From Collimonas arenae (GTDB lineage Bacteria > Pseudomonadota > Gammaproteobacteria > Burkholderiales > Burkholderiaceae_D), in NCBI RefSeq assembly GCF_001584165.1, contig NZ_CP013233.1, positions 3,604,620-3,668,619 of the forward strand: a stretch of DNA of 64,000 nucleotides. Direction: 5' to 3'. Under the pieces are notes generated by a model. That model was not told where the DNA came from. It saw nothing but the letters and a program-made list of their open reading frames with translations, and did not search any database. The position numbers and the translations under genes were made by a program. This document shows, piece after piece, positions 1 through 64,000 of this stretch (the first letter of the stretch is position 1; each line of letters opens with the position of its first letter).

Positions 1-2
1 GC

Positions 3-51
3 CTTTCTTTGCTTACTTTCGGGCGCCCGGCTAGGGGCGAAGCAAAGAAAG
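3..51. repeat. Inverted repeat at the left edge
   Basis: Twelve-base arms at 3-14 (CTTTCTTTGCTT) and 40-51 (AAGCAAAGAAAG) are exact reverse complements around a G/C-rich loop. Downstream, between about 212 and 237, the phrases CTCTGACCCCATTTAA and CTCTGCCCTATTTAA form an imperfect direct repeat. No ORF in 1-275 looks coding. The stretch resembles an intergenic repeat element of the kind found in many copies in these genomes, but copy number cannot be judged from one window. Confidence 0.4.
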
Positions 52-275
52 TGAGCGGCTGCCGGGCCGCCCCCGGCAAGCCCCCACGGAGTAGCAACAG
101 TATTAAGTAACGATGATCGCCAGTTGTAGATGCACCACCGCACTCACTCCGTAGGCCGTTAAAAGGGTCTGAGTAATTTTCGGCGAAACCCTGCCGAAAA
201 AAAACTCTGACCCCATTTAACTCTGCCCTATTTAACTAGTTGCCATTTAGCTGCAACAGCGCATGACCGACGATC

Positions 276-1217
276 CTACAACTCGTACATATCCTTCTCG
301 CCATTCATCACCTGCTCGATCAGCTTGCGATTCATCGTCGGCGCCAGCAACTCGATGAAGGTGTAGACATAACTGCGCAGATAAGCCCCCTGCTTCACCG
401 CAGCACGCGAAATATTGCTGCCAAACAGATGCCCGACCGGAATCGAACGCAAACCACTGTCCCTCTCCGCATCGAATGCCATGCCAGCAATAATGCCCAC
501 TCCCATACCCAACTCGACATACGTCTTGATGACATCGGCATCAATCGCCTCCAGCAACACATCCGGCTTCAAGTTGCGCAAGGCAAATGCATGATCGATC
601 TTGGTACGGCCGGTGAAGGCGCTATCGTAGGTAATCAACGGGAAAGCCGCGATCTCCTCCAGCGTGATCGCCTTCGACTGCAGCAAAGGATGATCCGGCG
701 GCACCACCACCACATGTTCCCATTGGTAGCAAGGCAAGGTCACCAGGCCATCGGCGTTGACAATTGCCTCGGTCGCCAAGGCCAGGTCAGCCTGGTCGTT
801 ACGCACCATGTCTGCCACTTGCTTCGGGTTGCCTTGCAGCAAAGACAAGCGCACTTTCGGGAATTTCTGGGTAAACGCCTGTACCACCTTGGGCAACGCA
901 TAGCGCGCCTGGGTATGCGTGGTGGCAATCGTAAAGCTGCCGCTGTCATGCGCCGCGTATTCATTGCCGATGCGTTTCAGGCCGTCGATCTCCTGCATGA
1001 TCAGTTCGACCGATTTCAGCACCGCCCTGCCCGGCTCGGTCAGACCGCGGATCCGCTTGCCGTGCCGTGTAAAAATATCAACACCAAGCTCCTCTTCCAG
1101 CTCGATGATCGCCTTGGAAACACCTGGTTGCGACGTATATAGCGCCTTGGCGGCCTCGGTCAGATTATAGTTTTGCCGCACTGCCTCGCGAACAAAGCGG
1201 AACTGATGGAGATTCAT
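276..1217 (-). CDS. cysB: CysB-family LysR transcriptional regulator
   Basis: A 313-residue LysR-type regulator of the CysB/Cbl branch, which normally activates sulfate assimilation genes and senses O-acetylserine/N-acetylserine or sulfate/APS. The N-terminal winged helix-turn-helix lies at about residues 1-60 (TEAAKALYTSQPGVSKAIIE), followed by the linker helix and a periplasmic-binding-like effector domain (about 90-300). I chose the ATG at 1217 because the protein then begins MNLHQFRFVREA, typical of the family, and AAGGAAAAG lies just upstream; the longer reading adds nine unconserved residues. It is transcribed away from the TSUP gene and the cys operon, a usual arrangement for a pathway regulator. 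CysB and Cbl cannot be separated by eye. Confidence 0.9.
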   Translation of the reverse strand: MNLHQFRFVREAVRQNYNLTEAAKALYTSQPGVSKAIIELEEELGVDIFTRHGKRIRGLTEPGRAVLKSVELIMQEIDGLKRIGNEYAAHDSGSFTIATTHTQARYALPKVVQAFTQKFPKVRLSLLQGNPKQVADMVRNDQADLALATEAIVNADGLVTLPCYQWEHVVVVPPDHPLLQSKAITLEEIAAFPLITYDSAFTGRTKIDHAFALRNLKPDVLLEAIDADVIKTYVELGMGVGIIAGMAFDAERDSGLRSIPVGHLFGSNISRAAVKQGAYLRSYVYTFIELLAPTMNRKLIEQVMNGEKDMYEL

Positions 1218-1321
1218 GACTTTTCCTTGGTTTTCTATTTTCACTATTTCTATACAAGAATCTGCTCAATATTCCCAACAATAAAATTGGCAAAAAGACA
1301 AATCCGGGACCAGACAGCAAA

Positions 1322-1353
1322 CGCATTTGCCGTATTTACATATATCAAATGCG
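1322..1353. promoter_or_regulatory. Inverted repeat in the cysB/TSUP intergenic region
   Basis: Arms CGCATTTG (1322-1329) and CAAATGCG (1346-1353) are perfect reverse complements separated by 16 A/T-rich bases. They sit between two divergent genes. A LysR-type (CysB) or other dimeric regulator site is a reasonable inference; nothing in the sequence proves which protein binds. Confidence 0.35.
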
Positions 1354-1432
1354 CATATAAGCAAATAAATAGTCTGTAGTTGGAGATAGATGTGAAGTTT
1401 ATTACGATTCTGGGTGTTTAGTACGAGGTGAT

Positions 1433-2206
1433 ATGACTGTTTCTTATGTAGTGAGCGGTTTTGCCGTCGGATTACTAGTGGGATTGACCGGTGTCGGCGG
1501 CGGATCGCTGATGACGCCGCTATTGACGCTGCTGTTTGGCATCCATCCCAGCGTGGCTGTGGGTACCGACCTGGCATTTGCGTCGGTGACCAAGGTCGCC
1601 GGTACCGTCGCTCACCGCTCGCGCGGCACCGTACGCTGGGACATCGTCAAACGGCTGTCGCTCGGCGCGTTGCCGGCAGCTATCGCCACTGCATTGATAC
1701 TCAAATACCTTGGCGGCATCAGCGCTGAAATCGGCCAGGTGATCCGCTACTCGATCGCCGTCTCGGTGCTGCTGACCGTGATCGCTCTGCTGTTCAGGGG
1801 CAAGCTGCAAACATGGCTGAATGCGCATCCGGAAAGGCATTTACGCGGCCGGAACCTGACGCTTGCAACCGTCTTCGCCGGCGTGGTGCTGGGCGCCCTG
1901 GTGACGATGTCGTCGATCGGCGCCGGTGCAGTAGGTGCGACCATCCTGGTGTTACTGTATCCGCGCCTGACGCCGGCAGAAGTTGCCGGCACTGACATCG
2001 CCTACGCAGTACCGCTGACCGCGATTGCGGCGCTCGGTCACTGGTGGCTGGGATCGATCGACTGGAGCCTGCTTGGATCGTTGCTGCTCGGCTCGGTGCC
2101 AGGGATCACGCTCGGCTCGCTGGCGGCGCGCGCGGTACCGGAAAAATTTCTGCGCGGCCTGCTGGCAGTGACATTGACCAGCGTCGCAGTAAAGTTGATT
2201 TACTGA
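1433..2206 (+). CDS. TSUP/TauE-SafE family sulfite exporter-like membrane protein
   Basis: A 257-residue integral membrane protein of the TSUP (TauE/SafE, formerly DUF81) family. Two similar halves are visible: the first begins GLLVGLTGVGGGSLMTPLL, and the second has VVLGALVTMSSIGAGAVGA. About eight hydrophobic segments are expected. A ribosome site (AGGTGAT) precedes the ATG. Family members move sulfite, sulfonates or other small anions. Its place between a CysB-type regulator and the sulfite reductase operon, 85 bp from cysI, suggests export of excess sulfite or a role in sulfur anion transport, but the direction and substrate are inferred from context. Confidence 0.85.
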   Translation: MTVSYVVSGFAVGLLVGLTGVGGGSLMTPLLTLLFGIHPSVAVGTDLAFASVTKVAGTVAHRSRGTVRWDIVKRLSLGALPAAIATALILKYLGGISAEIGQVIRYSIAVSVLLTVIALLFRGKLQTWLNAHPERHLRGRNLTLATVFAGVVLGALVTMSSIGAGAVGATILVLLYPRLTPAEVAGTDIAYAVPLTAIAALGHWWLGSIDWSLLGSLLLGSVPGITLGSLAARAVPEKFLRGLLAVTLTSVAVKLIY

Positions 2207-2214
2207 GTTACCAA

Positions 2215-2235
2215 GGGACTCGCAACAAGAGTCCC
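2215..2235 (+). promoter_or_regulatory. Hairpin between TSUP gene and cysI
   Basis: GGGACTC (2215-2221) and GAGTCCC (2229-2235) form a perfect 7-bp stem with a 7-base loop. There is no U-tract after it, so it is more likely an mRNA processing or stability element than a terminator. Confidence 0.3.
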
Positions 2236-2291
2236 AGCATCTATTGATAAAGGCGTGGTGAGGCTGGCCACAACCCATAAGGAAGACGAAG

Positions 2292-3986
2292 ATGTATCGC
2301 TACGATCAATATGATCACCAGATAGTCAAGGAACGCGTCGCCCAATACCGCGACCAGGTACGGCGCCGCTTGTCCAATGAATTGGCGGAAGACGAGTTCC
2401 GCATCCTGCGCCTGCAAAATGGCCTGTACATGCAGCGCCATGCCTATATGCTGCGGATTGCCGTGCCTTACGGCCTGCTGTCGGCACCGCAAGTACGCAA
2501 GTTCGCCCATATCGCACGCAAGTACGACCGCGGCTACGGCCACTTCACCACGCGCCAGAATATCCAATTCAACTGGATCAAGCTGGAAGAGTCGCCAGAT
2601 ATCCTGGCCGAACTGGCAACCGTGGAAATGCACGCGATCCAGACTTCCGGCAACTGCATCCGCAATATCACTTCCGACGAACTGGCCGGCGTGGCCGCCG
2701 ACGAAGTGATCGATCCGCGCCCGTACGCCGAAATTCTGCGCGAGTGGAGCACCTTCCACCCCGAATTCGCCTATCTGCCGCGTAAATTCAAGATCGCCAT
2801 CAACGGCTCCGAGGAAGACCGCGCGGCAACTGCCGTGCATGACATCGGTCTGGCAATGGCCAGGAATCCTGCCGGCGACATCGGCTTTCGTGTGATGGTT
2901 GGCGGCGGCATGGGCCGCACCCCGATCATCGGCAGCGTGATCCGCGAGTTCCTGCCATGGCAGCATGCGCTCACCTACCTGGAAGCGATCCTGCGCGTGT
3001 ACAACCAGCACGGCCGCCGCGACAACATCTACAAGGCACGTATCAAGATCCTGGTGAAAGCCATCGGCGCCGAAGAATTCGCGCGCCAGGTTGAGGCAGA
3101 ATGGATCGACATCAAGGACGGCCCGGGTACGCTCACCGTCGAAGAACTGCAGCGCGTGGCCCAGTATTTCACTGCGCCTGCCTACGAGACATTGCCTGCG
3201 ACCGATACGGGTTTCGAAACCCGCAAGGCCGAGGATAAAGCTTTCGCCAATTGGATCAAGCGCAACGTCAAGGCGCACAAGGTTGCCGGTTATGCGGCAG
3301 TCATCCTTTCCCTGAAAAAGACCGGTGTCCCACCGGGCGACCTCACCGCCGACCAGCTCGATTTCGTCGCCGACCTTTCCGAACGCTACAGCTTCGGCGA
3401 AGTGCGCGTCACACACGAACAAAACCTGGTGCTGGCCGACGTCAAGCAAAGCGAACTGTTCGCGCTCTGGCAGGAAGCCAAGGCACAGGGCCTGGCAACT
3501 CCAAACATCGGTTTGCTGACCGACATCATCTGCTGCCCCGGCGGCGATTTTTGCTCGCTGGCCAACGCCAAGTCGATCCCGATTGCGCAAGCCATCGCCG
3601 AGAAATTCGACAACATCGATTTCCAGCACGACATCGGCGATATCGAGCTGAACATCTCCGGTTGCATCAACGCCTGCGGCCACCACCACATCGGCAACAT
3701 CGGCATCCTCGGTGTCGACAAGGATGGCGCCGAGTGGTACCAGGTCTCGATCGGCGGCGCGCAAGGCAACAACACCAGCATCGGCAAGATCATCGGCCCG
3801 TCGTTCTCGGCACACCAGATGCCGGCTGTGATCGAACGCCTGCTCGACGTCTACGTCAAACAGCGCACCGAAGATGAGCGCTTCATCGACACCGTGCAAC
3901 GCATCGGCGTTGCACCGTTCAAGGAATTTGTCTACGCAACACCGATCCTGCTGGATCAACCGCATGGAGAGGATGCCTGTGTCTAA
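2292..3986 (+). CDS. cysI: Nitrite/sulfite reductase hemoprotein (assimilatory sulfite reductase)
   Basis: A 564-residue siroheme and [4Fe-4S] reductase that converts sulfite to sulfide in cysteine biosynthesis. Two ferredoxin-like half-domains alternate with two siroheme-binding domains. The cluster ligands are visible as CCPGGDFCS near residue 413 and SGCINACGHHH near residue 457, giving C-X5-C and C-X3-C. AAGGAAG precedes the ATG. It is the first gene of an operon with the DUF934 gene (8 bp overlap), cysH, cysD, cysN and cobA. No CysJ-type flavoprotein is adjacent, so electrons probably come from ferredoxin or another partner, as in other members accompanied by DUF934. Nitrite reductase is the alternative within the superfamily, but the sulfur operon argues for sulfite. 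Confidence 0.92.
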   Translation: MYRYDQYDHQIVKERVAQYRDQVRRRLSNELAEDEFRILRLQNGLYMQRHAYMLRIAVPYGLLSAPQVRKFAHIARKYDRGYGHFTTRQNIQFNWIKLEESPDILAELATVEMHAIQTSGNCIRNITSDELAGVAADEVIDPRPYAEILREWSTFHPEFAYLPRKFKIAINGSEEDRAATAVHDIGLAMARNPAGDIGFRVMVGGGMGRTPIIGSVIREFLPWQHALTYLEAILRVYNQHGRRDNIYKARIKILVKAIGAEEFARQVEAEWIDIKDGPGTLTVEELQRVAQYFTAPAYETLPATDTGFETRKAEDKAFANWIKRNVKAHKVAGYAAVILSLKKTGVPPGDLTADQLDFVADLSERYSFGEVRVTHEQNLVLADVKQSELFALWQEAKAQGLATPNIGLLTDIICCPGGDFCSLANAKSIPIAQAIAEKFDNIDFQHDIGDIELNISGCINACGHHHIGNIGILGVDKDGAEWYQVSIGGAQGNNTSIGKIIGPSFSAHQMPAVIERLLDVYVKQRTEDERFIDTVQRIGVAPFKEFVYATPILLDQPHGEDACV

Positions 3987-4509
3987 TTCTGAAATCATCA
4001 AGAACCGCGCAGTCGTCGCCGACGACTGGACCGTGCTCCGCCTCAGCGAAGGCGATACTGCCGACAGCGTCACCATCCCGGCCGGCAAAGTGATCCTGCC
4101 GCTGGCGGTGTGGCAAGCCCGCCGCACCGAACTGCAGGGGCGCACGCCGCTGGGCGTATGGCTCAACAGCGACGCCCAGGCTGATGCGATCAAAGACGAT
4201 CTGGAACAGTTCGAAGTCATCGGCATCAACTTCCCGATCTTCACCGATGGCCGCGGCTATTCCATCGCCTTCAACCTGCGCACCCGCTATGGCTACGCGG
4301 GCGAATTGCGCGCGATTGGCGATGTCCTGCGTGACCAGTTGTTCTACATGCAGCGCGTCGGCTTCAACGCATTCGCTGTCCGTGCCGACAAGAACATCCA
4401 TGATGCATTAAAGGGATTGACCGATTTCTCGGAAAAATACCAGGCTTCGTGGGACGAAAAAACACCGCTGTTCCGTCGCGTACAACGCCAACCGGTTACA
4501 CAGGATTGA
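3979..4509 (+). CDS. DUF934 family protein, sulfite reductase partner
   Basis: A 176-residue soluble protein of the DUF934 family, found almost always beside cysI in proteobacteria and thought to assist sulfite reduction; its biochemical role is unproven. The likely start is the GTG at 3979, because GGAGAGG (3966-3972) is six bases upstream; in-frame ATGs at 3964 and 3973 are poorly placed relative to that site. The start overlaps the end of cysI by eight bases, which implies translational coupling. The conserved middle of the protein contains FPIFTDGRGYSIAFNLRTR and GDVLRDQLFYMQRVG. Confidence 0.85.
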   Translation: MSNSEIIKNRAVVADDWTVLRLSEGDTADSVTIPAGKVILPLAVWQARRTELQGRTPLGVWLNSDAQADAIKDDLEQFEVIGINFPIFTDGRGYSIAFNLRTRYGYAGELRAIGDVLRDQLFYMQRVGFNAFAVRADKNIHDALKGLTDFSEKYQASWDEKTPLFRRVQRQPVTQD

Positions 4510-4511
4510 TC

Positions 4512-5254
4512 ATGAGCAGCCCGGCCTTATCCCTGCACGATCTGATCGCCGCAACCAAGGCGACCCTGGAAAAAATCGCGGCCGAATATGCACCCGCGGC
4601 ATTTGCCTCCAGCCTGGCGGCCGAAGACATGGTGCTGACCGATTTGATCCTGCGCAACCAACTGCAGGACAGGATCGGCATATTCACCCTGGAAACCGGA
4701 CGCCTGCATGCCGAGACGCTGGCATGCTCGATCGCATCAAGCAAACCTACGACTACGACGTCACGCCGTATCGGCCGCAACCGGAAGCCGTGGCCGCCTA
4801 TATCGAACAGAACGGCCTGAATGCGTTCTACGACAGCATCGACATGCGCAAGGAGTGCTGCCGCATCCGTAAGATCGAGCCACTGAACCGCGCCCTGGTC
4901 GGCAACAAGGCCTGGATTACTGGTCAACGCCGCGCGCAATCGCAAACCCGCGCCGAACTGCATGTGCAGGAACACGACGCCGCGCATGGAATGGAAAAAT
5001 TCAATCCGCTCGCCGACTGGTCGGAAGACGACGTCTGGCAATACATCCGCAGCAACAACGTGCCGTACAACCCGCTGCACGACAAAGGTTATCCGTCGAT
5101 CGGCTGCGAACCTTGCACCCGTGCGATCCAGCCGGGAGAAGATGTGCGCGCCGGCCGCTGGTGGTGGGAAAACCCGGAATCGAAGGAATGCGGCCTGCAT
5201 GTGGTCGACGGCAAATTGATCCGCATCAAATCCGTCGCACAGCCGAACACCTGA
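4512..5254 (+). CDS. cysH: Adenylyl-sulfate (APS) reductase, frameshifted as given
   Basis: Reduces adenylyl sulfate to sulfite. The N-terminal part reads from ATG 4512 (MSSPALSLHDLIAAT) to ETGRLHAETL, then the frame shifts; the rest reads from about 4724 as MLDRIKQTYDYDV through the C-terminus at 5254. Restoring one base at about 4721-4722, probably GG to GGG (giving ETLGMLDRI), yields 247 residues, normal for the family. KECC near residue 118 and GCEPC near residue 201 supply four cysteines for a [4Fe-4S] cluster, the mark of the APS-type rather than the PAPS-type enzyme. That fits a cysDN pair with no cysC. The break is most likely a sequence error. Confidence 0.85.
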
Positions 5255-5270
5255 ACCATCGCACCTTTAC

Positions 5271-6221
5271 ATGACAAGACCTGACATGAACACAGTTGTT
5301 GAAAATTTTTTCCTGGACAAGGCCGCCAACCGCCACCTCGACTGGCTGGAATCGGAAGCGATCCACATCATGCGCGAAGTGGCCGCCGAGTGCAGCAATC
5401 CTGCGCTGCTCTTCTCGGGTGGCAAGGATTCGGTGGTGATGTTGCGCCTGGCGGAAAAAGCGTTCCGCCCGGGCAAATTCCCTTTCCCTCTGGTGCATAT
5501 CGACACCGGCCATAATTTTGAAGAAGTCATCACCTTCCGCGACAAGCGCGCAGCAGAGCTGGGCGAACGCCTGATCGTCGGCTCGGTCGAGGATTCAATC
5601 AAGCGCGGCACGGTGCGCCTGCGCAATCCGCAAACCGATTCGCGCAACGCCGCGCAAGCAGTCACCCTGTTGGAAACCATCGCCGAATACAAGTTCGACG
5701 CCTGTATCGGCGGCGCCCGCCGCGATGAAGAAAAGGCACGCGCCAAGGAACGGATTTTTTCGTTCCGTGACGAATTCGGCCAATGGAATCCGAAAGCGCA
5801 ACGCCCGGAACTCTGGGACCTGTACAACACCCGCGTCCACCCCGGCGAAAACATGCGCGTGTTCCCGATCTCCAACTGGACCGAACTCGACGTCTGGCAA
5901 TACATCGCCCGCGAAAAACTGGAACTGCCACCGATCTATTTCGCCCATCAACGCCAGGTAATCCCACGCAATGGCCTGCTGGTACCGCTGACCGACCTGA
6001 CCCCGGCACGCGAAGGCGAAATCGTGGAAACCCGTGAAGTACGCTTCCGTACCGTCGGCGACATCTCCTGCACCTGCCCGGTAGCGTCCGATGCAGCGAC
6101 GGTTGAAGCGATCATCGCCGAAACTGCGGTAACGCAAATCACCGAACGCGGCGCCACCCGGATGGACGACCAGACCTCGGAAGCGTCGATGGAAAAACGT
6201 AAGAAAGAAGGATATTTCTGA
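5271..6221 (+). CDS. cysD: Sulfate adenylyltransferase subunit 2
   Basis: The 316-residue catalytic subunit of ATP sulfurylase, which makes APS from sulfate and ATP. The PP-loop signature LLFSGGKDSVVMLRL is near residue 50, followed by HIDTGHNFEEV and the conserved GGARRDEEKARAKER stretch. The C-terminus ends in basic KRKKEGYF, as usual in CysD. ATGs at 5271 and 5286 are both possible and neither has a strong ribosome site; the second begins MNTVVENFF. The stop overlaps the cysN start by one base (TGATG), consistent with translation of the two subunits together. Confidence 0.95.
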   Translation: MTRPDMNTVVENFFLDKAANRHLDWLESEAIHIMREVAAECSNPALLFSGGKDSVVMLRLAEKAFRPGKFPFPLVHIDTGHNFEEVITFRDKRAAELGERLIVGSVEDSIKRGTVRLRNPQTDSRNAAQAVTLLETIAEYKFDACIGGARRDEEKARAKERIFSFRDEFGQWNPKAQRPELWDLYNTRVHPGENMRVFPISNWTELDVWQYIAREKLELPPIYFAHQRQVIPRNGLLVPLTDLTPAREGEIVETREVRFRTVGDISCTCPVASDAATVEAIIAETAVTQITERGATRMDDQTSEASMEKRKKEGYF

Positions 6222-7555
6222 TGAACGCCGTTGTGACAAAAGTTGCCGATGCGAGCCATGCAAACACTGCGCCTCTGGAGCGTGGTCTGTTGCGCTTCAT
6301 CACCGCCGGTTCGGTAGACGACGGCAAGAGCACACTGATCGGCCGCCTGCTGTTCGACAGCAAGGGCATCTTTGCCGACCAGTTGGACGCCATCTCGCGC
6401 GCCAAGCACAAGCGCACAGTCGGCGACACCATTGACCTGTCGCTGTTGACCGATGGCCTTGAGGCGGAACGCGAACAAGGTATCACGATCGACGTCGCCT
6501 ATCGCTATTTCGCGACGCCGAAACGCAAGTTCATCATCGCCGACACCCCGGGCCACGAGCAGTACACCCGCAACATGGTAACCGGCGCGTCGACTGCCGA
6601 CGCCGTCATCATCCTGATCGACGTCTCCAAGGTAAAGCTCGGCGACGACGGCAGCGTTGAGCTGCTGACCCAGACCAAACGCCATTCGACGATTGCCCAC
6701 CTGCTACAGATCGAACACGTGATCGTGGCAGTCAACAAGATGGATCTGGTCAACTACGACCAGACCGTCTACAACCGCATCGTCGCTGCCTACCAGGAAT
6801 TCGCCCAACAGCTCGGCCTGCGCGATGTGCGCCCGATTCCGCTGTCGGCACTGGCTGGCGACAACGTCGTAGTGGCTGGCGACAACATGCCTTGGAACCA
6901 GGGCCCGACCCTGATCGAACTGCTGGAATCGCTGAGCGTCTACGACGAATCGCATGACGAACCATTCCGTTTCCCGGTCCAGCTAGTGGCCCGTCACAAC
7001 GGCCATGAAGCCAACGATTTTCGCGGCTACATGGGCCGCATCGAAGCCGGTAAGGTTAGCAAGGGCGACAAGCTGATCGTGCAACCTAGCGGCCAGAGCG
7101 CCACCGTCAAGGACATCCTGGTGCTGGAAGGTTCGCTGCAATCAGCCGTGGTCGGCCAATCGGTGACCTTGCTCCTGGATGAATACCTGGATATCTCGCG
7201 CGGCGACATGTTGACTTCGGTTGATCGCGCACCGACTTTGCTGAAGACCGTCGGCGCCGATCTCTGCTGGCTGTCCGAAGAGCCGCTCGACCTGCGCCGC
7301 AAATACTGGATGAAACACAGCACCAAGCAAGTCGCTGCACGCATCGCCAAGGTCGATACGCTGCTGGACATCAATACCCAGGAACGCCGCCCGGCCGAAT
7401 CACTGAAGCTGAACGACATCGCGCGTGTCTCGTTGAACGTGCAGCAAGCGATTGCCGCCGATTCCTACGATGCGATCCGCGCCACCGGCGCCTTCATCCT
7501 GATCGATGAAGTGACGCATCAGACCGTCGCTGCCGGCATGATCCGGCTCGACTGA
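6221..7555 (+). CDS. cysN: Sulfate adenylyltransferase subunit 1 (GTPase)
   Basis: The 444-residue EF-Tu-like GTPase subunit of ATP sulfurylase, which drives APS synthesis by GTP hydrolysis. GTP-binding motifs are GSVDDGKST (about residue 31), DTPGHEQY (about 107) and NKMDL (about 168), followed by two beta-barrel domains. It is not fused to an APS kinase (CysC) domain, so this locus supplies APS rather than PAPS, matching the cysteine-rich CysH upstream. The start overlaps the cysD stop codon. Confidence 0.95.
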   Translation: MNAVVTKVADASHANTAPLERGLLRFITAGSVDDGKSTLIGRLLFDSKGIFADQLDAISRAKHKRTVGDTIDLSLLTDGLEAEREQGITIDVAYRYFATPKRKFIIADTPGHEQYTRNMVTGASTADAVIILIDVSKVKLGDDGSVELLTQTKRHSTIAHLLQIEHVIVAVNKMDLVNYDQTVYNRIVAAYQEFAQQLGLRDVRPIPLSALAGDNVVVAGDNMPWNQGPTLIELLESLSVYDESHDEPFRFPVQLVARHNGHEANDFRGYMGRIEAGKVSKGDKLIVQPSGQSATVKDILVLEGSLQSAVVGQSVTLLLDEYLDISRGDMLTSVDRAPTLLKTVGADLCWLSEEPLDLRRKYWMKHSTKQVAARIAKVDTLLDINTQERRPAESLKLNDIARVSLNVQQAIAADSYDAIRATGAFILIDEVTHQTVAAGMIRLD

Positions 7556-7580
7556 CACCACACTGACAGAAGCGCACGCC

Positions 7581-8386
7581 ATGCAAACCACTCGCCCAGC
7601 CAGCACCACATCAAGCCCCCTCGGCAAGGTCTACCTGATCGGTGCCGGCCCGGCGCCGCCGACCTGATCACAGTGCGTGGCGCCCGGTTGCTGGCGCAAG
7701 CCGAAGTGGTACTGCATGACGCGCTGGTGACCGAGGAAATGCTGGCGCTGTGTCCGCAAGCCGTGAAAATCGCCGTCGGCAAGCGCTGCGGCAAACTGTC
7801 TACCGCACAACAGTTCATCAACAAGCAGCTGGTCGACAATGCCCGTAAATATGCGGTAGTGGTACGTTTGAAGGGCGGCGATCCCATGTTGTTCGGCCGC
7901 GCCGACGAAGAATTGCGGACGCTGGAGCAGCATGGCATCGAAGTTGAGGTGGTCCCCGGCATCAGCGCTGCGCTGGCGGCAGCGGCGGCTTCGCAACAGC
8001 CTTTGACCAAACGCGGTGTGGCGCGCAGCGTTGCCTTCTTTACTTCCAGCACCGCGCCAGGCGAATCGGATCAGGTCAACATGCCATCCTGCGACACGCT
8101 GGTGCAGTACATGGGTGGGCGCGAAGCGGCGGCGACGGCGCAGCGCCTGCTGGCGCAAGGCCGCGCTGCTTCAACGCCGGTAGTGGTGGTGGAAAACTGC
8201 AGCCGCGACAATCAACATATTTTGCGTCTGCAGCTGGATCAGCTGGAACAAGGTTTGCAGCAATGCGAAGGTCCGGTACTGGTAATGATCGGTGAAGCCT
8301 TGGCAACCCGCGCTACGCAAACACTTGAGGACGATCAAGAAAAAATGCAAGAAGCGCCGGCCGAAACGCGGCGCAGCGCGGCTTGA
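7581..8386 (+). CDS. cobA: Uroporphyrinogen-III C-methyltransferase, frameshifted as given
   Basis: SAM-dependent methylation of uroporphyrinogen III to precorrin-2, the first committed step to siroheme, the cofactor of the sulfite reductase in this operon. ATG 7581 opens MQTTRPASTTSSPLGKVYLIGAGP, then the frame breaks at about 7651-7653, where CCGGCGCC should read CCGGGCGCC to give GPGAADLITV. From there the protein runs to 8386 with LKGGDPMLFGRADEE, VPGISAA and QYMGGREA, the usual SUMT motifs. Restored length is 268 residues. The missing G in a G run suggests a sequencing error, not a pseudogene. The CysG oxidase/ferrochelatase half is absent here; a SirB-like chelatase lies at 11.5 kb. Confidence 0.85.
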
Positions 8387-8390
8387 CGGA

Positions 8391-8564
8391 TTAACGTGCG
8401 GTATGGGCGCTGGGTTGCGACGCCAGCGCCTTTTGCAGGATCGGACCGGATTGCTCGACGCGGTCTTCCGGCGACAAGACATTGATCCAGCTGACCAGGA
8501 AGGCGGCTGTCACGATCAAGACTGCGAATACTGCTACTCTCTTATTAAAAAATTCCCATTTCAT
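8391..8564 (-). CDS. Small single-pass membrane protein, unknown function
   Basis: A 57-residue ORF with a good ribosome site (AGGAG, 8571-8575 on the opposite strand) six bases before ATG 8564. The product starts MKWEFFNKRVAVFAVLIVTA and has one hydrophobic segment at about residues 9-27, then a polar tail ending HTAR. It ends four bases from the stop of cobA on the other strand. I do not recognise the family. Upstream on the same strand lie a UUCG-loop hairpin and another small gene (8711-8923). Confidence 0.55.
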   Translation of the reverse strand: MKWEFFNKRVAVFAVLIVTAAFLVSWINVLSPEDRVEQSGPILQKALASQPSAHTAR

Positions 8565-8641
8565 TGTTTACTCCTAACGTGCAGCATCGCATCTACACCA
8601 CATGTGGCAAGCGATACACTGTCGCACTCAAATAGCCAGCC

Positions 8642-8670
8642 ATCCCGAGCCATCGAAATGGCATCGGGAT
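8642..8670 (-). promoter_or_regulatory. Stable hairpin with UUCG tetraloop between two small genes
   Basis: Read on the minus strand, a 12-bp stem with one bulged base encloses a UUCG loop (arms at 8642-8653 and 8658-8670). There is no U-run after it. It sits between the 70-residue gene and the 57-residue gene, both on this strand, and may limit read-through or protect an mRNA end. Confidence 0.4.
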
Positions 8671-8710
8671 AACCTCTTACTACGATTAATAATTTATTGA
8701 ATATGTTGGC

Positions 8711-8923
8711 TCAGCGTCCGGAGACGCTACGCGTCGCCAGTACGCCGTACATGCCAACCTGACGATCGGCCTGGCTAACGCCGCGCTTGACGGCTTTTGC
8801 GCCGGTGTTGGTGGACAGTACCGATGCCTGGCTAGAAGTCCAGCCGAAGGTCCAATTGCTGCCGTTGTTGACGCTGTTACGATTGTTGGATGTCATACCC
8901 AGCAGAGTCTTGATAGTCATCAT
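8711..8923 (-). CDS. Small Ser/Asn-rich protein, unknown function
   Basis: A 70-residue ORF whose ATG (8923, or 8920) follows AAGGTGAA. The product is rich in Ser, Asn, Thr and Gly in its first half (SNNRNSVNNGSNW) and more basic in the second, ending RSVSGR. It has no membrane segment, signal peptide or recognisable motif. Two aromatic residues flank a TFGWTSSQ stretch. It may form a unit with the 57-residue membrane protein downstream. Coding status rests on the ribosome site and an open frame only. Confidence 0.45.
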   Translation of the reverse strand: MMTIKTLLGMTSNNRNSVNNGSNWTFGWTSSQASVLSTNTGAKAVKRGVSQADRQVGMYGVLATRSVSGR

Positions 8924-9228
8924 TTCACCTTTTCATGCCTAGCTTCCCCGACGCTCTTTAACGGACGGGAAGCGGATTGATCATGCAAGGCGATTGCGCA
9001 TCGTGCCTGCTGCGGCACAAGCGACAGCGACGTGAAACTGGTTGTCGGTTGTCGATTGCGAGCTGTTCAGCTCAGCCAATCGACACGGAAAAGTGGGAGT
9101 GGCTATGCTGATGCAGGCAAATGCAGGGACGAAGCCGCCTTGCGATTTTTTATTGCTGATTTTTTTATCCGGTTACCCGGACAACTGGAACAGTCCATTT
9201 CAATAGCTCCTGATTCAAAATTTCCGGA
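8924..9228. other. Intergenic stretch with no supported gene
   Basis: About 300 bases between two minus-strand genes. A plus-strand reading frame here lacks a ribosome site and any recognisable motif. I see no terminator with a U-run on the minus strand after the MgtC-like gene, and no clear promoter. Confidence 0.4.
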
Positions 9229-9630
9229 TTACGCCGGCAATGCTGCGCCCCTGGACGGCGGCACATAGGCCGGTTGTGCGGCACGCGGCGAACGCTGAGG
9301 AATGCTTTCCCAACGCACGCTGCGCACACTGACTTCCTGCGCCAGGCGCGTCACCAACTGCACCAGTCCGGCACGTTCGCGCACCGAGCACATCACTTCA
9401 ACCGTGATGGCGGTGAGATGGGACTGCACCGCAGGCTCATTCGCCTGGTGAGTGACGTCATAGGACGCCAGCAGCCGACGCATCAATTCTTCCAGGTTTG
9501 CCACTTCCGAATTGCGGCAAGTCGTGACGATGCGATAAGGCAGCCGCGAAGCCGCTTCGTGCTGATCGCCGCCGGCGACAAAAGTGGAACGATGCTTGCT
9601 GAAAAAAGCATGCAGTTTGTTGAATAGCAT
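9229..9630 (-). CDS. Stand-alone MgtC C-terminal (ACT-like) domain protein
   Basis: A 133-residue soluble protein starting MLFNKLHAFFSKHR at ATG 9630, with AAGGAG seven bases upstream. From about residue 31 it resembles the cytoplasmic ACT-like domain at the C-terminus of MgtC/SapB proteins: YRIVTTCRNSE, then LEELMRRLL, a strand ITVEVMCSV, and LVTRLAQEVSVRSVRWESIP, which corresponds to the V..V.W ending of MgtC. The MgtC membrane part is missing; instead there is a short basic N-terminus. The last 20 residues are Pro/Ala-rich. The role is unknown; regulation of magnesium or phosphate homeostasis is a guess from the domain. The same frame stays open upstream to 9879 but without coding character. 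Confidence 0.6.
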   Translation of the reverse strand: MLFNKLHAFFSKHRSTFVAGGDQHEAASRLPYRIVTTCRNSEVANLEELMRRLLASYDVTHQANEPAVQSHLTAITVEVMCSVRERAGLVQLVTRLAQEVSVRSVRWESIPQRSPRAAQPAYVPPSRGAALPA

Positions 9631-10082
9631 GATGTACTCCTTCCCGCTGACGTTGCCCGCAGCAGCCGGACGATTTGCTGCAGCCGGTGCCCGACTTGCG
9701 CACATGCCAGATATCGGGCACACGCGTAGTCGAACAGATGCAATTCCTGTCCACCCGACGTTGAACATCAAGAAGCCATGGCAAATACAACCGCCACGGG
9801 CAAGCCCGACAAGGTTCAAGACGATCTGGAACTGGAATAACACGGCTGAACGCAAACCGCCAAATGGCAGCACGAACAACGGTATTACATTAAACGGATG
9901 GGAGTATCGGTGCGGATTGAAACGACGTTGCTACCGCGATACTACAGCTCGCATATACACAAGCTGTAGCGGAGGGAGGTCTGCTATAGACTATGCGTAA
10001 TGTGCTGGGCTGAGGACCCATCCACGTCTACTACTAGAACAACTGTCCAAGATATGGACCTCCATGTGATGCAATGCCGGGG
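9631..10082 (-). other. Candidate long 5' leader of the MgtC-like gene
   Basis: About 440 bases lie between a strong minus-strand promoter (10083-10111) and the start of the MgtC-like gene, with no convincing gene on either strand. Local inverted repeats such as TGGG-CCCA near the 5' end suggest a folded RNA. It does not match an M-box or other riboswitch that I know by eye. Whether it regulates the gene is inference. Confidence 0.4.
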
Positions 10083-10111
10083 AGTATATTTCCGACTGTC
10101 CAATCTGTCAA
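10083..10111 (-). promoter_or_regulatory. Strong sigma-70 promoter
   Basis: On the minus strand, TTGACA (10106-10111) and TATACT (10083-10088) are separated by exactly 17 bases. This is a near-consensus promoter directed toward the MgtC-like gene, with predicted transcription start near 10075. Confidence 0.65.
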
Positions 10112-10183
10112 GTAAAAAGGCTTTACTTTCGACAAAAAATATGTATCGCCGCGCAACACCCCACGCGTGCTCCTCCCAGTTCT

Positions 10184-10221
10184 CGCAAATAAAAATGCCG
10201 CTCAATCTTCATTGAACGGCA
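10184..10221 (-). terminator. Rho-independent terminator, repeated sequence
   Basis: Stem arms TGCCGCTCAA (10196-10205) and TTGAACGGCA (10212-10221) with a six-base loop; on the minus strand the stem is followed by a U-rich run. It ends the DUF3563-like gene. Loop, stem and flank are almost identical to the terminator after ntrC at 26.6 kb. Confidence 0.8.
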
Positions 10222-10235
10222 CCAGATCAACGAGA

Positions 10236-10451
10236 TCAATATGCGCTGACCTTCATCACCCGCAACGTATGCAGCACCGATCCATGCCGGCACTCCAACA
10301 CCTTCAGACGCCGCTCCAGATCCTGGTGATCTGCCGCCGCTGCGAGAAAGGCCTGCTCCGCATCCACTGCACCAGCAATAGCCCGGCGCCGCCACGTGCG
10401 AGCCAGGAAGGCAAATAATTTAATATTAGAAAAATTATCGGTAACTGACAT
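10236..10451 (-). CDS. Small DUF3563-like protein
   Basis: A 71-residue protein. ATG 10451 (MSVTDNFSNIKLFAFLART) is preferred because GGGAG lies six bases upstream; a longer start at 10493 has no such site. The segment EQAFLAAAADHQDLERRLKVLE resembles the YLAxAxDxxDLERRM core of DUF3563 proteins, short proteins common in Burkholderiales with no known function. No signal peptide or membrane helix is visible. A terminator follows directly. It is transcribed divergently from the LysR gene. Confidence 0.6.
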   Translation of the reverse strand: MSVTDNFSNIKLFAFLARTWRRRAIAGAVDAEQAFLAAAADHQDLERRLKVLECRHGSVLHTLRVMKVSAY

Positions 10452-10582
10452 TCGAAGCTCCCGTCGATGACTGCACGAAATATACTTCGGCAATCATTTT
10501 TCATTGCCGGTGCATGTAGAATAAGCCTGCCCCGACTTTCCCCAAAGCCGTATTTTCCATTGGAAATATAAGTTTTTTTAAC

Positions 10583-11503
10583 ATGAAGACACGCTTGCCA
10601 CCTCTCAAGCCATTGCGCGTATTCGAAGCCGTGGTGCGCACCGGCAGCCTGACGCTGGCCGCCGCCGAACTCCATCTGACGCACAGCGCGGTAAGCCAGC
10701 AAATCAAATTGCTGGAGCAGCATTTCGACCAGACCTTGTTCATCCGCGGACAGCGCGGTGTCGAGCCGACCGAAGCGGCAAGAGTCTTCTTTGCCGACGT
10801 CAAAGCCGGATTGGACCGTATCGCGCTGGCCTCCGAACAGCTGCTCAATACCGGCAAGCAGCGCATCATCCGCGTCAGCTGTACGCCATCGATGGCGATG
10901 CGCTGGCTGATTCCTCGGCTTTCGTCATTCCAGATCGAGAATCCACGCGTCGAGATTCGAGTCACCACCTCGACTGTTGCGGTGGACGCCATCAAGGAGC
11001 CCTTCGACGTGCTCATACGACGCAGCCCGATGCATCGGGCAGAGTACGAATGCATCCGCTTTCTGGACGACGTGCTGACACCAGTGGCATCGCCACGTTA
11101 TCTGCAACAGCACAAGTTCGCAGCCCCGGCCGACCTGCTGCAGGCTTCCCTGCTGCATCTGTCGAGCCGCTCGGAAACCTGGACCCGCTGGTTTGGCGAG
11201 GTGGGCGTGCCGATCAAAGGTCAGTTACCTGGCCAGATCTACGAGCATTTCTTCTTGAGTCTGCAAGCAGCGCTGACCGATCTTGGCGTGGCGATGGGTT
11301 CGCTGGCTCTGATCGAAGATGATCTGGCCCATGGCAGCTTGTTGCCGCTATTTCCGGATCTGCGTTTGCAGGATAAGGGATTTCATTTACTGTTCCGGCC
11401 TAGCCATCAAGACCCGGTGTTGGCCAATTTCATCGCGTGGCTGCAATTGAAAGGCAAGCAAACTTCCAACGGCATCAAGGAGGAGAATCAGCAGGCAAAG
11501 TAG
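10583..11503 (+). CDS. LysR-family transcriptional regulator, GcvA type
   Basis: A 306-residue LysR regulator. The helix-turn-helix is at about residues 20-45 (LTLAAAELHLTHSAVSQQIK), and the opening MKTRLPPLKPLRVFEAV is typical of the GcvA subgroup. The effector-binding domain spans about 95-295. There is no clear ribosome site before the ATG. Its target is not evident: neighbours are a small DUF3563-like gene, divergent, and a convergent sirohydrochlorin chelatase gene whose 3' end it overlaps by 29 bases. Confidence 0.88.
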   Translation: MKTRLPPLKPLRVFEAVVRTGSLTLAAAELHLTHSAVSQQIKLLEQHFDQTLFIRGQRGVEPTEAARVFFADVKAGLDRIALASEQLLNTGKQRIIRVSCTPSMAMRWLIPRLSSFQIENPRVEIRVTTSTVAVDAIKEPFDVLIRRSPMHRAEYECIRFLDDVLTPVASPRYLQQHKFAAPADLLQASLLHLSSRSETWTRWFGEVGVPIKGQLPGQIYEHFFLSLQAALTDLGVAMGSLALIEDDLAHGSLLPLFPDLRLQDKGFHLLFRPSHQDPVLANFIAWLQLKGKQTSNGIKEENQQAK

Positions 11504-11885
11504 AAATGCAGTATTGAGCGATGGCGTTGAGCACGTCTGGCTGTTCGCCAACCGCCTGCGCCACGTTGATGGTCATTTGAGGATACTGCTGCCGGGCTTG
11601 CGCAATCAATGCCGGCAGGTCGCGCCGTACATGGCCGCCCTGTCCGAGAAAGACCGGCACCACGCTAACCTCGGCGATGCCGTCTGTTGCCAATTGCTGC
11701 AGCAATTGCGGTAGATCCGGCTGCATCAACTCCAGGAAAGCCAGCCTCACTTGCAGCGCCGGTAGCTGCCCCTGGATGAGTTGGCGCAAGGATTCAAACG
11801 GCGCCGCCCAAGCCGGATCGCGGGCGCCGTGGCCAAACAGCACCAGCGCCTGCGAAACGTTGTTTGATGAGAGTGGCTGCGACAT
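11475..11885 (-). CDS. CbiX/SirB-family sirohydrochlorin chelatase
   Basis: A 136-residue single-domain chelatase of the short CbiX/SirB type, which inserts iron (siroheme) or cobalt into sirohydrochlorin. The expected metal-binding histidines are in ALVLFGHGARDPAW near the N-terminus and in PVFLGQGGHVRRD. ATG 11885 (MSQPLSSNN) is chosen over the upstream 11930 start because the extension is unconserved and would lie within lptG. Together with CobA of the cys operon it could complete siroheme synthesis for CysI; a separate precorrin-2 dehydrogenase is not in the window. Confidence 0.82.
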   Translation of the reverse strand: MSQPLSSNNVSQALVLFGHGARDPAWAAPFESLRQLIQGQLPALQVRLAFLELMQPDLPQLLQQLATDGIAEVSVVPVFLGQGGHVRRDLPALIAQARQQYPQMTINVAQAVGEQPDVLNAIAQYCISTLPADSPP

Positions 11886-11908
11886 ATGCGTCCGGTCCTG
11901 TGGCGGCA

Positions 11909-13042
11909 CTACTGCCGCTCGATCTTCCACAGCGCCGCCATGGCGACCAGCAGGAATAAACTGCTCGGCAACGCCGCGGTAATGAAAGGCGGCCAGGTAT
12001 TGAGCAATCCAAGGTGCGAAAACAGCGTGTTGACCAGTTGGAAGCTGACACCGATCATGATGCCGGTGAAAATCTTCAGGCTGACGCCGCCTGCCCGGAA
12101 ATGCAGATAGGCGAACGGCAAAGCCAGCGCCATCATCACGAATACCGACAACGGATACACCAGCTTTTTCCAGAACGCGATATCGTATCGCTCGCTGTGC
12201 TGGTTATTCTCCGCCAGATGCCTGGAGTAAGACCACAAATTATAGGCCGACATGTGGTCCGGATCGGCGAACAGCACCGACAGGATTTCCGGCGTGATTT
12301 CGGAAACCAGATCCTTGCTCGGGAAACTCTTGGTGGCGATCGAACTGGTGATGTCCTCGGTCGAGGCGCCGTTGACGAAATCGGTCTGTACCACCTCGGC
12401 CATGCGCCAAACATGGTTGCCTTGGTAGTTGGCGCGCTTCGCATGGAGCTGCGCCGTCATGTGCAGGTTGCGATCGAACTCGTACAGCTTGACTCCCTCC
12501 AGCTCGCCGTCAGAGCGAATTTCATCGATATTGATGAAACGTGAACCAATAATGTCGCCAGTGGTGCCGTCGGTCCGGATCACGTCTTTGCTCCACAAGC
12601 CAGTCTTGAATTTCTGTGAAATCGATGATCCCTTCGATTGCAGCTTCAGTTGCTCCGCCCATTCCGCACTCTTGGGCGAAACGAATTCGCCGATCAGCAC
12701 AGTCGCCACGACAAACAGCAGGCCGATCTTGAACAGCGCCTTGGCCGCCATCATGGTCGACATGCTGGAGACCCGCATGATGGTGAATTCAGAACGTGCG
12801 GCAAATTGGGAAAGCGTGTAGATGGTGCCGATCAACGCCGCAATCGGCATCAGTTCATAGGCATAGCTCGGCAGTCCCAGCAGCACAACCAGGAAAGCAT
12901 GCTGCAGCTTATAGCCGCCGCGCCCCACAGACGGAAGTTCGTTCATCAGGTCGAAGAACGCGAACAACGCCAGGAACGCCGCCAGCGTAAACAGCACTGA
13001 GCGGACAATCTCGGCCCGGAAATAACGCTGCAGGACCTTCAT
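11909..13042 (-). CDS. lptG: LPS export ABC transporter permease LptG
   Basis: A 377-residue inner-membrane subunit of the LptB2FG complex, which extracts lipopolysaccharide from the inner membrane. Three N-terminal membrane helices (from YFRAEIVRSVLFTLAAFLAL), a periplasmic beta-jellyroll domain at about 130-265, and three C-terminal helices ending in FLLVAMAALWKIERQ match the family. The MNELPSVGRGGY segment after helix 1 is typical of LptG. It follows lptF with a four-base overlap and is essential in most Gram-negative bacteria. Confidence 0.95.
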   Translation of the reverse strand: MKVLQRYFRAEIVRSVLFTLAAFLALFAFFDLMNELPSVGRGGYKLQHAFLVVLLGLPSYAYELMPIAALIGTIYTLSQFAARSEFTIMRVSSMSTMMAAKALFKIGLLFVVATVLIGEFVSPKSAEWAEQLKLQSKGSSISQKFKTGLWSKDVIRTDGTTGDIIGSRFINIDEIRSDGELEGVKLYEFDRNLHMTAQLHAKRANYQGNHVWRMAEVVQTDFVNGASTEDITSSIATKSFPSKDLVSEITPEILSVLFADPDHMSAYNLWSYSRHLAENNQHSERYDIAFWKKLVYPLSVFVMMALALPFAYLHFRAGGVSLKIFTGIMIGVSFQLVNTLFSHLGLLNTWPPFITAALPSSLFLLVAMAALWKIERQ

Positions 13043-14178
13043 GCTGCCGCCGATCGCTTGGTTTTAGTCAAATGCGCATGCTTGATGGCAGACCAAATGA
13101 CCAATGGATGGCAACGGCTATTGACCTTCAGCCGCCACAGGAACAACAAGGTAATGATGACCAGCACCACCAGGTGAATCGGCCACCAGGCAAGGGCGAA
13201 TGACATGCGTTTCTGCACCACCGCAGCCTGAAATATGTTGATGACGTTGCTATAGGTAACGAACAGCAACAGCGCAATCAACAGGCTGGCTGAACGACCG
13301 ACACGCGGATTGACGAAGCTCAGCGGGATCGCCAGCAGCATCAAGCACAACGCCATGAACGGCAGCGACAGGCGCCACAGCAACTCGCCCATGTTAAAAC
13401 TGTTCTGGTCCTTCAGCAGATCGGCGGTCGGCAACGCGCGCGCCGACTTGTCGCCGTTGACTGCTTGCGAGGCGCTGGACACCAGCACGCCATAACGCTC
13501 GAACTCCATGATCCGGAATTCATTCTGGGCCTCTAACGCGTCATAGCGCCGCCCTTTCTGCAGGATCAGGAATTTGTCGCCGTTCTTGTCCAGCTCGACC
13601 ATGCCTTCCTTGGCCACCACGATACTGTTCTTGCCATCCTGCTGGGTATTGACGAAGACGTTCTTGACCTTGGTGCTGTCGCCGGAAATCCCCTCGACGA
13701 AGAAAATCCGGTTGGCTGCGGCCGATTCCTGGAATTTGCCAGGCGAAACCTTGGAGATATCTTCGCGTTTTTCAAAGCGCTCGCGGTACTGGGAACTTTG
13801 GTTGTTGGCCCATGGCGTCGCCACGAAACTCAGGATGGCGGTCAGCACGATGATCGGCAAGCCGAACAGCAGCACTGGCCGAACCCACTTGACCAGGCTT
13901 TGACCGGAGGCGAACCAGACCACCATTTCGGAATCCTGATAGCTGCGCGTGACCACCAGCAGCACCGAGATGTAGCCGGTCAGGATCAGCAGGATCGGCA
14001 GGTAGTTCAAGGATTGGAAACCGATCAGCGCAACCACGTCCTGCGACGCAATTTGTCCTCCGGCTGCCTGTCCCAGAATCTTGATCAGCATCACCGTGAT
14101 GATAATTGTGAAGAGCGTCGTGAAAACGGCACCAGCGGTGCTAATTAATTCGCGTCGGAGTGCGCGCTGAAAGATCAT
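13039..14178 (-). CDS. lptF: LPS export ABC transporter permease LptF
   Basis: A 379-residue partner of LptG in LPS export. It has the same plan: three N-terminal helices (MIFQRALRRELISTAGAVF), a periplasmic domain at about 120-260, and three C-terminal helices. ATG 14178 gives the family-typical start; the ORF extends 20 codons further into the pepA leader without support. It is transcribed divergently from pepA with only 37 bases between the starts, the usual betaproteobacterial arrangement. Confidence 0.94.
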   Translation of the reverse strand: MIFQRALRRELISTAGAVFTTLFTIIITVMLIKILGQAAGGQIASQDVVALIGFQSLNYLPILLILTGYISVLLVVTRSYQDSEMVVWFASGQSLVKWVRPVLLFGLPIIVLTAILSFVATPWANNQSSQYRERFEKREDISKVSPGKFQESAAANRIFFVEGISGDSTKVKNVFVNTQQDGKNSIVVAKEGMVELDKNGDKFLILQKGRRYDALEAQNEFRIMEFERYGVLVSSASQAVNGDKSARALPTADLLKDQNSFNMGELLWRLSLPFMALCLMLLAIPLSFVNPRVGRSASLLIALLLFVTYSNVINIFQAAVVQKRMSFALAWWPIHLVVLVIITLLFLWRLKVNSRCHPLVIWSAIKHAHLTKTKRSAAA

Positions 14179-14185
14179 TGGGGAA

Positions 14186-14191
14186 TATAAT
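14186..14191 (+). promoter_or_regulatory. Candidate -10 element for pepA
   Basis: TATAAT at 14186-14191 lies 24 bases before the pepA start codon in the short lptF-pepA divergent region. No good -35 hexamer was found at the right distance, so activity is uncertain. Confidence 0.35.
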
Positions 14192-14215
14192 TGCGGATCA
14201 AAAAAGGAGTAAGTG

Positions 14216-15748
14216 ATGGACTTTAGCATAAAAACCAACGACGCAAAAACCTCAATTGCCTCTCTGAAAGCCGGCTGTATCGCAGTCGGGATCTATGAAA
14301 ACAAGAAACTCTCGCCACAAGCGCAAGCTCTTGACAAATCTGGTGAAATCGCTGCTGCATTAAAGTCCGGAGACATTTCCGGTAAGCCAGGCTCCACCCT
14401 GTTGCTGCGTAAAATCGACGGCGTCGCCGCCGAACGCGTATTGCTGGTCGGTCTCGGCCAGGATGGCGAACTGAGCGACAAGGTCATGTCGATGGCAGCC
14501 CTGTGCGTAGCGCGCACGCTGTCAACCTTGGGCGGCAGCGATGCCGTGCTGGCATTGCCGTTCGACGGTATCGCCAAGCAAACCCCGGAACGCGACCTGG
14601 CCTGGGCGATTCGCAACAGCATCCTGGTGCTGCGCGATAACAGCTATCGCTCGGACACCCTGAAAAGTAAAAAAGAGACAACATCGGGTGGCATCAAGAA
14701 AGTTGCTTTCCTGGTCGCCACCGCCAAGGCTGCTGCTGCCAAGGAAGCCCTGGCACAAGGCCTGGCACTGGCCAACGGCATCGACCTGACCAAGGAACTG
14801 GGCAACCTGCCTGGCAACGTCTGCACCCCGACCTATCTCGCCAACACTGCCAAGAAGCTGGCCAAGGAATTCAAGTTGTCGGTGGAAGTACTGGACCGCA
14901 AGCAACTCGAAGCGCTGAAAATGGGCAGCTTCCTGTCGGTTGCGCGCGGCGGCGGCGAAGCACCAAAATTCATCATCATCAAGCACCTGGGCGGCAAGGC
15001 CAAGGATGCGCCGACCGTCTTGGTCGGCAAGGGCATCACTTTCGACACCGGCGGCATCTCCCTCAAGGGCGGCTCCGGCATGGATGAAATGAAGTACGAC
15101 ATGTGCGGCGCCGGCTCAGTGCTGGGCACCATCCGCGCCATCGCCGAACTGAAACTGAAGCTGAATGTGATCGGCGTCATTCCTGCGACTGAAAACATGC
15201 CATCCGGCACAGCGACAAAACCAGGCGACATCGTCACCTCGATGTCCGGCCAGACCATCGAAGTCTTGAACACCGATGCTGAAGGCCGTCTGGTGCTGTG
15301 CGATGCATTGACTTATGTTGAACGCTTCAAGCCGGCTGCCGTAGTTGACATCGCCACCCTGACCGGCGCTTGCGTGACCTCGCTCGGCCATCACAATTCC
15401 GGCCTGTTCACCCGCCACGACAGTGCGCACGATGAGCTCGCCAACGAATTGCTGAGTGCCGGCAAGGCAACCGGCGATACCGCCTGGCGCATGCCGATCG
15501 AAGACAGCTACCAGGAACAGCTGAAATCGAATTTTGCCGATATGGCAAACATCGGCGGCCCAGCCGGCGGCAGCATTACCGCAGCCTGCTTCCTGGAACG
15601 CTATACCAAGAAGTACACCTGGGCCCATCTGGATATCGCCGGCACTGCCTGGAAAAGCGGTGCAGCCAAAGGCGCCACCGGACGTCCGGTGGCTTTGCTG
15701 ACCACGTTCCTGATCAACCGCGCCGAGCGCGCTGCTGCAGGCAAGTAA
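14216..15748 (+). CDS. pepA: Leucyl aminopeptidase (cytosol aminopeptidase)
   Basis: A 510-residue M17 family di-metal aminopeptidase. The catalytic C-terminal domain shows [19 protein letters not shown] (metal-binding Lys and Asp), the [12 protein letters not shown] stretch, and the family signature [19 protein letters not shown] precedes ATG 14216; a GTG three bases earlier is also in frame. In some bacteria PepA also binds DNA as a site-specific recombination or carbamoyl-phosphate synthase regulator. A strong terminator follows. Confidence 0.95.
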
Positions 15749-15770
15749 CAGGCCAAGTCTCCAGGCAACA

Positions 15771-15812
15771 AAAAAACGGGCTGTTGGCATGCATTTGCCA
15801 ACAGCCCGTTTT
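15771..15812. terminator. Bidirectional terminator between pepA and exonuclease III
   Basis: A perfect 14-bp stem, ACGGGCTGTTGGCA (15776-15789) with TGCCAACAGCCCGT (15796-15809), and a six-base loop. An A-run precedes it and a T-run follows, so it can stop transcription of convergent pepA and xth. Confidence 0.9.
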
Positions 15813-15852
15813 CACGTCATGCGGGCAATAGAACCCGCCCGCCCTGTAATCA

Positions 15853-16620
15853 TTATTCCAACGTTGCAATCACCGGCGCATGATCCGATGGTTGCTCCCA
15901 TTTGCGCGGTACCTTGTCGATTACGCAAGCGGTGCACTGTGCCGCTAACGGCGGCGACAACAGAATATGGTCAATCCGCATGCCGCGATTGAGGCGGAAG
16001 CCCATCTGCCGGTAATCCCACCAGCTGAACAGCTTCTCCGGCTGCTCGAACATCCGGAACGCATCAACCAGCTCCAGCCCCAGCAAACGCACGAAGGCGG
16101 CACGCTCAGGCGGCGACACCAGGTTCTGTCCCACCCATGCAGCGGGATCGTGGACATCGCGGTCTTCCGGCGCGATATTGTAGTCGCCCATCAAGGCCAG
16201 TTTTGAATGCTGCCGGCGCTCACTCTGCAACCAGTCGTGCAAGGCATCCAGCCACTTCAGCTTGTACTCGTACTTCTCCGTATCCGGCGCCTGTCCGTTC
16301 GGAATGTATGCGCAGACGATCCGTATACCTTCGATGGTACCGGCAATGATGCGCTGCTGCGGGTCTTCATAGAGCGGGTTGTTCCTGACCACATCGGTGA
16401 TCGGATGGCGTGACAGGATGGCAACCCCGTTATAGGTTTTCTGGCCGCTGAACACCACGTGATAGCCGGCGGCTTCGATTTCCGCAGCTGGAAACTTGTC
16501 GTCGGTCAGCTTGGTTTCCTGCAGGGCGAGTACGTCAACCGGGTTCTCGGCCAACCATTGCAGCACTTGCGGCAAGCGCACCTTGAGTGAGTTAACGTTC
16601 CATGTTGCCAATTTCAGCAT
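15853..16620 (-). CDS. xth: Exodeoxyribonuclease III
   Basis: A 255-residue Mg-dependent AP endonuclease/3' exonuclease of base excision repair. Catalytic motifs are all present: LALQETKLTDDKFP (metal-binding Glu), CAYIPNG, LMGDYNIAPEDRDVHDP (Asp and Asn), the W-rich WWDYR loop, and SDHAPV at the C-terminus (Asp-His). The length fits the XthA family. It ends convergently with pepA at the shared terminator. Confidence 0.94.
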   Translation of the reverse strand: MLKLATWNVNSLKVRLPQVLQWLAENPVDVLALQETKLTDDKFPAAEIEAAGYHVVFSGQKTYNGVAILSRHPITDVVRNNPLYEDPQQRIIAGTIEGIRIVCAYIPNGQAPDTEKYEYKLKWLDALHDWLQSERRQHSKLALMGDYNIAPEDRDVHDPAAWVGQNLVSPPERAAFVRLLGLELVDAFRMFEQPEKLFSWWDYRQMGFRLNRGMRIDHILLSPPLAAQCTACVIDKVPRKWEQPSDHAPVIATLE

Positions 16621-16813
16621 AATTTCAAATCCTTGTTTGATGCGGGTTCCGCACGGCGCCTGGCACTTGCTTGCACCTGCTCCGCCATTCGGCGCCCCCG
16701 TTTTAACCCAATGGGTTTCAGAGGTGACGATGTTACCTCACTCGCCGCGTCGCCGGGACACACATCGGTCTTTACATTATTTTTTATACCATTTTCGCCC
16801 GACTCGCACCCAT

Positions 16814-17431
16814 TCAGCGCCACAGGCCAAACAGCTGCCACAGCGCAAACCCTATCAGGAACAAGCCGGCCAACTGATTAATCCTGCGCATCGTACCTTG
16901 GTCGATCTTGTGGCGCACGACCGAAATTCCGAGTGCCAACGTCAACCACCAGAGCGCCGATCCGCAACCGATACCGAGCACCATGATACCGGCATCGCCG
17001 CCGCCGACAGCGGCGTTGCCGCTAATCGACGCGAACACTGCGACGAAGGAGAGGATGGTCATCGGGTTGGTCAGCGTCAGTGCGAATACCGAAGCAAACG
17101 CCCGGTGCGGACGCATCGTATCTACTGCCACTGCCGCCTCACCCGCCGGACGGGCGAACAACATCCGGATACCCATCCAACTCAGGAAAAAGGCCCCGCA
17201 GAGCGCCAGCGGCGTCGCCAATGCGACAAAAAAATGCGTCACCGCGGCCAGTCCAAATGCGCCGACGGCGCCGTACACGGCGTCCGCCGAGGCCGCCCCG
17301 AGTCCGCTGACAAAGCCAATACGCGGGCCGTGCATCAATGTGCGCTGGATACATAGCAAACCGACCGGGCCCACCGGCGCCGCGATTGACAGGCCGATCA
17401 GGAGCGCCTTGAGGAACAATATCTTTTCCAC
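16814..17431 (-). CDS. LysE-family amino acid exporter
   Basis: A 205-residue membrane protein of the LysE/RhtB superfamily. The N-terminus LIGLSIAAPVGPVGLLCIQRT carries the family's APVGP motif, followed by GLGAASADAVYGAVG; about six hydrophobic helices are expected. Such proteins export excess amino acids or related metabolites. It is transcribed divergently from an Lrp/AsnC regulator at 17560, a pairing typical of LysE exporters controlled by their neighbour. The substrate is unknown. Confidence 0.88.
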   Translation of the reverse strand: MEKILFLKALLIGLSIAAPVGPVGLLCIQRTLMHGPRIGFVSGLGAASADAVYGAVGAFGLAAVTHFFVALATPLALCGAFFLSWMGIRMLFARPAGEAAVAVDTMRPHRAFASVFALTLTNPMTILSFVAVFASISGNAAVGGGDAGIMVLGIGCGSALWWLTLALGISVVRHKIDQGTMRRINQLAGLFLIGFALWQLFGLWR

Positions 17432-17559
17432 GCTAAATCCCTTGTATGTCTGTTCATGTCGACATCGATTATCTCAAGATGAGAATGCTTCAAACATGGA
17501 GAAAATCAGGCGAAACTGCTAAATTGCAGTAACTATTTCTGAAAATATGGATTTCACCG

Positions 17560-18018
17560 GTGAATGCCATGGATATCGATGCCAAAGGACGGAAAATTCT
17601 AGCGGCGGTCCAGCGCGACGGCCGCATTTCACTGAAAGCGCTGGCCGACGAATGCGGGCTTTCGCTGCCGGCCACTTCCGAGCGCCTGAAACGCCTCGAG
17701 GAATCCGGCGTTGTCACCGGCTATCGCGCCGTGGTGGATGCCGCAGCAGTCGGCCGCGGTGTCATGGCAGTGGTTGGGATCACTGCTGCGCAAGCCTATA
17801 AAACGCGCCTGATAAAATTACTGCAATCGATGCCGGAGGTGCTCGAATGCCTGCACGTCACCGGCGCCGATTCGTACCTGCTGCGCGTGGCGACGCAAGA
17901 CATCAGCCACCTGGAGCGCTTCGTCGGCAGCATCAACCATTACGGCGAAACCCGGACTTCAATCATCATGTCGATGCCGATTCCGCTGCGCCCGATCGCG
18001 CTTCCCGACGCCGACTGA
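17560..18018 (+). CDS. Lrp/AsnC-family transcriptional regulator
   Basis: A 152-residue feast/famine regulator with an N-terminal helix-turn-helix (ISLKALADECGLSLPATSERLK) and a C-terminal RAM/ligand-sensing domain (CLHVTGADSYLLRV). The start could be GTG 17560 (MNAMDID) or ATG 17569 (MDIDAKGRKIL); neither has a strong ribosome site. It probably controls the divergent LysE-family exporter in response to an amino acid, as inferred from position. Confidence 0.88.
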   Translation: MNAMDIDAKGRKILAAVQRDGRISLKALADECGLSLPATSERLKRLEESGVVTGYRAVVDAAAVGRGVMAVVGITAAQAYKTRLIKLLQSMPEVLECLHVTGADSYLLRVATQDISHLERFVGSINHYGETRTSIIMSMPIPLRPIALPDAD

Positions 18019-18129
18019 CCGTCAGCCGTCCTGCCTATCCCAATCTGCCTGTCGCAGTCTGCCTGTCACCAATCTGCAACAACGTCTCCCCGAGCGCGAC
18101 ATCCGGGGAATGAATTTGCAATTCGCTGG

Positions 18130-18157
18130 TTGACAGAAGTTTCGCAGTATCTATATT
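18130..18157 (+). promoter_or_regulatory. Sigma-70 promoter of the marR-MFS operon
   Basis: TTGACA at 18130-18135 and TATATT at 18152-18157 with 16 bases between. It lies 42 bases before the marR start, just upstream of a repeated ATGCATAT motif. Confidence 0.55.
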
Positions 18158-18183
18158 ATGCATATACATAGATGCATATGCAT
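18158..18183. promoter_or_regulatory. Candidate MarR operator
   Basis: ATGCATAT occurs at 18158-18165 and again at 18172-18179, and the second copy forms the perfect palindrome ATGCATATGCAT (18172-18183). The repeats cover the expected transcription start of marR, so autorepression is a natural inference. Confidence 0.45.
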
Positions 18184-18198
18184 TAAAAAGGAAAGCGC

Positions 18199-18651
18199 AT
18201 GATGGAAAGCCAATGCAGCTGCTCGACCCTACGCCAGCTGACTCGCAAGATGACCAATATCTACGACCATCACCTGGCCGCTGATGGACTCACCATCAGC
18301 CAGTATTCGCTGTTGGCTAGGATTGGCAAGTATGGGCCGATCGGCGTGATTCCGCTGGCAAGCGCCATGGGCATGGATCGCAGTACGATGAGCCGCACCC
18401 TCAAACCTCTGATCGGCGCCGGCTGGATCGAGAGTGTCGACCTGCCGCTGGACATGCTGACCGACAAACGTTCATTCGGCGTCCAGCTGAGCAACGAGGG
18501 ACAGCGCAAATGGAAAAAATCCCTGCCCAACTGGCGCAAGGCACAAGATGAAATCAACACGATACTGGGCGATCGCACGCATCAAGAATTGAAACGCCTG
18601 GTCGACGACGCCAACGCCAAGTTTGAACAATCCGAAAACGCCATCTCATGA
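18199..18651 (+). CDS. MarR-family transcriptional regulator
   Basis: A 150-residue winged-helix regulator. The DNA-binding region is at about residues 50-95 (IPLASAMGMDRSTMSRTLKPL, then wing). Cysteines near the N-terminus (SQCSCSTLR) are notable and could sense oxidants or ligands, but this is speculative. The gene overlaps the MFS transporter by four bases (ATGA), so it probably controls its own operon; ATGCATAT repeats upstream are candidate operators. Confidence 0.88.
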   Translation: MMESQCSCSTLRQLTRKMTNIYDHHLAADGLTISQYSLLARIGKYGPIGVIPLASAMGMDRSTMSRTLKPLIGAGWIESVDLPLDMLTDKRSFGVQLSNEGQRKWKKSLPNWRKAQDEINTILGDRTHQELKRLVDDANAKFEQSENAIS

Positions 18652-19955
18652 ACAAGACCGTACAAGCCATCATGTCACGCACACGCTTCAGCTACGTGTG
18701 GATCATCGTCGGCATCACTTTCCTGGTACTGCTTTCCGCCGCCGGCATCCGCGCCACGCCATCGGTGATGATCCTGCCGCTGGAGCATGAATTCGGCTGG
18801 AGCGTCACCACCATCTCGTTCGTGATATCGGTCAACATCGCATTGTATGGTTTGATCGGACCGTTCTCGGCGGCCGCCATGCAACGTTACGGCATCCGTC
18901 CGATCGTCCTTGGCGCGCTGGTGCTGTTAGCCGTCGGCACCTTCCTCAGCACCTTCATGACAATGCCGTGGCACATGGTGCTGGCCTGGGGCATCCTGGT
19001 CGGCGCCGGCAGCGGCGTCGCCGCCAATACGCTGGCGGCAACCATCGTCAGCCGCTGGTTCGAAACCCGGCGCGGCCTGGCGATGGGCTTGCTGACTGCC
19101 AGCTCGGCCACCGGCCAGATGGTGTTCCTGCCGCTGATGGCCTACATGGTCGAACATTACGGCTGGCGCTCGGTGGCGATACTGGTTTCCAGCGTAGCCG
19201 CACTGGCGATCCCTCTGGTGGCGATCTTCCTGCCAGAGCGGCCACAGGATATCGGCATGAAACGCTACGGCCAGTTCGAGGAACTGCCGCCGGATGCAGT
19301 CAGCAAATCGAAAAATCCACTCAGCATCGCCTTCGAAGCGTTGGGCAAGGCAGTAAAAATCCGTGACTTCTGGCTACTGTTTTTCAGCTTCTTCATTTGC
19401 GGCATGAGCACCAACGGCTACATCGGCTCCCACTTCATCGCGATGTGCGGCGACTACGGCATTTCAGCCGTCGGCGGCGCCAGCATCCTCGCCACCATGG
19501 GTCTGCTCGATCTGTTCGGCACCACCATGTCAGGCTGGCTGTCGGATCGATTCAATGCCCGCGTACTGCTGTTCTGGTATTACGGTCTGCGCGGCATCGC
19601 GCTGATTTTCCTGCCGCACGCATTCGGCCTGAGCTATTTCGGTCTGCCGATCTTTGCACTGTTCTACGGCCTCGATTGGATCGCCACGGTACCGCCTACA
19701 GTACGCCTCGCAAATGATGTATTCGGTCGCCTGGCCGCACCGATCGTGTTTGGCTGGATCGTCGCCGGCCACCAGCTCGGCGCGGCCAGCGCGACTATGC
19801 TGGCGGGCACATTGCGCAACAGCCTTGGCAGCTATACGCTGTCGTCAATGCTAATGGGAACCGCCTGCATGATTGCAGCGGTGATGGTATTGCGGATCAA
19901 GGGGCATCATGCTGGTGGCGATTTGATTCCCGCCAGCCCGGGATTGAATCGATGA
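18648..19955 (+). CDS. MFS transporter
   Basis: A 435-residue major facilitator with about twelve membrane helices in two halves joined by a cytoplasmic loop near residues 205-230 (ERPQDIGMKRYGQFEE). The helix 2-3 loop and the RRGLAMGLLTASSATGQM segment resemble oxalate/formate and monocarboxylate-type MFS carriers. It starts inside the last codons of marR, so the two are translationally coupled. Substrate unknown; an efflux or uptake role for an organic acid is possible. Confidence 0.87.
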   Translation: MNKTVQAIMSRTRFSYVWIIVGITFLVLLSAAGIRATPSVMILPLEHEFGWSVTTISFVISVNIALYGLIGPFSAAAMQRYGIRPIVLGALVLLAVGTFLSTFMTMPWHMVLAWGILVGAGSGVAANTLAATIVSRWFETRRGLAMGLLTASSATGQMVFLPLMAYMVEHYGWRSVAILVSSVAALAIPLVAIFLPERPQDIGMKRYGQFEELPPDAVSKSKNPLSIAFEALGKAVKIRDFWLLFFSFFICGMSTNGYIGSHFIAMCGDYGISAVGGASILATMGLLDLFGTTMSGWLSDRFNARVLLFWYYGLRGIALIFLPHAFGLSYFGLPIFALFYGLDWIATVPPTVRLANDVFGRLAAPIVFGWIVAGHQLGAASATMLAGTLRNSLGSYTLSSMLMGTACMIAAVMVLRIKGHHAGGDLIPASPGLNR

Positions 19956-19978
19956 TGAGCGGTCCCCCGCAGAGCCAG

Positions 19979-20611
19979 CTATTTCCTGACTGCAGCCACG
20001 ATCTCGTTAGCGACTTGTCGCGAGTTCATGATGACGGTATGGATGGTCGGCAGCAGTTGCAGCGGGAACGAACCTAACTGCACTTCGCTGACTGACAGGA
20101 TGCCGTCGTTCGGTTCGTCGCCGAACGGCATCCAGCGTCCGCGCGGGCCTTTGATGCCAGCGTAGATCCGCAATGGAACCTGCGGCATCGGCAACGATTC
20201 CATGAACTTCTGGTTCGCCAGCAGCTGGCCCATTTCGCCGGTGATCAGCTTGAACAGGCGCCAACGCGACAGCTTGATGGCATAGCTGGAGGCGCGTGTC
20301 GGCGGCGCCAGGAAAAAACACATCTGCGGCGCTTGCGCCAGTTGCGGCAATACGGCGCGCGTCAGCACACAACCTAGCGAATGACCGACGACAATGAAAC
20401 GTTCACCGTTACTGCACGTTGTGATGAAACGCTGCAAGCGATCGACGCAAGGTTGCCAGCGCTCGAATGCGGCCGAGTAAGCAAACAAATGGGGAGTTAT
20501 TCCAGCGGAACGCAGACGTTTAGCCAACAGTAGCATCGACACCGGCGTGCGCCCCATGCCATGCACCAGGATTGCATGGATGCTTGCGCCAGCGATGGCG
20601 GATTGGCTCAT
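19979..20611 (-). CDS. Alpha/beta hydrolase
   Basis: A 210-residue alpha/beta-hydrolase fold protein. The oxyanion-region motif HAILVHGMGRTPVSM is near residue 12 and the nucleophile elbow GHSLG near residue 76; a late IHTVIMN likely gives the catalytic His, and NDGILSVSE the Asp. No signal peptide is seen. It lies eight bases after a small hypothetical gene, in what looks like one transcript. The substrate is unknown. Confidence 0.8.
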   Translation of the reverse strand: MSQSAIAGASIHAILVHGMGRTPVSMLLLAKRLRSAGITPHLFAYSAAFERWQPCVDRLQRFITTCSNGERFIVVGHSLGCVLTRAVLPQLAQAPQMCFFLAPPTRASSYAIKLSRWRLFKLITGEMGQLLANQKFMESLPMPQVPLRIYAGIKGPRGRWMPFGDEPNDGILSVSEVQLGSFPLQLLPTIHTVIMNSRQVANEIVAAVRK

Positions 20612-20619
20612 GGCGCGAG

Positions 20620-20877
20620 CTAGTCTTTTTTCTGCAATTGCTTTTCAAACGCGACATCCAGCTTGCTGATGCGCTTCGGCTTTTGCGGACCGTAGGCATT
20701 GACGAAGCGCACGAAATCGTCCAGCTCCAACGCTTCACTCAAGCGAATCGGCGCCTCCATGCCGGCGTTCTGGGTCAGGTAAAACAGTTCACCCGCAGTC
20801 CGCACCATCGAATAGCGCAGATCTGTGCTGCGGGCATTGAGACGTTCGACCGCAGCGGTGGCTCGGGTTGATCTCAT
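20620..20877 (-). CDS. Conserved-looking hypothetical protein
   Basis: An 85-residue soluble protein beginning MRSTRATAAVERLNAR and ending in lysine-rich FEKQLQKKD. The central LSEALELDDFVRFVNAYGPQKPKR has the look of a folded helical protein. I do not recognise the family. It is followed at eight bases by the alpha/beta hydrolase gene and lies 69 bases after a pseudouridine synthase gene on the same strand. Confidence 0.6.
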   Translation of the reverse strand: MRSTRATAAVERLNARSTDLRYSMVRTAGELFYLTQNAGMEAPIRLSEALELDDFVRFVNAYGPQKPKRISKLDVAFEKQLQKKD

Positions 20878-20946
20878 TGCGTACTCCTGGTGTTTTTCAT
20901 TTTTTCCAAAACCTGTGTTCCTGTACGTTGATTGCGGCCGACGCTG

Positions 20947-21834
20947 TCACAAGGTGCGAAGACTGGAGAAACGCCGCTCGCGTCCATCCAGCGGATCGAT
21001 AAAGGCGATCTCGCGCGCCAGCAATTTCAACGGCGCCGAGAAGTCGTCGCCCTTGCAGGGATAGACATCCGGATAAAAGGTATCGTTGATGATGGGTATC
21101 CCCAGCGCTGCCAAATGTACACGCAATTGATGCTTCTTGCCGGTCAACGGATGCAAGCGGTACAAGCTGCAGGTGGCGCGCCGTTCGATCAGTTCGATGC
21201 GCGTTTCCGAATTCGGCTCGCCCTCAACTTCCTGCATGCGGAAGAACGGCGTGCCATCCACCATCCGGCTGCGATACACCAGCGGCAAGGTGAGCTGCAG
21301 TGCAGTCGGCGCCAACGCCTCGTAGGTCTTGTCGACCAGCCGCTGTTGAAACAACGATTGATAAGCGCCGCGGCTAGCGACATCATGCGAAAAGACAATC
21401 ACGCCGGCAGTTTCGCGATCAAGCCGATGAATCGGCGTCAGATTGGCCAAACCGGTTTTCTTTTTAAGACGTACCAGAAGGGTCTCATGCAAAAAGCGCC
21501 CAGTCGGAATCACCGGCAGGAAATGCGGCTTGTCGGCCACCAATAGCCGATCATCCTGATAAAGAATGGCTTCCTCAAACGGAATCGGCGTTTCCGTCGG
21601 CGGCTCACGATAATAGAAAATGCAGCTGCCGCGTCGATACGGACTATCCGGCGCCAACCGTAGGCCATCGCCGTCGACCACCTCGCCGCGCGCCATGCGT
21701 GCCACCCAGGTGGCGCTGTCGATGGCTGGGAAGCGTTGTTCCAGAAAGCTCAGCAGATTCGACCATTCGCCAACCGGCAGCCACAGATAGCTGGGTGCTA
21801 CGCCGTCGACAATCGGCAGCGGCGACAGAGCCAT
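20947..21834 (-). CDS. RluA-family RNA pseudouridine synthase
   Basis: A 295-residue pseudouridine synthase. The catalytic motif TPIHRLDRETAGV (Asp) is near residue 133, with the preceding LLVADKPHFLPV and late HPLTGKKHQLRVHL typical of the RluA/RsuA superfamily. The subgroup resembles the RluA-type enzymes that accompany tRNA or 23S modification, but the target base cannot be assigned. ATG 21834 overlaps the stop of the upstream acetyltransferase (TGATG), indicating coupling. Confidence 0.88.
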   Translation of the reverse strand: MALSPLPIVDGVAPSYLWLPVGEWSNLLSFLEQRFPAIDSATWVARMARGEVVDGDGLRLAPDSPYRRGSCIFYYREPPTETPIPFEEAILYQDDRLLVADKPHFLPVIPTGRFLHETLLVRLKKKTGLANLTPIHRLDRETAGVIVFSHDVASRGAYQSLFQQRLVDKTYEALAPTALQLTLPLVYRSRMVDGTPFFRMQEVEGEPNSETRIELIERRATCSLYRLHPLTGKKHQLRVHLAALGIPIINDTFYPDVYPCKGDDFSAPLKLLAREIAFIDPLDGRERRFSSLRTL

Positions 21835-22325
21835 CACAACACCCGTTGCCAATAGCCGACGTCGATCCAGCGATCGAATTTCTTGCCGACCTGGGCAAAG
21901 TGCGCGACTTTTTCAAATCCCATTTTTTCGTGCAAGGCAATGCTGGCGGCGTTCGGCAACGCTATGCCGCCGATCACCGTATGCACTGGCAATTTTTGCA
22001 GTTCGGCGATCAGGGCATGGTACAAGGCGCTGCCCAATCCCTTGCCGCCGGCTGCGCCGGACAAGTACACAGAACTCTCTACCGCATGCTGATAGGCTGC
22101 GCGAGCGCGCCACTTGGTGGCGTAGGCATAACCGAGAATCTGGCCATCTTCGACGCATACCAGCCACGGCAGATGTGCCGTGATATCAGCGATGCGCTGG
22201 CTCATCTGTTCGGGTGTCACCGGCTCGGTTTCAAAACTGATGGCGGTGTCCAGAATGTAGGGATTGTAGATCTGACAAATGGCGGCAGCATCGGCGATGG
22301 TTGCCTGGCGGATAGCGTGGGTCAT
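21834..22325 (-). CDS. GNAT N-acetyltransferase, phosphinothricin/methionine-sulfoximine type
   Basis: A 163-residue acetyltransferase. The acetyl-CoA loop is GAAGGKGLGSALYHAL near residue 90, followed by NAASIALHEKMGFEKVAHF, characteristic of the Pat/MddA group that acetylates phosphinothricin, methionine sulfoximine or methionine sulfone. NPYILDTAISFETEP near the N-terminus is also typical. It is coupled to the downstream pseudouridine synthase. The natural substrate is uncertain. Confidence 0.88.
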   Translation of the reverse strand: MTHAIRQATIADAAAICQIYNPYILDTAISFETEPVTPEQMSQRIADITAHLPWLVCVEDGQILGYAYATKWRARAAYQHAVESSVYLSGAAGGKGLGSALYHALIAELQKLPVHTVIGGIALPNAASIALHEKMGFEKVAHFAQVGKKFDRWIDVGYWQRVL

Positions 22326-22433
22326 GGCGATAAATAAGGTTGCACGGGTGAATGCACAATCATACCGTGCAATCGCCTGTGCTTGAACGAATCGGCCAAA
22401 TCAATGGCATCACCCACTCCACTCTATTCGCGA

Positions 22434-24326
22434 TTACCCACGCAAGGCATCCTTGATCTGCTGCAGCGAAGACGGGTCCTCGATGGTTGTCAGGTCGCCC
22501 GGGTCGCGGCCTTCGCAGATCGCCTGGATCGAACGGCGCAGCAACTTGCCGGATCGGGTTTTCGGCAGCAGGCCGACCACATACACCCGCGCCGGCCGGC
22601 CGACGCTACCGATCTGCTTGTCGACCACGCGCATGATCTCGGCCTCCAGCGTTGCCCTCCCCTTTGTCGTGTTGTCGGCCACCTTGGGAATCACGAAAGC
22701 AACGGCCACCTGGCCTTTGAGCTTGTCCTCAACGCCGACCACCGCCACCTCGGACACATTCGGATGGCTGGAAATGCTTTCTTCGATTTCACGCGTGCCG
22801 AGCCGGTGGCCGGCGACATTGATGACATCATCGGTGCGGCCAAGGATGAAATAGTAGCCATCGTCATCGCGAATGCCCCAGTCGAATGTCGAATACATCG
22901 GACGTCCCGATTCCGGGGATTGGGTCGTCCAATAGGTATCAACAAATCGCCGGTCGTCGCCATAGATGGTTTGCATGCAGCCCGGCGGCAACGGCCCTTC
23001 GATGACCACCACACCCTTCTCATTCGCGCCGCACAACGCACCGGTGGCCTCGTTCAGCAAACGCACCTTGTAGCCGTACATCGGCACGCCAGGACTACCC
23101 AGCTTGCACGGCTTGTCTTCGATATTCTTGGCGATGGTCAAGATCGGCCAGCCGGACTCGGTTTGCCAGTAATTATCGACAATCGGGACGCCTAGCGCTT
23201 CCGATATCCAGCTGGAAGTCGTTTCATCCAGCGGCTCCCCGGCCAGGTACAAGGCTTGTAACGACGACAGGTCGTATTTTTTCATCAGTTCCGGCGGCTG
23301 CTTTTTCAACACTCGGATCGCGGTCGGCGCCGAGAACATGCGCGTCACCTTGTACTTCTCGACGATGCTCCACCAGATGCCGGCGTCCGGGCGGATCGGC
23401 AATCCTTCGTACAGCACTGTCGCCATACCAGCAATCAGCGGTCCGTAGACAATGTATGAGTGGCCCACTACCCAGCCGATGTCGGAAGTACAGAAATAGG
23501 TGCCACCCGGTTTGCCGCAAAAAATGGCATCCATCGAAGTCGCCAAAGCCACCGCATAGCCGCCGACATCGCGTTGCACGCCCTTCGGTTTTCCTGTGGT
23601 GCCGGAGGTGTACAGGATATAGGACGCTTCATTCGATTCCAGCCATACTACCGGCACCTTGGCATCGATATGCAATCGCCGGTGTTCGGCATAGTCGACA
23701 TCGCGGCCGGCCACCATTTCCATCGGCGCCAAGCCGCGGTCGACCAGCAATACGTGGGCCGGCTTATGCTGCGCCAGCTTGATCGCATCGTCCAGCAAAC
23801 CCTTGTAGGGCACCACCTTGCCGCCGCGCGAGCCAGCGTCAGCAGAAACGATGAGCACGGGTTGCGCATCGTCGATCCGGCTCGCCAGACTGTTTGAAGC
23901 AAACCCGCCGAACACCACCGAATGAATCGCGCCGATACGGGCACAGGCCAGCATTGCAAACGTCGCCTCGGCAATCATCGGCATGTAGATCAGGACCCGG
24001 TCGCCACGGCCGACACCGAGCGACTGCATGATGGCGGCGGTGCGGATGACCTCGTCCTGCAGTTCGCGAAAGGAATAGGTCTTTTCAGTATTGGTTTCGG
24101 TCGAAATGGCAATCAGCGCAGGCTGTTCCCCGCGCGTCCCGACCCAGCGATCCACAGCGTTGTGGCACAGGTTGGTGGTACCGCCGACAAACCATTTGGC
24201 AAACGGCGGACGGCTGTCATCAAGGACTTGCGAAAACGGGTGATGCCAGTCTATCCGCCTGGCTTGCTCGCGCCAGAATGCGGACGGATCGTCAATCGAC
24301 CGTTGGTAAAAAGTGGCAAAACTCAT
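22434..24326 (-). CDS. prpE: Propionate-CoA ligase
   Basis: A 630-residue acyl-CoA synthetase of the PrpE type, which activates propionate to propionyl-CoA. Adenylation motifs are YTSGTTGKPKGVQRD (P-loop, about residue 254) and SGKLLRR near the C-terminus with the catalytic Lys; DNYWQTESGWP lies between. ATG 24326 has AGGAG upstream and gives the family-typical MSFATFYQRSIDDP; the ORF runs 21 codons further. It follows prpD on the same strand at 66 bases, linking activation to the 2-methylcitrate cycle. Confidence 0.92.
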   Translation of the reverse strand: MSFATFYQRSIDDPSAFWREQARRIDWHHPFSQVLDDSRPPFAKWFVGGTTNLCHNAVDRWVGTRGEQPALIAISTETNTEKTYSFRELQDEVIRTAAIMQSLGVGRGDRVLIYMPMIAEATFAMLACARIGAIHSVVFGGFASNSLASRIDDAQPVLIVSADAGSRGGKVVPYKGLLDDAIKLAQHKPAHVLLVDRGLAPMEMVAGRDVDYAEHRRLHIDAKVPVVWLESNEASYILYTSGTTGKPKGVQRDVGGYAVALATSMDAIFCGKPGGTYFCTSDIGWVVGHSYIVYGPLIAGMATVLYEGLPIRPDAGIWWSIVEKYKVTRMFSAPTAIRVLKKQPPELMKKYDLSSLQALYLAGEPLDETTSSWISEALGVPIVDNYWQTESGWPILTIAKNIEDKPCKLGSPGVPMYGYKVRLLNEATGALCGANEKGVVVIEGPLPPGCMQTIYGDDRRFVDTYWTTQSPESGRPMYSTFDWGIRDDDGYYFILGRTDDVINVAGHRLGTREIEESISSHPNVSEVAVVGVEDKLKGQVAVAFVIPKVADNTTKGRATLEAEIMRVVDKQIGSVGRPARVYVVGLLPKTRSGKLLRRSIQAICEGRDPGDLTTIEDPSSLQQIKDALRG

Positions 24327-24392
24327 GCTGTCTCCTGGTTTTCTTATAAAGAATCGTCGGGTGGGAGCCTCTGCGGGCGCCTCGTGCAATGA

Positions 24393-25844
24393 TCAAATTA
24401 CATACAGGTCAACATATTCGTTGACTGCCATGTCCTCCAGTTTCTTCTGATCCAAAGAAACGTCCAGTATCGCTTGTTGTTGCTTGGCAGGGAGCTGACG
24501 CGCCAGGTTGATCTTGAACTTGGCTTCCAGCAGCGGAATGCCCTCCTTGCGGCGGCGCGCATGGCCGAGTGGATATTCGACCACGATTTCCTTTAGCTTC
24601 TTGCCATCCTTGAATTCAACCGTCAACGCATTGGCAATCGAACGCTTCTTTGGATCGTGGTAATCCTTGGTGAAATCCTTGTCTTCGACACACACGATCT
24701 TGCCGCGCAATGCGTCGATGCGTTTGTCGACAGCGACGCTGTCTTCATAATCGCTGGCGGTCAAGCGGCCGAAGATCAGCGGCACGGCGACCATGTACTG
24801 GATGCAGTGGTCGCGGTCAGCTGGATTGTTCAGCGGTCCCTGCTTGTCGATGATCCGGATGCACGCTTCGTGGGTGCGGATCGTGATCTTGCTGATGTCG
24901 TCGACCGACCTGCCGCTCTTGGCCAGCCCGGCATGCAAAGTCATCGCCGCTTCAACCGCAGTTTGCGCGTGAAATTCGGCCGGGAATGCAATCTTGAACA
25001 GCACGTTTTCCATCACATAGGATGCGTACTTGCGCTGGAACTTGAATGACTGCCCGTCGAACAGCACATCGTAGAACCCCCAGGTCTTGGCGGTCAGCAC
25101 CGACGGATATCCCATCTCGCCGGTTTTGGCGATCAATGCCAGCCGCACCGCGCGCGAAGTGGCGTCGCCTGCCGCCCAGGATTTGCGCGACCCGGTGTTC
25201 GGCGCATGGCGATAAGTGCGCAGCGCCTGGCCGTCGACCCATGCCAGCGACACCGCGTTCAGGATCTCTTCACGCGTCAGGCCCATCATCTCGGCAACCA
25301 CCGCCGTCGATGCCACCTTGACCAGCACCACATGATCCAGGCCAACCTTGTTGAAGGAATTTTCCAGCGCGATACAACCCTGGATTTCGTGCGCCTTGAT
25401 CATGGCAGTCAGCACGTCTTTCATCTTCAAAGGTTTCTTGCCTGCGGCGATCGCATTGCGCGAAAGCCAGTCTGCAGTCGCCAGGATGGCGCCCAGGTTG
25501 TCGGACGGATGCCCCCATTCGGCTGCCAGCCAGGTGTCGTTGAAATCCAGCCAGCGGATCATGGCGCCGATATTGAACGCGGCTTGAACCGGATCAAGCT
25601 GATGCTGGGTGCCCGGCACCTTGGCGCCGTTGGGCACCACAATACCTGGGACGAGCGGCCCCATCAGCTTTTTACAAGCCGGATACGCCAGCGCTTCCAA
25701 CCCGCAGCCCAGCGTATCGATCAGGCAATTGCGGGCGGTATCGTAGGCCAGCCTTGAGTTGACCTTGTAGTTGGTCACGTAGTCGACGATATCGACCAGC
25801 ACCTTATCGTATTCAGGGCGAACGTTGGAGATGTGAGCGGACAT
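24393..25844 (-). CDS. prpD: 2-methylcitrate dehydratase
   Basis: A 483-residue MmgE/PrpD family protein that dehydrates 2-methylcitrate to 2-methyl-cis-aconitate. The sequence shows DFNDTWLAAEWGHPSDNLGA (conserved Asp and His region), AHEIQG and SWAAGDATSRAV, all typical of PrpD. Length matches the family. Together with prpE it belongs to propionate degradation; prpB, prpC and a prpR regulator are not in this window. Confidence 0.94.
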   Translation of the reverse strand: MSAHISNVRPEYDKVLVDIVDYVTNYKVNSRLAYDTARNCLIDTLGCGLEALAYPACKKLMGPLVPGIVVPNGAKVPGTQHQLDPVQAAFNIGAMIRWLDFNDTWLAAEWGHPSDNLGAILATADWLSRNAIAAGKKPLKMKDVLTAMIKAHEIQGCIALENSFNKVGLDHVVLVKVASTAVVAEMMGLTREEILNAVSLAWVDGQALRTYRHAPNTGSRKSWAAGDATSRAVRLALIAKTGEMGYPSVLTAKTWGFYDVLFDGQSFKFQRKYASYVMENVLFKIAFPAEFHAQTAVEAAMTLHAGLAKSGRSVDDISKITIRTHEACIRIIDKQGPLNNPADRDHCIQYMVAVPLIFGRLTASDYEDSVAVDKRIDALRGKIVCVEDKDFTKDYHDPKKRSIANALTVEFKDGKKLKEIVVEYPLGHARRRKEGIPLLEAKFKINLARQLPAKQQQAILDVSLDQKKLEDMAVNEYVDLYVI

Positions 25845-25936
25845 TGCTTTCCCTCTCAGACAAACATATTGCGACTGGATACATCCGATATTACGTCGTC
25901 TCGCGCATCTGCAACGGCATCGCCGCCGTCAATACA

Positions 25937-26329
25937 TCAGCGCACCTTGCATTCGTTCGCCAATTGTTGCCCCAGCTTGGAATTGAGCAGCATCGACTTG
26001 GCCGGAATCTGGATCCACACCAGCCCGCTGGCCTTGTCTTCCAGCCGCACCGCGCCGGTAGTCGTAGCGACCGTGGTCATCGAATAGCTGCGCCCTTTCC
26101 AGTTCAGCTTGACGTCGCCATTGCTTTCATTGGACAAATCGACGCGATTGCCCAGTTCGCAATAAAAATTACCAACCAGCAAACTGGCTGTCGGTGTCGG
26201 CGCCAGGTTCAAGGCATTCGATGCCACTGGTTCCGGTTTGGTCTCGGCCAGGGGCACGCTGGATCCACAGGCCGCCAGCAAGGCCGTGAGTATCAAAGCA
26301 GAAGCAATACGGGTGTTCAAAGCAGTCAT
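25937..26329 (-). CDS. MliC-like lipoprotein (candidate c-type lysozyme inhibitor)
   Basis: A 130-residue lipoprotein. From ATG 26329 the protein starts MTALNTRIASALILTALLAACGSS, a signal peptide with lipobox LAAC. The mature part (FYCELGNRVDLSNE, later TTTGAVRLEDKASGLVW, IPAKSMLL and a C-terminal Cys) follows the order of strands and the two-cysteine layout of the MliC/PliC periplasmic lysozyme inhibitor fold, although the hallmark S-G and W-x-K-G motifs are only partly kept. Lysozyme inhibition is therefore tentative. Confidence 0.6.
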   Translation of the reverse strand: MTALNTRIASALILTALLAACGSSVPLAETKPEPVASNALNLAPTPTASLLVGNFYCELGNRVDLSNESNGDVKLNWKGRSYSMTTVATTTGAVRLEDKASGLVWIQIPAKSMLLNSKLGQQLANECKVR

Positions 26330-26617
26330 GTTGTTCCAGTTCTGTGGCATTAGGTTGCATACGGTCCCGCCGCACCGTCAGTATCGGTGCAACGGGTTGA
26401 TCGGCTGCGCAAACGCAGGTCTTGCCATTCTGCACACAAGCGCTGATTGCAGTTGCCAATCGGGATAAATTTTAAATCTTTCAGGACCACATCATGCGCT
26501 GAAGGACGAATAAACCTATTATCTGTCAATTACGATGCGCGGATGTGTGAACTATCGTGAAGAATGACAGGTGCCGAGCCGTTGGGTTGGCAAATTTCTG
26601 CCCATCCTACCCGCTCC

Positions 26618-26656
26618 CGCAAATAAAAAATGCCGCTCAGTCTTCACTGAACGGCA
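26618..26656 (-). terminator. Rho-independent terminator after ntrC, repeated sequence
   Basis: Stem TGCCGCTCAG (26631-26640) with CTGAACGGCA (26647-26656) and a six-base loop; on the minus strand a U-run follows. It matches the terminator at 10.2 kb except for one A in the tail and a compensatory A-T to G-C change in the stem. Confidence 0.85.
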
Positions 26657-26695
26657 TTCAAACTTGCGCTCTCCCTGTTTTATTCCCGCTTCTGA

Positions 26696-28219
26696 CTAAT
26701 CATCCTTGGCGCCATCGATTCCCAACTCCTGAATCTTGCGCGTGATGGTATTGCGCCCAATACCGAGTCGCACTGCGGCATCGTTCTTGCGGCCATGCGT
26801 GTGGCGCAACGCAATCTTGATCAACGCCGATTCGAACTGTCGCCCCAGCACATCCATGACATCTGCATCGCCATTGCTCAGCATGTGGGCCGCTTCGGTT
26901 TCAAGCAAGGCAATCCAGTTCTGCCGGTCGATGACCGGCACGCTCGACGGCGCGGCAATCTCCTGATACGGCGCTGTCGCAGCGACTGTCGTCGGCGTCG
27001 CCGAGTAATGCGGATCAAACGCCACCGGCCGACTGGCCGGGCTCTCCAATTGCGAACCATGTTCACGGCCGCTGACCAGATCCTGCGGCAAGTCCTTGAT
27101 TTCGACAGTCTGCCCGGGCGCCATGACGGTGATCCAGTTGCACAGGTTTTCCAGCTGGCGCACATTGCCCGGCAATTCCAAGCTGCTCATGAAACGCATC
27201 GCGTTGTCGGATACCCGCTTGCTTTCGACGCCGAGCTGCTTGGCGCTCTGGCTGAGGAAATAACGGGTCAGAATCGGAATGTCTTCGCGCCGTTCGCGCA
27301 GGCTCGGCAAGCGTAGCCGGATGACATTCAGGCGGTGATACAAGTCTTCCCGGAACAGGCCTTCACGCACGCGAGTTTCCAGGTTCTGGTGAGTTGCGGC
27401 GATAACCCGCACGTTGGCTTTCAGGGACTGGTGACCGCCGACCCGATAGAAATGACCGTCCGACAGCACCCGCAACAACCGTGTCTGCAGGTCGAACGGC
27501 ATGTCGCCGATTTCGTCGAGGAACAGCGTACCGCCTTCGGCCTGTTCGAAGCGTCCACGGCGCGATGCCTGGGCGCCGGTAAATGCCCCACGCTCATGGC
27601 CGAACAATTCAGACTCCAGCAGATCCTTTGGAATCGCTGCGGTGTTGAGTGCAATGAACGGTTGCGACGCGCGCGGGCTGTGCTTGTGCAGCGCACGCGC
27701 CACCAACTCCTTGCCGGTGCCTGATTCGCCGGTGATCAGCACCGTCACATTCGATTGCGACAAGCGGCCGATGGCGCGGAACACATCCTGCATCGCCGGC
27801 GCCTGGCCGAGGATTTCCGGCGTTTCGGCGGAGGCCTGTTCGACATTGGCTTCGCGCAGGCTTTCTTCCAGTGCGCGGCGGATCAGTTCGACCGCCTTGT
27901 CGACATCGAACGGTTTGGCCAGGTATTCGAATGCCCCGCCCTGGAATGCGGCAACGGCGGAATCAAGATCGGAAAATGCGGTAATGATGATGACCGGAAC
28001 GCCAGGAAATTTGGCCTTGACGGTTTGCAGCAACTCCAGCCCGGATGCGCCCGGCATGCGGATGTCGGAAACCAGCACCTGCGGCGTGCTCGATTGCAGC
28101 GCCTCAATCGCATCGCGTGCATTGGAAAAACTCTTGGTGCTCAGGTTTTCGCGGGCCAGCGCTTTTTCAAGCACCCATCGAATCGATTCGTCGTCGTCAA
28201 CAATCCAGATTGGTTTCAT
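26696..28219 (-). CDS. ntrC: Nitrogen regulation response regulator NtrC (NR-I)
   Basis: A 507-residue sigma-54 activator. Receiver domain at residues 1-120 with phospho-acceptor Asp in VLVSDIRMPG; AAA+ domain at about 135-370 with Walker A GESGTGKE, the sigma-54 contact loop GAFTGA and Walker B GTLFLDEIGDM; and a Fis-type helix-turn-helix at the end (NDAAVRLGIGRNTITRKIQE). A long Pro/Ala-rich linker joins them. It follows ntrB by 96 bases on the same strand. Two NtrC-type sites precede glnA at 32.15-32.2 kb. Confidence 0.95.
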   Translation of the reverse strand: MKPIWIVDDDESIRWVLEKALARENLSTKSFSNARDAIEALQSSTPQVLVSDIRMPGASGLELLQTVKAKFPGVPVIIITAFSDLDSAVAAFQGGAFEYLAKPFDVDKAVELIRRALEESLREANVEQASAETPEILGQAPAMQDVFRAIGRLSQSNVTVLITGESGTGKELVARALHKHSPRASQPFIALNTAAIPKDLLESELFGHERGAFTGAQASRRGRFEQAEGGTLFLDEIGDMPFDLQTRLLRVLSDGHFYRVGGHQSLKANVRVIAATHQNLETRVREGLFREDLYHRLNVIRLRLPSLRERREDIPILTRYFLSQSAKQLGVESKRVSDNAMRFMSSLELPGNVRQLENLCNWITVMAPGQTVEIKDLPQDLVSGREHGSQLESPASRPVAFDPHYSATPTTVAATAPYQEIAAPSSVPVIDRQNWIALLETEAAHMLSNGDADVMDVLGRQFESALIKIALRHTHGRKNDAAVRLGIGRNTITRKIQELGIDGAKDD

Positions 28220-28315
28220 ATCTTTTCTCTTTATGCTGCATCAAGAATCCGCTCGCGAACTTGCCTGACTGGTTTGTCATTGCCACGACGGCCGGCGGGT
28301 AAGCCGACCGCAAGT

Positions 28316-29398
28316 TCACGGTAGCGGTATCAGAATTCTGAAATCGGTACATCCCGGCCGACTTTCGCATTCAATGACGCCCATGTGCTGCTGCACGAAG
28401 GTTTGTGCCAGCGTCAATCCCAAGCCGCTGCCGCCATCGCGGCCCGATACCAATGGATAGAAAATGCGCTCCTGGATCTCGGCCGGGATACCGGGTCCAT
28501 TGTCGATGATATGCAAGTCTAGTGCCAGCCGGTAACGGACCTTGGCCAGCGTCACCTGACGCACCACCCGGCTCTGGAAAGTCAGCTCGGCATCGCCCGC
28601 CTTGATGCGTTCCTGCAATGCCTGCGCTGCATTATGTGCAATATTCAGGATGGCCTGAATCAGCTGTTCCTTGTCGCCGCGAAACTGCGGGATCGATAAA
28701 TCGTAATCGCGCTTGATGGTCAGTCCGCTCGGGAATTCGGCCACAATCAGGCTGCGGACCCGTTCGCACACTTCGTGGATGTTGACGTCGCCGACGATCT
28801 GCGCCAGCCGGTGCGGTGCCAACAGCCGGTCTACCAGGGTCTGCAAGCGATCGGCTTCCTTGATGATGACTTGCGTGTACTCGCGCAACTCTTTCAGATG
28901 GCGCTCCGGCAGCTCCAGCTCCAGCAACTGCGCGGCGCCGCGAATGCCACCTAGTGGATTCTTGATTTCATGTGCAAGATTGCGGATCAATTCCTTGTTG
29001 ACCTGGCTTTGGTCGATCAGCCTTTCCTCGCGCTCCAGCTTGAGTTGCTGCACATTCTCGCGCAACTCAATCAACACCGGCACGTCAGGATTGTCGAGCG
29101 CTGTGACAATCGTATCGACCCACAGCGGCTCGCGGCCCATGCGCTCCAGGATCAGGTCCTGGCGGGAATCGTCGAACTGGTGTTCCAGCGCCTGCTGAAA
29201 AATCGCCAGCAACTGTTCCGGGTTGAGGAACAGGTCCGATAGCGTTTGCTGCACCAGCAAGCGGCATGAACTTTCCAGCAGATTTTCGGCGGCGGCATTG
29301 GCAAATACCAGGCGTCCCTGCCGATCGAGCAACAGCACGGCAGACGCCAGCAGGTCGAGGCTGGCAAGCGCCGATCGTTCAGCGATTTTTGTGGGCAT
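28316..29398 (-). CDS. ntrB: Nitrogen regulation sensor kinase NtrB (NR-II)
   Basis: A 360-residue soluble histidine kinase. The N-terminal PAS domain spans about residues 10-110, the phospho-acceptor motif LAHEIKNPLGGIRGAAQ carries the His near residue 142, and the HATPase domain shows NIAHNAAQAL and DNGPGIPAEI. It phosphorylates or dephosphorylates NtrC under the control of PII. AGGAACC lies upstream of the ATG. It forms an operon with ntrC. Confidence 0.94.
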   Translation of the reverse strand: MPTKIAERSALASLDLLASAVLLLDRQGRLVFANAAAENLLESSCRLLVQQTLSDLFLNPEQLLAIFQQALEHQFDDSRQDLILERMGREPLWVDTIVTALDNPDVPVLIELRENVQQLKLEREERLIDQSQVNKELIRNLAHEIKNPLGGIRGAAQLLELELPERHLKELREYTQVIIKEADRLQTLVDRLLAPHRLAQIVGDVNIHEVCERVRSLIVAEFPSGLTIKRDYDLSIPQFRGDKEQLIQAILNIAHNAAQALQERIKAGDAELTFQSRVVRQVTLAKVRYRLALDLHIIDNGPGIPAEIQERIFYPLVSGRDGGSGLGLTLAQTFVQQHMGVIECESRPGCTDFRILIPLP

Positions 29399-29658
29399 CC
29401 GAGGTTCCTATAAGAAAACGTAGTGCAAGCGCATATCCGGCCGGATTCGACGCCGCCATCAAATCGCATTGAAGATGCTGGAAAACACGATGGCACTGGC
29501 GGCATCGGCACGATTCGCTGCATTTGAATGGTGCATTTTCCGAGCATAACAAGCTTTGCGAGCGATGTCGGCATGGAATATACAAGATCGCAACATTATG
29601 GTGCGTCCGGCATCAGCCTGATCCGAAAATTGAACCGACTCCTGCCACGCCCTGCAGG
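29399..29658. other. Intergenic region upstream of ntrB
   Basis: About 260 bases between the ntrB start and the terminator of the DUF4124 gene. No ORF has coding character. It probably carries the ntrBC promoter, but no clear sigma-70 or -24/-12 match stands out. Confidence 0.35.
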
Positions 29659-29686
29659 CAAAAATAAAGGCCGCAATAGCGGCCTT
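29659..29686 (-). terminator. Terminator after the DUF4124 gene
   Basis: Eight-base stem AAGGCCGC (29667-29674) with GCGGCCTT (29679-29686) around AATA; on the minus strand it runs into a T-rich tail. It separates the DUF4124 gene from ntrB, so the two are likely separate transcripts. Confidence 0.75.
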
Positions 29687-29720
29687 ATGAGTAAAGCAAG
29701 GTTGATACCAAGCAGATGGA

Positions 29721-30239
29721 TTACTTCAGATTCGCCAACTCACGGTTAAGCGCCTCGATATTTTTCTCGCTGCGCGAGATATCCTCTTTCATCGATGCCA
29801 CGCGCTCCTGGTACTTGGCGTAGTTTTTCTCATTGCCTTGGCGCTCGGGTGCACCGTCGTTGTAGTCTTTCTTGAGATCGGCCAGGCGCTGTTGTTCATT
29901 TCTCAATTCATCCTGCAAGATCTGGCGGCGATCATTGTCGCGCGCTTTTTGCGTGCCGTTATCCACCTTAGGAAAATCCGACGGCGTGCTGGCTGCCGGC
30001 TTGCTCGAAGCTGCACCACCGCCACCACCCGTGCTCGGCTTGCTGGATGAACTGACGGTCAGCGGCGGCAGGCTCACGCGTTTGCAGCCCTTGGTGTCGC
30101 CGGTGTTCTTGTATTCCTTGACGCCATTCTGGTCGACACACAGAAACACTTCGCTTTGGGCGTGAACAGTGCCAGCAGCGATGCCGACCACGGCCAGTAG
30201 CAGAAATTGCCGGGAAAAACGCAACATAGGACGCTTCAT
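29721..30239 (-). CDS. Secreted DUF4124-domain protein with coiled coil
   Basis: A 172-residue exported protein from ATG 30239 (MKRPMLRFSRQFLL) with a signal peptide ending near VHAQS. The DUF4124 domain follows (VFLCVDQNGVKEYKNTGDTKGCKRV; two cysteines), then a Ser/Gly/Pro-rich linker and a charged C-terminal helix (about 105-172, QQRLADLKKDY and SRSEKNIEALNRELANLK) likely to form a coiled coil. DUF4124 proteins are periplasmic with no known function. It lies between glnA and ntrB but has terminators on both sides. Confidence 0.82.
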   Translation of the reverse strand: MKRPMLRFSRQFLLLAVVGIAAGTVHAQSEVFLCVDQNGVKEYKNTGDTKGCKRVSLPPLTVSSSSKPSTGGGGGAASSKPAASTPSDFPKVDNGTQKARDNDRRQILQDELRNEQQRLADLKKDYNDGAPERQGNEKNYAKYQERVASMKEDISRSEKNIEALNRELANLK

Positions 30240-30345
30240 AGATTTTCTTTGCAATTCAATGGAGACGCTAGTTTATGCCAAGAAACTGGCAATGACAAAC
30301 CATCCTGCAGATTCATATCATTGCCGAAAATCGGTCCCAAAAACA

Positions 30346-30376
30346 AAAAGGACAGGAAAACCTTTCCTGTCCTTTT
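30346..30376. terminator. Bidirectional terminator after glnA
   Basis: Fourteen-base stem AAAAGGACAGGAAA (30346-30359) with TTTCCTGTCCTTTT (30363-30376) and a three-base loop. A and T runs at its ends are part of the stem. It lies downstream of glnA on the minus strand. Confidence 0.8.
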
Positions 30377-30437
30377 ATCTTACTGAACTGCCGGCCTTGC
30401 ATGATGCAAGAGCGGCGGTTCAAACTTGCGAAACGAC

Positions 30438-31852
30438 TTATACCGAGTAGTACATGTCGAATTCGATCGGGTGGGTTGTCATGCGGAAGCGTTGAACTTC
30501 CTGCATCTTCAGATCCAGGTAAGCATCGATCATGCTGTCGCTGAATACGCCGCCCGGGTCAGGAACTCACGATCCTTGTCCAACGCTTCCAGTGCTTCGT
30601 CCAGCGAAGAGCAAACGGTTGGGATCAGCTTGTCTTCTTCTGGTGGCAGATGGTACAGATCCTTCGAAGCTGCTTCGCCTGGATGGATCTTGTTCTGCAC
30701 GCCGTCCAGACCCGCCATCAACAATGCTGCGAAGCACAGGTATGGGTTAGCCAGTGGATCCGGGAAACGGGTTTCGATACGACGGCCCTTTGGATTGGCT
30801 ACGTGCGGAATGCGGATCGAAGCCGAACGGTTACGCGCCGAGTAAGCCAGCTTGACCGGTGCTTCAAAACCTGGAACCAGACGCTTGTACGAGTTGGTGC
30901 CTGGGTTAGTGATTGCATTCAGTGCTTTAGCATGCTTGATGATGCCGCCGATGTAGAACAGTGCGAACTCGGACAGACCGGCATAGCCGTCGCCAGCGAA
31001 CAGGTTCTTGCCGTCTTTCCAGACCGATTGGTGCACGTGCATGCCGGAGCCGTTGTCGCCAACCAGAGGCTTAGGCATGAAAGTAGCAGTCTTGCCGTAG
31101 GTGTGAGCCACGTTCCAGACCACATACTTCAGGTTCTGGGTCCAGTCGGCGCGCTCGACCAATGTCGAGAACTTGGTGCCGATTTCATTTTGGCCGGCGC
31201 CAGCCACTTCGTGGTGATGCACTTCAACCGGAATGCCCAGGGATTCGAGGATCAGGCACATTTCCGAACGCATGTCCTGGAAGCTGTCGACTGGTGGCAC
31301 TGGGAAGTAGCCGCCCTTGACGGTTGGGCGATGGCCGGTGTTGCCGCCTTCGAGCTTGGCGCCGGTGCTCCACGATGCTTCTTCGGAACCGATCTTGACG
31401 AAGCAGCCCGACATGTCGGCGCCCCAACGGACGTCGTCGAAAATGAAGAATTCTGGTTCTGGACCGAAATAGGCGGTGTCGCCCAGGCCGGACGATTTCA
31501 GGTAGGCTTCGGCGCGCTTGGCGATCGAACGTGGGTCACGGTCGTAGCCCTTGCCGTCGGATGGCTCGATCACGTCACATTGCATGAACAATGTGGTTTC
31601 TTCCATGAACGGATCGATGTTTGCAGTATTTGGATCCGGCATCAGCAACATGTCGGAAGCTTCAATACCCTTCCAGCCAGCAATAGAAGAACCGTCGAAT
31701 GCATGACCCGATTCGAACTTGTCGATATCGAAATGGGAGACTGGAACAGTTACGTGCTGCTCTTTGCCCTTGGTGTCAGCGAAGCGAAAATCAACGAATT
31801 TGACTTCGTTGTCTTTTGCCATTTTCAAGACTTCTGCGGCCGTCATTGCCAT
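30438..31852 (-). CDS. glnA: Glutamine synthetase, frameshifted near the C-terminus as given
   Basis: Type I glutamine synthetase, converting glutamate and ammonia to glutamine. The reading from ATG 31852 is intact to DKDREFLTR, with the [23 protein letters not shown] and [10 protein letters not shown] motifs. After REFLTR the frame shifts at about 30553-30555: CCCGGGC should be CCCGGGGC, which continues through [14 protein letters not shown] to EFDMYYSV and a stop at 30438. Restored length is exactly 471 residues, canonical for GlnA. Note that the adenylylation Tyr region (HLPPEEDKL, with Tyr in DLYHLPPEE) is present. The gene is essential in most media, so a sequence error is likely. A sigma-54 promoter and two NtrC sites lie upstream. 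Confidence 0.9.
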
Positions 31853-32028
31853 GTGAATCTCCTAAAGATGAAAGTACTTGCATAAAAGTACTGCAGTTTT
31901 TAAATTGTGCGCCATGCTCAAGATCTGTTGCGCGCGGCTTGCAGCGTCGCAGTAACATCATGGTCAGGCAGTGAGCAAACTATGACCGGACAGCAATTCA
32001 GTACGACCAGAACTCAGTGCAGGATGAT

Positions 32029-32044
32029 AGCAGAATCCATGCCA
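32029..32044 (-). promoter_or_regulatory. Sigma-54 (-24/-12) promoter of glnA
   Basis: On the minus strand TGGCATGGATTCTGCT places GG and GC with exactly ten bases between them, as required for a -24/-12 promoter; only the TTGC element is weakened to CTGC. It lies about 180 bases before the glnA start codon. Confidence 0.6.
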
Positions 32045-32150
32045 CCATCCGTTTTAAGCGCAAGGCTTATTCGGCCTAGTAATATGCTTGCTTGAAAGGC
32101 TTAATATGCCATTTTCCCGTGTCTGGCATGATTACAGACAGGATTGGAGA

Positions 32151-32166
32151 TCACCATATTGGTGCA
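32151..32166. promoter_or_regulatory. NtrC binding site 1 (glnA enhancer)
   Basis: TCACCATATTGGTGCA is a near-perfect match to the NtrC dyad (GCACCA-N3-5-TGGTGC). It is about 110-135 bases upstream of the sigma-54 promoter, a normal enhancer distance. Confidence 0.7.
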
Positions 32167-32179
32167 ACATATAATGAAA

Positions 32180-32195
32180 GCACCATTTTTGTGCA
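32180..32195. promoter_or_regulatory. NtrC binding site 2 (glnA enhancer)
   Basis: GCACCATTTTTGTGCA is a second NtrC-type dyad, 29 bases centre-to-centre from site 1, which would place two dimers on about the same face of the helix. Tandem sites of this kind favour NtrC oligomers. Confidence 0.65.
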
Positions 32196-32290
32196 TTTAT
32201 TGAGTGCAAACGCAAATGTGTACGTAATTGGTGCGGATGGCTGGCGTGAGCGTATGTCAGCATTTCAATGCAACAACTTTCTGGAGAGAT

Positions 32291-32758
32291 ATGATGACAA
32301 CCCGTGACGAACTTCTCACCACTGCCAGGCAACGCGGCCACGAAGGCCGTCTGCCCTACGCCGGCGCCGTCACGCCGAACGAAGCCTTTGCCTTGTTGCA
32401 GGATGATCCCGCGACAATCCTGGTAGATGTCCGCACCAATGCCGAACGCGACTGGGTCGGTCGCGTGGTGATCAGTGAGCCGCAGCACGCTGCGGTGCAG
32501 TGGTCGCAGTATCCCGGTGGCGTCCCGAATCCGGATTTCCTGGCGCAGCTGGCTCAGATTGCGGAAAAAGGCACGCCGCTGCTGTTTCTCTGCCGTTCCG
32601 GCGTGCGCTCGCAACATGCCGCCAAATTGGCGACCGAACATGGTTATACCAACTGCTTCAATATCCTGGAAGGCTTCGAAGGCGACAAGGATAACAACGG
32701 TCATCGCAAGAACGTCAACGGCTGGTGCAAGGCAGGCTTGCCCTGGCTAGGCGCTTAA
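32291..32758 (+). CDS. Rhodanese-like domain protein
   Basis: A 155-residue single rhodanese domain protein. The active-site loop is LLFLCRSGVRSQHAA (Cys followed by RSGVRS) near residue 105, with the N-terminal ILVDVRTNAERDWVG strand-helix typical of the fold. GGAGAG at 32283-32288 serves either ATG 32291 or ATG 32294. Likely sulfurtransferase; partners unknown. It is divergent from glnA and shares the intergenic region with the NtrC sites, so nitrogen control is possible but unproven. Confidence 0.87.
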   Translation: MMTTRDELLTTARQRGHEGRLPYAGAVTPNEAFALLQDDPATILVDVRTNAERDWVGRVVISEPQHAAVQWSQYPGGVPNPDFLAQLAQIAEKGTPLLFLCRSGVRSQHAAKLATEHGYTNCFNILEGFEGDKDNNGHRKNVNGWCKAGLPWLGA

Positions 32759-32762
32759 GGGC

Positions 32763-33257
32763 TTAAGTTTTTTGCAGGGCAAGGATACGGTTCTCGTATT
32801 TCTGCTCTTCGAATTCGTGCCAGGTCATGCCGATGTCGGCGAAGCCGTAGGCCTTGTAAAAACCCAGGGCCTGCGTATTGCCGGCCCAGGCCGTCAGCCA
32901 CAGCCGCTCGCCTGCATTCCGGATGGCGTGATCGAGTAGCGCGCGGCCGATGCCGCGGCCATGGAAGTGTTCCTGCACATACAGCGTATCGACCTCGACA
33001 CCGCCGTAATTGTTCGTGGCGCATGGCGAGTCCAGGTCGAGCAGGATATAGCCCAGCAAATTCTCGTCGCTCACTTCCACGAACAGACGGTAATCCGGAT
33101 CATTGATCAGGTCTTGGAAGTAGGCTGGCGTAAACGTCGACATTACCTCGCGCGCGAGGTCGTCGCAGACGCCCTCTGTGGCATAGGTATGCAGCCAGAC
33201 CTGGATCGACAGCGCGGTCAGACTCATGCAGTCCGCTTGCAACGCGTCTCGAATCAA
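32763..33257 (-). CDS. GNAT family N-acetyltransferase
   Basis: A 164-residue acetyltransferase. The acetyl-CoA loop HFHGRGIGRALLDHAI is near residue 110 and GNTQALGFYKAYGF near 135. The start is set at TTG 33257: AGGAGAG lies five bases upstream and the protein then begins with IRDALQADCMSLTALSIQVW, the expected first strand and helix. The ATG at 33227 would cut the first strand. Substrate unknown. It may belong to the hydroxyproline gene group upstream, 38 bases away. Confidence 0.8.
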   Translation of the reverse strand: MIRDALQADCMSLTALSIQVWLHTYATEGVCDDLAREVMSTFTPAYFQDLINDPDYRLFVEVSDENLLGYILLDLDSPCATNNYGGVEVDTLYVQEHFHGRGIGRALLDHAIRNAGERLWLTAWAGNTQALGFYKAYGFADIGMTWHEFEEQKYENRILALQKT

Positions 33258-33295
33258 ATGCTCTCCTTGTGTCCGTTGGTTAATGGCCGCACGCC

Positions 33296-34219
33296 TCAGC
33301 CGGCCAGCGATGCAATCGCGACTCGCGCAGCTGCCAAATCCCACGCGGCCTGACCAACGGTTTTATAAACCGGTAACAACGGCTGCTGCACAAACCCTTG
33401 CGCCAACACATCCGGCAATTCGCGCACCTTATCCCAATCGATCTTTGCCTGCAGCAGATCGCCGGCTTCATGTTTGGCGCCGGCCAGGCAATCGACCACC
33501 ACCGTACGGCTATGCAAAAGTTCTGCAGGAAACTCCACCATGTCCGGCTTGAATGCGCCGACGCCAATCGCCAACGTGTTCGCCGCGATATTAACCGGGA
33601 TCACCGCGCTGCGCGAAGTGGTTAACGCTATCATGACATCGACAGGCGGTACGTCGGAGGCCAGCGCAGCAGCTGCCAGCGGTTTGACCGTGATCTGCGG
33701 ATGGCGCAGCTGCAACGCATCGCAAAATGCCTGGGTCTTGTGCAGATCGCGAGCGGATACCCAGAATTCACCGACACCGAAATAATCGATCAACCCATCG
33801 GCATGCGCAATCGCTTGCACGCCGGTACCAATCAGCAATGCCGATTTCGGCTTGACCGGCAACAAAGCCTCGATGCCAAGCAAACTGACGGCGGCAGTGC
33901 GGCGCGCGGTGACAGTCGGGCCATGCAACAAGGCCAGGCGGCGGCCGCTGGCGGCATCGAACACCACCACTTCACCTTGAATCGCAGGCAGCTGGTATTG
34001 CGCATTGTTGGCGTGCACGGTAATCAGCTTGGTCATGCCGATATCGGCGGCGACAGCCGGCATGCACAGCAGCACGCTGGCCGGATCGATTTCCACCACC
34101 ATCCGTTCGGGAGCATTGATCTTCCCTTCGCGCAGTTGCTGCGCGACCTCGACCAACGCTGGAACCAGCTCGGAATAGGGCAATGCGGCGGCGGTGCTTG
34201 CAGCGTCAAAAATTTTCAT
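33296..34219 (-). CDS. Delta1-pyrroline-2-carboxylate reductase (ornithine cyclodeaminase family)
   Basis: A 307-residue member of the ornithine cyclodeaminase/mu-crystallin family. The Rossmann motif ALLIGTGVQAIAHADG is near residue 125, and the N-terminal part has RMVVEIDPASVLLCMPAV and substrate-site KLITVHANN. ATG 34219 (MKIFDAAS) is family-typical. Its partner upstream is a proline-racemase-family dehydratase, so the likely reaction is NAD(P)H reduction of pyrroline-2-carboxylate to L-proline in trans-3-hydroxy-L-proline breakdown. Ornithine cyclodeaminase is the alternative. Confidence 0.82.
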   Translation of the reverse strand: MKIFDAASTAAALPYSELVPALVEVAQQLREGKINAPERMVVEIDPASVLLCMPAVAADIGMTKLITVHANNAQYQLPAIQGEVVVFDAASGRRLALLHGPTVTARRTAAVSLLGIEALLPVKPKSALLIGTGVQAIAHADGLIDYFGVGEFWVSARDLHKTQAFCDALQLRHPQITVKPLAAAALASDVPPVDVMIALTTSRSAVIPVNIAANTLAIGVGAFKPDMVEFPAELLHSRTVVVDCLAGAKHEAGDLLQAKIDWDKVRELPDVLAQGFVQQPLLPVYKTVGQAAWDLAAARVAIASLAG

Positions 34220-34309
34220 GTTCTTCTCTATTATCCAGGCCAGTTCAAAGAACCGCCGCAGTGCAGCGACGCCCTCTCTGATCGGCCCAACCTTCAATCA
34301 AGCAAATGG

Positions 34310-35318
34310 TCAGCGCAGGAAAAAACCTTGCGGAAACGGATCACTGTCTTCCAGCACCCACTGATTGAAACCCATGATGTGCGCATTGCCGGTGACTTCG
34401 GTAATCGCAGCGTCGAACTCGCCAACTTTGGCGGTCTCGGTGACCTTTACCCGGAAACAGCTGCCAACGATGCTTTCATTCACCAGAGTCTGATTCAGGG
34501 CCAGCTTGCCGCGTAAGAACAATTGCGCAGCGCGGCCCGAGGTGCCGGTGCCGGTTGGCGAACGATCCACTTCACGATCGGCAAAGATGCAGACATTGGC
34601 CTGGTCCGCCGCCGGATCGTTCGGCGCGCCATCGATAATGGTGCCGTACAGGCTGTCCAGTCCAGGTTCGAGAGGATGCTGGATCTTCACCTTGGCCTTG
34701 ACTGCCTGCTTGGTTTCCGCGCCTAACTGGATCAAACCGCGCACCTGCTCCGGCTTGATCTGGACGTTGGCCTGATCGGCGTTCATGTAGTAGTAGAAGG
34801 CGCCGCCGAAAACGATATCGCCAGTTACCTTGCCGAAGCTTGGCGTTTCGACTTCGACATCGCGCTGATAGATGAATGCCGGTACGTTACGGAAGGTGAC
34901 GTCACCCGCGCGCTGACCATCCCACTCGACCTGCGCCTCAATGAAGCCGGCCGGGTATCGAAACCGATGCGCGTCAGCGGCACCGTCCGCTCCACGTGAT
35001 TCAGCTCCACCAGTACCTTGCCAGTGCGATGATGCCATGGCCGCACATGTCGCTGTAGCCTTCGTTGTGGATGAAGATCACGCCGAAATCGGCGGCCGGG
35101 GTGGTTGGCGGCAGCAGATATGCGCCGTACATGTCGGCATGGCCGCGCGGCTCGTTCATCAGGAACTGTCGCACATCATCGCGCTGCTCCTTGAGCCAGC
35201 TACGGCGCTCCAGGATCGTCTTGCCGGGGACCGGCGGCAAACCGGAAATCACGATGCGTAGCGGTTCGCCGCCGGTGTGCGCATCGACCGTATGGATTGT
35301 GCGTGTGTAACTTAGCAT
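34310..35318 (-). CDS. Trans-3-hydroxy-L-proline dehydratase-like (proline racemase family), two frameshifts as given
   Basis: Starts at ATG 35318 ([20 protein letters not shown]). Frame one carries [11 protein letters not shown] with the first catalytic Cys; it breaks near 35021. Frame two reads [22 protein letters not shown], and near 34953-34955 the frame shifts again to [11 protein letters not shown] and on to GFFLR at 34310. Adding one base at each break gives 336 residues, normal for the family. The second active-site position reads [10 protein letters not shown], with Thr instead of the Cys of proline racemase, the signature of dehydratases acting on trans-3-hydroxy-L-proline. A pyrroline-2-carboxylate reductase follows. 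Both breaks look like missing bases in short G/C runs. Confidence 0.8.
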
Positions 35319-35385
35319 GGGGGATATATTGGGAAACAGGAAAGAATCGCCTGAAAGGCGACATGACAAAGCCAGGCCGGTCATG

Positions 35386-35416
35386 AAAAAAGCCGACTAC
35401 GTTTGACGTAGCCGGC
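35386..35416 (-). terminator. Terminator after the LivK-type gene
   Basis: Ten-base stem GCCGACTACG (35392-35401) with CGTAGCCGGC (35407-35416), one G-U type mismatch, followed on the minus strand by six T. It separates the binding-protein gene from the hydroxyproline genes. Confidence 0.75.
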
Positions 35417-35427
35417 CCGGGTAAAGC

Positions 35428-36555
35428 TTAGTAGCTGGTCAGCGCTTCCGGCACGCCGCCCTTGAAGCGATACACCGTCACTGGCGATTGCTTCAGATCG
35501 TGGTTGGCGTCGAATTCATAGACACCGGCCACACCCTTGTAGTGGATCTTTTCCATTGCCGGCAGATATTGCTTCGGCTCTACCGAGTTGGCTTCCTTCA
35601 TCGCCTGGGCAATCAACATCATGCCGTCATAGAAAGATGCAGCATAGGTTTCCGCAGGACGGTTGTAACGCTTCTGATAATCAGCCGCGAAGGTCTTGCC
35701 GGAAGCCAGCTTGTCCAGCAAAGCGCCGCCCTGGGTGCAATACACCTGGTCGGTAATCGCATCGCCGCCCAGACGGCCCATTTCAGGCGCGCAGATGCCG
35801 TCGCCGCCCAGCAGCAGGGTATTGACGCCCAGTTGCTTCATCTGACGCGTCATCGGGCCACCTTGCGGCGAGTAACCACCATAGAAAATCGCGTCCGGTT
35901 TCTTCGACTTGATGGAGGTCAGGATAGCGGTGAAATCGGTTGCCTTGTCGTTGGTGAAATCGTTGCTGACGACCTGGATGCCGTTAGCCTTGGCAACTTT
36001 TGCAAACTCTTCCGCCAGACCTTGGCCATAGGCAGTGCGGTCATCGATGACCGAGACTTTCTTGATCTTCAGTTCCTTGGCTGCGTACAGGGCCATCTTG
36101 CCGCCCAGTTGGCTATCGCTTGCCGCTACGCGGAACACCGATTTGAAGCCTTGCAACGTTACCTTCGGATTGGAGGCAACGGTGCCCATCACGATGCCGG
36201 CCTCGTTATACACGCGCGATGCAGGGATAGTCACGCCCGAGTTGTAAGGACCGACCACCGCCTTGACACCCATGTCGACCAGCTTTTGCGCCACACCTAC
36301 ACCAGCGCGTGGATCGGCCTGGTCGTCTTCCATTTGCGCTTCAAACTTGATTTTCTTGCCGCCGATAACCATGCCCTGGCTATTCAGCTTGTCGATCGCC
36401 ATGGCCAGACCGCCTTGGTTGTCGCGGCCGGCCGAAGCCTGAGGGCCGGTCAACGGGCTGCTAAAGCCGATCTTTACTACCTGTGTCTCCTGCGCCATTG
36501 CGAGCGCTGGGAATGCTGCCAGCATAACCATCATCAGTTTGGTCCGTGCGTACAT
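35428..36555 (-). CDS. Branched-chain amino acid-type ABC transporter substrate-binding protein
   Basis: A 375-residue periplasmic binding protein of the LivK/HAAT type. The signal peptide (MYARTKLMMVMLAAFPALAMAQ) is followed by VVKIGFSSPLTGPQASAGRDNQGG, the family's first strand, and later VVGPYNSGVTIPAS and AYGQGLAEEF. No permease or ATPase genes of the Liv type are adjacent, so it must work with components encoded elsewhere or be part of a split system. Its closeness to the hydroxyproline genes suggests an imino or amino acid ligand, but a terminator lies between them. Confidence 0.88.
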   Translation of the reverse strand: MYARTKLMMVMLAAFPALAMAQETQVVKIGFSSPLTGPQASAGRDNQGGLAMAIDKLNSQGMVIGGKKIKFEAQMEDDQADPRAGVGVAQKLVDMGVKAVVGPYNSGVTIPASRVYNEAGIVMGTVASNPKVTLQGFKSVFRVAASDSQLGGKMALYAAKELKIKKVSVIDDRTAYGQGLAEEFAKVAKANGIQVVSNDFTNDKATDFTAILTSIKSKKPDAIFYGGYSPQGGPMTRQMKQLGVNTLLLGGDGICAPEMGRLGGDAITDQVYCTQGGALLDKLASGKTFAADYQKRYNRPAETYAASFYDGMMLIAQAMKEANSVEPKQYLPAMEKIHYKGVAGVYEFDANHDLKQSPVTVYRFKGGVPEALTSY

Positions 36556-36802
36556 GGCTTTTCCTTTCGTCTGTCTTTAATAGTGTTTTTTTAATATCGT
36601 TACGCATCGTCGGGCGTGCATAACGGGAAGTCTCTTGCAGATCGAATCCTAGCAGGGACGCCGCCACATTAAATTCTTTTATGCGACGGCTTCCCCGTAG
36701 ATTCGATGGCAAAAACGTGTGATTCGAGACGGATTTTAGCGATTATCCGTCTGACAATGAATTAAATTACCGTGATGCAAGACAAACAAGCATCAAACGC
36801 GG

Positions 36803-37627
36803 TCAATGGCAATCGGGGACGTTCTGGTCGAGATAGACTTCGAAGGCGACATCGTTGATCCACCTTTTACGGTTGCCGGCCCAATAGCCAGTGCCACTCC
36901 ACTCCTGCGACAGTTGCTGCAGATAGTCGCCGAGATCGGCATCTGCCCGCCTGACTGCGAAGGTCAGTACCGCCGGACTGGCATCAAGCGGCAGGCTGGC
37001 TGAAAATTTTTTCCACTCTGGCAGTGCCAACAAGCCGTTCAACACGGCGTCGTCATGGACGGCGGCGTCGCAAGCGCCGGTCCTGAGCGCCAGCAAGGCG
37101 TCGGCCGGCGCCTTGTACACTTTTTCCAGCGCGCCATATTGCGCCGCCAATGAGCCGACATACGCACCGCCTGCCGCCACGCATAGGGTGCGCCCCTTGA
37201 GTTGCGGCGAGCGTTTGATGTAGGTATCGCTGCGCATGATCAGCTTGGGGCGTGACTGATACGCGGTAGGCAAAAGCCGCGCGGACGAAGCCAACGCATC
37301 GGCATCGTCTTTCTTCAGATTCAGCAGCAGCACGTCGACCTTCTGTTGCGCCAACAACTGCTGCCGATTTTTTGTCGTCACCTTGACCGTCACTAGCTTG
37401 ACGCCAAGCTGCTTTGCCAATTCCGCCGCGACCGTGCTGTCAAAGCTTTCGGGCGTGCGGTACTTCGTCCCAGCCGTGTACTCCGGCACGACATAGCTGA
37501 CGCCAACCACCAGTTTGCCGCGCTGCCTGATCTGCTCCAGCGTGCCGGCGGTAGCGGTCACTTGCAGCGCGCAAGCCAGCAGTAGCAATGCTACGGCTTG
37601 GCGGAAGAATAATGATGGCGCGTTCAT
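36803..37627 (-). CDS. Polar-amino-acid-type (family 3) periplasmic binding protein
   Basis: A 274-residue secreted binding protein with signal peptide MNAPSLFFRQAVALLLLACA and the family start TLEQIRQRGKLVVGVSY. GRTLCVAAGGAYVGSLAAQ and AHDDAVLNGLLALPEW-like segments fit the PAAT/SBP_bac_3 fold. It begins only nine bases after the stop of an SsuC/TauC-type permease, so it appears to be in the same operon as a second binding protein of a different family. That combination is unusual; the ligand is unknown. Confidence 0.8.
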   Translation of the reverse strand: MNAPSLFFRQAVALLLLACALQVTATAGTLEQIRQRGKLVVGVSYVVPEYTAGTKYRTPESFDSTVAAELAKQLGVKLVTVKVTTKNRQQLLAQQKVDVLLLNLKKDDADALASSARLLPTAYQSRPKLIMRSDTYIKRSPQLKGRTLCVAAGGAYVGSLAAQYGALEKVYKAPADALLALRTGACDAAVHDDAVLNGLLALPEWKKFSASLPLDASPAVLTFAVRRADADLGDYLQQLSQEWSGTGYWAGNRKRWINDVAFEVYLDQNVPDCH

Positions 37628-37636
37628 CGAAGTGAT

Positions 37637-38410
37637 TTAGACGTACTGGTAACGCAATACCCGATGCTTCAAGTTTTCCAGGATGACCTGATCGATCAAG
37701 GCCGCCAAAATGGCGATGGCGAGAATATTCGTCATCACGCCGACCATGTCGGCAGTTTCCCCCGCATAGGCCAGTGTGCGCCCCAGTCCCTTGCCGAAAC
37801 CAATCAGCATTTCCGCCGAAATCAATGCGCGCCAGGCATTACCGAACGCCAGCTGGGCGCCGGTAATCAGCTCCGGCATCACAGCCGGCAGATAGACCCG
37901 TTTCAGCATTTCCCAGCGCGAGGCACCCATTACGCGGGCGGCAGAGACATGCACCTGCTGCACGCTTTCCGTCGCATTCATGACGCTCAACGCTGCCGGG
38001 AAAAATGCCGCGAGCGCCACCACCACCATGATCGGCAAATTGCCGAAGCCCATCAATATCAGGAACAGCGGCACCCAGGCAATCGATGGGATCGATTGCA
38101 GGATGATGATGGCCGACTTCAACACTTCGCGGAAGAAAAACAGCACTGCACCGATCAGGCCGAAGCCGATGCCGAACAGCATCGCCGCTGCATAACCGCC
38201 GCCGAGGCGGGTCAGGCTACCCCACAATGCGGTGCGAAATTCTGGCGTCTGCACTTCCTGCCACAAGCGCCCCAGCACCGGTAGGACGCCCGGCATCAGG
38301 AAGTCGGGCAAGGACCACGCCGCGACCTGCCACAGCAAAAAGATCAACAGGATAGCCAGCAGCATGGCGAGCTTTTTGCGGTAACCGACTAGCCGGCTTT
38401 GAGTACTCAT
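37637..38410 (-). CDS. ABC transporter permease, SsuC/TauC/NrtB type
   Basis: A 257-residue permease with about six membrane helices. The EAA-type coupling loop is AARVMGASRWEMLKRVYLPAVMPELITG at roughly residues 157-183. Similar proteins import aliphatic sulfonates, taurine, nitrate or pyrimidine precursors. The partner ATPase (39583-40356) and binding protein (38585-39586) precede it, separated by 174 bases that contain a palindromic repeat element. The CysB-regulated sulfonate function is possible but not shown. Confidence 0.87.
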   Translation of the reverse strand: MSTQSRLVGYRKKLAMLLAILLIFLLWQVAAWSLPDFLMPGVLPVLGRLWQEVQTPEFRTALWGSLTRLGGGYAAAMLFGIGFGLIGAVLFFFREVLKSAIIILQSIPSIAWVPLFLILMGFGNLPIMVVVALAAFFPAALSVMNATESVQQVHVSAARVMGASRWEMLKRVYLPAVMPELITGAQLAFGNAWRALISAEMLIGFGKGLGRTLAYAGETADMVGVMTNILAIAILAALIDQVILENLKHRVLRYQYV

Positions 38411-38504
38411 AGATGAACCAGGATAATTCGTATTGATTGAAAAATCGCGCTAAACAAGAGCGAAGAACGCGTAAGTCATTCCGAAAGCACGGTTTAGGCG
38501 CCCC

Positions 38505-38580
38505 GTCATTCCCGCGAACGCGGGAATCCATTTTCATGACCCTGCTCAGTAACTTGGGTCCCCGCGTTTGCGGGAACGAC
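38505..38580. repeat. REP-like inverted repeat element
   Basis: Two 25-base arms face each other: 38505-38529 begins GTCATTCCCGCGAACGCGGG and 38556-38580 is its imperfect reverse complement, ending CGGGAACGAC. Each arm is itself palindromic (ATTCCCGCG-AA-CGCGGGAAT). This resembles the dRS3/REP-type ATTCCC...GGGAAT repeats seen in many copies in Neisseria and other proteobacteria. It lies between two genes of an ABC transporter operon. Confidence 0.75.
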
Positions 38581-38584
38581 ATGC

Positions 38585-39586
38585 TCAAAGCTTGCGATCC
38601 TTCTGCCAATCCAGATCGATGATCGCATTGACGTTGAACGGCTTGCCGTCACGCGTCTTCAATGAGCCTTGTTCTTGCAAAATGTTGGCCAGTTCCTGCA
38701 TCCGCGCCAGCTCCTTCGGTGTCAGTGCGGCGCTGAAAGTCTGACTCTTGATGGCGTCGCGGATCACGGTTTCGCGCGGCAGATCGCCTTGCTTCAGGGT
38801 TTTCAGGGTTGGATCAGCGATGAAGTAGCCGGCAATCAGTTTGGATGCCGCCGTCGGATCTTTTTGCAGCAAGTTGATCGCCTCACGCTGCGCGTCCAGC
38901 GACTTCCACACCGCGTCGCGACGTTTCGCCAACGTTTCGCCGGAGGTGATCACGACCATGCACGGGAAAGGCCAGACTTCGCCGACTTCATAGATTTGCT
39001 TGACCGGCGCCACCAGCTTGGCAATGCTGGCCTGCGGCTCGAACAGGAAGGCTGCATCGACGCGCTTGCCGACCAGCGACTGCACCGCCACTTGCGGACT
39101 GACGCCGAGGATGTTGACATCGTCGGCCTTCAGGCCGGCGTTCTTCAGCGTCACGCCTTTGAGTACGGTGTCGGCAGTGCTACCTTCGGCCTGCGACGCC
39201 AGCGTATGTCCTTTCAGTCCGGCGACATCCTTGATGCCGCTGTCATCACGCACCACGATTGCGTGATAGCCGTGTTGTGCGCCAGCCACCACCTTGAGAT
39301 CCGCCCCCTTGGAAGCCCAGGCTGCGGCATTAGTGAAACCCAGCACGCCGCTGTCGAGCTGACCGCCGACGATAGCCTTGATCAGGTCGGTGCCGGATTT
39401 GAATTCGATCAGTTCGACATCCAGCCCGTGCTTCTTGTAGAAACCGCCTTCATACGCTGCGATCGCCTGTGCATCGTCCATCACGCGCAAATAGCCGATC
39501 TTGAATTTTTCGTTGGCGGACGCTGTCCCTGTCAGCGACAGCAACAACGCCGGAATCAGTAACAACGACTTCAAATTGAATCTCAT
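38585..39586 (-). CDS. ABC transporter substrate-binding protein, SsuA/TauA type
   Basis: A 333-residue periplasmic binding protein of the NMT1/SsuA family. ATG 39586 gives the signal peptide MRFNLKSLLLIPALLLSLTG and mature start ANEKFKIGYLRVMDDAQAIAAYEGG. The SGTDLIKAIVGGQLDSGVLGF segment is characteristic of the family. It overlaps the ATPase gene by four bases. The ligand is probably a sulfonate, taurine-like compound or nitrate. Confidence 0.86.
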   Translation of the reverse strand: MRFNLKSLLLIPALLLSLTGTASANEKFKIGYLRVMDDAQAIAAYEGGFYKKHGLDVELIEFKSGTDLIKAIVGGQLDSGVLGFTNAAAWASKGADLKVVAGAQHGYHAIVVRDDSGIKDVAGLKGHTLASQAEGSTADTVLKGVTLKNAGLKADDVNILGVSPQVAVQSLVGKRVDAAFLFEPQASIAKLVAPVKQIYEVGEVWPFPCMVVITSGETLAKRRDAVWKSLDAQREAINLLQKDPTAASKLIAGYFIADPTLKTLKQGDLPRETVIRDAIKSQTFSAALTPKELARMQELANILQEQGSLKTRDGKPFNVNAIIDLDWQKDRKL

Positions 39587-40356
39587 GCTGCAACTCCCTC
39601 TCGTTTTTTTGTGAATTCGTCCTGCTCGGCACGAATCCCCAGCAGGCAAAGAATTTCCCGGCGAATCGCGGCAAATTCAGAAAGATCGTGGGTCTTTTCG
39701 TGGTGATTCAGATTGAATTCACGCAGCACCTTGGCCGGGCGCGGGCTGAATACCAGGATGCGGTCAGCCAGGAACAGGGCTTCGTCGACATCGTGCGTCA
39801 CCAGCAGCACCGTCGGCCGCTCTTCCCGGATCAACTGGCGCAGGGAATCCTGCAACGTCATGCGCGTCAACGCATCCAGCGCGCCGAACGGCTCGTCGAG
39901 CAACAGCACTTTCGGCTTGGTGATGAAAGCACGCGCCAGTGCCGCGCGTTGCCGCATGCCGCCGGAAACCTGATGCGGGAAATACGTCTCAAAACCTTGC
40001 AGACTGACTTTTGCCAGCCAGTCGCGTGCCTGCAGACGCGCGTCGGCCTTGCCCACCTTCTGCAATTCCAGCGCCAGGGCCACGTTTGCTTCCAGCGTCA
40101 GCCATGGATACAACGCGTTTTCCTGGAACATCAACATGCGTTCCGGATGCGGTCCTTTGATGTGCTTGCCATCGGCCAGCACCGCGCCGCTGGTGGGTGC
40201 GCCCAAACCGGCGGCCAGATGCAGCAGCGTCGATTTGCCACAACCCGAGGGACCGACCAGCGCAACCAGCTCGCCTTCCTCGATCTCACGACTGAAATCA
40301 TCAATCACCGGCAAGCCGGAAAATTGCTTGTGGATTTGCTTAAAAGATAACTTCAT
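39583..40356 (-). CDS. ABC transporter ATP-binding protein, SsuB/TauB type
   Basis: A 257-residue ATPase with Walker A GPSGCGKST, Q-loop FQENALYPW, signature VSGGMRQRAALARA, Walker B VLLLDEPFGALD and switch VTHDVDEAL. Layout and similarity are those of SsuB/TauB/NrtD. It is the first gene of the four-gene minus-strand operon and overlaps the binding protein start by four bases. Confidence 0.9.
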   Translation of the reverse strand: MKLSFKQIHKQFSGLPVIDDFSREIEEGELVALVGPSGCGKSTLLHLAAGLGAPTSGAVLADGKHIKGPHPERMLMFQENALYPWLTLEANVALALELQKVGKADARLQARDWLAKVSLQGFETYFPHQVSGGMRQRAALARAFITKPKVLLLDEPFGALDALTRMTLQDSLRQLIREERPTVLLVTHDVDEALFLADRILVFSPRPAKVLREFNLNHHEKTHDLSEFAAIRREILCLLGIRAEQDEFTKKREGVAA

Positions 40357-40451
40357 CGGGAGCTGGCGGCCTTTGCGTCGTTCTTCGCTGCTACTTGTTC
40401 TGGGGCGCCCGTCGCGACTGTCTGTGGCGGGCGCTTAGTTGGCTAGCGCAT

Positions 40452-40485
40452 ATAAAGTGGATTTTTTGTTTATTTTTCACTTTAT
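40452..40485. promoter_or_regulatory. Inverted repeat upstream of the ABC transporter operon
   Basis: Perfect eight-base arms ATAAAGTG (40452-40459) and CACTTTAT (40478-40485) with an 18-base A/T-rich spacer, about 95 bases before the ATPase start. A candidate site for a CysB/Cbl-like or other dimeric regulator; the binding protein is not known. Confidence 0.35.
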
Positions 40486-40562
40486 CGATCAACTTTCCAC
40501 CTTACAACAACTTATAACTTCTATGCTTATGCGAAAAACAAATATAGAAATGCCGTCTTGCA

Positions 40563-41492
40563 TCATTCCTGACTAACCACCAAGCTGGCCGCCGCCATCA
40601 CAGGCAATGCCGTTTGCACATCCGGATAACGCAAACGCACGCCCAACTCCGACTTGATGCGCAGGTTTTGCAGACGGCGCGACTCCGACATGAACGACAA
40701 CAGCATCGGCGACACCCGTTGCGCCAGTTCGGCGCGCGGCAACCTAGGCGGCGGCGGCAACACAAATGCCTTGGCCACCAGGTCGAAGTAGTCGGCCATC
40801 TTCAATTGTGAATCATCACTGGCGTGGTAAATACGCAACGGCGAGGCCCTGAAGATCGCGGCAACGACAATCCGCGCCAGGTCATCAGCATGGATGTGAT
40901 TGGTATACACGTCATCGGTGGCGACCAGGGCCGGCGTCGCCTTCTGCAGGCGCTCCAGGGGCAACCGCTCAGGGGCGTAAATCCCCGGTACCCGCAGGAT
41001 CGCCAGATTGCCGGTGCGGCGCCGGGCCCAATGCCGCAGCACCTGCTCCGCATCGACGCGGCGCTTGGCACGCGCATTGTGCGGACTCAGCAGCCGCGTT
41101 TCGTCGATCAGCGCACCGCCGCAGTCACCATAGACGCCGGTGGTACTGATGTAAACAAGCGTAGTCCGCTCAGGTAAAATAGCGGCCAGGTTGCGGGTGC
41201 GCCGGTCTTTTTCACCTGCAGACTGCGGCGGCGCCAGATGCACAACAATTTTTGCCAGGCGCGCCAATCGTGCCAATGTTGCCGGTTGATCAAGATCAGC
41301 CACCAGCGGAACCGCCCCGGCAGCGCGCAGTTCAGCACAACGAGCAGGCTGGCTGGTTACCGCGAATACCCTGAAATGGGGCTTCAGCAAAGGCAGCAGG
41401 CGTAGTCCAACATCGCCACACCCAAGAATCAACAGGCGCGGCTTGCCAAACCGGGCAGGCCGAGCGTCATGGTTTTGTTTTATATTTTTCAT
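40563..41492 (-). CDS. NAD(P)-dependent SDR/epimerase-family protein
   Basis: A 309-residue Rossmann-fold protein. The nucleotide motif is LLILGCGDVGLRLLP near residue 22, with VYISTTGVYGDCGGALIDE containing the extended-SDR Tyr region and ALVATDDVYTNHIHADDLAR later. It resembles the YeeZ-type putative epimerases; the substrate is unknown. ATG 41492 is inferred from the divergent gene at 41504; no ribosome site is visible, and a start at 41531 would overlap that gene. Confidence 0.78.
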   Translation of the reverse strand: MKNIKQNHDARPARFGKPRLLILGCGDVGLRLLPLLKPHFRVFAVTSQPARCAELRAAGAVPLVADLDQPATLARLARLAKIVVHLAPPQSAGEKDRRTRNLAAILPERTTLVYISTTGVYGDCGGALIDETRLLSPHNARAKRRVDAEQVLRHWARRRTGNLAILRVPGIYAPERLPLERLQKATPALVATDDVYTNHIHADDLARIVVAAIFRASPLRIYHASDDSQLKMADYFDLVAKAFVLPPPPRLPRAELAQRVSPMLLSFMSESRRLQNLRIKSELGVRLRYPDVQTALPVMAAASLVVSQE

Positions 41493-41503
41493 TACAGGAT
41501 TGT

Positions 41504-42529
41504 ATGAGTTTCCAGATAACTGTTCAGCCAAGTGGCCGCATATTTAGTTGCGACGAAGGCGAGACCATTCTCAACGCCGCAATACGCGCCGGCGTCGGCC
41601 TGCCCTACGGCTGCAAGAACGGCGCTTGCAGTTCGTGCAAGGGCAAGCTGGTGGACGGCAGCATTACCCATGGCGCGCATCAGGAAAAAGCCCTGCCGGT
41701 GAAGGAAGAGGAACTCGGTTTCGCCCTGTTTTGCTGCGCTACGCCGCATTCAGATGTCACCATCGAAGCGCGCGAAGTCGCCGGCGTCGGCGAATTCCCG
41801 GTGCGCAAGATGCCAACCCGCGTCGCCAAGATCGAAAAAGTCGCCGACGACGTCATCGTGCTGTCGCTGCAATTGCCCGCCAATGAACGCCTGCAATACC
41901 TGGCCGGCCAATACGTGGAATTCATGCTGCGCGACGGCAAACGCCGCAGCTACAGCATGGCCAACGCGCCTTACAAGGACGATTACCTGACCCTGCATAT
42001 CCGCCACATGCCCGGCGGCCTGTTTACCGACCAGGTATTCGGCAGCATGAAAGAACGCGACATCCTGCGCCTGGAAGGGCCGCTCGGCACTTTCTTCCTG
42101 CGCGAAGACTCTGACAAGCCGATGGTGCTGCTGGCTTCCGGCACCGGCTTCGCGCCGATCAAGGCGCTGGTCGAACAAGTTATCCATACCGAATCTCAGC
42201 GGCCGATCACCCTGTACTGGGGCGGCCGCCGCCCGCAAGACCTGTACATGATGGCCTTGTGCGAAGAGTGGGCCGCCACGCTGCCGAACTTCAAGTTCGT
42301 GCCGGTGATTTCGCATGCCCAGCCAGAGGATCAATGGCAAGGCCGCACCGGTTTCGTACATCAGGCGGTGATTGACGACCTGCCTGACCTGTCTGCCTAC
42401 CAGGTCTATGCTTGCGGCGCGCCGATCGTAGTGGAGTCTGCACAGCGCGATTTCGTCGCCCTGTGTAAACTGCCGGCCGAAGAGTTTTATGCCGATTCGT
42501 TTACTTCGGAGGCGGATCTGGCTCAGTAA
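41504..42529 (+). CDS. CDP-6-deoxy-delta-3,4-glucoseen reductase-like iron-sulfur flavoprotein
   Basis: A 341-residue fusion of a plant-type [2Fe-2S] ferredoxin (residues 1-90, ligands CKNGACSSCKG and a later Cys) with an FAD/NAD(P)H ferredoxin reductase: FAD motif RRSYSMANAP near 148 and NAD site LASGTGFAPIKAL near 210. Homologues are annotated as AscD-like CDP-6-deoxy reductase, but in Burkholderiales the gene is widespread outside sugar clusters, so it is probably a general electron-transfer partner of an unknown oxygenase or reductase. Confidence 0.87.
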   Translation: MSFQITVQPSGRIFSCDEGETILNAAIRAGVGLPYGCKNGACSSCKGKLVDGSITHGAHQEKALPVKEEELGFALFCCATPHSDVTIEAREVAGVGEFPVRKMPTRVAKIEKVADDVIVLSLQLPANERLQYLAGQYVEFMLRDGKRRSYSMANAPYKDDYLTLHIRHMPGGLFTDQVFGSMKERDILRLEGPLGTFFLREDSDKPMVLLASGTGFAPIKALVEQVIHTESQRPITLYWGGRRPQDLYMMALCEEWAATLPNFKFVPVISHAQPEDQWQGRTGFVHQAVIDDLPDLSAYQVYACGAPIVVESAQRDFVALCKLPAEEFYADSFTSEADLAQ

Positions 42530-42572
42530 GAGCCTAGATGGGAACGTGTGACAACAACGACGCAAATATTTT

Positions 42573-42601
42573 TTGACGCACCACACAAAAGGTCCTAATA
42601 T
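42573..42601 (+). promoter_or_regulatory. Sigma-70 promoter of the argD leader
   Basis: TTGACG (42573-42578) and TAATAT (42596-42601) are separated by 17 bases. Transcription should start at about 42608-42609, which is the A of a short ORF's ATG. Confidence 0.65.
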
Positions 42602-42608
42602 TTGTGCC

Positions 42609-42677
42609 ATGAACATGATCAAGACATTGTTGCGACGCCATAGCCCATTGCCATTGCCAGGTAAGCCGTGCGTGTGA
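42609..42677 (+). CDS. Putative leaderless leader peptide upstream of argD
   Basis: A 22-codon ORF, MNMIKTLLRRHSPLPLPGKP then CV and stop. Its ATG falls at the predicted transcription start, so the mRNA would be leaderless. Adjacent Arg codons CGA-CGC (42633-42638) precede a Pro/Leu repeat, and a strong terminator hairpin begins about 20 bases after the stop, in front of argD. This is the arrangement of a transcription attenuator; arginine sensing is inferred because argD makes an arginine precursor. An antiterminator was not identified by eye. Confidence 0.45.
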   Translation: MNMIKTLLRRHSPLPLPGKPCV

Positions 42678-42693
42678 CCGTTGTCTGATCACG

Positions 42694-42724
42694 AAGCCAC
42701 AGGCGATGCCTGTGGTTTTTTTTT
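42694..42724 (+). terminator. Terminator/attenuator before argD
   Basis: Eight-base G/C-rich stem CCACAGGC (42697-42704) with GCCTGTGG (42708-42715), a three-base loop and nine T. It lies on the argD strand 22 bases before the argD start codon, downstream of a promoter and a short ORF, so it should stop argD transcription unless relieved. Confidence 0.8.
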
Positions 42725-42745
42725 GCCCTTTTTTGGAGTAACGAT

Positions 42746-43960
42746 ATGGAGCACAGCGTGAAATTCAGCGAATACCCGGTCAACGACCTGATGTACATCA
42801 CCAATCGCCCGCCGCTGGTGTTTGTCGAGGGCGACGGCATGTGGATGACAGATCACACCGGCAAGCGTTACCTCGACTATCTGCAGGGCTGGGCCGTCAA
42901 TGCCCTGGGCCATTCGCCGCAGTGCATCCAGGATGCGCTGGTTGCGCAATCCAAGAAAATCATCAATCCATCGCCGGCTTTCTACAATGCGCCGTCGATC
43001 GAACTGGCTAACCTGCTGACCGCCAACTCCTGCTTCGACCGCGTGTTCTTTACCAACAGCGGCGCCGAAGCCAACGAAGGCGCGATCAAGCTGGCGCGCA
43101 AATGGGGCAAGAAGAATCCAAACAAAGCCGGCCAGAACCGCTTTGAAATCATCACCTTCAACCACAGCTTCCACGGCCGCACTTTAGCCACGATGTCGGC
43201 CAGCGGCAAGCCGGGCTGGGACACCATTTTTGCACCGCAAGTACCGGGCTTCCCGAAAGCAGAACTGAACGACCTGGCCAGCGTCGAAAACCTGATCAAC
43301 GACAAGACCGTGGCAGTCATGCTGGAACCGGTTCAAGGCGAAAGCGGCGTGATCCCGGCAACCCGCGAATTCATGCAAGCCTTGCGCGAACTGACCAAGA
43401 AGCACGGCATCCTGCTGATCGTCGACGAAGTGCAATCCGGCATGGGCCGTACCGGTGAACTGTTCGCTTACCAACTGTCGGGCATCGAGCCGGACATCAT
43501 GACCCTCGGCAAAGGCATCGGCGGTGGCGTACCGCTGGCGGCCTTGCTGGCGCGCGAAGAGATCGCGGTGTTCGAAGCCGGCGATCAAGGCGGCACCTAC
43601 AATGGCAATCCGCTGATGACTGCGGTTGGCGTGGCTGTCATCAAGACCTTGCTGGAGCCGGGCTTCCTGCAATCGGTCAAGGACAAGGGCGCCTACCTGA
43701 GCAGCGAATTGTTGAAACTTACTGCCAAGCACGGACTCGAAGGTGAGCGCGGCGAGGGCTTGTTGCGCGCGCTGAAACTGGGCAAGGATATTGGACCGCA
43801 AATCGTCGATATCGCGCGCGATCTGAATCCGGTCGGCTTGCTGCTGAACTCGCCGCGTCCCAACCTGCTGCGTTTCATGCCGTCGCTGAATGTAACGACT
43901 GCCGAAATCGATCAGATGATTGCGATGCTGTCGGATGTGCTGACCCAACTGGAAAAGTAA
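42746..43960 (+). CDS. argD: Acetylornithine/N-succinyldiaminopimelate-type aminotransferase
   Basis: A 404-residue class III PLP aminotransferase. Visible motifs are [51 protein letters not shown] and [13 protein letters not shown] with the PLP-binding Lys. It is closest to acetylornithine transaminases, which act in arginine and lysine synthesis. GGAG lies seven bases before the ATG. The preceding leader peptide and terminator suggest attenuation control. A neighbouring class III enzyme for another amine donor cannot be excluded. Confidence 0.88.
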
Positions 43961-43988
43961 GCGGTACCGTGGAAGTGAAGGATCGCCG

Positions 43989-44471
43989 ATGACGATAAAA
44001 AATTTCCTGATTCTCTGTTGCGTGTTGTTGCTGGCCGCTTGCGGCGGCGTCGGTTCGGTTCGCCCTGGCTCGGCTGACAACACGCCTGTCAGCGACAAGG
44101 GTAACGATATCGTCATCTATTCGCTCGGCCTGATCGACACCAACTATCGCTTCGGCGGCAAGAACCCGGAAGCCGGGCTCGACTGCAGCGGCATGGTCAG
44201 TTACGTGTACAAGCAGGCTGCTGGCCTCAAGGTCACCGGCAGCGCGGCCGACATCGCACGCCAAGGCCGTCCGATCACCAAAGCCGAGTTACGGCCCGGT
44301 GATCTGGTTTTCTTCAACACCATGCACCGCGCGTTTTCCCACGTCGGCATCTACATTGGCGACGGCCGTTTCATCAATGCGCCGTCAACCAACGGCAAGG
44401 TGCGTATAGACCGTCTCGACAACAACTATTACGCGGCACGCTTTGAAGCGGTCCGCAGATACTTCGACTGA
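43989..44471 (+). CDS. NlpC/P60-family lipoprotein endopeptidase
   Basis: A 160-residue lipoprotein. The N-terminus MTIKNFLILCCVLLLAACGG has the lipobox LAAC. The NlpC/P60 domain shows catalytic Cys in LDCSGMVSYVY and His in FSHVGIYIGDG; the third polar position reads FINAPS with Asn instead of the common His. Such enzymes cut D-Glu-diaminopimelate bonds in peptidoglycan or act in envelope maintenance. A strong terminator follows. Confidence 0.9.
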   Translation: MTIKNFLILCCVLLLAACGGVGSVRPGSADNTPVSDKGNDIVIYSLGLIDTNYRFGGKNPEAGLDCSGMVSYVYKQAAGLKVTGSAADIARQGRPITKAELRPGDLVFFNTMHRAFSHVGIYIGDGRFINAPSTNGKVRIDRLDNNYYAARFEAVRRYFD

Positions 44472-44485
44472 TTGATTTCCAAAAA

Positions 44486-44527
44486 TAAAAACGCCGCTCC
44501 GATGCAAACCGGAGCGGCGTTTTTTTT
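44486..44527. terminator. Bidirectional terminator between NlpC gene and lpdA
   Basis: Eleven-base stem ACGCCGCTCCG (44491-44501) with CGGAGCGGCGT (44510-44520), flanked by A-run and T-run. It serves the convergent NlpC/P60 gene and lpdA. Confidence 0.9.
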
Positions 44528-44560
44528 GCGAGGTGGGCACAATATGCCCGCCCTACTTCT

Positions 44561-46654
44561 TTATTTCTTCTTTGGAATGAACAAGTCGGTGATCGTGCCC
44601 AAGCCCATTTCAGCCGCAAACATCGGCGTTTCGGACAACGTCGGGTGAGCATGGATGGTCAGCGCCAGATCTTCCAGATCCGCACCCATTTCCATCGCCA
44701 GCACGGTTTCCGCCAACAGCTCGCCGGCATTCACGCCAACGATGCCGGCGCCGATGATGCGCTTGGTGCTTGGATCCCACAACAGCTTGGTCATGCCGTC
44801 GTCACGGCCCATCGCCAATGCACGGCCGCTTGCCGCCCATGGGAAATTGGCCTTTTCGAAAGGAATGCCCTTGGCCTTGGCTTCGGTTTCGGTCAGGCCC
44901 ATCCATGCAATTTCCGGATCGGTGTAGGCCACCGACGGAATCGTCATCGCATCGAATTCCACCTTGTGGCCGCCAATCACTTCCGCCGCCACCTTGGCTT
45001 CGTTAGTGGCCTTGTGCGCCAGCATCGGATCGCCGCAGATATCGCCGATCGCGAAGATGTGCGGCACATTGGTGCGTTGCTGCTTGTTGGCCGGGATGAA
45101 GCCGCGTTCGTTGACAATGACGCCGGCCTTCTCGGCAGCGATTTCCTTGCCGTTCGGACGACGGCCCACGGCCACCAGCACCATGTCGTACAGTTGCGGT
45201 TCCGGTGCGGCCGGCGAACTGCTGTCGGCGCCTTCAAAGGTTGCGCGCAGGCCTTCTTTCAAGGCTTCCAGCTTGGTGACCTTGGTCTTCAGGTGGATTG
45301 CTTCGTAGCGCTTTTCGATACGCTTCTGCAGCGGCTTGACGACATCGCGGTCGGCCGCAGGAATCAGGCCGTCGGCGAATTCGACCACGGTCACCTTGGA
45401 ACCCAGCGCGTCATACACGCAAGCCATTTCGAGGCCGATGATGCCGCCGCCGATGACCAGTAGTTTCTTCGGAATCTGACGCAGTTCCAGCGCGCCGGTG
45501 GAATCGATCAGACGTGGATCGTCGTAAGGGAAACCAGGGATTTTCGCGACCGAAGAACCCGCTGCAATAATTGCGTTCTTGAAGCCGACCACCTTCGGAC
45601 CATCCGCGGTTGCCACGGTGATCGTGTTGGCCGAGCTGAATTCGCCCTTGCCGGTCAGCACTTGCACTTTGCGCGCCTTGGCCAGGCCGGACAAACCGCC
45701 AGTCAGTTTCTTGATGACGCTTTCTTTCCAGCCGCGCAAGGCATCGATATCGATTTCCGGAGCCGACATCTTGACGCCGAAATGCGCCATTTCTTCCGCT
45801 TCGGTAATGACCTTAGCCGCATGCAGCAACGCCTTGGATGGAATACAGCCAACGTTCAGGCAAACCCCGCCGAGGCTAGGATAGCGCTCGATCATGACCA
45901 CGCTCTGGCCCAGGTCGGCGGCGCGGAAAGCCGCAGTGTAGCCGCCAGGACCAGCGCCCAGGACCACGGTATCGCACTCGATGTCGACCTTGCCGGCATA
46001 GCTGGTGGCGGCAGGTGCCGCAACCGCCGGCGCTGCTGCCGGCGCAGGGGCCGCTGCAGCTGCAACCGGTGCAGCAGCGCTGGTGGTTTCCAGCAGCACG
46101 ACCACTGAACCTTCGCTGACCTTGTCGCCGACCTTGACTTTGACTTCCTTGATGACGCCGGCCTGGCTTGATGGAATTTCCATGCTGGCCTTGTCCGACT
46201 CAACCGTGATCAGCGACTGATCCACCTTGACGGTATCGCCAACCTTGACCATCAGTTCGATGACATCAACTTCCTTGACGTCGCCGATATCCGGCACCTT
46301 GATTTCAATCGTGCTGGCGACGCCGGCAGCGGCAGGCGCGGCCGGTGCTGCAGCTGGCACAGCCGCCGGGGCAGGTGCAGCCGCCACAGGCGCAGCAGCC
46401 GGAGCCGCTGCGGCGCCCGCTGCTTCCACCACCAGCACCAGCGAACCTTCGCTGACCTTGTCGCCGACCTTGACCTTGATTTCCTTGATGACGCCGGCCT
46501 GGCTCGATGGAATTTCCATGCTGGCCTTGTCCGATTCAACCGTGATCAGGGACTGGTCAACCTTGACCGTATCGCCCACCTTGACCATCAGTTCGATGAC
46601 TTCGACTTCCTTGACGTCGCCGATATCCGGGACCTTGACTTCAACCATACTCAT
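44561..46654 (-). CDS. lpdA: Dihydrolipoyl dehydrogenase (E3) with two N-terminal lipoyl domains
   Basis: The flavin E3 of pyruvate dehydrogenase, here 697 residues. Lipoyl domain 1 spans about residues 1-77 and lipoyl domain 2 about 117-195, each with [15 protein letters not shown] carrying the lipoyl Lys. Ala/Pro linkers follow each. The E3 proper begins near 226 with FAD site [17 protein letters not shown], redox [19 protein letters not shown] site [14 protein letters not shown], and HAHPTLSE near the end with the catalytic His. Betaproteobacterial E3 usually has one lipoyl domain and about 590 residues, so two is unusual. The domains are almost identical and may result from a duplication. 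Confidence 0.93.
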
Positions 46655-46729
46655 AACATTCGCTCCATTCTCAATCTTCCGAGAAATTAATTGATTTAGT
46701 GTGGCGCTAAACGACGTGTGGCGTGCTAG

Positions 46730-47299
46730 CTACGTTTTCATTTCAAAACTGTGAATGCGCAACGGGGTGGCAGAGCTTTTGTCGAATTCGACGCCTGCAT
46801 GAATGCCGACCTCGGCAATCCGCTGGGCGCTGATATCCTGCTCGTAGACTGCATACATCGCGCCCAGGGCAAAATTGCGGCCACTGCCGATGCCCCAGAA
46901 ACGATCGAAACTGAATACTTCGCGATACGAATACACGCCGAAAATACCGTAAGGATTGGCGATCAGCGCGGTGATCTGTGATGACTCGTACGGATCGTCC
47001 TCGTCTTCCTTGGTATTGAGGAAGTATTGATCCTTGAGGATGGTGTGCACCTTGGAAAAGGTTTCGAACACATCGTCACGATTATTCAGCTTGCAGTCTT
47101 CACCCATGCCGGTCAGCAGTTTGCGCATCACCGGGAAGTGGGCGGCAGTGCCGGCCAGCGTGATATACGATTCGCCAACCTGGAATATCTTGTTGTTGAC
47201 CTCATAGGCATGCGACAAGCGCGTATCGCCGAACGTCACCAGAGAATCCGACGCGATGGCGATCTGCCCATTTTTTTTGACGACAACGCAAGTAGTCAT
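46730..47299 (-). CDS. Betaproteobacterial proteasome homolog (BPH), Ntn-hydrolase
   Basis: A 189-residue proteasome beta-subunit-like protein. ATG 47299 gives MTTCVVVKKNGQIAIASDSL; removal of Met exposes Thr1, and Asp17 and a Lys at 36 (NNKIF) match the proteasome catalytic set Thr1-Asp17-Lys33 with a short insertion. GGAGAG lies upstream. The family is known as BPH, a double-ring assembly described in other betaproteobacteria; its substrate is unknown. The gene sits inside the pyruvate dehydrogenase cluster between aceF and lpdA on the same strand, so it may be co-transcribed. The reading frame upstream to 47440 overlaps the end of aceF and has no support. Confidence 0.85.
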   Translation of the reverse strand: MTTCVVVKKNGQIAIASDSLVTFGDTRLSHAYEVNNKIFQVGESYITLAGTAAHFPVMRKLLTGMGEDCKLNNRDDVFETFSKVHTILKDQYFLNTKEDEDDPYESSQITALIANPYGIFGVYSYREVFSFDRFWGIGSGRNFALGAMYAVYEQDISAQRIAEVGIHAGVEFDKSSATPLRIHSFEMKT

Positions 47300-47360
47300 G
47301 GTTGCTCTCCAACGATATGCAAATTGACTTGCAAGGCGGGCACCAAGTGCCCGCCCCACA

Positions 47361-48688
47361 TCACAGCAATGTCTTGCGCATGTCGGCCAGCACTTCAGCC
47401 AGATAGACGCTGAAGCGCGCACCCATCGCACCGTCAACAACGCGGTGATCGTAAGACAACGATGTCGGCATCATCAAGCGCGGCACGAACTGCTTGCCGT
47501 CCCAGACCGGCTTCATCGATGCTTTCGATAAGCCCAGGATAGCGACTTCAGGCGCGTTGATGATTGCGTAAAGGCCGTACCGCCGATGCCGCCCAAGGAC
47601 GAAATCGTGAAGGTCGCGCCTTGCATGTCGGCCGGCTTCAACTTGCCGTCGCGCGCTTGTGCGGACAGCTCGCCCATTTCCAGAGCGATCTGGCTAATGC
47701 CCTTCTTATCGGCATCCTTGATCACCGGTACGACCAGGCCATTCGGCGTGTCGGCGGCAAAGCCGATGTTGTAGTACTGCTTGAGGATCAGGTTCTCACC
47801 CTTGCCGTCCAGCGAGGAGTTGAACGCCGGGAATTTCTTCAATGCCGCAACGCTGGCCTTGATCACGAATGCCAGCATGGTCAGCTTGACCGGCGACTTG
47901 GCCTTGGCGAAGCTGTCGTTGGCTTGCTTGCGGAATTCTTCCAGCTCGGTGATATCGGCTTCGTCGAACTGCGTCACATGCGGAATCATGACCCAGTTGC
48001 GATGCAGGTTCGGACCGCTCAGTTTCTTGATGCGCGACAACGGCAACAACTCGGTCGGACCTTGCTTGCTGAAATCCAGCGATGGCCATGCCAGCAGATC
48101 CAGGCCGACGCCACTGCCGCCCTTGCTTGCTGCCGCTGCGCCGTTGGTGTTTGCCGAACCGGCAATCACACCCTTGACGTAGTTCTGTACATCTTCGTGC
48201 GTGATACGGGCCTTGATGCCGGTACCGGCAACGCGGCTCAGGTCAACACCCAGTTCACGTGCAAATTTACGCACCGATGGCGATGCATGCGGGATGCCGC
48301 CGCTGGTATTGACCGGTGCGGCCGGTGCCGCAGCAACTGGCGCCGCAGGGGCAGGTGCTGGCGCTGCTACCGGCGCAGGAGCCGGAGCGGCTGCGGCCGG
48401 TGCAGGTGCAGCCGCTGCTGGCGCACTGGCTGGCGCCGCCGCTGCAGTTGCATCGGCTTCCAATATCAGCACCAATGTGCCTTCCTTGACCTTGTCGCCC
48501 AGCTTGACCTTCAACTCCTTGATCACGCCCGCGTGGCTCGACGGGATCTCCATGCTGGCTTTATCGGATTCGACCGTGATCAGCGACTGATCAACTTTTA
48601 CCGTATCTCCGACTTTCACCATCAATTCAATGACTTCAACTTCACTGACGTCGCCGATATCCGGGACTTTGACTTCCACCATACTCAT
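47361..48688 (-). CDS. aceF: Dihydrolipoyllysine acetyltransferase (E2), frameshifted as given
   Basis: E2 of pyruvate dehydrogenase. One lipoyl domain (1-76, [13 protein letters not shown]), a long Ala/Pro linker (80-125), the E3-binding peripheral domain ([19 protein letters not shown], about 130-165), then the acyltransferase domain with [15 protein letters not shown] and the LGGIGGT segment. The frame breaks at about 47566, where ACGCAATC should probably be ACGCCAATC; the restored frame reads APEVAILG, then [15 protein letters not shown] with the catalytic His and Asp, to MRKTLL at 47361. Restored length is 442 residues. Only one lipoyl domain is present, whereas E3 has two. Confidence 0.88.
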
Positions 48689-48721
48689 CGCTTAGCTCCA
48701 TTCATTCTGCCCGCTGTACAT

Positions 48722-48760
48722 CGCGGGCCTGAGTTTCCTTCCGGAAAATTCAGGCCCGCG
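48722..48760 (-). promoter_or_regulatory. Hairpin between aceE and aceF
   Basis: An 11-base perfect stem CGCGGGCCTGA (48722-48732) with TCAGGCCCGCG (48750-48760), extended inward by TTTCC/GGAAA. No U-run follows on either side. It lies 30-70 bases before aceF and may set the E1/E2 mRNA ratio by processing or partial termination. Confidence 0.5.
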
Positions 48761-48841
48761 TTTCGCAGCCGTGGAAATTTTAATACTGGCTTGATTACCC
48801 GTTAATGTGACGCTTGTTATCCAGCTATTAAGACCAGTACC

Positions 48842-51537
48842 TTATTGCGTGACCGGATTCGGCTTCTCCGGATTGATACCATACTTGGTAATTGCATCGG
48901 CGACAACCGAGGCTTTGATCTTGCCTTCGTCGGCCAGCGATTTCAATGCAGCCACCGCGACGTAATAGCGATTGACTTCAAAGAACTCACGCAGCTTGGC
49001 GCGGGTATCGGAACGGCCGAAACCGTCGGTGCCCAGCACTTTGTAGGTGCGGCCAGCCGGTACGAACGCACGTGCCTGTTCAGCGAAAGTACGCATGTAG
49101 TCGGTGGAGACGATGATCGGGCCAGTAGTGTCTTTCAGGCATTGGGTGATGTGCGCCACGCGCGGTGTTTCCGTCGGGTGCAGCATGTTCCAGCGTTCGA
49201 CATCCTGGCCGTCGCGAGCCAGCAATGTGAACGACGGCGCCGACCAGACATCGGCATCAACGCCCCAGTCGCTGGCCAGCAGCGCCGCACCTTCGATGAC
49301 TTCGCGCAGGATCGTGCCGGAGCCCATCAACTGCACACGCAGCTTGTTCTTCTTGCCGCCTTCCTGCAGCAGGTACAAGCCCTTGATGATGCCCTCTTCC
49401 GTGCCTTCTTTCAGGCCTGGATGGCTGTAGTTCTCGTTCATCAGGGTCAGGTAGTAGAACACGTCTTCCTGGTTGGTGACCATGCGGCGCAAACCGTCAT
49501 GCATGATGACTGCCACTTCGTGCGAGAAGGTCGGATCGTAAGGCACGCAGTTCGGGATGGTCGATGCCAGCACATGGCTGTGACCGTCTTCGTGTTGCAA
49601 GCCTTCACCGTTCAATGTAGTACGGCCAGCGGTGCCGCCCAGCAGGAAGCCGCGGCGCGCATGTCGCCAGCTGCCCAAGCCAGGTCGCCGATACGCTGCA
49701 GGCCGAACATCGAGTAGTAAGTGTAGAACGGGATCATGACCCGGTTATTGGTCGAGTACGAAGTCGCCGCAGCAATCCACGAGCTCATGCCGCCGGCTTC
49801 GTTGATGCCTTCCTGCAGGATCTGGCCGGCCTTGTCTTCACGGTAGTACATCACCTGATCTTTATCGACCGGTTCATACAGCTGGCCGACCTGGCTGAAA
49901 ATGCCGATCTGGCGGAACAGGCCTTCCATACCGAAAGTACGCGATTCGTCGACCATGATCGGCACCACGCGCTGGCCCAGGCTCGGGTCACGCAGCAGTG
50001 TGTTCAGGATACGGACGTAAGCCTGGGTCGTGGAAATTTCACGGCCTTCGGCGGTTGGCTCCAACGCGCCCTTGAATGCCGACAATTCCGGCACGATCAG
50101 TTCTTCGTCAGCCTTTTGGCGACGTTGCGGCAGGTAGCCGCCCAACTCTTTACGACGGGCATGCAGGTACTGCATTTCCGGGGTGTCGTCGGCTGGCTTG
50201 AAGAACGGCACGCTTGGCAGCTGCTCGTCGGAAATCGGCAACTGGAAGCGGTCGCGCATGGCCTTGATGGCTTCGTCGTCCAGCTTCTTGGTGTTGTGCG
50301 CGGTGTTGCGCGCTTCGCCCGACTTGCCGAAGCCGTAGCCCTTGATGCTCTTGACCAGCAATACGGTCGGCTGGCCCTTGTGTTCCTGCGCGACCTTGAA
50401 CGCAGCGTAGATCTTGTGTGGATCGTGGCCGCCACGGGTCAGGTGCCAGATGTCGTCGTCGGACATCTTGCTGACCAGTTCCAGCAATTTCGGATGCTTG
50501 CCGAAGAAATGCTTACGCACGAAGGCGCCATCCTTGGCCTTGTAGTTCTGGTATTCGCCGTCGACGGTTTCCATCATCACGCGCTGCAGGATGCCTTCCT
50601 TGTCGCGCGCCAGCAGATCGTCCCAACCTGCGCCCCAGATGACCTTGACCACGTTCCAGCCGGCGCCGCGGAAATCGCTTTCCAGTTCCTGGATGATCTT
50701 GCCGTTGCCGCGCACCGGACCGTCCAGGCGCTGCAGGTTACAGTTGACCACGATCACCAGGTTGTCGAGACGCTCGCGGCCGGCCATGCCGATCGCGCCC
50801 ATCGATTCCGGCTCATCCATCTCGCCATCGCCGCAGAACGCCCAGACCTTGCGGTTAGCGGTGTCGGCGATGCCGCGTGCATGCAGGTATTTCAGGAAAC
50901 GCGCCTGATAGATCGCCATCAACGGACCCAAGCCCATGGATACGGTCGGGAATTGCCAGAAATCCGGCATCAGCTTCGGATGCGGATAGGAAGACAAGCC
51001 ATTGCCATCGACTTCGCGACGGAAATGCAGCAATTGTTCTTCAGTCAGGCGGCCCTCGAGGAACGCGCGGGCATAGATGCCTGGCGACGAGTGGCCCTGG
51101 ATGTACAGCAGGTCGCCACCGTGGTTTTCGGAAGGAGCGTGCCAGAAATGGTTGAAGCCGATGCCGAGCATGTTGGCCAGCGAAGCGAAGCTGGACAGAT
51201 GGCCGCCGAGGTCGCCGTCGAGGCGGTTGGCCTTGACCACCATCGCCATCGCATTCCAGCGCATCCACGAGCGCAGGCGCTCTTCGATTTCCAGATCGCC
51301 AGGGCAAGGCTCGCCCATGTGGGCAGGGATGGTGTTGACGTAAGCGGTATTGCTGGAAAACGGGATCTGGGCGCCACGACGACGGGCCAGGTCAACCATT
51401 CTTTCCATCAGATAGTGGGCGCGCTCAGGGCCTTCGGTTTCGATGACCGCTTCGAGCGCATCAAGCCACTCTTGCGTTTCAATGACATCTGGATCGTTGG
51501 CGGCTTGGGCCAAAACCTGGTCGAGCTGGGCTGACAT
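48842..51537 (-). CDS. aceE: Pyruvate dehydrogenase E1 component, frameshifted as given
   Basis: Homodimeric thiamine-diphosphate E1. From ATG 51537 (MSAQLDQVLAQAANDPD) it is intact to about residue 628, with thiamine site GDGEMDEPESMGAIGMAGRE and NCNLQRLDGPVRGNG. After AWAAGDMRA the frame shifts at about 49654 (GCGCGCCGCGG should be GCGCGCCCGCGG); the rest reads RGFLLGGTAGRTTLNGEGLQHEDGHS to PVTQ at 48842. Restored length is 898 residues, near E. coli AceE (887). It is the first gene of the aceE-aceF-bph-lpdA cluster. Confidence 0.9.
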
Positions 51538-51631
51538 GCTGAGTCTCCTGAATTTGTGCGCTTGTCCAATTTAGCATCGGACTAGCGGGTTGGGTCGCAA
51601 GCATCTACGTCACTTTGTAGACGGGTGCCAA

Positions 51632-51660
51632 ATTCTAACAGGACTTTTTTCGACTTCCAA
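51632..51660 (-). promoter_or_regulatory. Candidate aceE promoter
   Basis: On the minus strand TTGGAA (51655-51660) and TAGAAT (51632-51637) with 17 bases between. Transcription would start near 51625, leaving about 88 bases before aceE. No Pdh regulator site was identified. Confidence 0.45.
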
Positions 51661-51864
51661 ATAGCGATATGCGATTTCATAATGTAAAAATATGCTGCAG
51701 AGCAAGGTAATTTACGAGAGAAATCTGATGCCTTTGGATTCCTTCATGGACGTCATAAGAGAATATTCATCAATATATTCATGACGCGACGCAGCAATAG
51801 TTGCTATTGGTTATGATCCAAATACCACTTATAACTATTTCAATATAAGAAATTCCAGAAATCC
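51661..51864. other. Non-coding region upstream of aceE
   Basis: An A/T-rich stretch between the aceE promoter and the terminator of the next minus-strand gene. No reading frame has coding character and no RNA gene was recognised. Confidence 0.4.
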
Positions 51865-51900
51865 AAATAAAAAAGCGCTAACCGTTTGCCGGTCAGCGCT
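51865..51900 (-). terminator. Terminator after the secreted YbjQ-like gene
   Basis: Stem AGCGCTAACCG (51874-51884) with CGGTCAGCGCT (51890-51900), one mismatch, followed on the minus strand by a T-rich tail. It ends the gene at 51956-52402. Confidence 0.8.
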
Positions 51901-51955
51901 TCTTCCGCACTTTCTGTCACTTCCTTACTGGACTGCGGTTCTTGTGCACCAAACC

Positions 51956-52402
51956 TTATTTGGCAATCTTGACAAAGTCGCCCTTGAAGGCGGCGCCAGC
52001 CATGATCGCACCGACGTGGCACTCAAACTCGGTGGAACTGGAGTATTCGTTGTTGTCGTAGTTACTGACAATATTGACGACGGCATTTGCCCCCAGATCG
52101 ATGGCTCGTTTCTGTAATCGCAACATCGCCGACAAAAATACCCAATGACAGGCTTTCTCGTCGGATTTGCCAAATGCATTGGTCTTCTGACTGGTTTTGT
52201 CGCTACCCAATTTGCTCAAGATCGGAGGCGTCGGCTGATTACCGAAGTAAAACCGCACGCTATCACCTAGACGGCTATGTGCATCATTGTCCGCCATCGC
52301 CGCCGCCAGCGGCAGCATCACCTTGCGATCCGCGGCCTGCGCCGGCAGCACGTTGAACAGCGTGGCAGCGACCACTGCGCTCAGCAAAATCTTCTTTTTC
52401 AT
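51956..52402 (-). CDS. Secreted protein with YbjQ/RcsF-like fold, function unknown
   Basis: A 148-residue exported protein with signal peptide MKKKILLSAVVAATLFNVLPAQA. The C-terminal half (LQKRAIDLGANAVVNIVSNYD, FECHVGAIMAGAAFKG) resembles the YbjQ/heavy-metal-binding or RcsF-like fold, in which a repeated A-x-x-LGANA helix-strand unit is typical. Homologues are often mislabelled as excinuclease subunits; there is no UvrA motif here. Two or three Cys (KACHW, EFECH) may form a disulfide in the periplasm. A terminator follows. Confidence 0.75.
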   Translation of the reverse strand: MKKKILLSAVVAATLFNVLPAQAADRKVMLPLAAAMADNDAHSRLGDSVRFYFGNQPTPPILSKLGSDKTSQKTNAFGKSDEKACHWVFLSAMLRLQKRAIDLGANAVVNIVSNYDNNEYSSSTEFECHVGAIMAGAAFKGDFVKIAK

Positions 52403-52451
52403 TTTTTCCCCTTTTTGACTTCACATTGACAGACCGGTAACGCAGCTAAGA

Positions 52452-53072
52452 CTACACCGCCTTGCCGCCATTTTTCTTGGCGCCGATGCGACTCTCTTTA
52501 CCAGCCAGCAGGTTGCCGATATTTTTGGCATGGCGATAAATCAGCAAGGCGCTCATCACGACAATCGCCAGCAGAATCATGTCGGGCCCTTCCAGCAAGG
52601 TATAGAAGAACGGCGCGAAGATGCTGGCAATCAGGGCCGCCAGCGATGAATAACGAAACGCGTAGGCGATGATCAGCCAGGTGCCGATAGTCGCCAGTCC
52701 CAGCCAGGGATTAATGCCGATCAGGATGCCGAGCAGAGTGGCCACACCTTTGCCGCCGGCAAAGCGGAAAAACACCGGCCACAGATGACCCAGAAATACC
52801 GCCACCGCAGCCAAGGCAACCGCGCCGTCGCCCAGTCCGAATTGCGGCCCGAACCTTTGCGTCAGCCATACCGCCAGCCAACCCTTGAAGCCGTCGCCCA
52901 GCAACGTTAGCGCAGCAGCGGTCTTGTTCCCGCTGCGCAGCACATTGGTGGCGCCCGGATTGTTCGATCCGTAGGTGCGCGGATCGCCCAGGCCAAACAC
53001 TTTGCTGGTGAGGATGCCAAACGACACCGAACCGATCAGGTAGGCTGCAATGATGAATAACAATGTGTACAT
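52452..53072 (-). CDS. plsY: Glycerol-3-phosphate 1-O-acyltransferase PlsY
   Basis: A 206-residue integral membrane acyltransferase that uses acyl-phosphate to make lysophosphatidic acid, the first step of phospholipid synthesis. The hallmark motifs are [16 protein letters not shown] (glycerol-phosphate and phosphate site) and [17 protein letters not shown]. About five hydrophobic helices are expected. Its neighbours are ybaK upstream on the same strand and a secreted protein downstream. Confidence 0.95.
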
Positions 53073-53105
53073 GCGTGTCTCTTTCTCTTTATGGGTTCAG
53101 GGCCG

Positions 53106-53591
53106 TCATTCATCCAGCGCACACTGGACAGGCTGCGCCTGCAGCAGATCAACCACGATGTGCGGCGCCAGGCCGATCAGGTAGCCGCGACGGCCGCCGT
53201 TAATATAAATCTTCTGCAGCGCCAGGATGCTCTCTTCTATATAGACAGGCATTGCCTTGCGCGTGGCGAACGGCGACGTGCCGCCGATCAGATAGCCGGA
53301 ATGGCGATTCGCCACTTCCGGCTTGCACGGTTCGATCGATTTGCAGCCGATCTGCCGCGCCAGGTTCTTGGTCGACACCTTGCGGTCGCCATGCATCAGG
53401 ACGATCAGCGGCTTGGCCGCCTCGTTCTGCATCACCAGCGTCTTCACCACGTGATGTTCATCCACGCCTAATGCGCGCGCCGATACCGTGGTGCCGCCAT
53501 GTTCTTCATACTCATAGGGATGTTCGGAAAAGACCGCGCCGTGTTTGCGCAGGAATTGCGTCGCCGGCGTCTCTGAAATGTGTTTTGTCAT
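53106..53591 (-). CDS. ybaK: Cys-tRNA(Pro)/Cys-tRNA(Cys) deacylase YbaK
   Basis: A 161-residue trans-editing enzyme of the YbaK/ProX group that hydrolyses mischarged Cys-tRNA(Pro). ATG 53591 gives MTKHISETPATQFLRKHG; the longer frame to 53633 is unlikely. KTLVMQNEAAKPLIVLMHGD, with the catalytic Lys, and YLIGGTSPFATRK, a YbaK signature, are present. It precedes plsY by 34 bases and may share its transcript. Confidence 0.92.
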   Translation of the reverse strand: MTKHISETPATQFLRKHGAVFSEHPYEYEEHGGTTVSARALGVDEHHVVKTLVMQNEAAKPLIVLMHGDRKVSTKNLARQIGCKSIEPCKPEVANRHSGYLIGGTSPFATRKAMPVYIEESILALQKIYINGGRRGYLIGLAPHIVVDLLQAQPVQCALDE

Positions 53592-53747
53592 ACTGGGCAA
53601 GTTGAATACACCGATCGATACCGGGGCATGCAAATAATGTTGTCGTCAAACCTGATGCGGCGACATTATGCAACGAGACAGCGGATTTGTGACATCGTCT
53701 TTGATCCGCGCCCCATCCAGTGCATTGCGGCTGATTTTCAAGCAGTC

Positions 53748-53909
53748 TTATGGTTGCTTCGGCTCGTCGGGAGCAGGCTCGCCGCTACCCGGTTCCTCGG
53801 GCTCCATCGTTTCCTCGGATTCGACCTCGGTGGAAGTCCCTTCTCCAGCTTGCGCTTCAGCTTTTCTTCCTTCTTCTTTTTCTTTTCTAATTCTTTTTGC
53901 CGTTTTCAT
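53748..53909 (-). CDS. Possible small acidic protein
   Basis: A 53-residue reading frame, MKTAKRIRKEKEEGRKAEAQ at the start, then Glu/Pro-rich to the end (EEPGSGEPAPDEPKQP). It is basic at the front and strongly acidic after. No ribosome site precedes the ATG, so coding status is doubtful. It lies in the 550-base gap between ybaK and xerD; the rest of that gap shows no gene. Confidence 0.3.
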   Translation of the reverse strand: MKTAKRIRKEKEEGRKAEAQAGEGTSTEVESEETMEPEEPGSGEPAPDEPKQP

Positions 53910-54139
53910 ATTGAAAATTCGTTTTTGCCAATTGCGCCCCCTAATAAGCTCTTGATAGATGATGTACAGGATACAGGAGAAGCCAGCGCATTGCGGGACA
54001 GAGTTTGCGTATCGCCGTAGCACACGACATTTATTTATCGGCAACAAAATAGAGTGGCTCGATATCTAGACTCGCCCATGAGTTATTCAAAAACCAATAC
54101 TCCCTCACACAACTCGTCTGCGCATTGGCACATATTTCG

Positions 54140-55078
54140 TCATCCGCGCGGATGATGTTCTTCATGCAATTTCTTCAAGCGTTCGCGCGCCACATGCGTG
54201 TAAATCTGTGTGGTCGATATGTCGGCATGCCCCAGCAACAGCTGGACCACCCGCAGATCGGCGCCATGGTTGAGCAAATGGGTGGCGAATGCATGGCGCA
54301 GGGTATGCGGCGACAACGGTGCATTGATGGCGGCCCGCGATGCGTATTTCTTGATCAGCGTCCAGAACATCTGGCGCGTCATCGCTCCGCCGCGCGCTGT
54401 CACGAATAAAGCATCATCCATCTGGCCGTTCAGGATCTGGCTGCGGGCTTCGTGCAAATAGCGCACGATCCAGCTGCGCGCTTCCTCGCCGAACGGCAGC
54501 AGCCGGGTTTTATTGCCCTTGCCGGTCACCCGCAGCACGCCCTCCTTCATGCCGACCTCGATCGTCTTCAGCAGCACCAGTTCCGATACCCGCAAGCCGC
54601 TGGCGTACATCAACTCCAGCATGGTGCGGTCGCGCAAGCCGAGCGGCGTGTCGACATCGGGCGCAGCCAGCAATGCCTCCACCTGGGCTTCCGACAATAC
54701 CTTGGGAAAACGCGGCACCTGCTTGGCCGAGCGCAAGTGCAGACAGGGATCGGTACTGATGCGATTTTGCCGCAACGCCAGCAGATAGAAACGCTTCAAC
54801 ACCGCCAGACGCCGATTCGACGACGTGGCTTTGCTAGTGTCGTGCTTGGCGAGGAAATAGGCGTTCAGATCGGCAGCGTCGATCGCAAACAGTGACTTGC
54901 GCTCCGGCTGCTCCTGCAGCCACAGCGCAAACAGCGTCATGTCGCGCCGATACGCCTCCAGGGAATTTTTGGCGAGGCCGTCTTCCAGCCACAGACTGTC
55001 GCAAAACTCGTCGATTGCGGTTTGATTGTCGGCGGTCAGCGTCGGCTTCGGTGGTCCATCGGCACGCGGCTTCCTCAC
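54140..55078 (-). CDS. xerD: Site-specific tyrosine recombinase XerD
   Basis: A 312-residue tyrosine recombinase that with XerC resolves chromosome dimers at dif. The N-terminal SAM-like domain (about 20-105) is followed by the catalytic domain with Arg in ASGLRVSELV, Lys in TGKGNKTRLLP, HTLRHAFATHLL, and LGHADISTTQIYTHV with the nucleophile Tyr. The start is GTG 55078, overlapping the ogt stop (TGTGA). Its place next to ogt and its length make XerD more likely than an integrase. Confidence 0.92.
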   Translation of the reverse strand: MRKPRADGPPKPTLTADNQTAIDEFCDSLWLEDGLAKNSLEAYRRDMTLFALWLQEQPERKSLFAIDAADLNAYFLAKHDTSKATSSNRRLAVLKRFYLLALRQNRISTDPCLHLRSAKQVPRFPKVLSEAQVEALLAAPDVDTPLGLRDRTMLELMYASGLRVSELVLLKTIEVGMKEGVLRVTGKGNKTRLLPFGEEARSWIVRYLHEARSQILNGQMDDALFVTARGGAMTRQMFWTLIKKYASRAAINAPLSPHTLRHAFATHLLNHGADLRVVQLLLGHADISTTQIYTHVARERLKKLHEEHHPRG

Positions 55079-55608
55079 AAGCCGACCACGCCTTCGTGCT
55101 CCAGCAGCCAGCGTTTGACCCGAATATGAAAACCGTCTTCTTCATCGTGATGGGAAAATCCGCCAATGCCGCCGGCAGCAGTGACCCGATGACAGGGGAT
55201 CACCAAGGGAAACCAATTCGATCCGCAAGCCTGGCCGACTGCACGCGGCGCCGACTCCACCAGCTTGGCGACCTGGCCGTAAGTGAGCACCTGGCCACGC
55301 GGGATCGCTGCAATCGCTTTCCAGACCTTGTGCTGAAAAGCCGTGCCGAGCGGCGCCAGAGGCAGGTCGAAACGGAAATCGGGTTGCTCGAAATAGCGGC
55401 CAACCTGCTGCACGACGCGTTCCGCCAGCGCATCGCTCGCATCTTTTTCGTGGAATGAGGAAGGCAGATAGACCAGCTCGCGTACCAGGCCGGCGTCGGT
55501 GCGAATGCCGATCGCGCCGAACGGCGCGGCCACGACAGCGGAGAAATGCTGCGCGGGCAGCTGGCCGCCAGTGGCGCGTTTGAGTGGACTATCAGAAATG
55601 ATATTCAT
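55075..55608 (-). CDS. ogt: Methylated-DNA-protein-cysteine methyltransferase
   Basis: A 177-residue O6-methylguanine repair protein. The acceptor motif is IPCHRV near residue 145, preceded by GTAFQHKVWKAIAAIPRGQVLTYGQVA, the conserved core. ATG 55608 (MNIISDSPLKRATG) is the likely start; the ORF continues to 55905 through an intergenic terminator and is not credible there. It is coupled to xerD by overlapping stop and start. Confidence 0.9.
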   Translation of the reverse strand: MNIISDSPLKRATGGQLPAQHFSAVVAAPFGAIGIRTDAGLVRELVYLPSSFHEKDASDALAERVVQQVGRYFEQPDFRFDLPLAPLGTAFQHKVWKAIAAIPRGQVLTYGQVAKLVESAPRAVGQACGSNWFPLVIPCHRVTAAGGIGGFSHHDEEDGFHIRVKRWLLEHEGVVGL

Positions 55609-55728
55609 GCTGCAGGGCCTATTCACATATTCACATTTGATTTGAGAGTGCCAACCTGCGGCCAGCACGCGCTTTGCTTGAAACGCCTCTCCTACATCGA
55701 ATAATGCTAACAGACCTGAGCATAAAAT

Positions 55729-55755
55729 AAAAAAGGCGCATCTGACGATGCGCCT
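55729..55755 (-). terminator. Terminator upstream of ogt
   Basis: Perfect nine-base stem AGGCGCATC (55734-55742) with GATGCGCCT (55747-55755), four-base loop; on the minus strand six T follow. It ends a minus-strand transcript that starts upstream, where a possible small gene lies. Confidence 0.8.
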
Positions 55756-55791
55756 CAAATTGCTTCTATATGCACTCCCGGCTGTTTCGAC

Positions 55792-55935
55792 AGCTTCATT
55801 TGGAATGCACGGTCTCCTCAGTATCCCCGGTATCAATACCGTTCTTATGCACCACCACCTTAAAATATTCAATATCGTCGGCGCCGTTCCTGCCGACATG
55901 CTCAAAAATCTGAATTCTGTGTCACATACCTACTA
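55792..55935 (-). CDS. Possible small acidic protein, frame uncertain
   Basis: Just before the terminator the minus strand reads EHVGRNGADDIEYFKVVVHK then NGIDTGDTEETVHSK and stop. This has protein-like composition but no start codon in its own frame. A GTG in another frame upstream reads MTQNSDF and joins it if one T of a five-T run is removed, giving about 42 residues. The presence of a clean terminator supports a transcript. The reading is tentative. Confidence 0.25.
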
Positions 55936-56099
55936 CTGCCGGAAACCGAAATCCGGTTCAATCTGCCGCACCGTTAAGTAGCAATATCAAATTGTGGTCG
56001 CACTGTAACAGGTGTTACTACGATTTAACAAATAATTTATATGAATCATTTTGGTGAAACAACATAGGTTTTCACTAAACCCCTATCAAATAAACACCG

Positions 56100-56121
56100 T
56101 TAATTTCCACGTGGAAATTAA
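56100..56121. promoter_or_regulatory. Perfect 22-bp palindrome upstream of the AEC transporter gene
   Basis: TTAATTTCCACGTGGAAATTAA is a perfect palindrome centred on CACGTG. It lies about 145 bases before the transporter start. Such a site would suit a dimeric repressor; no matching regulator gene is next to it. Confidence 0.5.
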
Positions 56122-56266
56122 TATTAAAGACTTGCGCCAAGACGTTCCCATATAAAATGAGCGGCCAAATGTTCGCATGGTAATTTCCTGTGCAAACTGC
56201 GGCCAGACCAGGCTAGCGACATTCAGCTGCCGACACGCAATGCCTTTCACCAATATCCACCACTTC

Positions 56267-57160
56267 ATGTACATCGTCAACCTGCTGCTCCCCGACTTCA
56301 CACTGATCCTGATTGGAGTCATCCTGCGCCGCCTGAGCAATTGGGGTAGCGATTTCTGGACCGGAGCGGAAAAGCTGGTGTATTTCCTGTTGTTCCCGGC
56401 GCTACTGTTCTACTCCACCGCACGCACGCCGCTGCGCTTCGACACCAGCGGCAAGATGCTAGCGGTCGGCTTGCTGGCGCTGCTTGGCGCCATCGTCCTG
56501 ACCTGGCTCGGCAAGCCGTGGATCAAGGCGGCGCCGATGGATTACGAATCCGGCATGCAAACCGGCTATCGCTTCAATTCCTATATGGCGCTGGCGTTAG
56601 CGGCACGGTTGGGCGGCGAGGAGGCCACCGGCATGATGGCGTTACTGATCGGTTTCGGCGTCCCTTTGTGCAATCTGGCTGCGGTGCATGCGCTGGCGCA
56701 CAAGAATGGCGGCCTGTTCAAGGAACTGGCGCGTAATCCGCTGCTGATCGCTACCGCCTGCGGATTACTGTACAGCTTGCTGGGGTTGCCAATGCCGGAA
56801 GTCGCCGGTGCAGTCTTGTCGCGCCTCGGCAGTGCCGCGCTGGCATTGGGCCTGTTGCTGGTCGGCGCCGGTCTGCATTTGACCGGAGTCCAGCGCGCCA
56901 AGGCGCTGTCGGCCTATTTACTGGCGGTGAAACTGCTGGCGTTGCCAACTCTGGCTTTCCTGATCGGACAGTGGTTCAGGCTGGCGCCAGCGCAATTGCA
57001 GATCGTAGTGCTGTTTTGTGCGTTGCCGACCGCATCCAGTTCCTACATCCTGGCCGCCCGGATGGGTGGCAATGGTCCTCTGGTGGCTTTCCTGATTTCC
57101 GCCGGCACCATGCTGTCGGCGCTGACGCTACCGTTCTGGTTGTGGATGCTGCAACACTGA
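56267..57160 (+). CDS. AEC (auxin efflux carrier) family transporter
   Basis: A 297-residue membrane protein from ATG 56267 (MYIVNLLLPDFTLILIGVIL); in-frame ATGs at 56177 and 56240 are less likely. About ten hydrophobic helices are expected, in two halves, with GYRFNSYMALALAARLGG and ASSSYILAARMGGNG near the conserved crossover regions. AEC proteins export or import organic acids such as malate or malonate. The 3' end overlaps queG on the other strand by 33 bases. Substrate unknown. Confidence 0.85.
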   Translation: MYIVNLLLPDFTLILIGVILRRLSNWGSDFWTGAEKLVYFLLFPALLFYSTARTPLRFDTSGKMLAVGLLALLGAIVLTWLGKPWIKAAPMDYESGMQTGYRFNSYMALALAARLGGEEATGMMALLIGFGVPLCNLAAVHALAHKNGGLFKELARNPLLIATACGLLYSLLGLPMPEVAGAVLSRLGSAALALGLLLVGAGLHLTGVQRAKALSAYLLAVKLLALPTLAFLIGQWFRLAPAQLQIVVLFCALPTASSSYILAARMGGNGPLVAFLISAGTMLSALTLPFWLWMLQH

Positions 57161-58273
57161 GGAATCGCTGCGAGCCGCTCCGTGTTGCTGCAAGGCCCAT
57201 TCGACATGCTCGCGCACCAGCTCGGATGGATCGTCGATGCGCGCACGCAGGGCTGCCACAATCTCCTGCGTACTCACATCGGCCGCGGCGGCGTTGCCTA
57301 AACCCACCGCCATGTTGCGCAACCAGCGCTGATAGCCGATGCGACGAATCGGACTGCCTTCCATGCGGCTGTTGAATTGCGTTTCAGTCCAGCCGAACAA
57401 TTCCACCAGCGTGGCCTGATCCAAGCCGTTGCGTACATCGAAATCGCCCAGCGTGGACGGCTGCGCGAATTTGTTCCAGGGACAAAACAGCTGGCAATCG
57501 TCGCAACCATACACCCGGTTGCCGATCAGCGGCCGCAACTCAAGCGGGATGCTGCCTTTCAGCTCGATCGTCAGGTAAGAGATGCAACGCCGGGCGTCCA
57601 GCCGATAAGGGCCGACAATCGCCTTGGTCGGACAAACATCGATGCAGGCGCTGCACTGGCCGCAATGCGAACTGACCGGCGCATCCAGCGGCAGCGGCAG
57701 ATCGGTCAGGATTTCACCGAGGAAGAAGAACGATCCTGCCTCGCGGTTGAGCAATAAGGTGTGCTTGCCGCGCCAGCCTAAACCGGCCTTCTGCGCCAGC
57801 GCCACTTCCATCACCGGCGCCGAATCGGTGAATACCCGGTAACCGAATTCGCCGATTTCATCCTTGATGCGGTCGGCCAGCTGCTGCAGGCGCGAGCGCA
57901 ACACCTTGTGATAATCGCGGCCACGCGCATACAGCGAGACCGTAGCCGTAGCCGCCGCCTTCCCCAGCCGGGCTTGCTCACGCAGGCGCCATTGACCGTC
58001 ATCGCCCTGGTACTCGCGCGGCAGGTAGTCCATGCGCGCCACAATCGCCCGAATCGTTCCGGGCACCAATTCTGCAGGCCGGGCGCGCTTCATTCCGTGC
58101 GCTGCCATATAATCCATCTCACCGTGATAGCCAAGCTCCAGCCACGCCTGAAAACCCGCCTCCTGTTGCGCCAGGTCGACGTCGGAAATGCGGATATCAG
58201 CAAAGCCAAGCTCCCGCCCCCATGCCTTGATGGTGGTGGCCAGAGCGATTAAATTGTGATCCGTTGCAAGCAT
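57128..58273 (-). CDS. queG: Epoxyqueuosine reductase
   Basis: A 381-residue cobalamin- and iron-sulfur-dependent enzyme that reduces epoxyqueuosine to queuosine in tRNA. Ferredoxin-type ligands are seen as HCGQCSACIDVCPTKAI and CDDCQLFCPWN, each supporting a [4Fe-4S] cluster; the corrinoid-binding core lies before them (about 1-180). HEAT-like repeats at the C-terminus bind tRNA. It is divergent from tsaE. Confidence 0.94.
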   Translation of the reverse strand: MLATDHNLIALATTIKAWGRELGFADIRISDVDLAQQEAGFQAWLELGYHGEMDYMAAHGMKRARPAELVPGTIRAIVARMDYLPREYQGDDGQWRLREQARLGKAAATATVSLYARGRDYHKVLRSRLQQLADRIKDEIGEFGYRVFTDSAPVMEVALAQKAGLGWRGKHTLLLNREAGSFFFLGEILTDLPLPLDAPVSSHCGQCSACIDVCPTKAIVGPYRLDARRCISYLTIELKGSIPLELRPLIGNRVYGCDDCQLFCPWNKFAQPSTLGDFDVRNGLDQATLVELFGWTETQFNSRMEGSPIRRIGYQRWLRNMAVGLGNAAAADVSTQEIVAALRARIDDPSELVREHVEWALQQHGAARSDSSVLQHPQPER

Positions 58274-58320
58274 CGAGCAGGTATTCCGGGAAGACTTTAT
58301 ATAGAGGACTATGTTACGTG

Positions 58321-58805
58321 ATGCCGCATTTTACTACCCACCTGCATGATGAAGCCGGCACCAACGCCTTGGGCGCGGCATTGGCACGGGCTTTGCTGCC
58401 CGGACTTTCGATCCATCTGCAGGGCGATCTCGGCGCCGGCAAGACCGCTCTGACGCGTGCTTTGCTGCACGCCGCTGGCTACCAGGGCCACGTCAAGAGT
58501 CCAACTTACACTCTTGCGGAACCTTATGCCATTCAGATCGATCAACAGACGGTCGAATTGATCCATTTCGACTTGTACCGGATGGCGAGTCCAGACGAAT
58601 TTCTGGAGGCCGGTTTCCGGGAACACTTCAACAGCACCAACGTCTGTATCGTCGAGTGGCCGGAAAAGGGGCACCAGCGTTGCCGGAGCCCGACATTCGT
58701 GTATTACTCAGTGTTTCCGGCAAAGGACGTGATGTAGAATTGCAGGCGTTATCTGATAAGGGTAGTCAATGTCTCGCTCGACTGAAATTTGCACCAAACC
58801 TCTAA
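58321..58805 (+). CDS. tsaE: tRNA threonylcarbamoyladenosine ATPase TsaE, frameshifted as given
   Basis: ATPase needed for t6A37 tRNA modification. P-loop HLQGDLGAGKTALTRALL is near residue 40, with VKSPTYTLAEPY and LIHFDLYRM after it. The frame breaks after VEWPEKG at about 58668-58671: four G should be five. The restored frame reads APALPEPDIRVLLSVSGKGR and ends at 58805, giving 161 residues, normal for TsaE. It would overlap the amidase start by 37 bases, the usual tsaE-amiC coupling. TsaE is generally essential, so a missing base in the sequence is likely. Confidence 0.87.
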
Positions 58806-60145
58806 AGTCAAAAATCCGCCGGACTGTCCTCAAGGCCGGCGGCACGTTGCTTATTTCAGTCCTCGCGCCGATGTCCGCGCGCGCCGCGCAAATTGTCGCG
58901 GTGCGGGTCTGGCCAGCAGAAGACTACACCCGCGTCACGCTGGAAAATGACGCCGAACTGAAGACCTCCCATTTCCTGGTGCAGAATCCGGACCGGATGG
59001 TGGTTGACATCGAAGGCATCGAACTCAATCCGACCTTGAAGGAACTGGTCGCCAAGATCCAGCCTAACGACCCTTACATCAAGCAGGTCCGTGTCGGCCA
59101 GAATCGTCCGAATGTGGTGCGGCTGGTGTTCGACCTGAAGGAAGAAGTCAAGCCGCAGGTATTTACCTTGCCGCCGGTTGGCAATTACCAGCATCGGCTG
59201 GTATTCGACCTGTACCCGGTCAATCCGCCCGACCCGATCGCGGCGATGATCGAAAAAGGCGAATGGCCGAGCGGCTCTACCGTCGATCCAGCACCGCAGG
59301 TGGCTCAAGCGCAGCCGCCGCAACCACAGGCGCAGCCACCAAAACCGCAACCCCAGATACCTCAGCCACAACCCGAGCAGCCGCAAATTGCACGGATCGA
59401 TCCCAAGCCGGACCGTACCCCGACTCCCGGTCTGACGCGCATGATCACCATCGCTCTCGATCCCGGCCATGGCGGGGAAGATCCGGGCGCCACCGGGCGT
59501 GGCGGCAATCGTGAAAAAGACGTGGTGCTGTCGATCGCCAAACGCCTCAAGGCCAAGATTGAGCAGCAGCCGAACATGCGTGTGATGCTGACCCGCGACG
59601 CCGATTTCTTCGTCCCGCTCGGCGTGCGCGTGCAAAAAGCGCGCAAGGTGCAGGCTGACCTGTTCGTCTCCATCCATGCCGACGCCTTCGTCACGCCAAC
59701 CGCGCGCGGCTCATCGGTATTCGCCCTGTCGGAAAAAGGCGCCACATCCACCGCCGCACGCTGGATGGCCAACAAGGAAAACTCGGCCGACCTGATCGGT
59801 GGCATCAACATCAAGAGCCATGACAAGCAATTGGCCAGCGTCTTGCTGGATTTATCGACCACGGCCCAGATCAACGACAGCATGAAACTCGGCAGCGCAG
59901 TGCTGAGCGAAATCGGCGGCATCAACAAATTGCACAAGGGCGCGGTAGAGCAAGCCGGCTTCGCGGTGCTAAAGGCGCCAGATATCCCAAGCATCCTGAT
60001 CGAAACCGCGTTCATTTCCAATCCGGAAGAAGAAGCCAAGCTGACCGACAATGCTTACCAGGACCAGATGGCCGATGCCGTCTTGAAAGGCATCAAGAAG
60101 TATTTCTCCCACAATCCGCCGTTGGCCAGAAACCGCCTGACCTGA
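58769..60145 (+). CDS. amiC: N-acetylmuramoyl-L-alanine amidase with AMIN domain (AmiC type)
   Basis: A 458-residue periplasmic amidase that splits daughter-cell peptidoglycan. The N-terminus has a Tat-type signal (RRTVLKAGGTLLISVLAPMS), then the AMIN septal-targeting domain (about 45-145), a Pro/Gln-rich linker (about 170-220), and Amidase_3 with zinc ligands in LDPGHGGEDPGA, a Glu in the GNREKDVVLS segment, and FVSIHADAF; ETAFISNPEEE carries the catalytic Glu. Tat export is typical of AmiA/AmiC. It follows tsaE, as in many proteobacteria. Confidence 0.93.
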   Translation: MSRSTEICTKPLKSKIRRTVLKAGGTLLISVLAPMSARAAQIVAVRVWPAEDYTRVTLENDAELKTSHFLVQNPDRMVVDIEGIELNPTLKELVAKIQPNDPYIKQVRVGQNRPNVVRLVFDLKEEVKPQVFTLPPVGNYQHRLVFDLYPVNPPDPIAAMIEKGEWPSGSTVDPAPQVAQAQPPQPQAQPPKPQPQIPQPQPEQPQIARIDPKPDRTPTPGLTRMITIALDPGHGGEDPGATGRGGNREKDVVLSIAKRLKAKIEQQPNMRVMLTRDADFFVPLGVRVQKARKVQADLFVSIHADAFVTPTARGSSVFALSEKGATSTAARWMANKENSADLIGGINIKSHDKQLASVLLDLSTTAQINDSMKLGSAVLSEIGGINKLHKGAVEQAGFAVLKAPDIPSILIETAFISNPEEEAKLTDNAYQDQMADAVLKGIKKYFSHNPPLARNRLT

Positions 60146-60170
60146 CCCTGCATCCAGCGGGGTCTAAAGC

Positions 60171-60212
60171 AACAAGGGCCTGATGCAATCAATGCATCAG
60201 GCCCTTGTTTCA
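60171..60212. terminator. Bidirectional terminator after amiC
   Basis: Seventeen-base perfect stem, AACAAGGGCCTGATGCA (60171-60187) with its reverse complement at 60193-60209 and a five-base loop. T-run follows on the plus strand. It separates amiC from the convergent DedA gene. Confidence 0.9.
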
Positions 60213-60257
60213 TTCCCACAGCGTTATTGCAAACACGTGGGAATTTCTTTGAGCAGA

Positions 60258-60902
60258 TTACGCGCCGCGCAGCTTGCGGTACAGCTTCCAGAGCGCTCCC
60301 GCCGCCACCGGAACCACCGCAGCGCCTACACCGATCAGCACAATGGTGTTCAGATGATCGCGGATGATCGGGATATTGCCGAAGAAATAGCCCGCAGTCA
60401 CCAGACCGACAACCCATAACAGGGCGCCGGTAATATTGAAGAACTGGAATTTCGAGAACGTCATTTCCGATACGCCAGCCACAAACGGTGCGAAAGTCCG
60501 CACGATCGGCACAAAACGCGACAGGATGATGGTCTTGCCGCCGTGATGTTCGTAGAACGCATGCGTCTTTTGCAGCGCCGCCTTGTCCAGCCAGCGATAA
60601 TCGTGGGTATAGACTTTATGCCCGATCAGGCTACCGATCCAGTAATTCAAGGTGTTGCCGGTCGTTGCCGCAATAATCAGCAAACCAATCAGGACCCAGA
60701 TGTTCATCTCACCGGTCGCACAAAATGCGCCTGCGACAAACAGCAAGGTATCGCCAGGCAAAAACGGCAGCACAACTAAACCGGTTTCGCAAAAAACAAT
60801 CAGGAACAACACCATGTATATCAGCGTGCCGTATTCCTTAATCAAGAAGCCAAGGGATTTATCGACATGCAGGATGACATCGATGAATTGCATAAAGTCC
60901 AT
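60258..60902 (-). CDS. DedA/SNARE-associated family membrane protein
   Basis: A 214-residue DedA family protein. The conserved segment ETGLVVLPFLPGDTLLFVAGA near residue 40 and GNTLNYWIGSLIGHKVY and ILSRFVPIVRTFAPFVAGVSEM are hallmarks. About four to five membrane helices. Members flip or transport undecaprenyl phosphate or other lipids and maintain proton gradient; specific function here is not assigned. Confidence 0.9.
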   Translation of the reverse strand: MDFMQFIDVILHVDKSLGFLIKEYGTLIYMVLFLIVFCETGLVVLPFLPGDTLLFVAGAFCATGEMNIWVLIGLLIIAATTGNTLNYWIGSLIGHKVYTHDYRWLDKAALQKTHAFYEHHGGKTIILSRFVPIVRTFAPFVAGVSEMTFSKFQFFNITGALLWVVGLVTAGYFFGNIPIIRDHLNTIVLIGVGAAVVPVAAGALWKLYRKLRGA

Positions 60903-61047
60903 AAGTGATTTTCCTCAGTTAGCGCGGGAATAATACACTACGAAAGACAGCAAAAAGACAGATCGACCGCCTGATTATGTTTGCGCTGCCAAAAAAATCC
61001 TTTCAACAAGCCAGGTGGCAACTCTCAGCCGGCGCCCGGCGCTTCGG

Positions 61048-61053
61048 TATAAT
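61048..61053 (+). promoter_or_regulatory. -10 element close to mutL start
   Basis: TATAAT at 61048-61053 ends six bases before the mutL ATG at 61060. If used, the transcript would be leaderless. No good -35 was seen, so it may be coincidental. Confidence 0.3.
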
Positions 61054-61059
61054 CGCCAC

Positions 61060-62937
61060 ATGAATGCACCGCTCTCCCCTATCCGTCCGATCCAGCAACT
61101 GCCGGACAACCTGATTTCGCAAATCGCCGCCGGTGAAGTGGTCGAACGGCCATCCGCCGTGGTCAAGGAACTATTGGAAAACGCGCTCGACGCCGGCTCC
61201 AGCCAGATCACGGTGCGATTGGAACAAGGCGGCGTCAAGCGCATCGCCATCACCGACAACGGCCGTGGCATCACACCCGAGCAATTGCCGTTGGCGCTGG
61301 CGCGCCACGCGACCTCCAAAATCGCCTCGCTAAACGACCTGGAAAACGTTGCCACGCTAGGTTTTCGCGGTGAAGCGCTGGCCTCGATCGCCTCGGTATC
61401 GCAACTGACGCTGACCTCGCGCACCGCCGACGCCACGCACGCCTCGGAAATCGACGGCAGCACGCTGGCCGTGACGCCATCGTCCGGCGCCCAAGGCACC
61501 ACCGTCGATGTGCAAGACCTCTATTTCAATACGCCGGCCCGGCGCAAGTTCTTGAAATCGGAACAGACCGAATTCGGCCATTGCGCGGAAGTGGTGCGAC
61601 GGATCGCCCTGGCGCGGCCGGATGTATCCTTCTCGCTGACCCATAACGGCAAGACAATCGACCACTGGAACGTCACCGAAATGGCGAAGCGCAGCGCCAG
61701 CATCCTCGGCAGCGAGTTCGCCAACGCCCGCCTGGCGCTGGACGAAGGGGCCGGACCGCTGCGGCTGCACGGCTTTGTCGGCTTGCCGACCGCTTCCAAG
61801 GCGCGCGCCGACGCCCAATATTTCTACGTCAACGGCCGTTTCGTGCGCGACAAGCTGCTGGTGCATGCGGTGCGCGCCGCCTATCAGGATGTGCTGCACG
61901 GCGACCGCTACCCATCGTATGTGCTGGGATTGGACCTGGACCCGGCGCTGGTCGACGTCAATGTCCACCCATCGAAAATCGAAGTGCGCTTCCGCGACAG
62001 CCGCGCCGTGCACCAATTCGTATTCCACGCCGTCAGCCGCGCGCTGGCGCAAACTTCGGCCACCTCTTTTGGCGCGACACCGGCGCCGCTGGCCGCACCC
62101 ACCGGCGCCATGCCCTGGATTCGCGGCTCGCAGGAGCACTTGCAGGCGATCTTGCAACCAGCAGCGCAACCGCTACAGCACCAGACTTCATTTGGCCCGC
62201 AGTTTGCACCGGCCACGCATGGCGTCGCCCAGACCGCCGCCAACTACGGCGCACTGTTTGCCGATGGCGACCGCACTCCAGGCAATACCAATGGCTATGC
62301 CGCGAATACTGCGACAGCAGCTCCCGCCGCCAATCAAACCTTGCCGACCGACGATTTCCCGCTCGGCTTTGCACTGGCGCAACTACACGGCATTTATATC
62401 CTGGCGCAAAACACCAAGGGGCTGGTGCTGGTCGACATGCACGCGGCGCATGAACGCATCCTGTACGAACAATTGAAAGGCGCACTGGATGAAGATGCGA
62501 TGCAGGTGCAACCGCTGCTGATCCCGGTGACGTTCTTCGCCGATGCCGTCGAAGTCGGCACCGCCGAAGAAAACCGCGAGACCCTGCATGCACTGGGCTT
62601 CGACATCGCCGCCATGTCGCCCACTACGCTGGCGGTGCGCTCGGTCCCGGCCCTGCTGAAAAACGCCGATGCGCAAACGCTGGCGCGCGATGTGCTGCGC
62701 GACGTGCGCGAATTCGGCGGCTCCCGGGTCCTGGTCGAGCGTCGCAACGAACTGCTCGGCACGCTAGCCTGCCACACTGCCGTGCGCGCCAACCGCAGCC
62801 TGACCATCCCGGAAATGAACGCCCTGCTGCGCCAGATGGAAGCCACCGAACGCGCCGACCAGTGCAACCACGGCCGTCCAACCTGGAGCCAGTTGGCTCT
62901 GTCCGATTTGGACAAACTCTTTTTGCGCGGACAGTAA
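61060..62937 (+). CDS. mutL: DNA mismatch repair protein MutL
   Basis: A 625-residue mismatch-repair ATPase. GHKL motifs are [20 protein letters not shown] and LGFRGEAL; the middle has [14 protein letters not shown] variable linker (about 340-440) precedes the C-terminal dimerisation domain, which ends [20 protein letters not shown]. No DQHA-X2-E-X4-E endonuclease motif is seen; [13 protein letters not shown] is in that place, with conserved MHAAHER. ATG 61060 is preferred over 61015, whose extension is unconserved. miaA follows. Confidence 0.95.
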
Positions 62938-62942
62938 GCAGC

Positions 62943-63941
62943 ATGTCATCCTCTTCTGCATCATCCGCGCGCAAGCCGCTGGTCGTCGCCATCATGGGCC
63001 CGACCGCGTCCGGCAAAACCGCCTCCGCCCTGGAAATCGCACGCCACATTCCCTCCGAAATCATCTCGGTCGATTCGGCCCTGGTGTATCGCGGCATGGA
63101 CATCGGCACCGCCAAGCCCAGCGCCGAGGAACTGGCCGCCGTCCCGCACCACCTGATCGACATCATGGAGCCGACTCAATCCTATTCGGCCATGCAATTC
63201 CGCGACGATGCGCTACGCCTTTTCGCGGAAATCCACGCGCGCGGCAAGCTGGTGCTGATGGTCGGCGGCACCATGCTGTATTTCAAGGCCCTGCGCGACG
63301 GCCTCGACGAACTGCCGCAAGCCGATCCGGCGCTACGCGCCCGGCTCGACGCCGAAGCTGCCCAGATCGGCGTCCCCGGCATGCACGCCAAGCTAGCCCA
63401 GCTCGACCCGGTCACCGCCGCCCGCCTGAAACCCAACGACAGCCAGCGCATCCAGCGCGCGCTGGAAATCATTGAACTCAGCGGCCAGACCATGTCCTCG
63501 CTGCTGACCGACCGCCCCGCCCCCGAACTGCCGTTCGACACGTTGCCGCTGGCTTTGGAACCGTCCGACCGCAGCGTATTGCACCAGCGCATCGCCCAGC
63601 GTTTCGATTTGATGCTAGGTCAACAACATAACGGTCCGGTGGAGGGGGGATTGACGAAGGGTGGCTTAATACAGGAAGTAGAAACCCTGCGCGCCCGCGG
63701 CGACCTGCACCTCGGCTTGCCGTCGATGCGCTGCGTCGGCTATCGCCAGACCTGGGAATACCTGGACGGCCAGTACGGCTACCAGGAGCTACGCGAAAAA
63801 GGCATCGCCGCCACCCGCCAGTTGGCCAAGCGTCAACTGACCTGGCTGCGTTCCATGCCGGAACGCATCGTGATCGACTGCATCGGCAACCATGTCGCCG
63901 AGACCGTCCTGGAGACAGTCAGCAACGCCCTAAAACGATAA
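62943..63941 (+). CDS. miaA: tRNA dimethylallyltransferase
   Basis: A 332-residue tRNA A37 isopentenyltransferase that makes i6A. P-loop [16 protein letters not shown] lies near residue 19, followed by [20 protein letters not shown], the substrate-Asp region, and [13 protein letters not shown] and [15 protein letters not shown], conserved in MiaA. ATG 62943 follows the mutL stop (TAA at 62935-62937) by five bases, so the two form an operon; the ORF that extends upstream overlaps mutL and is not used. Confidence 0.95.
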
Positions 63942-63988
63942 TAACGTCACAATTTTTGCCAAAAATTCGGGGCAAAATCCTGTTTTTC

Positions 63989-63994
63989 TTGACA
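63989..63994 (+). promoter_or_regulatory. Partial promoter at the right edge
   Basis: TTGACA at 63989-63994 could be the -35 element of a promoter for the next gene, which would lie outside the window. The -10 element cannot be seen. Confidence 0.3.
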
Positions 63995-64000
63995 GCTTTT

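Follow-up and report, generated by a model that had tools for sequence, protein, structure and literature searches.

A ribosome-mediated transcription attenuator very probably lies upstream of argD in Collimonas arenae and would tie the gene to the supply of arginine. This conclusion is drawn from the layout of the element, its conservation, the alternative pairings of its RNA and the switch that they predict. Attenuation had been proposed in a sequence-only reading of the locus, and it is well supported by a conserved ORF, spacing and hairpin before argD, by an antiterminator in the consensus fold and by a three-state fold. The decisive evidence against a chance arrangement is that the same layout is conserved before argD in other genomes. 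The window referred to below is the 64,000-nt stretch of DNA analysed here, and its host genome is a single contig of 4.72 Mb.

Organization of the argD Upstream Region

Direct reading of the window confirmed the promoter and the 22-codon ORF with tandem Arg codons and a Pro/Leu run that had been described from the sequence alone (Table 1). The leader ATG, at 42609, lies 7 nt past the -10 box, and transcription is predicted to start at or beside the A of this codon. A third Arg position, next to the tandem pair, is occupied by His in the window (CGA-CGC-CAT). Region 2 is a near-copy of the terminator 3' arm, one base short. Between the leader ORF and the structural gene lies a predicted intrinsic terminator; the sequence-only reading had the hairpin right and placed it about 20 bases past the leader stop, a distance that is in fact 15 nt. 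A GGAG precedes the argD ATG at 42746, and 68 nt separate the end of the leader stop from the start of argD. The ArgD protein is 93–95% identical to its nearest named relatives, from Collimonas.

Table 1. Coordinates of the argD leader element and its gene in the window
Feature	Position	Strand	Details
Sigma-70-type promoter	42573..42601	+	-35 TTGACG at 42573-42578, spacer 17 nt, -10 TAATAT at 42596-42601
Leader peptide ORF MNMIKTLLRRHSPLPLPGKPCV, predicted leaderless	42609..42677	+	22 codons, TGA at 42675-42677
Control codons CGA CGC (Arg-Arg)	42633..42638	+	First codon CGA in 106/106 elements
Region 2, putative antiterminator strand GCCGTGC	42665..42671	+	Conservation peak; consensus-fold partner of 42696-42704
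Region 3, terminator 5' arm, doubling as predicted antiterminator partner strand	42696..42704	+	
Predicted intrinsic terminator, hairpin 42693-42719 and T run	42693..42724	+	12 pairs, loop of 3
argD, acetylornithine transaminase (NF002985 / PRK03715)	42746..43960	+	741.8 bits, cut-off 568

A promoter scan returned two overlapping sites in this region of the window against 0.4 in shuffles, and none of 200 dinucleotide shuffles folded as well as the 137-nt leader (z -3.8). The terminator by itself was unremarkable, with one found against 1.2 in shuffles. None of 4227 Rfam families reached its gathering score in the window; the interval 42400-42900 held three chance-level matches, each below its gathering score. 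No Pfam family matched the window peptide and no NCBIfam family matched four leader peptides, comparisons in which peptides this short may slip past the filters.

Two further observations concern the surroundings of the element. In the window (42573-42595) and in many other Oxalobacteraceae, the -35 box and spacer form a near-palindrome by eye, TTTTGACGCA-NTGCGCAAAA, which may act as an operator in addition to the attenuator. Immediately upstream of argD, the window carries a ferredoxin-type reductase gene (41504-42529), whose end can also be seen ahead of argD in some relatives lacking the leader.

Conservation of the Leader Element

For the fold statistics, 45 of 56 elements of the first set were kept; nine Undibacterium-type loci without a matching -35 box were left out, as were L047 and L050, which have another form of terminator. 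In the set used for the three-state test, removal of duplicates left 87 elements, and a second set was reduced from 23 to 19, for a total of 106. L159 (terminator only) was excluded, and L169 stands outside the 106.

The distance from the -10 box to the ATG was 6–7 nt in 104 of the 106 elements. The outliers were L150, with 8 nt, and L153, with 13 nt, where the model had chosen a second ATG; taken from the first ATG, this sequence is L019 and has the normal spacing. The spacing behind the leaderless start that was originally proposed for the window alone recurs across the elements, and the 5' end of the mRNA is predicted from it. The best -35 boxes were TTGACG (76 elements), TTTACA (12) and TTGACA (12).

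The Arg codons keep to the frame of this ATG. The distance from ATG to CGA was 18, 24, 27, 30, 33, 39 or 63 nt, a multiple of three in 106/106, and the distance from ATG to the terminator arm kept no frame (the three phases held 65, 22 and 19 elements). CGA was the first Arg codon in every element, and the second and third codons varied at the wobble base, a result to be read with the search patterns, which required CGACG (CGACGY for the named loci), and with the parser of the 87 elements, which required an in-frame CGA. None of the rows given to this parser failed to parse, and 59 model matches as well as 22 loci of family f31, taken before the pattern was applied, had not been selected by pattern. 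Runs of one, two, three and four Arg codons occurred in 1, 18, 61 and 26 elements, respectively; thus, at least two consecutive Arg codons were present in 105/106 and three or four in 87/106, L155 being the element with a single Arg codon. The element would accordingly offer a translatable ORF, 14 to 37 codons long, with tandem codons for the amino acid of the pathway. At these lengths the leader ORFs are easily missed by gene finders.

Among 40 elements of equal length, conservation was highest at the start codon and the Arg codons, and again at the GCCGTGC close to the stop and in the terminator arm; the peptide between these peaks was variable. The terminator 5' arm CCACAGG was identical in 40/40. 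Such a pattern would be expected of an element in which codons and RNA pairing count and the peptide is of no importance.

Antiterminator Pairing and the Predicted Switch

An unguided consensus fold was computed from 21 aligned segments, which run from approximately the start of the RNA left free by an Arg-stalled ribosome to just before the terminator 3' arm. This fold paired GCCGUGC with the terminator 5' arm through 7 pairs, one of which showed compensatory changes (GC 14, GU 4, AU 2, unpaired 1). Across 36 sequences, 97.2% of cells were standard pairs, compared with 14–36% when the partner was slid by 1–3 columns. Covariation had been named at the outset as a check on the antiterminator; the pairing was found, and its covariation is weak because both strands hardly vary, with one of the 7 pairs changed on both sides in 2 of the 36 sequences. 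The covariation score was reached by 21 of 500 shuffles and the paired percentage by 25 of 500. The putative antiterminator would exclude the terminator, the same arm serving in both. In the window, an alternative helix of CAUUGCC with GGCGAUG likewise sequesters the arm. A consensus fold of the Burkholderiaceae elements was set aside as evidence, since three of its five rows included part of the 3' arm.

To represent the positions of the ribosome, each leader was folded in three states and the fraction of the terminator arm paired upstream was recorded. Over the 87 elements this fraction was 0.63 with a ribosome at the Arg codons, 0.21 with no ribosome and 0.08 with one at the stop. Shuffled leaders gave 0.43 in the stalled state and 0.47 without a ribosome; the difference between stalled and none was 0.43 in the real elements and -0.04 in the shuffles. 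Ranked among 40 shuffles each, 63 of the 87 elements reached 0.05 or less and 24 fell short of 5%, ranks that are not independent tests because the sequences are related. The window gave 0.57, 0.00 and 0.00 (rank 0.025). For 19 further elements (18 from f31 and L167), whose region 2 and arm sequences differ, the values were 0.65, 0.32 and 0.27, with a difference of 0.32 against -0.02 in shuffles and a rank of 0.05 or less in 9/19.

A scan of the stall site over 45 elements placed the peak of sequestration from one codon before to three codons after the first Arg codon, with a fall beyond about four codons past it. Shuffling confined to the part of the leader past the Arg codons gave a weak signal: 8 of 45 elements reached 5% and the window did not, 55 of 100 shuffles doing as well. 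The whole-leader three-state test was therefore used. Swapping leaders and arms between elements gave z -5.2 over all 87, a value confounded by relatedness; within the main Oxalobacteraceae type the test fell short of significance (z -1.0), and within the Undibacterium type the effect was mild (z -2.2).

In this model, the position of the ribosome would decide which structure forms, with exceptions. The three-state fold gave no switch for L005 and L015, and for L140, L148 and L155 the stalled and ribosome-free states differed slightly or not at all. Many Burkholderiaceae have their leader stop ahead of region 2, so that a ribosome at this stop covers the region only in part.

Distribution and Linkage to argD

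Among 80 argD loci of named genomes, the pattern search found the layout before argD in 53 (54 of 81 including the window). Two further argD loci with the element, L019 and L046, were recovered beyond the pattern search. The rest comprised two loci cut off within argD and 23 without the element by these patterns. For nine of these (L009, L012, L022, L023, L032, L053, L055, L058, L061), a terminator scan of up to 700 nt upstream of argD found none; the other 14 negatives rest on the pattern search and are mainly Rhodocyclaceae, Alcaligenaceae and unplaced MAGs.

A first covariance model (A1, R1), built from 35 elements, identified one true copy in the host genome, at argD (E 4.7e-25). Of the seven other model matches, the next, at E 5.4e-4, is a terminator look-alike; three of the seven were viewed as alignments and rejected as extra copies, being look-alikes of this kind. 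Of 195 genomes in the window's family, 111 matched the model at E <= 0.01, and 91, at 92 places, did so at E <= 1.6e-12. We read 60 places, namely 59 of the 92 strong matches and one weak match, and argD followed in the same direction within the 600 nt taken at each in 58 of the 60. Of the two exceptions, the weak match is spurious and the other is a genuine element in genome G037, placed before a GNAT acetyltransferase gene.

A second covariance model (A2, R2) was positive for the element in family f31 (Burkholderiaceae), in 74 of 120 genomes at E <= 1.1e-7; some leader sequences of this family are identical to those at the Caballeronia and Pandoraea loci. argD and an Arg ORF with leaderless spacing were present at each of the 22 f31 loci read. 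Outside f1 and f31 this model matched 25 places, two of which were genuine leaders before argD; families f14 (G371/L167) and f35 (G313/L169) contributed one each. Of the other 23 matches, stretches were fetched for 18; argD was absent from all 18, and we take them to be chance. The order has at least four families with the element, which is common in two of them. The conservation of ORF and hairpin before argD in relatives, which the sequence-only reading had put forward as a check on itself, was found in the Oxalobacteraceae, the Burkholderiaceae and two more families.

The absence of the element was examined by an ArgD search in 20 genomes of the window's family, 19 drawn from the 84 without a model match and G037. 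In 19 of the 20, G037 included, the best ArgD relative was only 34–44% identical, which we take to be another transaminase; the value for G037 was 41%. The sole exception was G004, with an argD 80% identical and yet without the element, and several argD orthologs lack it. The element therefore appears to be mostly missing where this argD ortholog is missing, with some true losses.

Several individual loci are of interest in their own right. The G037 element (L217:3060-3701) retains an intact promoter, Arg codons and terminator before the GNAT acetyltransferase gene, near an lpdA-like gene. Genome G046 carries two different copies of leader and argD on two contigs (L142, L143), the product of a duplication or of a mixed assembly. 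In the Undibacterium loci L039 and L049, the leader stop lies 237 and 324 nt from argD, farther than in relatives, and the leader is kept; the spacing to argD therefore seems free.

Such variation in distance, up to 324 nt in one Undibacterium, together with the copy before a GNAT gene, could also be read as the mark of an independent small RNA or peptide gene that has a terminator of its own and lies by chance upstream of an argD with another promoter. In Sinorhizobium, the available text of one study describes a trp leader peptide acting in trans (PMC7298713). We nevertheless consider a stand-alone gene very unlikely. The tight linkage to argD, the reading frame, the Arg codons and a three-state fold that is missing in shuffles all speak against it, and 18 of the 19 checked genomes without a model match also lack a close argD, having only the 34–44% relatives.

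Arginine as the Probable Signal

The amino acid sensed is most likely arginine and not proline. The sequence-only reading had left both in play; arginine held, as the Arg codons are the invariant part, and proline was rejected as a signal, the L005 leader, for one, having no Pro codon. That leader is one of the 13 of 106 that stop at codon 17. A leader that responds to proline or to translation in general, slowing in the Pro/Leu run with the Arg codons incidental, would fit the Pro-Leu run of the window ORF, the Pro codons kept in many Oxalobacteraceae leaders and the slowing at successive Pro codons described in the available part of a Salmonella his leader study (PMC4046918). It is highly improbable here, because the conserved part is the Arg codons and less sequestration is predicted where the Pro codons lie. 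In addition, the leaders with a stop at codon 17 that were read in the f31/f14 set have only one Pro or Pro-Leu-Pro after the Arg codons, L068 ends in RRRDRP, L005 does without Pro, and the gene itself belongs to arginine synthesis.

It is scarcely credible that a constitutive terminator merely lowers argD expression above a translated but non-regulatory ORF, or that a protein or metabolite binds the element: a protein site could explain the nearly invariant terminator arm, but such invariance is also expected of an arm that pairs with two partners, region 2 is conserved as the second partner, no Rfam family reached its gathering score and the weak matches were at chance level.

Ribosome-mediated attenuation by arginine would operate in an order where the usual repressor is not recognized. 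ArgR (PF01316) was absent from the host genome in a search that was positive in 9 of 14 controls, and none of 300 genomes of the order passed the cut-off, with six weak matches. Decoding of CGA also appears to be restricted in this host. Locally CGA is rare, accounting for 4 of the 130 Arg codons that seven neighbouring genes contain. All 54 tRNA matches were decoded, and the tRNA-Arg anticodons were CCG, TCT, ACG and CCT, one each, with no TCG. The ACG-anticodon tRNA reads CGA after inosine editing. As no tRNA-Arg has a TCG anticodon, CGA should be readable here only by tRNA-Arg(ACG) after this editing. According to the available text on the Salmonella his leader, Arg-Arg pairs with CGA strongly de-attenuate, and CGA is slower than CGU and CGC (PMC4046918).

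These observations suggest a narrower idea, which we regard as possible but rather doubtful. The leader may specifically gauge the decoding of CGA, such that argD follows the charging and inosine editing of the single-copy tRNA-Arg(ACG) and not arginine alone, with leaderless initiation coupling it to conditions that favor 70S starts. The response would depend on one tRNA because CGA is read only through A34-edited tRNA-Arg(ACG), by a slow I:A pairing. If this were true, an order free of ArgR would control arginine synthesis at argD by one codon.

Other arg Genes of the Host Genome

A search of 700 nt at argC and at argF, the latter lying just ahead of argG, found no Arg-rich ORF with leaderless promoter spacing and a terminator. 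Six short frames with RR were listed before argF, with one weak hairpin at the start of the gene. The 200 nt before the argF start (L191) contain a TATAAT-like box, a GC-rich hairpin and a short frame with three Arg codons at its end; the leaderless ATG layout was not seen in this region. Within 100 nt before argC (L190), several copies of an 11-base unit, AACAAGTACGC, stand head to tail. They directly precede argC and extend its open frame upstream.

Proposed Mechanism and Its Meaning

The mechanism that we infer, including the mRNA 5' end, leader translation and responsiveness to arginine, would run as follows. RNA polymerase would begin at the ATG of the short ORF, as the promoter spacing indicates, and ribosomes would load on the leaderless message without a Shine-Dalgarno sequence. 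When charged tRNA-Arg is scarce, the ribosome would pause at the tandem Arg codons, the first of which is always the slow codon CGA. The paused ribosome would leave region 2 (GCCGUGC here) free to pair with the emerging terminator 5' arm, allowing read-through into argD. When arginine is plentiful, the ribosome would reach the stop and cover region 2, so that the terminator forms and transcription ends before argD. If no ribosome is present, region 2 would pair back on the region of the Arg codons, and termination would again be favored.

Bacteria without a recognisable ArgR must control arginine synthesis, and the element suggests a concrete, testable mechanism. It would add arginine to the amino acids sensed through an attenuator with an intrinsic terminator. 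It would also extend to proteobacteria the leaderless sensory ORFs that, to our knowledge, are in print only from mycobacteria. In addition, the element may serve as a natural assay of how bacteria read CGA.

Comparison with Known Systems

The trp, his and leu attenuators of enteric bacteria consist of a leader ORF with tandem cognate codons and competing antiterminator and terminator structures, with the gene directly downstream. The argD element resembles these classical attenuators in each of these respects and differs in the arginine that it probably senses, in its predicted leaderless start, in governing argD and in being betaproteobacterial. Proteobacterial attenuators were reportedly surveyed by Vitreschak and colleagues in 2004. 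In mycobacteria, leaderless polycysteine ORFs are said to attenuate downstream genes, going by the title of Canestrari et al. 2020. To judge from that title, the likeness lies in a leaderless short ORF rich in codons for the sensed amino acid; the argD element has Arg codons and belongs to the Burkholderiales, and it would work alike without being a member of that group. The fungal arginine attenuator peptide shares with the argD element a short upstream peptide tied to arginine synthesis; it is eukaryotic, and its control is exerted on translation by an arginine-responsive nascent peptide. The layout of the trp attenuator itself is set out in the available part of one account (PMC1183508).

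Arginine is also sensed by orf34 of the speF leader in Salmonella, whose Arg codons 12–13 act by ribosome pausing, as the available text reports (PMC6386406). According to the same text, orf34 has a Shine-Dalgarno sequence and starts at nucleotide 32, its regulation involves Rho, RNase G and mRNA structure, and no intrinsic terminator was found there (PMC6386406). As far as that text goes, the two share a pair of consecutive Arg codons as the arginine sensor. The argD element has leaderless spacing, an intrinsic terminator and argD as its gene, in contrast to orf34, which is Shine-Dalgarno-led and governs ornithine decarboxylase. The uORFC-8-2 motif before cysS in Rhodobacterales is a computational attenuator candidate with tandem cognate codons, as described in the accessible part of its source (PMC8632094). 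Tandem cognate codons are common to both, and uORFC-8-2 concerns cysteine, alphaproteobacteria and a tRNA synthetase gene.

An arginine attenuator before argD or in betaproteobacteria was not found among the matches listed in the open-licence literature, which lacks most subscription journals. The word arginine is absent from the main text of a survey of premature-terminator-based attenuators (PMC2965389). The available text of an Actinobacteria survey reports no conserved RNA structure before the arginine operons of that group (PMC1262725), and a betaproteobacterial carA motif is described, in the accessible part of its source, as an extended hairpin (PMC8632094). By analogy, the argD element would work like the trp- and his-type attenuators, and its leaderless feature would be like that of the mycobacterial cysteine attenuators.
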